From contig JBFLXN010000161.1 of assembly GCA_040755715.1 (NCBI GenBank), positions 1 to 6,052 of the forward strand: 6,052 bases of DNA. Reading direction: 5' to 3'. This document shows positions 1-6,052 of this stretch, in pieces. Origin of the DNA: JBFLXN01 sp040755715 [NCBI: Candidatus Edwardsbacteria bacterium]. GTDB taxonomy: Bacteria; Edwardsbacteria; AC1; JBFLXN01. Each line of letters opens with the position of its first letter. Position 1 is the first letter of the stretch. The notes under the pieces are model-generated. The model worked only from the letters and a program-made list of their open reading frames with translations. It searched no databases and had not been told where the DNA came from. A program made the position numbers and the translations under genes.

Positions 1-53
1 TTTAATAATTTTCGCTCATTTGGTTTTAATTTAACTTGATTTTTTATTTTCAA
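1..53 (-). CDS. N-terminal fragment of a leftward gene, probable insertion-sequence transposase (runs off window)
   Basis: The reading frame starts at a TTG codon (53-51, minus strand) and stays open to the window edge, giving 17 residues: MKIKNQVKLKPNERKLL. It is accepted as a gene because of what precedes it. A full AGGAGGTGG ribosome binding site (67-59) lies seven bases before the TTG, and a consensus promoter lies at 77-105. The pattern of a short basic start, then a beta-like VKL and a polar helix beginning PNERKLL, resembles the start of IS630-type transposases (typically VKLTPEERxxLxxL). Family assignment from 17 residues is inference. Its position supports a mobile element: immediately to the right is a TPR gene that has lost its 5' part, as if the element had inserted there. 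It could instead be some other small DNA-binding protein. That a leftward gene starts here is fairly sure; the identity is not. Confidence 0.55.
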   Translation of the reverse strand, partial: MKIKNQVKLKPNERKLL

Positions 54-54
54 G

Positions 55-82
55 TATACCACCTCCTTTTGGAGGTAGTATA
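55..82 (-). promoter_or_regulatory. Palindrome spanning the -10 box and ribosome binding site
   Basis: On the minus strand the arm TATACTACCTCC (82-71) and the arm GGAGGTGGTATA (66-55) pair over 12 positions with a single mismatch, around a four-A loop (70-67). The first arm contains the -10 box; the second contains the Shine-Dalgarno sequence. The predicted start of transcription falls in the loop. The gene's own mRNA would therefore lack the first arm and keep a free ribosome site, whereas transcripts coming from further upstream would fold and hide it. It may equally be a DNA operator for a repressor. It is not a typical terminator, as no T-run follows it on either strand. Confidence 0.6.
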
Positions 83-105
83 TCATAAATAATTTAATTT
101 GTCAA
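77..105 (-). promoter_or_regulatory. Consensus sigma-70-type promoter of the leftward gene
   Basis: Read on the minus strand there is a perfect -35 box TTGACA (105-100), a 17-base spacer (99-83) and a -10 box TATACT (82-77). The -10 box is preceded by an extended TG at the proper position. Transcription should begin about seven bases downstream, near position 70. That leaves a very short leader of about 17 bases before the TTG start at 53. This is the only promoter in the window that matches consensus at both boxes and in spacing. Confidence 0.8.
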
Positions 106-511
106 GAACTTATGTCATAAAGCACTAAGAGTCTATTTATGTGAGAGTTTGTATCATAAAGCTGATTTATGCTTCATACTCCAGCGGATAGAAGAAGCGG
201 AGGCTTTAAATAATGAAGCTTTGGAAATGGCAGAGAAAGTCAAGAGACAGGAAATCATTTTTGAGAGCAAGATTCTAAGGACTAAAATCATAGCTCAGAA
301 GGACATTGTATTAGCCAGAGAACAGTTGAAGGATATGCTGAAAGAAAGCAAAGAAGAGACACAACTTGCTTCTCTGCATTATGAGCTCTTTAAACTGACA
401 GGTGAGCAAGAGTCCAAAACCAAGGCACTGGAACTTTACCTTAGATTATATGAGAAAACGCCCAATATTCAGTATAAGGAGCGGATTGAAGAGCTGGAAC
501 AGGCGGAGTAA
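98..511 (+). pseudogene. 5'-truncated TPR-protein gene remnant (C-terminal part only)
   Basis: The frame is open from 98 after a TAA at 95-97, but no good start with a ribosome site is present; the first usable start codon is TTG at 149. From about residue YLCESLYHKADLC (codons near 134) to the stop at 509-511 it matches the last 120 or so residues of the next protein without gaps, at roughly two-thirds identity. Shared blocks include QLASLHYELF, LTGEQ, LYEKTP and YKERIEELE. The matched part is the C-terminal TPR-like helices; the preceding 40-residue repeats are missing. The break with its paralogue falls around 106-130, just behind the promoter of the leftward gene. An insertion or deletion there most likely removed the front of the gene. 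Whether a short protein is still made from TTG 149 is doubtful. Confidence 0.75.
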
Positions 512-519
512 AAAAGGAA

Positions 520-1938
520 ATGAATAAGAGAGGTTACAAATTACGAAAACTGTGGGTTGAAGTTAGTGAAGAAGGAGGGCGAAACAAGAAATATTATCCT
601 CTCCAGGTGCATCAGAGGAAGGCGGAAGTCCTGCAGTTTATCGGCAGGTGGGATGAGGCAGAAGTAATTTATCGCAAAAATTTAGAATGGAGTTATGAAG
701 TGAAAGATAAAAAAATGATTGCTGAATGTAAAAATAGCCTTGGACGGTTACTCTATCCCAAAGGCAATTATGGAGTGGCGTTTTCGCTATTTGAAGACAC
801 TTATAAGCTATATAACGAGTTGGGTGATAAATATGGTGTAACTACTACATTGGGTTGGATGGGACTTGTTTATTATGATCAAAGTGACTATCTTAAAGCT
901 ATGGAATGTTTCCAGAAAATGCTAAATTTTGCAGAAGAGTTGAATGATAAACAATGTATCAGTATTGCTGTAGGTCATATAGGACTAGTTTATTGGTATC
1001 AGGGTAACTCTACCAAGGCGATGGAATGCTATCAGAGAAAATTAAACATTGCCGAAGAATTGAATCATAAACATGCTATCAGCGATGCTATGGGTAATAT
1101 CGGAAATCTTTACTGTGAGCAAGGCAACTATTCCAAAGCCATAGAATGCTACCGGAAACAAATGAAGATTATAGAAGAGTTAGGAGCTAAATATAGCCTT
1201 AGTCATGCAGTGGGCAATATGGGGGTGGTTTATTATTACCAGGGCAACTACACAAAGGCTATAGAATGCTATCAGCGATATTTTAATATTAGCGAAGAGT
1301 TAGGTGCCAAAGAAGATATGGGTATTGCCTTGAGTAATATCGGTGAAATTTATTATGAACAAGGTAATTATTTCGAAGCTATGGGATGCTACCAGAGAAA
1401 GCTAAATATTTCTGAGGAATTGAACGATAAACGTAACATTAGCATCGTTATGTGTAATCTTGGCAGTCTCTATGGGCGTTTAAAAAACTATGCAAGAGCA
1501 GAAGAATACTATAACAAAGCTATTTCTATAGGTAGAGAGTTACAAGTGAAATTTTTTCTGTGTGAATGTTTACATTCCAAGGCTGATTTATGTTTTATTC
1601 TACACAACATGGAAGAAGCAGAGACTCTAAATAACGAAGCCCTGCAGATAGCTGAAGAAATTAAAAGACCAGATATTATTTTTCAATGCAGAGTTTTAAG
1701 GGCCAAAATCATGGCTCAGAAGAATATCACCGAAGCCATAGACCAATTTAAAAACCTGTTAAAGGAAAGCACAGAGGATTCACAACTTGCTTCTCTACAT
1801 TACGAGCTTTTTAGATTGACAGGTGAGCAAGACCATAGAACTAGGGCACTGGAGCTTTACCGAAAACTATATGAGAAGACACCGAAAATTCTATATAAGG
1901 AAAGGATTGAGGAGTTGGAGAAGGATGAGGTTCAATAG
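520..1938 (+). CDS. Tetratricopeptide-repeat protein, 472 residues
   Basis: An all-helical TPR scaffold, probably cytoplasmic, with no signal peptide or membrane segment. The TPR signature (GNYxKAIECYxRxLxIxEELxDK, followed by a small-residue helix such as AIGNIGxxYYxQ) recurs with exact 40-residue spacing. The GNY/DY positions fall at residues 82, 122, 162, 202, 242, 282 and 322, with looser units near 363 and 403. Residues 1-61 include one degenerate unit (RWDEAEVIYRKNLE). The family mediates protein-protein contacts; the partner is unknown. No kinase, cyclase or ATPase domain is attached, although long TPR arrays of this style often sit behind such domains, so this may be the tail of a once larger protein. 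The start ATG at 520 has a weak ribosome site: GGAG lies 11 bases upstream and AGGA only one base away. It begins nine bases after the stop of the truncated paralogue. Confidence 0.9.
   Translation: MNKRGYKLRKLWVEVSEEGGRNKKYYPLQVHQRKAEVLQFIGRWDEAEVIYRKNLEWSYEVKDKKMIAECKNSLGRLLYPKGNYGVAFSLFEDTYKLYNELGDKYGVTTTLGWMGLVYYDQSDYLKAMECFQKMLNFAEELNDKQCISIAVGHIGLVYWYQGNSTKAMECYQRKLNIAEELNHKHAISDAMGNIGNLYCEQGNYSKAIECYRKQMKIIEELGAKYSLSHAVGNMGVVYYYQGNYTKAIECYQRYFNISEELGAKEDMGIALSNIGEIYYEQGNYFEAMGCYQRKLNISEELNDKRNISIVMCNLGSLYGRLKNYARAEEYYNKAISIGRELQVKFFLCECLHSKADLCFILHNMEEAETLNNEALQIAEEIKRPDIIFQCRVLRAKIMAQKNITEAIDQFKNLLKESTEDSQLASLHYELFRLTGEQDHRTRALELYRKLYEKTPKILYKERIEELEKDEVQ
715..1554 (+). repeat. In-gene tandem repeats, seven units of 120 bp
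   Basis: Seven consecutive TPR units (residues about 66-345 of the TPR protein) are each exactly 120 bp long, with no insertion or deletion between them. The units have diverged in DNA sequence, keeping mainly codons for A-x-ECY, EEL and the G-N-Y turn. The array is therefore old rather than freshly expanded. It is protein-coding repetition and not a CRISPR or satellite array. Confidence 0.85.
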
Positions 1939-2004
1939 AAGTGTGCGGGTTATCAATATCTGGCAAAAGCAAAAGAACTCAAGAGTAGGAGAAATGATTG
2001 AAAC

Positions 2005-2027
2005 CACGAATTAACACGAATAGACAC
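2005..2027. repeat. CACGAAT-type short direct repeat
   Basis: Two copies of CACGAA lie 10 bases apart (2005-2010 and 2015-2020), followed by a partial third copy, CAC (2025-2027). The reverse strand reads ATTCGTG twice. I recall similar ATTCGTG-type intergenic strings from many environmental bacterial genomes. No function is known to me. It marks the start of the non-coding, structured stretch. Confidence 0.5.
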
Positions 2028-2051
2028 TGTCCTAAATTAAAAGTGAGTTGT

Positions 2052-2167
2052 GCTTCGTTATGGGGCAACGAAGCCCGTATCGTTAATCGTCAAGGGGTAA
2101 CGGTTTTTAAACCTCTAACCGTGGCCTTCAACCAAAACGGGCCTCGTAACCGTATACCGATTGACGA
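2052..2167. other. Intergenic block with nested and competing inverted repeats (possible structured RNA or decayed element)
   Basis: This part of the 281-base interval between genes (1939-2219) is visibly richer in G and C than its surroundings. It holds several inverted repeats. GCTTCGTT (2052-2059) pairs perfectly with AACGAAGC (2067-2074). ACGAAGCCCGT (2068-2078) pairs with ACGGGCCTCGT (2137-2147) with one mismatch. ACGGTT (2100-2105) pairs with AACCGT (2117-2122), and TCGTCAA (2087-2093) with TTGACGA (2161-2167). The first two pairings share bases and exclude each other. A 61-codon frame (TTG 1998 to TAA 2183) crosses the block, but it has no ribosome site and no recognisable protein features, so I do not call it a gene. 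Candidates are a small structured RNA, a leader of the next gene, or a decayed mobile repeat. Confidence 0.4.
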
Positions 2168-2219
2168 AAGACCGCAGTGTTAACTAGTGTGTATTCCTGG
2201 CTAAACAGGGAGGAAATAG

Positions 2220-2432
2220 ATGGAATGTTGGCATTGTGAAAGGCCTGCACAAGGGACTTGTAAGTTTTGCGGTAGAGGTGTTTGTAAGGAACACGCTAAA
2301 ACCCTACCAAATATTATCGCCCTTTATCAGGGTAAGGATGAAGTGCAGAAGGCTCTGGTAGTGGAAGATACTTTATACTGCGGTGTGTGTAAACCGAAGG
2401 AAGACCCGATTGAACTGCCGGAATTGAAGTAG
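2220..2432 (+). CDS. Small zinc-finger-like cysteine-rich protein (B-box-like), 70 residues
   Basis: The ATG at 2220 follows a strong ribosome site (AGGGAGG, 2207-2213) at six bases. The protein has an ordered metal-ligand pattern: C3-x2-C6, C14-x2-C17, C22-x2-H25 and C54-x2-C57. Eight ligands are enough for two zinc ions, probably cross-braced as in B-box/RING-like small domains. The first 25 residues (MECWHCERPA then CKFCGRGVCKEH) resemble the bacterial and archaeal B-box-type fingers that occur in short stand-alone proteins. The middle (residues 30-50) is a predicted helix and strand without ligands, and the tail is acidic and proline-containing. It is probably cytosolic, with a protein- or nucleic-acid-binding role that cannot be specified. 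It stands alone on the plus strand and converges on the minus-strand operon with 41 bases between stops. No clear terminator is seen there. Confidence 0.8.
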   Translation: MECWHCERPAQGTCKFCGRGVCKEHAKTLPNIIALYQGKDEVQKALVVEDTLYCGVCKPKEDPIELPELK

Positions 2433-2473
2433 TCAAACGTCCTTGGCTGTATTTTTTAGAGAAGTCTTACCAT

Positions 2474-2956
2474 TTACAACAACATCTCAAGTTCTATTTC
2501 ATCTCTAAGCAGAATTCCATTTAGACCAACCAAGGGAATTTCCGGCTTCAGCCGACGCGATTGTTCAAGAGCATTGCGATGCACCGCTACTAACGAGAAG
2601 CCTCTTTTCTGATAGAACCGCAAAGCATTCAAATTATCGTTAGTCGTGATAAGCCATAGACGCCTGCACTTGGCAGAGATAGCAGTTTTTTTGACAGCAT
2701 CTAATAAGGCAGAACCAATTCCTATCCCTTCTAATAAACTGTCCAGAGTGATAATTTCATATTCTTCGCCCTCTATGCGGTAGGTAACCAACCCAACTGG
2801 CTTATTCTCTTGCCTCGCAACAAAACCAGGTAATATCTCAGCGTGATGGATTCTTCCACGAGTTACAATTCTTGTAGACCCCCAATGATTCTCAATCAAA
2901 TGATTCGCCCAGTCTCGCCACTCTTGATTCAATGATTGAATCTGGAATGTGCTCAT
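2474..2956 (-). CDS. GNAT-family N-acetyltransferase, 160 residues
   Basis: GNAT enzymes transfer an acetyl group from acetyl-CoA to an amine; the substrate here is unknown. The acetyl-CoA loop (motif A) is at residues 76-84, EGIGIGSAL, fitting the (Q/R)-x-x-G-x-G/A pattern except that E replaces the usual Q or R. Motif B is NALRFYQKRGF at 110-120, with the tyrosine usually placed near the CoA sulfur. The C-terminal block (LKPEIPLVGLNGILLRDEIELE) is typical of a subgroup of single-domain cytosolic GNATs. Length is normal for the family. The start ATG (2956) lies one base after the stop of the VOC gene and has only a weak AAGAAA-type site, so its translation is probably coupled to that gene. 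It is the last gene of the leftward operon. Confidence 0.9.
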   Translation of the reverse strand: MSTFQIQSLNQEWRDWANHLIENHWGSTRIVTRGRIHHAEILPGFVARQENKPVGLVTYRIEGEEYEIITLDSLLEGIGIGSALLDAVKKTAISAKCRRLWLITTNDNLNALRFYQKRGFSLVAVHRNALEQSRRLKPEIPLVGLNGILLRDEIELEMLL

Positions 2957-2957
2957 T

Positions 2958-3320
2958 CTATTTCTTCTTATCTCTCGGTTCTTCCCAGAGTCCTAAAATG
3001 TTGCCATCAGGGTCAGTAAAGAAGGCCATAGGTTCTCCAGCTGGGTTCTTGGGGACTGTGACTTTCCCGCCAAGTTGTTCAACTCTTTTCAAGGTTGCGT
3101 CAATATCATCCACCAGGATATATACGAACACACCGAGCGGTTTGTTCTCCGGCATTCGCCACATACCGCCACCTGGTTTTGTCCCTGTATCAATGAGCCA
3201 GTAGGCAAAGTCCTTATTATCCTTGCCGCTTATTTTCCAACCGAACAAAGCCTTGTAGAATTTCTTTGCCTTTTCCAAGTTCCGCACCCTTATTTCTACC
3301 CAATTGAAAATGTTAGCCAT
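2958..3320 (-). CDS. VOC-superfamily (glyoxalase/bleomycin-resistance-like) protein, 120 residues
   Basis: A single VOC module of two beta-alpha-beta-beta-beta halves. The first runs from residue 5 (NWVEIRVRNLEKAKKFYKAL, then FGW), the second from about residue 65 (FVYILVDDIDATLKRVEQLG) to the FTDPDGNILGLWEE block at 101-114. The F-x-DPDGN-x-x-x-L signature is characteristic. VOC proteins include glyoxalases, dioxygenases and drug-binding proteins. This one resembles the stand-alone subgroup of unknown function with E in the first strand (residue 9) and E113/E114 near the end. The usual first-strand histidine ligand is absent, so metal catalysis is uncertain. The start ATG (3320) follows GAGGAGGTG at good spacing. 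It sits 17 bases after the second DUF3795 gene and one base before the GNAT gene. Confidence 0.9.
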   Translation of the reverse strand: MANIFNWVEIRVRNLEKAKKFYKALFGWKISGKDNKDFAYWLIDTGTKPGGGMWRMPENKPLGVFVYILVDDIDATLKRVEQLGGKVTVPKNPAGEPMAFFTDPDGNILGLWEEPRDKKK

Positions 3321-3337
3321 TTTACACCTCCTCTATT

Positions 3338-3766
3338 CTATTCCCATTGCTTTTTAATCCACGCTTCTACTCCAATTTTCTTAATCTTCTTGAGATTCTC
3401 TATCTTTGCTTGGTCAAAGGGCCATTTCCCCCAGATTTTGCAGGGGAATTCCTTGCATTCAAAACAGAATGAGAGCTTTTTGCTTTCACAGCATTTACGC
3501 ACTGGACAGCCCTTCCAACCCGACCCAGTTTTACAGGTGTAGGTACAGAAACCGGATTTAGAGAGCCATTCCAACCCTTTGATGAAATTATCAGGGTTGC
3601 ATTCTTCCTTTATCCACCCTTTGAGTTCAGGGCGCTTCTTTATCAATTGTAAGAGTTGTTCAGCAGGCTCCTTTATCCTTCCGGCATGCCAGTCACATTT
3701 GTGGCAATACTCGCCACAATAACTTACCGCCCTTCTCCTTTCGTCCTCATATTGTTGAGTAGACAT
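3338..3766 (-). CDS. DUF3795 cysteine-rich protein (copy next to VOC gene), 142 residues
   Basis: The protein matches the DUF3795 pattern as I know it. It opens with YCGEYCHKCD (C17, C21, C24). A helical linker follows, then a central cysteine group (C74, C78, C87), the pair C92-C93 and the closing C101-x2-C104-x4-C109 of SFCFECKEFPC, then a helical tail ending in AWIKKQW. Twelve cysteines in 142 residues in conserved spacing suggest metal or iron-sulfur binding, but the biochemical function of this family is not known. It is probably cytoplasmic, with no signal peptide. The start ATG (3766) has AAGGAGGT eight bases upstream. It is a diverged paralogue of the protein at 4222-4677, with the flavin-barrel gene between them. 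Confidence 0.85.
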   Translation of the reverse strand: MSTQQYEDERRRAVSYCGEYCHKCDWHAGRIKEPAEQLLQLIKKRPELKGWIKEECNPDNFIKGLEWLSKSGFCTYTCKTGSGWKGCPVRKCCESKKLSFCFECKEFPCKIWGKWPFDQAKIENLKKIKKIGVEAWIKKQWE

Positions 3767-3782
3767 TTTTCATAACCTCCTT

Positions 3783-4229
3783 TTAGCCATTTTTACTAAC
3801 TTTAAATTTTCGCACAAAAAATTCGCCTGCCCTTAAATATTCAACTTCTTTAGGGCATATCTCTATCAAGGTATAGTCAGGGTCGTCCACACTTTTCCAA
3901 TGTCTACTAAAAAAATCGCAATGTCTGGCTATTCTTGCTTTTGTTGTCTTATCTCTAATCAGCCTGGCCATTCCAATGATTCTTATATAAGAGTTTCCAC
4001 CCTTTTTTCTCTCAAGAAACAAACATAGTTCTATCTTAGGATTCTTCTGTATCTGTTTGACCTTTGCGCTTCCAGTATTTGTCATAATCCAGAATCTCTT
4101 ATCAAAATAAATCAGGGTTACAGGTCTAACTCTTGGTTGATTTCCTTCCACGGTGGCTAAAAATACACATTGGAAATCCTTAAAATTTGCCCAGACTTCT
4201 TTTTTAATATTGTCAATCTTATCACTCAT
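3783..4229 (-). CDS. Pyridoxamine 5'-phosphate oxidase-like FMN-binding split-barrel protein, 148 residues
   Basis: This has the split-barrel fold of the PNPOx-like superfamily. Its first strand pair reads FLATVEGNQPRVRPVTLIYFDKRFWIMT (residues 23-50, ATVEGNQPRVRPV being the diagnostic block). A helix SAKVKQIQKNPKIELCLF follows, then strand YIRIIGMARLI, and a C-terminal strand TLIEICPKEVEYL. Relatives bind FMN, F420 or heme and act as small reductases or oxidases; this short form is not the true vitamin B6 enzyme, and its substrate is unknown. I choose ATG 4229 over the TTG one codon upstream because GGAGGT then lies six bases before it rather than three. The start overlaps the end of the upstream DUF3795 gene by eight bases (ATGAGTGA), which suggests translational coupling. 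Confidence 0.88.
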   Translation of the reverse strand: MSDKIDNIKKEVWANFKDFQCVFLATVEGNQPRVRPVTLIYFDKRFWIMTNTGSAKVKQIQKNPKIELCLFLERKKGGNSYIRIIGMARLIRDKTTKARIARHCDFFSRHWKSVDDPDYTLIEICPKEVEYLRAGEFFVRKFKVSKNG

Positions 4230-4677
4230 CAAAGCACCTCCTCATTTTTTGTTCATCAAGCCATTGCTTGATTCCCTTTTCTTTAATTTTCATTAAATTT
4301 TCCACACCATGAAGTTTAATCACGGTAGGGTGGTTAATCAGCATTTTACAAGGGTATTCTTCGCATTCACTGCACAAATCAAGATTTTTGTTTGAACAAC
4401 ATTGCCTAATCTTACAAATATATCCTGCCTTGGGGTCATTAACTAATGCTTTACACCCCGGACATAACCATAATGCTTGTTTGGTCAGAATTTTAATAAT
4501 ATTCTCTCTGATATCCTTGTCTTCAAATAGTCTCTCAAATTCAGTTTCTTTTCTCTTTATTATATCCAAGGCCCTCTGAGCGGTTCTTTGCTTCTTTCCG
4601 GTAAACGAATCGCAATTACGACAATAGAATCCACAAAAGGATACATACTTTTGTTTCTCTTCTTCATAGTTAATCAT
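4222..4677 (-). CDS. DUF3795 cysteine-rich protein (copy next to ParB-like gene), 151 residues
   Basis: This has the same architecture as its paralogue downstream: opening FCGFYCRNCD (C15, C19, C22), central CPGC (C72, C75), C88, the pair C93-C94, and the closing C102-x2-C105-x4-C110 of DLCSECEEYPC, then a helical tail (MKIKEKGIKQWLDEQ). The matching cysteine spacing but different linker sequence points to an old duplication. Metal or iron-sulfur binding is likely; function is unknown. The start ATG (4677) is preceded by AAGGAAAGTAG. The last residues (KMRRCFDE) are encoded by the same bases that form the ribosome site and start codon of the flavin-barrel gene, so the tail's sequence, including C148, may be set by that constraint. 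Confidence 0.85.
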   Translation of the reverse strand: MINYEEEKQKYVSFCGFYCRNCDSFTGKKQRTAQRALDIIKRKETEFERLFEDKDIRENIIKILTKQALWLCPGCKALVNDPKAGYICKIRQCCSNKNLDLCSECEEYPCKMLINHPTVIKLHGVENLMKIKEKGIKQWLDEQKMRRCFDE

Positions 4678-4708
4678 CTACTTTCCTTAAGACAAGTTCC
4701 TAAAAGCA

Positions 4709-5128
4709 TTACACGTCGTGATGTTCTTCATTCTCTTCAAGCCACTTTGTGCAATAACCAACCCAAAGTCGCTCGTGTTCTTCGGGTTCAACGATTCGGT
4801 TTCCCAGGTCGGCTACGGTCAGTATGCCAATTTTTGAACTTTCCCGGTGAATGTGTTCGTAAAGTGCCTTTGAACCTTCAATTTGGTCCAAATCTTCTAC
4901 TACTGCTCTTATTTCAGAAAGCCCATTCTCCAAGGCGGCATAGGCTCTAGCGTGTCCATCAATCAGACTCAATTCTCCATCAATTCTTGTTACAAGCACC
5001 GGTGGGAGAAGTTCTTGCTCACCACGACGCCAGGCTTCGCGCACCTTATCCAATTTGGCTTTGTTGATGAACCAGTTGTTCGGCCTTAAATCCTTTATCT
5101 TCAGCAATTGCACTTCTTCTGTTTTCAT
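4709..5128 (-). CDS. ParB/sulfiredoxin-fold domain protein, stand-alone, 139 residues
   Basis: The domain runs from residue 6 (VQLLKIKDLRPNNWFIN) through LLPPVLVTRIDGELSLIDGHARAYAALENG (40-69). The core DGHARA (57-62) corresponds to the GH-x-R-x-x-A box that binds the nucleotide phosphates in ParB-type domains. True ParB proteins continue into a helix-turn-helix and a dimer domain. Here the domain is followed only by about 70 helical, acidic residues ending EENEEHHDV, so chromosome partition is unlikely. Related single-domain proteins occur in many anaerobes with unknown roles. The start ATG (5128) has no convincing ribosome site (upstream GCGTAAAG), and no in-frame ATG, GTG or TTG precedes it before a stop. 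It is the first gene of the six-gene leftward operon, 31 bases ahead of the DUF3795 gene. Confidence 0.8.
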   Translation of the reverse strand: MKTEEVQLLKIKDLRPNNWFINKAKLDKVREAWRRGEQELLPPVLVTRIDGELSLIDGHARAYAALENGLSEIRAVVEDLDQIEGSKALYEHIHRESSKIGILTVADLGNRIVEPEEHERLWVGYCTKWLEENEEHHDV

Positions 5129-5332
5129 CTTTACGCGCCAATCAGCAATGAAAACTTTCCTTTTATCCCTTATTATCTGCGATTTTGCTTAACTCATTAC
5201 TACCTTCTCTTTCCATACTCAGTCTCAAAAATATGTTTTGCAATCTTCTTAATTTCTCCCGAATCAAGCGTAGTAAGTGGGAAATGATTAAAGGAACAAG
5301 GACACATTTCTTAAAGCATCTTTCATTTTTTC
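5129..5332. other. 204-base gap between two leftward genes; no sure gene, no clear promoter
   Basis: This gap separates the RimJ-type GNAT gene from the ParB-like gene. I searched the minus strand for a promoter for the operon and found only poor candidates. One is TTGCAA near 5240, whose possible -10 (TATGGA) is 20 bases away. The frame upstream of the ParB-like ATG is open for about 20 codons but contains no start codon. One small ORF (5200-5307) lies within the gap and is listed separately. Confidence 0.5.
5200..5307 (-). CDS. Doubtful 35-codon ORF, possible gene remnant
   Basis: The frame starts MCPCSFNHFPLTTLDSGE and continues IKKIAKHIFETEYGKRR before TAG. Its composition (a CPC motif, then a lysine-rich amphipathic helix) looks more protein-like than random AT-rich sequence. 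However, there is no ribosome site before ATG 5307. A separate ATG at 5325, in the frame of the preceding gene's stop, reads only 12 codons; a single-base frame change would join it to this ORF. It may be a frameshifted or decayed small gene, or chance. I recognise no family. Confidence 0.22.
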   Translation of the reverse strand: MCPCSFNHFPLTTLDSGEIKKIAKHIFETEYGKRR

Positions 5333-5926
5333 TCATTCTTTTTCTTTCGTCAGTTTTGAATTCTTTGAAAACTTTGGATAATCCTTACTGTCTATTTCAT
5401 ATATGAGGTGATAACCATACCATATCCCCGCTGTCTTTCTGAAGCCTGCCTTCTCATAAACCCTTATTGCTGGCAGATTATCTCTATGCGGTGGAACCAA
5501 AAGGATATCAGCCTTCGTCTCTGTAAAAACATATCGCACAATGGCTTTCATCGCCTCGGTTCCGTATCCTTTATTCCAGAAAGATTTCGCCAGTTTGATA
5601 TCAGTCATCAGGACAAGTTTATCCTTTGGTGCTGAATAGTTCCGACATGACCAGTCTGGTTTCAATCTTCCTAATCTACTTTCACCAATTGTCTTCCCTT
5701 CCTTTAGTTTATGAACAAATTGTATCTCGGTATTGCCATATTTTGCCAATCTCTTCTTATATTTTTCATACCATTCTTTGATTTGTGTATCAGTCCAATT
5801 TTTGGCGAACCCCGCATATCGCATAATCTCAGGGTCATTCCAGAGTTTTAGAAGAAATTTTAAGTCTTTTTGAGTTGCCGGTTGAATCAAAAGCCGAGGT
5901 GTGCGGATGGTTATTTTGTTTTTCAC
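5333..5926 (-). CDS. GNAT acetyltransferase of the RimJ/RimL type, 197 residues
   Basis: It opens with TIRTPRLLIQPATQKDLKFLLKLWNDPEIMRY (residues 6-37), the standard start of GNATs related to ribosomal-protein N-acetyltransferases, which acetylate protein N-termini or small amines. Motif A is FWNKGYGTEAM at 116-126 (K-G-Y-G-T loop for acetyl-CoA). Motif B is NLPAIRVYEKAGF at 150-162. The length is slightly above the usual 170-185 because of a charged tail (SKNSKLTKEKE). The substrate is unknown. The only available start is GTG (5926): a stop codon lies four codons upstream and the alignment with the family begins right after it. The ribosome site is weak (AAAG at about eight bases). It has the same direction as the six-gene operon but is separated from it by 204 bases, so shared transcription is possible but not shown. 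Confidence 0.88.
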   Translation of the reverse strand: MKNKITIRTPRLLIQPATQKDLKFLLKLWNDPEIMRYAGFAKNWTDTQIKEWYEKYKKRLAKYGNTEIQFVHKLKEGKTIGESRLGRLKPDWSCRNYSAPKDKLVLMTDIKLAKSFWNKGYGTEAMKAIVRYVFTETKADILLVPPHRDNLPAIRVYEKAGFRKTAGIWYGYHLIYEIDSKDYPKFSKNSKLTKEKE

Positions 5927-6020
5927 AGTGCTTTGTTAAATTTTGGCTCAAAATCTGCCTGGAAGCCTTCTGGCACAATAATATAAGCCTATGAGGCACT
6001 TTTCTTGTGCTTTTGAGGAT

Positions 6021-6052
6021 GCCCTGAAGCCCCGATTTATCGGGGCTTGGGC
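6021..6052. repeat. GC-rich palindrome at the right edge
   Basis: AAGCCCCGAT (6027-6036) is the exact reverse complement of ATCGGGGCTT (6039-6048), with two bases between. GCCC (6021-6024) and GGGC (6049-6052) can extend the stem past a two-base bulge. No T-run follows on the minus strand, and the window ends too soon to judge the plus strand. It may be a terminator of a gene beyond the edge, or a dispersed palindromic repeat; the symmetrical GCCCCGAT/ATCGGGGC core fits either. Confidence 0.6.

Follow-up and report, generated by a model that had tools for sequence, protein, structure and literature searches.

The window analysed here, a stretch of 6,052 nucleotides, begins with a leftward control region in which a palindrome covers both the promoter and the ribosome binding site of a gene cut by the window edge. 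The question that this locus raises is whether such a palindrome may silence transcripts arriving from outside, or has some other role, or none. Fold-back protection is known from a small number of insertion sequences, IS10 and IS50 among them; there the first arm precedes the point where transposase transcription begins and the second is at the translation start, so that only outside transcripts fold. We put the probability at roughly 0.73 that an IS630-family insertion sequence would sit in a TPR-protein gene and that the feature would be its 5' control region, with a fold-back block of read-through translation. What computation shows is the sequence itself, the stem as predicted, the end of the element and a complementarity of the arms that many relatives keep although their arm sequences have changed.

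The leftward control region

Read leftwards from position 105 to 1, the region consists of TTGACA, 17 nt ending in TGA, TATACT, ACCTCC, AAAA, GGAGGTGGTATAC, TTG and 16 codons. The promoter scan located the -35 hexamer TTGACA at 100-105 and an extended -10 element, TGATATACT, at 77-85 (minus strand), with TG at 85-84, TATACT at 82-77 and a spacer of 17 nt to the -35 hexamer. The -35/-10 pair scores 11 of 12 and is accompanied by the TG, and TTGACA-17-TGATATACT is the top-scoring promoter-like site within positions 1-600. Arm 1 of the hairpin, TATACTACCTCC (82-71), comprises the -10 box and an anti-Shine-Dalgarno sequence and ends at the predicted -1; arm 2, GGAGGTGGTATA (66-55), holds the Shine-Dalgarno (SD) sequence AGGAGGT (67-61), the first A of which sits in the loop AAAA (70-67). 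The TTG start codon at 53-51 was read directly. The initial annotation had described a consensus extended -10 promoter with a TTG start, the -10 box and the SD on opposite arms of a stem of 11 of 12 pairs, and a transcription start near 70 in the four-base loop. Direct reading of the minus strand confirms the arms, the number of pairs and the start codon; the promoter is near consensus, and its geometry also predicts +1 at 70, that is 7 bases past 77.

Eleven of the 12 positions are Watson-Crick pairs on the minus strand, and the twelfth, 77-60, is a mismatch as DNA and a U-G wobble in the leftward RNA, so that all 12 pairs are possible in RNA. The hairpin has a minimum free energy of -18.3 kcal/mol (z -5.8), and none of 200 shuffles was equally stable. 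Nevertheless, of 200 first-order Markov versions of the full 6-kb window, 45 contained a palindrome with at least 11 matches, at most one mismatch and a loop of at most 12, so the length by itself proves little, and the case for the window stem rests on its placement and on its relatives, not on its length.

The element's own extended -10 promoter would start transcription at about 70, past arm 1, and the element's own mRNA would then lack arm 1 and leave AGGAGGT exposed. An RNA from outside would carry both arms and could form the 12-pair stem that buries the SD, and less transposase would be made from the transcripts of neighbours. What we infer here is where transcription starts, that translation is blocked and that element and host gain from it.

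Identity of the cut gene and of its element

The gene runs off the window after 17 codons (1-53, minus strand, TTG included), and the visible part ends before any DDE_3 catalytic domain. The residues following the TTG to the window edge are K I K N Q V K L K P N E R K L L, and Pfam and NCBIfam gave no match in this 17-codon gene start. It resembles the starts of IS630 transposases, such as MTVKKYRVKLTREERNDLL in locus L028. The score of the window N-terminus is weak (6.2 bits, E 0.33, over 17 residues only), and it is outscored by 98 of the 813 N-termini from the gathered loci, nearly all of which are IS630 starts.

A terminal profile was made from the termini of 46 relatives, with the window left out. 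Its best match on both strands of the whole window is at 127 on the minus strand, with 12.0 bits as compared to 5.0 bits for the runner-up. The matching sequence, TAGTGCTTTATGACATAAGTTC (106-127, minus strand), an IS630-relative end, opens with TA, and the distance from the element end to the start codon is 74 nt in the window and mostly 69-82 nt in the relatives. The other end of the element is outside the window.

On the plus strand, 128-511 holds the 3' fragment of a gene for a TPR protein which is apparently interrupted by the element. The frame from 128 is 65% identical, without gaps over 127 aa, to the TPR protein encoded at 520-1938. The TPR protein matched 66 stretches in genomes, of which a single one, L014 at 20% identity, could be confirmed. 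An ungapped comparison that keeps the register of the 128 frame finds 8 of 14 residues identical just past 127 and 0 of 14 just before, and no similarity to the TPR paralogue was found upstream of 128. The first four residues past 127 match the paralogue only loosely, so homology locates the edge with an uncertainty of a few codons, and it is the terminal profile, not the homology, that appears to pin the junction to the TA dinucleotide at 126-127. From the profile match and the TPR comparison together, this TA, at the stop of the TPR homology, is a putative duplicated target. Judged by these sequence features, the cut gene is probably that of an IS630-family transposase and the element probably lies within the TPR gene.

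The short N-terminus had first suggested TnpB (IS605), a suspicion that was dropped once IS630 was found to agree with the L028 start, with the terminal sequence and with the TPR junction. Two TnpB-type loci were used, only in the step that brought out the L028 start, and it is the terminal profile, not the protein, that speaks against TnpB.

Pairing in IS630 relatives

IS630 loci were gathered from genomes of one phylum (inferred to be Desulfobacterota), which gave the majority, and from plasmids and viral contigs. The phylum genomes contributed two sets of 30 loci each, taken from longer match lists, and 40 further chosen places, 39 of them from one match list, were added to the discovery loci. 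The 113 discovery regions, after removal of 15 (one too short and 14 duplicates), left 98 non-redundant ones, the window included. Three loci had been left out earlier, L105 and L116 with the N-terminus not covered and L111 with short upstream sequence, and of the five viral loci L160 was unused, its row repeating that of L159. The pairing test set the 36 nt before the SD against the stretch from the SD to codon 6 and compared the result with dinucleotide shuffles of the same sequence. A first version divided the sequence at a constant -16 and yielded 23 of 48. The split at the SD was chosen after the fixed split was seen cutting arms, and the end consensus was written after viewing the discovery sequences, which makes the hold-out set the cleaner test.

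Among the discovery loci with a recognisable end, window included, 28 of 47 paired at p<=0.05 and 21 of 47 at p<=0.01, while those lacking such an end gave 6 of 51 and 3 of 51, respectively. The hold-out set started from 30 loci, of which 8 (5 with short upstream sequence, 3 lacking the N-terminus) and then 5 duplicates were removed, leaving 17; it is mainly one clade, and longer upstream sequence was demanded of it. With the same scoring, 12 of the 15 hold-out loci with an end paired at p<=0.05 and 11 of 15 at p<=0.01; of the two with no recognisable end, L164 is strongly paired and L184 is not. Combined, 40 of 62 elements with an end (the window included) reach p<=0.05 for pairing between an upstream arm and the SD, start codon or first codons of the same element. 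Significant pairing is absent in the other 22 of 62, L151 among them, even though its end ranks by eye with those most like that of the window.

As a control, other genes of the gathered loci gave 24 of 141 at p<=0.05 and 12 of 141 at p<=0.01. These genes, unlike the elements, needed an SD matching at least 5 of 6 positions, and they may include other mobile genes; their rate of 17% exceeds the nominal 5%, so the null is not clean. The difference between 40/62 and 24/141 has a Fisher p of 7e-11 when relatedness is ignored.

In the 11 plasmid loci (L077-L087) pairing is mostly absent, with p<=0.05 only for L080 and L083. The former, an IS630 element on a Bradyrhizobium plasmid and so from another phylum, has a strong stem adjoining the SD (-32.2 kcal/mol with its own arm, reached by 0 of 300 shuffles), hinting at a device wider than one phylum. 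A separate observation concerns L064 and its relatives L051, L057, L061 and L063, in which the transposase frame ends after 147-170 residues; in L064 there is a run of eight A near the end of the open reading frame, and together with the early frame end this suggests a two-frame layout with programmed frameshifting.

Arm sequences change and still match

MAFFT was applied to the arms of the relatives and misaligned them, and arm swaps were therefore used in place of a covariation table. When first arms were swapped among the 47 discovery elements with an end, the energy went from -17.8 kcal/mol for the own arms to -12.2 (sd 0.5) for swapped ones, a cost of about 5.6 kcal/mol. Swaps confined to two clades (n=14 and n=8), each united by N-terminal motifs, never reached the own pairing in 20,000 permutations, and in two looser groups, delimited by crude motif rules and with misassigned rows inside, the own pairing was reached in 0 and 30 of 20,000. 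The hold-out elements (n=15) behaved in the same way, with -19.9 kcal/mol for own and -13.7 kcal/mol for swapped arms and 0 of 20,000 permutations. The diversity is illustrated by the arm pairs ATGGCGACC/GGTCGCCAT (L051), TTATGGCAACC/GGTTGCCATGG (L052), ATGGCAGC/GCTGCCAT (L060), ATGGCGGG/CCCGCCAT (L095), TATTTCTTCAT/ATGAAGAAATA (L057) and ATTTATTCCCC/GGGGAATAAAT (L161). In L180, by eye the nearest analogue of the window, the pair TAATCCTCC/GGAGGATTA again combines a -10 box with an anti-SD.

The expectation that both arms would co-vary was thus borne out in relatives of the family, which carry different but mutually matching arms in the swap tests. That the first arm would be conserved held in part: it is often kept in place with a changed sequence, and the 22 elements that lack significant pairing depart from it. 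A first arm in the same place with a changed, matching sequence is the pattern expected if RNA pairing is selected, rather than a fixed operator.

This bears directly on the alternative named in the initial annotation, a DNA operator at which the transposase or another protein binds both half-sites and represses the promoter. Palindromic operators are common at promoters, and the palindrome in the window overlaps the -10 box and is near-perfect as DNA. An operator needs fixed half-sites and fixed spacing, whereas the gap between the arms of the relatives ranges from 3-4 nt to more than 20 nt, arm 2 often extends into the coding region, and the arm sequences differ even among elements with a shared xPRYRVTL N-terminal motif and similar ends. 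The single mismatch of the window stem is a G-U pair in the sense RNA, and among mismatches in the significant helices G-U outnumbers A-C by 12 to 4 (p 0.077), as it does over all helices by 16 to 7 (p 0.093); such a lean is as expected of pairing in sense-strand RNA and is not decisive. Overall, we consider an operator unlikely.

Two related elements, L098 and L126, have different, fully complementary arms in codons 2-4, CTGTGCAGC/GCTGCACAG and CCGCGCGGC/GCCGCGCGG, respectively. L126 is GC-rich, and its pairing is not significant against its own shuffles. In these two the N-terminal codons of the transposase and the promoter bases seem to change together.

Arm placement and predicted exposure

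The placement of arm 1 was followed in 16 discovery elements, the window included, that have a good -10 box and a strong helix. The 5' end of the arm lies 7-16 nt ahead of the predicted +1 in 15 of 16, and the 3' end within 4 nt of it in 13 of 16. Permuted start sites match this alignment in 163 of 5000 cases, which makes it weakly better than permuted; arm end and predicted start site show no correlation from element to element (rho 0.12), and in the seven hold-out rows with a good -10 box the arm-1 ends scatter from -10 to +19 around the predicted +1. Arm 1 thus usually begins at the -10 box and ends near the predicted +1, a placement that is typical but loose. Arm 2 of the 40 paired elements lies over the start codon in 24, over the SD only in 8, over both in 4 and over later codons in 4, the window belonging to the SD-only type.

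The claim that the ribosome site is hidden in read-through RNA and open in native RNA agrees with fold prediction for the SD and not for the start codon. The predicted unpaired probability of the window SD is 0.17 in the read-through RNA and 0.72 in RNA starting at 70, and the start codon is paired in both, with 0.04 and 0.00. In the native RNA the TTG is held by a weak stem between 55-50 and 39-34 (-3.5 kcal/mol when 40 nt are folded); we judge it too weak to matter. For the 28 elements with z<-2 it is the start codon that is less exposed in read-through RNA (0.17 unpaired, native 0.43), with the SD unchanged (0.54 vs 0.53), and the window reverses this trend, its SD opening in native RNA and its TTG staying paired. 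For the full set of 46 elements tested, the unpaired probability of the start codon is 0.27 in read-through RNA, 0.42 in native RNA and 0.38 in read-through RNA with a shuffled upstream part.

The start sites are predictions only, and if the window's transcript began further upstream the stem would act in the element's own mRNA, as a thermosensor, an sRNA/Hfq switch or a plain translational brake. Helices of some relatives run past the predicted +1, and the IS200 hairpin described in the available text of PMC3196728 occludes a ribosome binding site. Against this, the best promoter-like site of 1-600 sets +1 after arm 1, and in the 16 best-defined elements arm 1 is mostly at or before the predicted +1, so that we regard a stem acting in the element's own mRNA as rather improbable. 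Still more doubtful, to the point of being very improbable, is a functionless chance palindrome between purine- and pyrimidine-rich signals, for which the frequency of such arms in shuffled windows and the unpaired elements with an end could be cited, since the stem is placed exactly on the -10 box and the SD and the own-versus-swapped tests hold in the discovery set, the clades and the hold-out set. Protection against read-through, as first proposed, is supported by the relatives through both the pairing counts and the arm swaps, with the start sites being predicted.

Comparison with known systems

As in the fold-back-inhibited transposase genes of the IS10 and IS50 kind, a stem is predicted to bury the SD or start codon in read-through RNA, here the SD. 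The window differs in its transposase family and its sequences, and in that the -10 hexamer itself falls within arm 1 and the SD within arm 2. In IS200, according to the available text of PMC3196728, one stem-loop acts as a terminator for impinging transcripts, and another occludes the site where ribosomes bind. The likeness is confined to this occlusion, since a simple consensus scan found no terminator-like hairpin in 1-600 of the window, whereas IS200 has one against incoming transcripts; the parallel to IS200 drawn in the initial annotation is accordingly loose. The parts available of PMC4265352, PMC8450116 and PMC5006887 deal with how IS10, IS50 and ISPpu9 are controlled by antisense RNA, Hfq and leaders, and present none of this layout.

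The IS630 relatives (L048-L192) share with the window an end of the type TAGT(A/G)(C/T)C.TGT.A., often an extended -10 box and AGGAGG, and an N-terminus of the type M..KY.VTLT.EER..L, and many have an arm at -10/+1 that pairs with the SD or the start. They differ in that arm sequence and register vary and that most of the paired ones have the start codon, and not just the SD, within arm 2. In the open-licence literature no title or abstract among the matches listed reports a fold-back layout for IS630. The proposed mechanism is of a known kind; what appears new, within the open-licence literature searched, is its occurrence in IS630 and the renewal of the arms.

The comparative evidence carries the fold-back layout to an IS630 branch, in which arm sequences turn over and the pairing stays. 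It is tempting to speculate, at about even odds, that this large branch continually renews its read-through protection instead of conserving one hairpin, each lineage re-evolving the segment from -10 to +1 to match its SD, start codon or first codons, with promoter hexamer and N-terminus jointly selected. The window, with its -10 box fused to an anti-SD, could with a similar, evenly balanced chance be one solution of this kind. If confirmed, protection by fold-back would point to convergent selection on transposons to ignore the transcription of their neighbours, and would provide a sequence test for read-through protection applicable to any insertion sequence family.

Searches for copies and the rest of the window

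No copy of the element was found with the 140-nt element end (blastn in phages and plasmids), with palindrome patterns in viral contigs and genome contigs, with the 20-residue start in plasmids, or with the palindrome allowing at most 3 mismatches in 148 genomes. The 20-residue start also drew an empty answer in 297 genomes of the Desulfobacterota-like phylum, one that carries no weight. A degenerate NQVKLKP pattern gave 13 loci in viral contigs, by eye none of them at a transposase-like start, and these were taken as chance matches.

Elsewhere in the window, the intergenic region 2030-2210 contains strong inverted repeats, GCTTCGTT..AACGAAGC, followed by a long stem. The fold has a z of only -1.6, no Rfam family matched the region at gathering scores, and it overlaps the start of no long gene, only the edge of small open reading frames. 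Further along, two DUF3795 proteins (3338-3766 and 4222-4677, minus strand) flank a pyridoxamine-oxidase-like protein (3783-4232). The pair stands within a run of small genes on the same strand, encoding GNAT, VOC, weakly ParB-like and GNAT proteins, and the whole run looks like a collected gene island.
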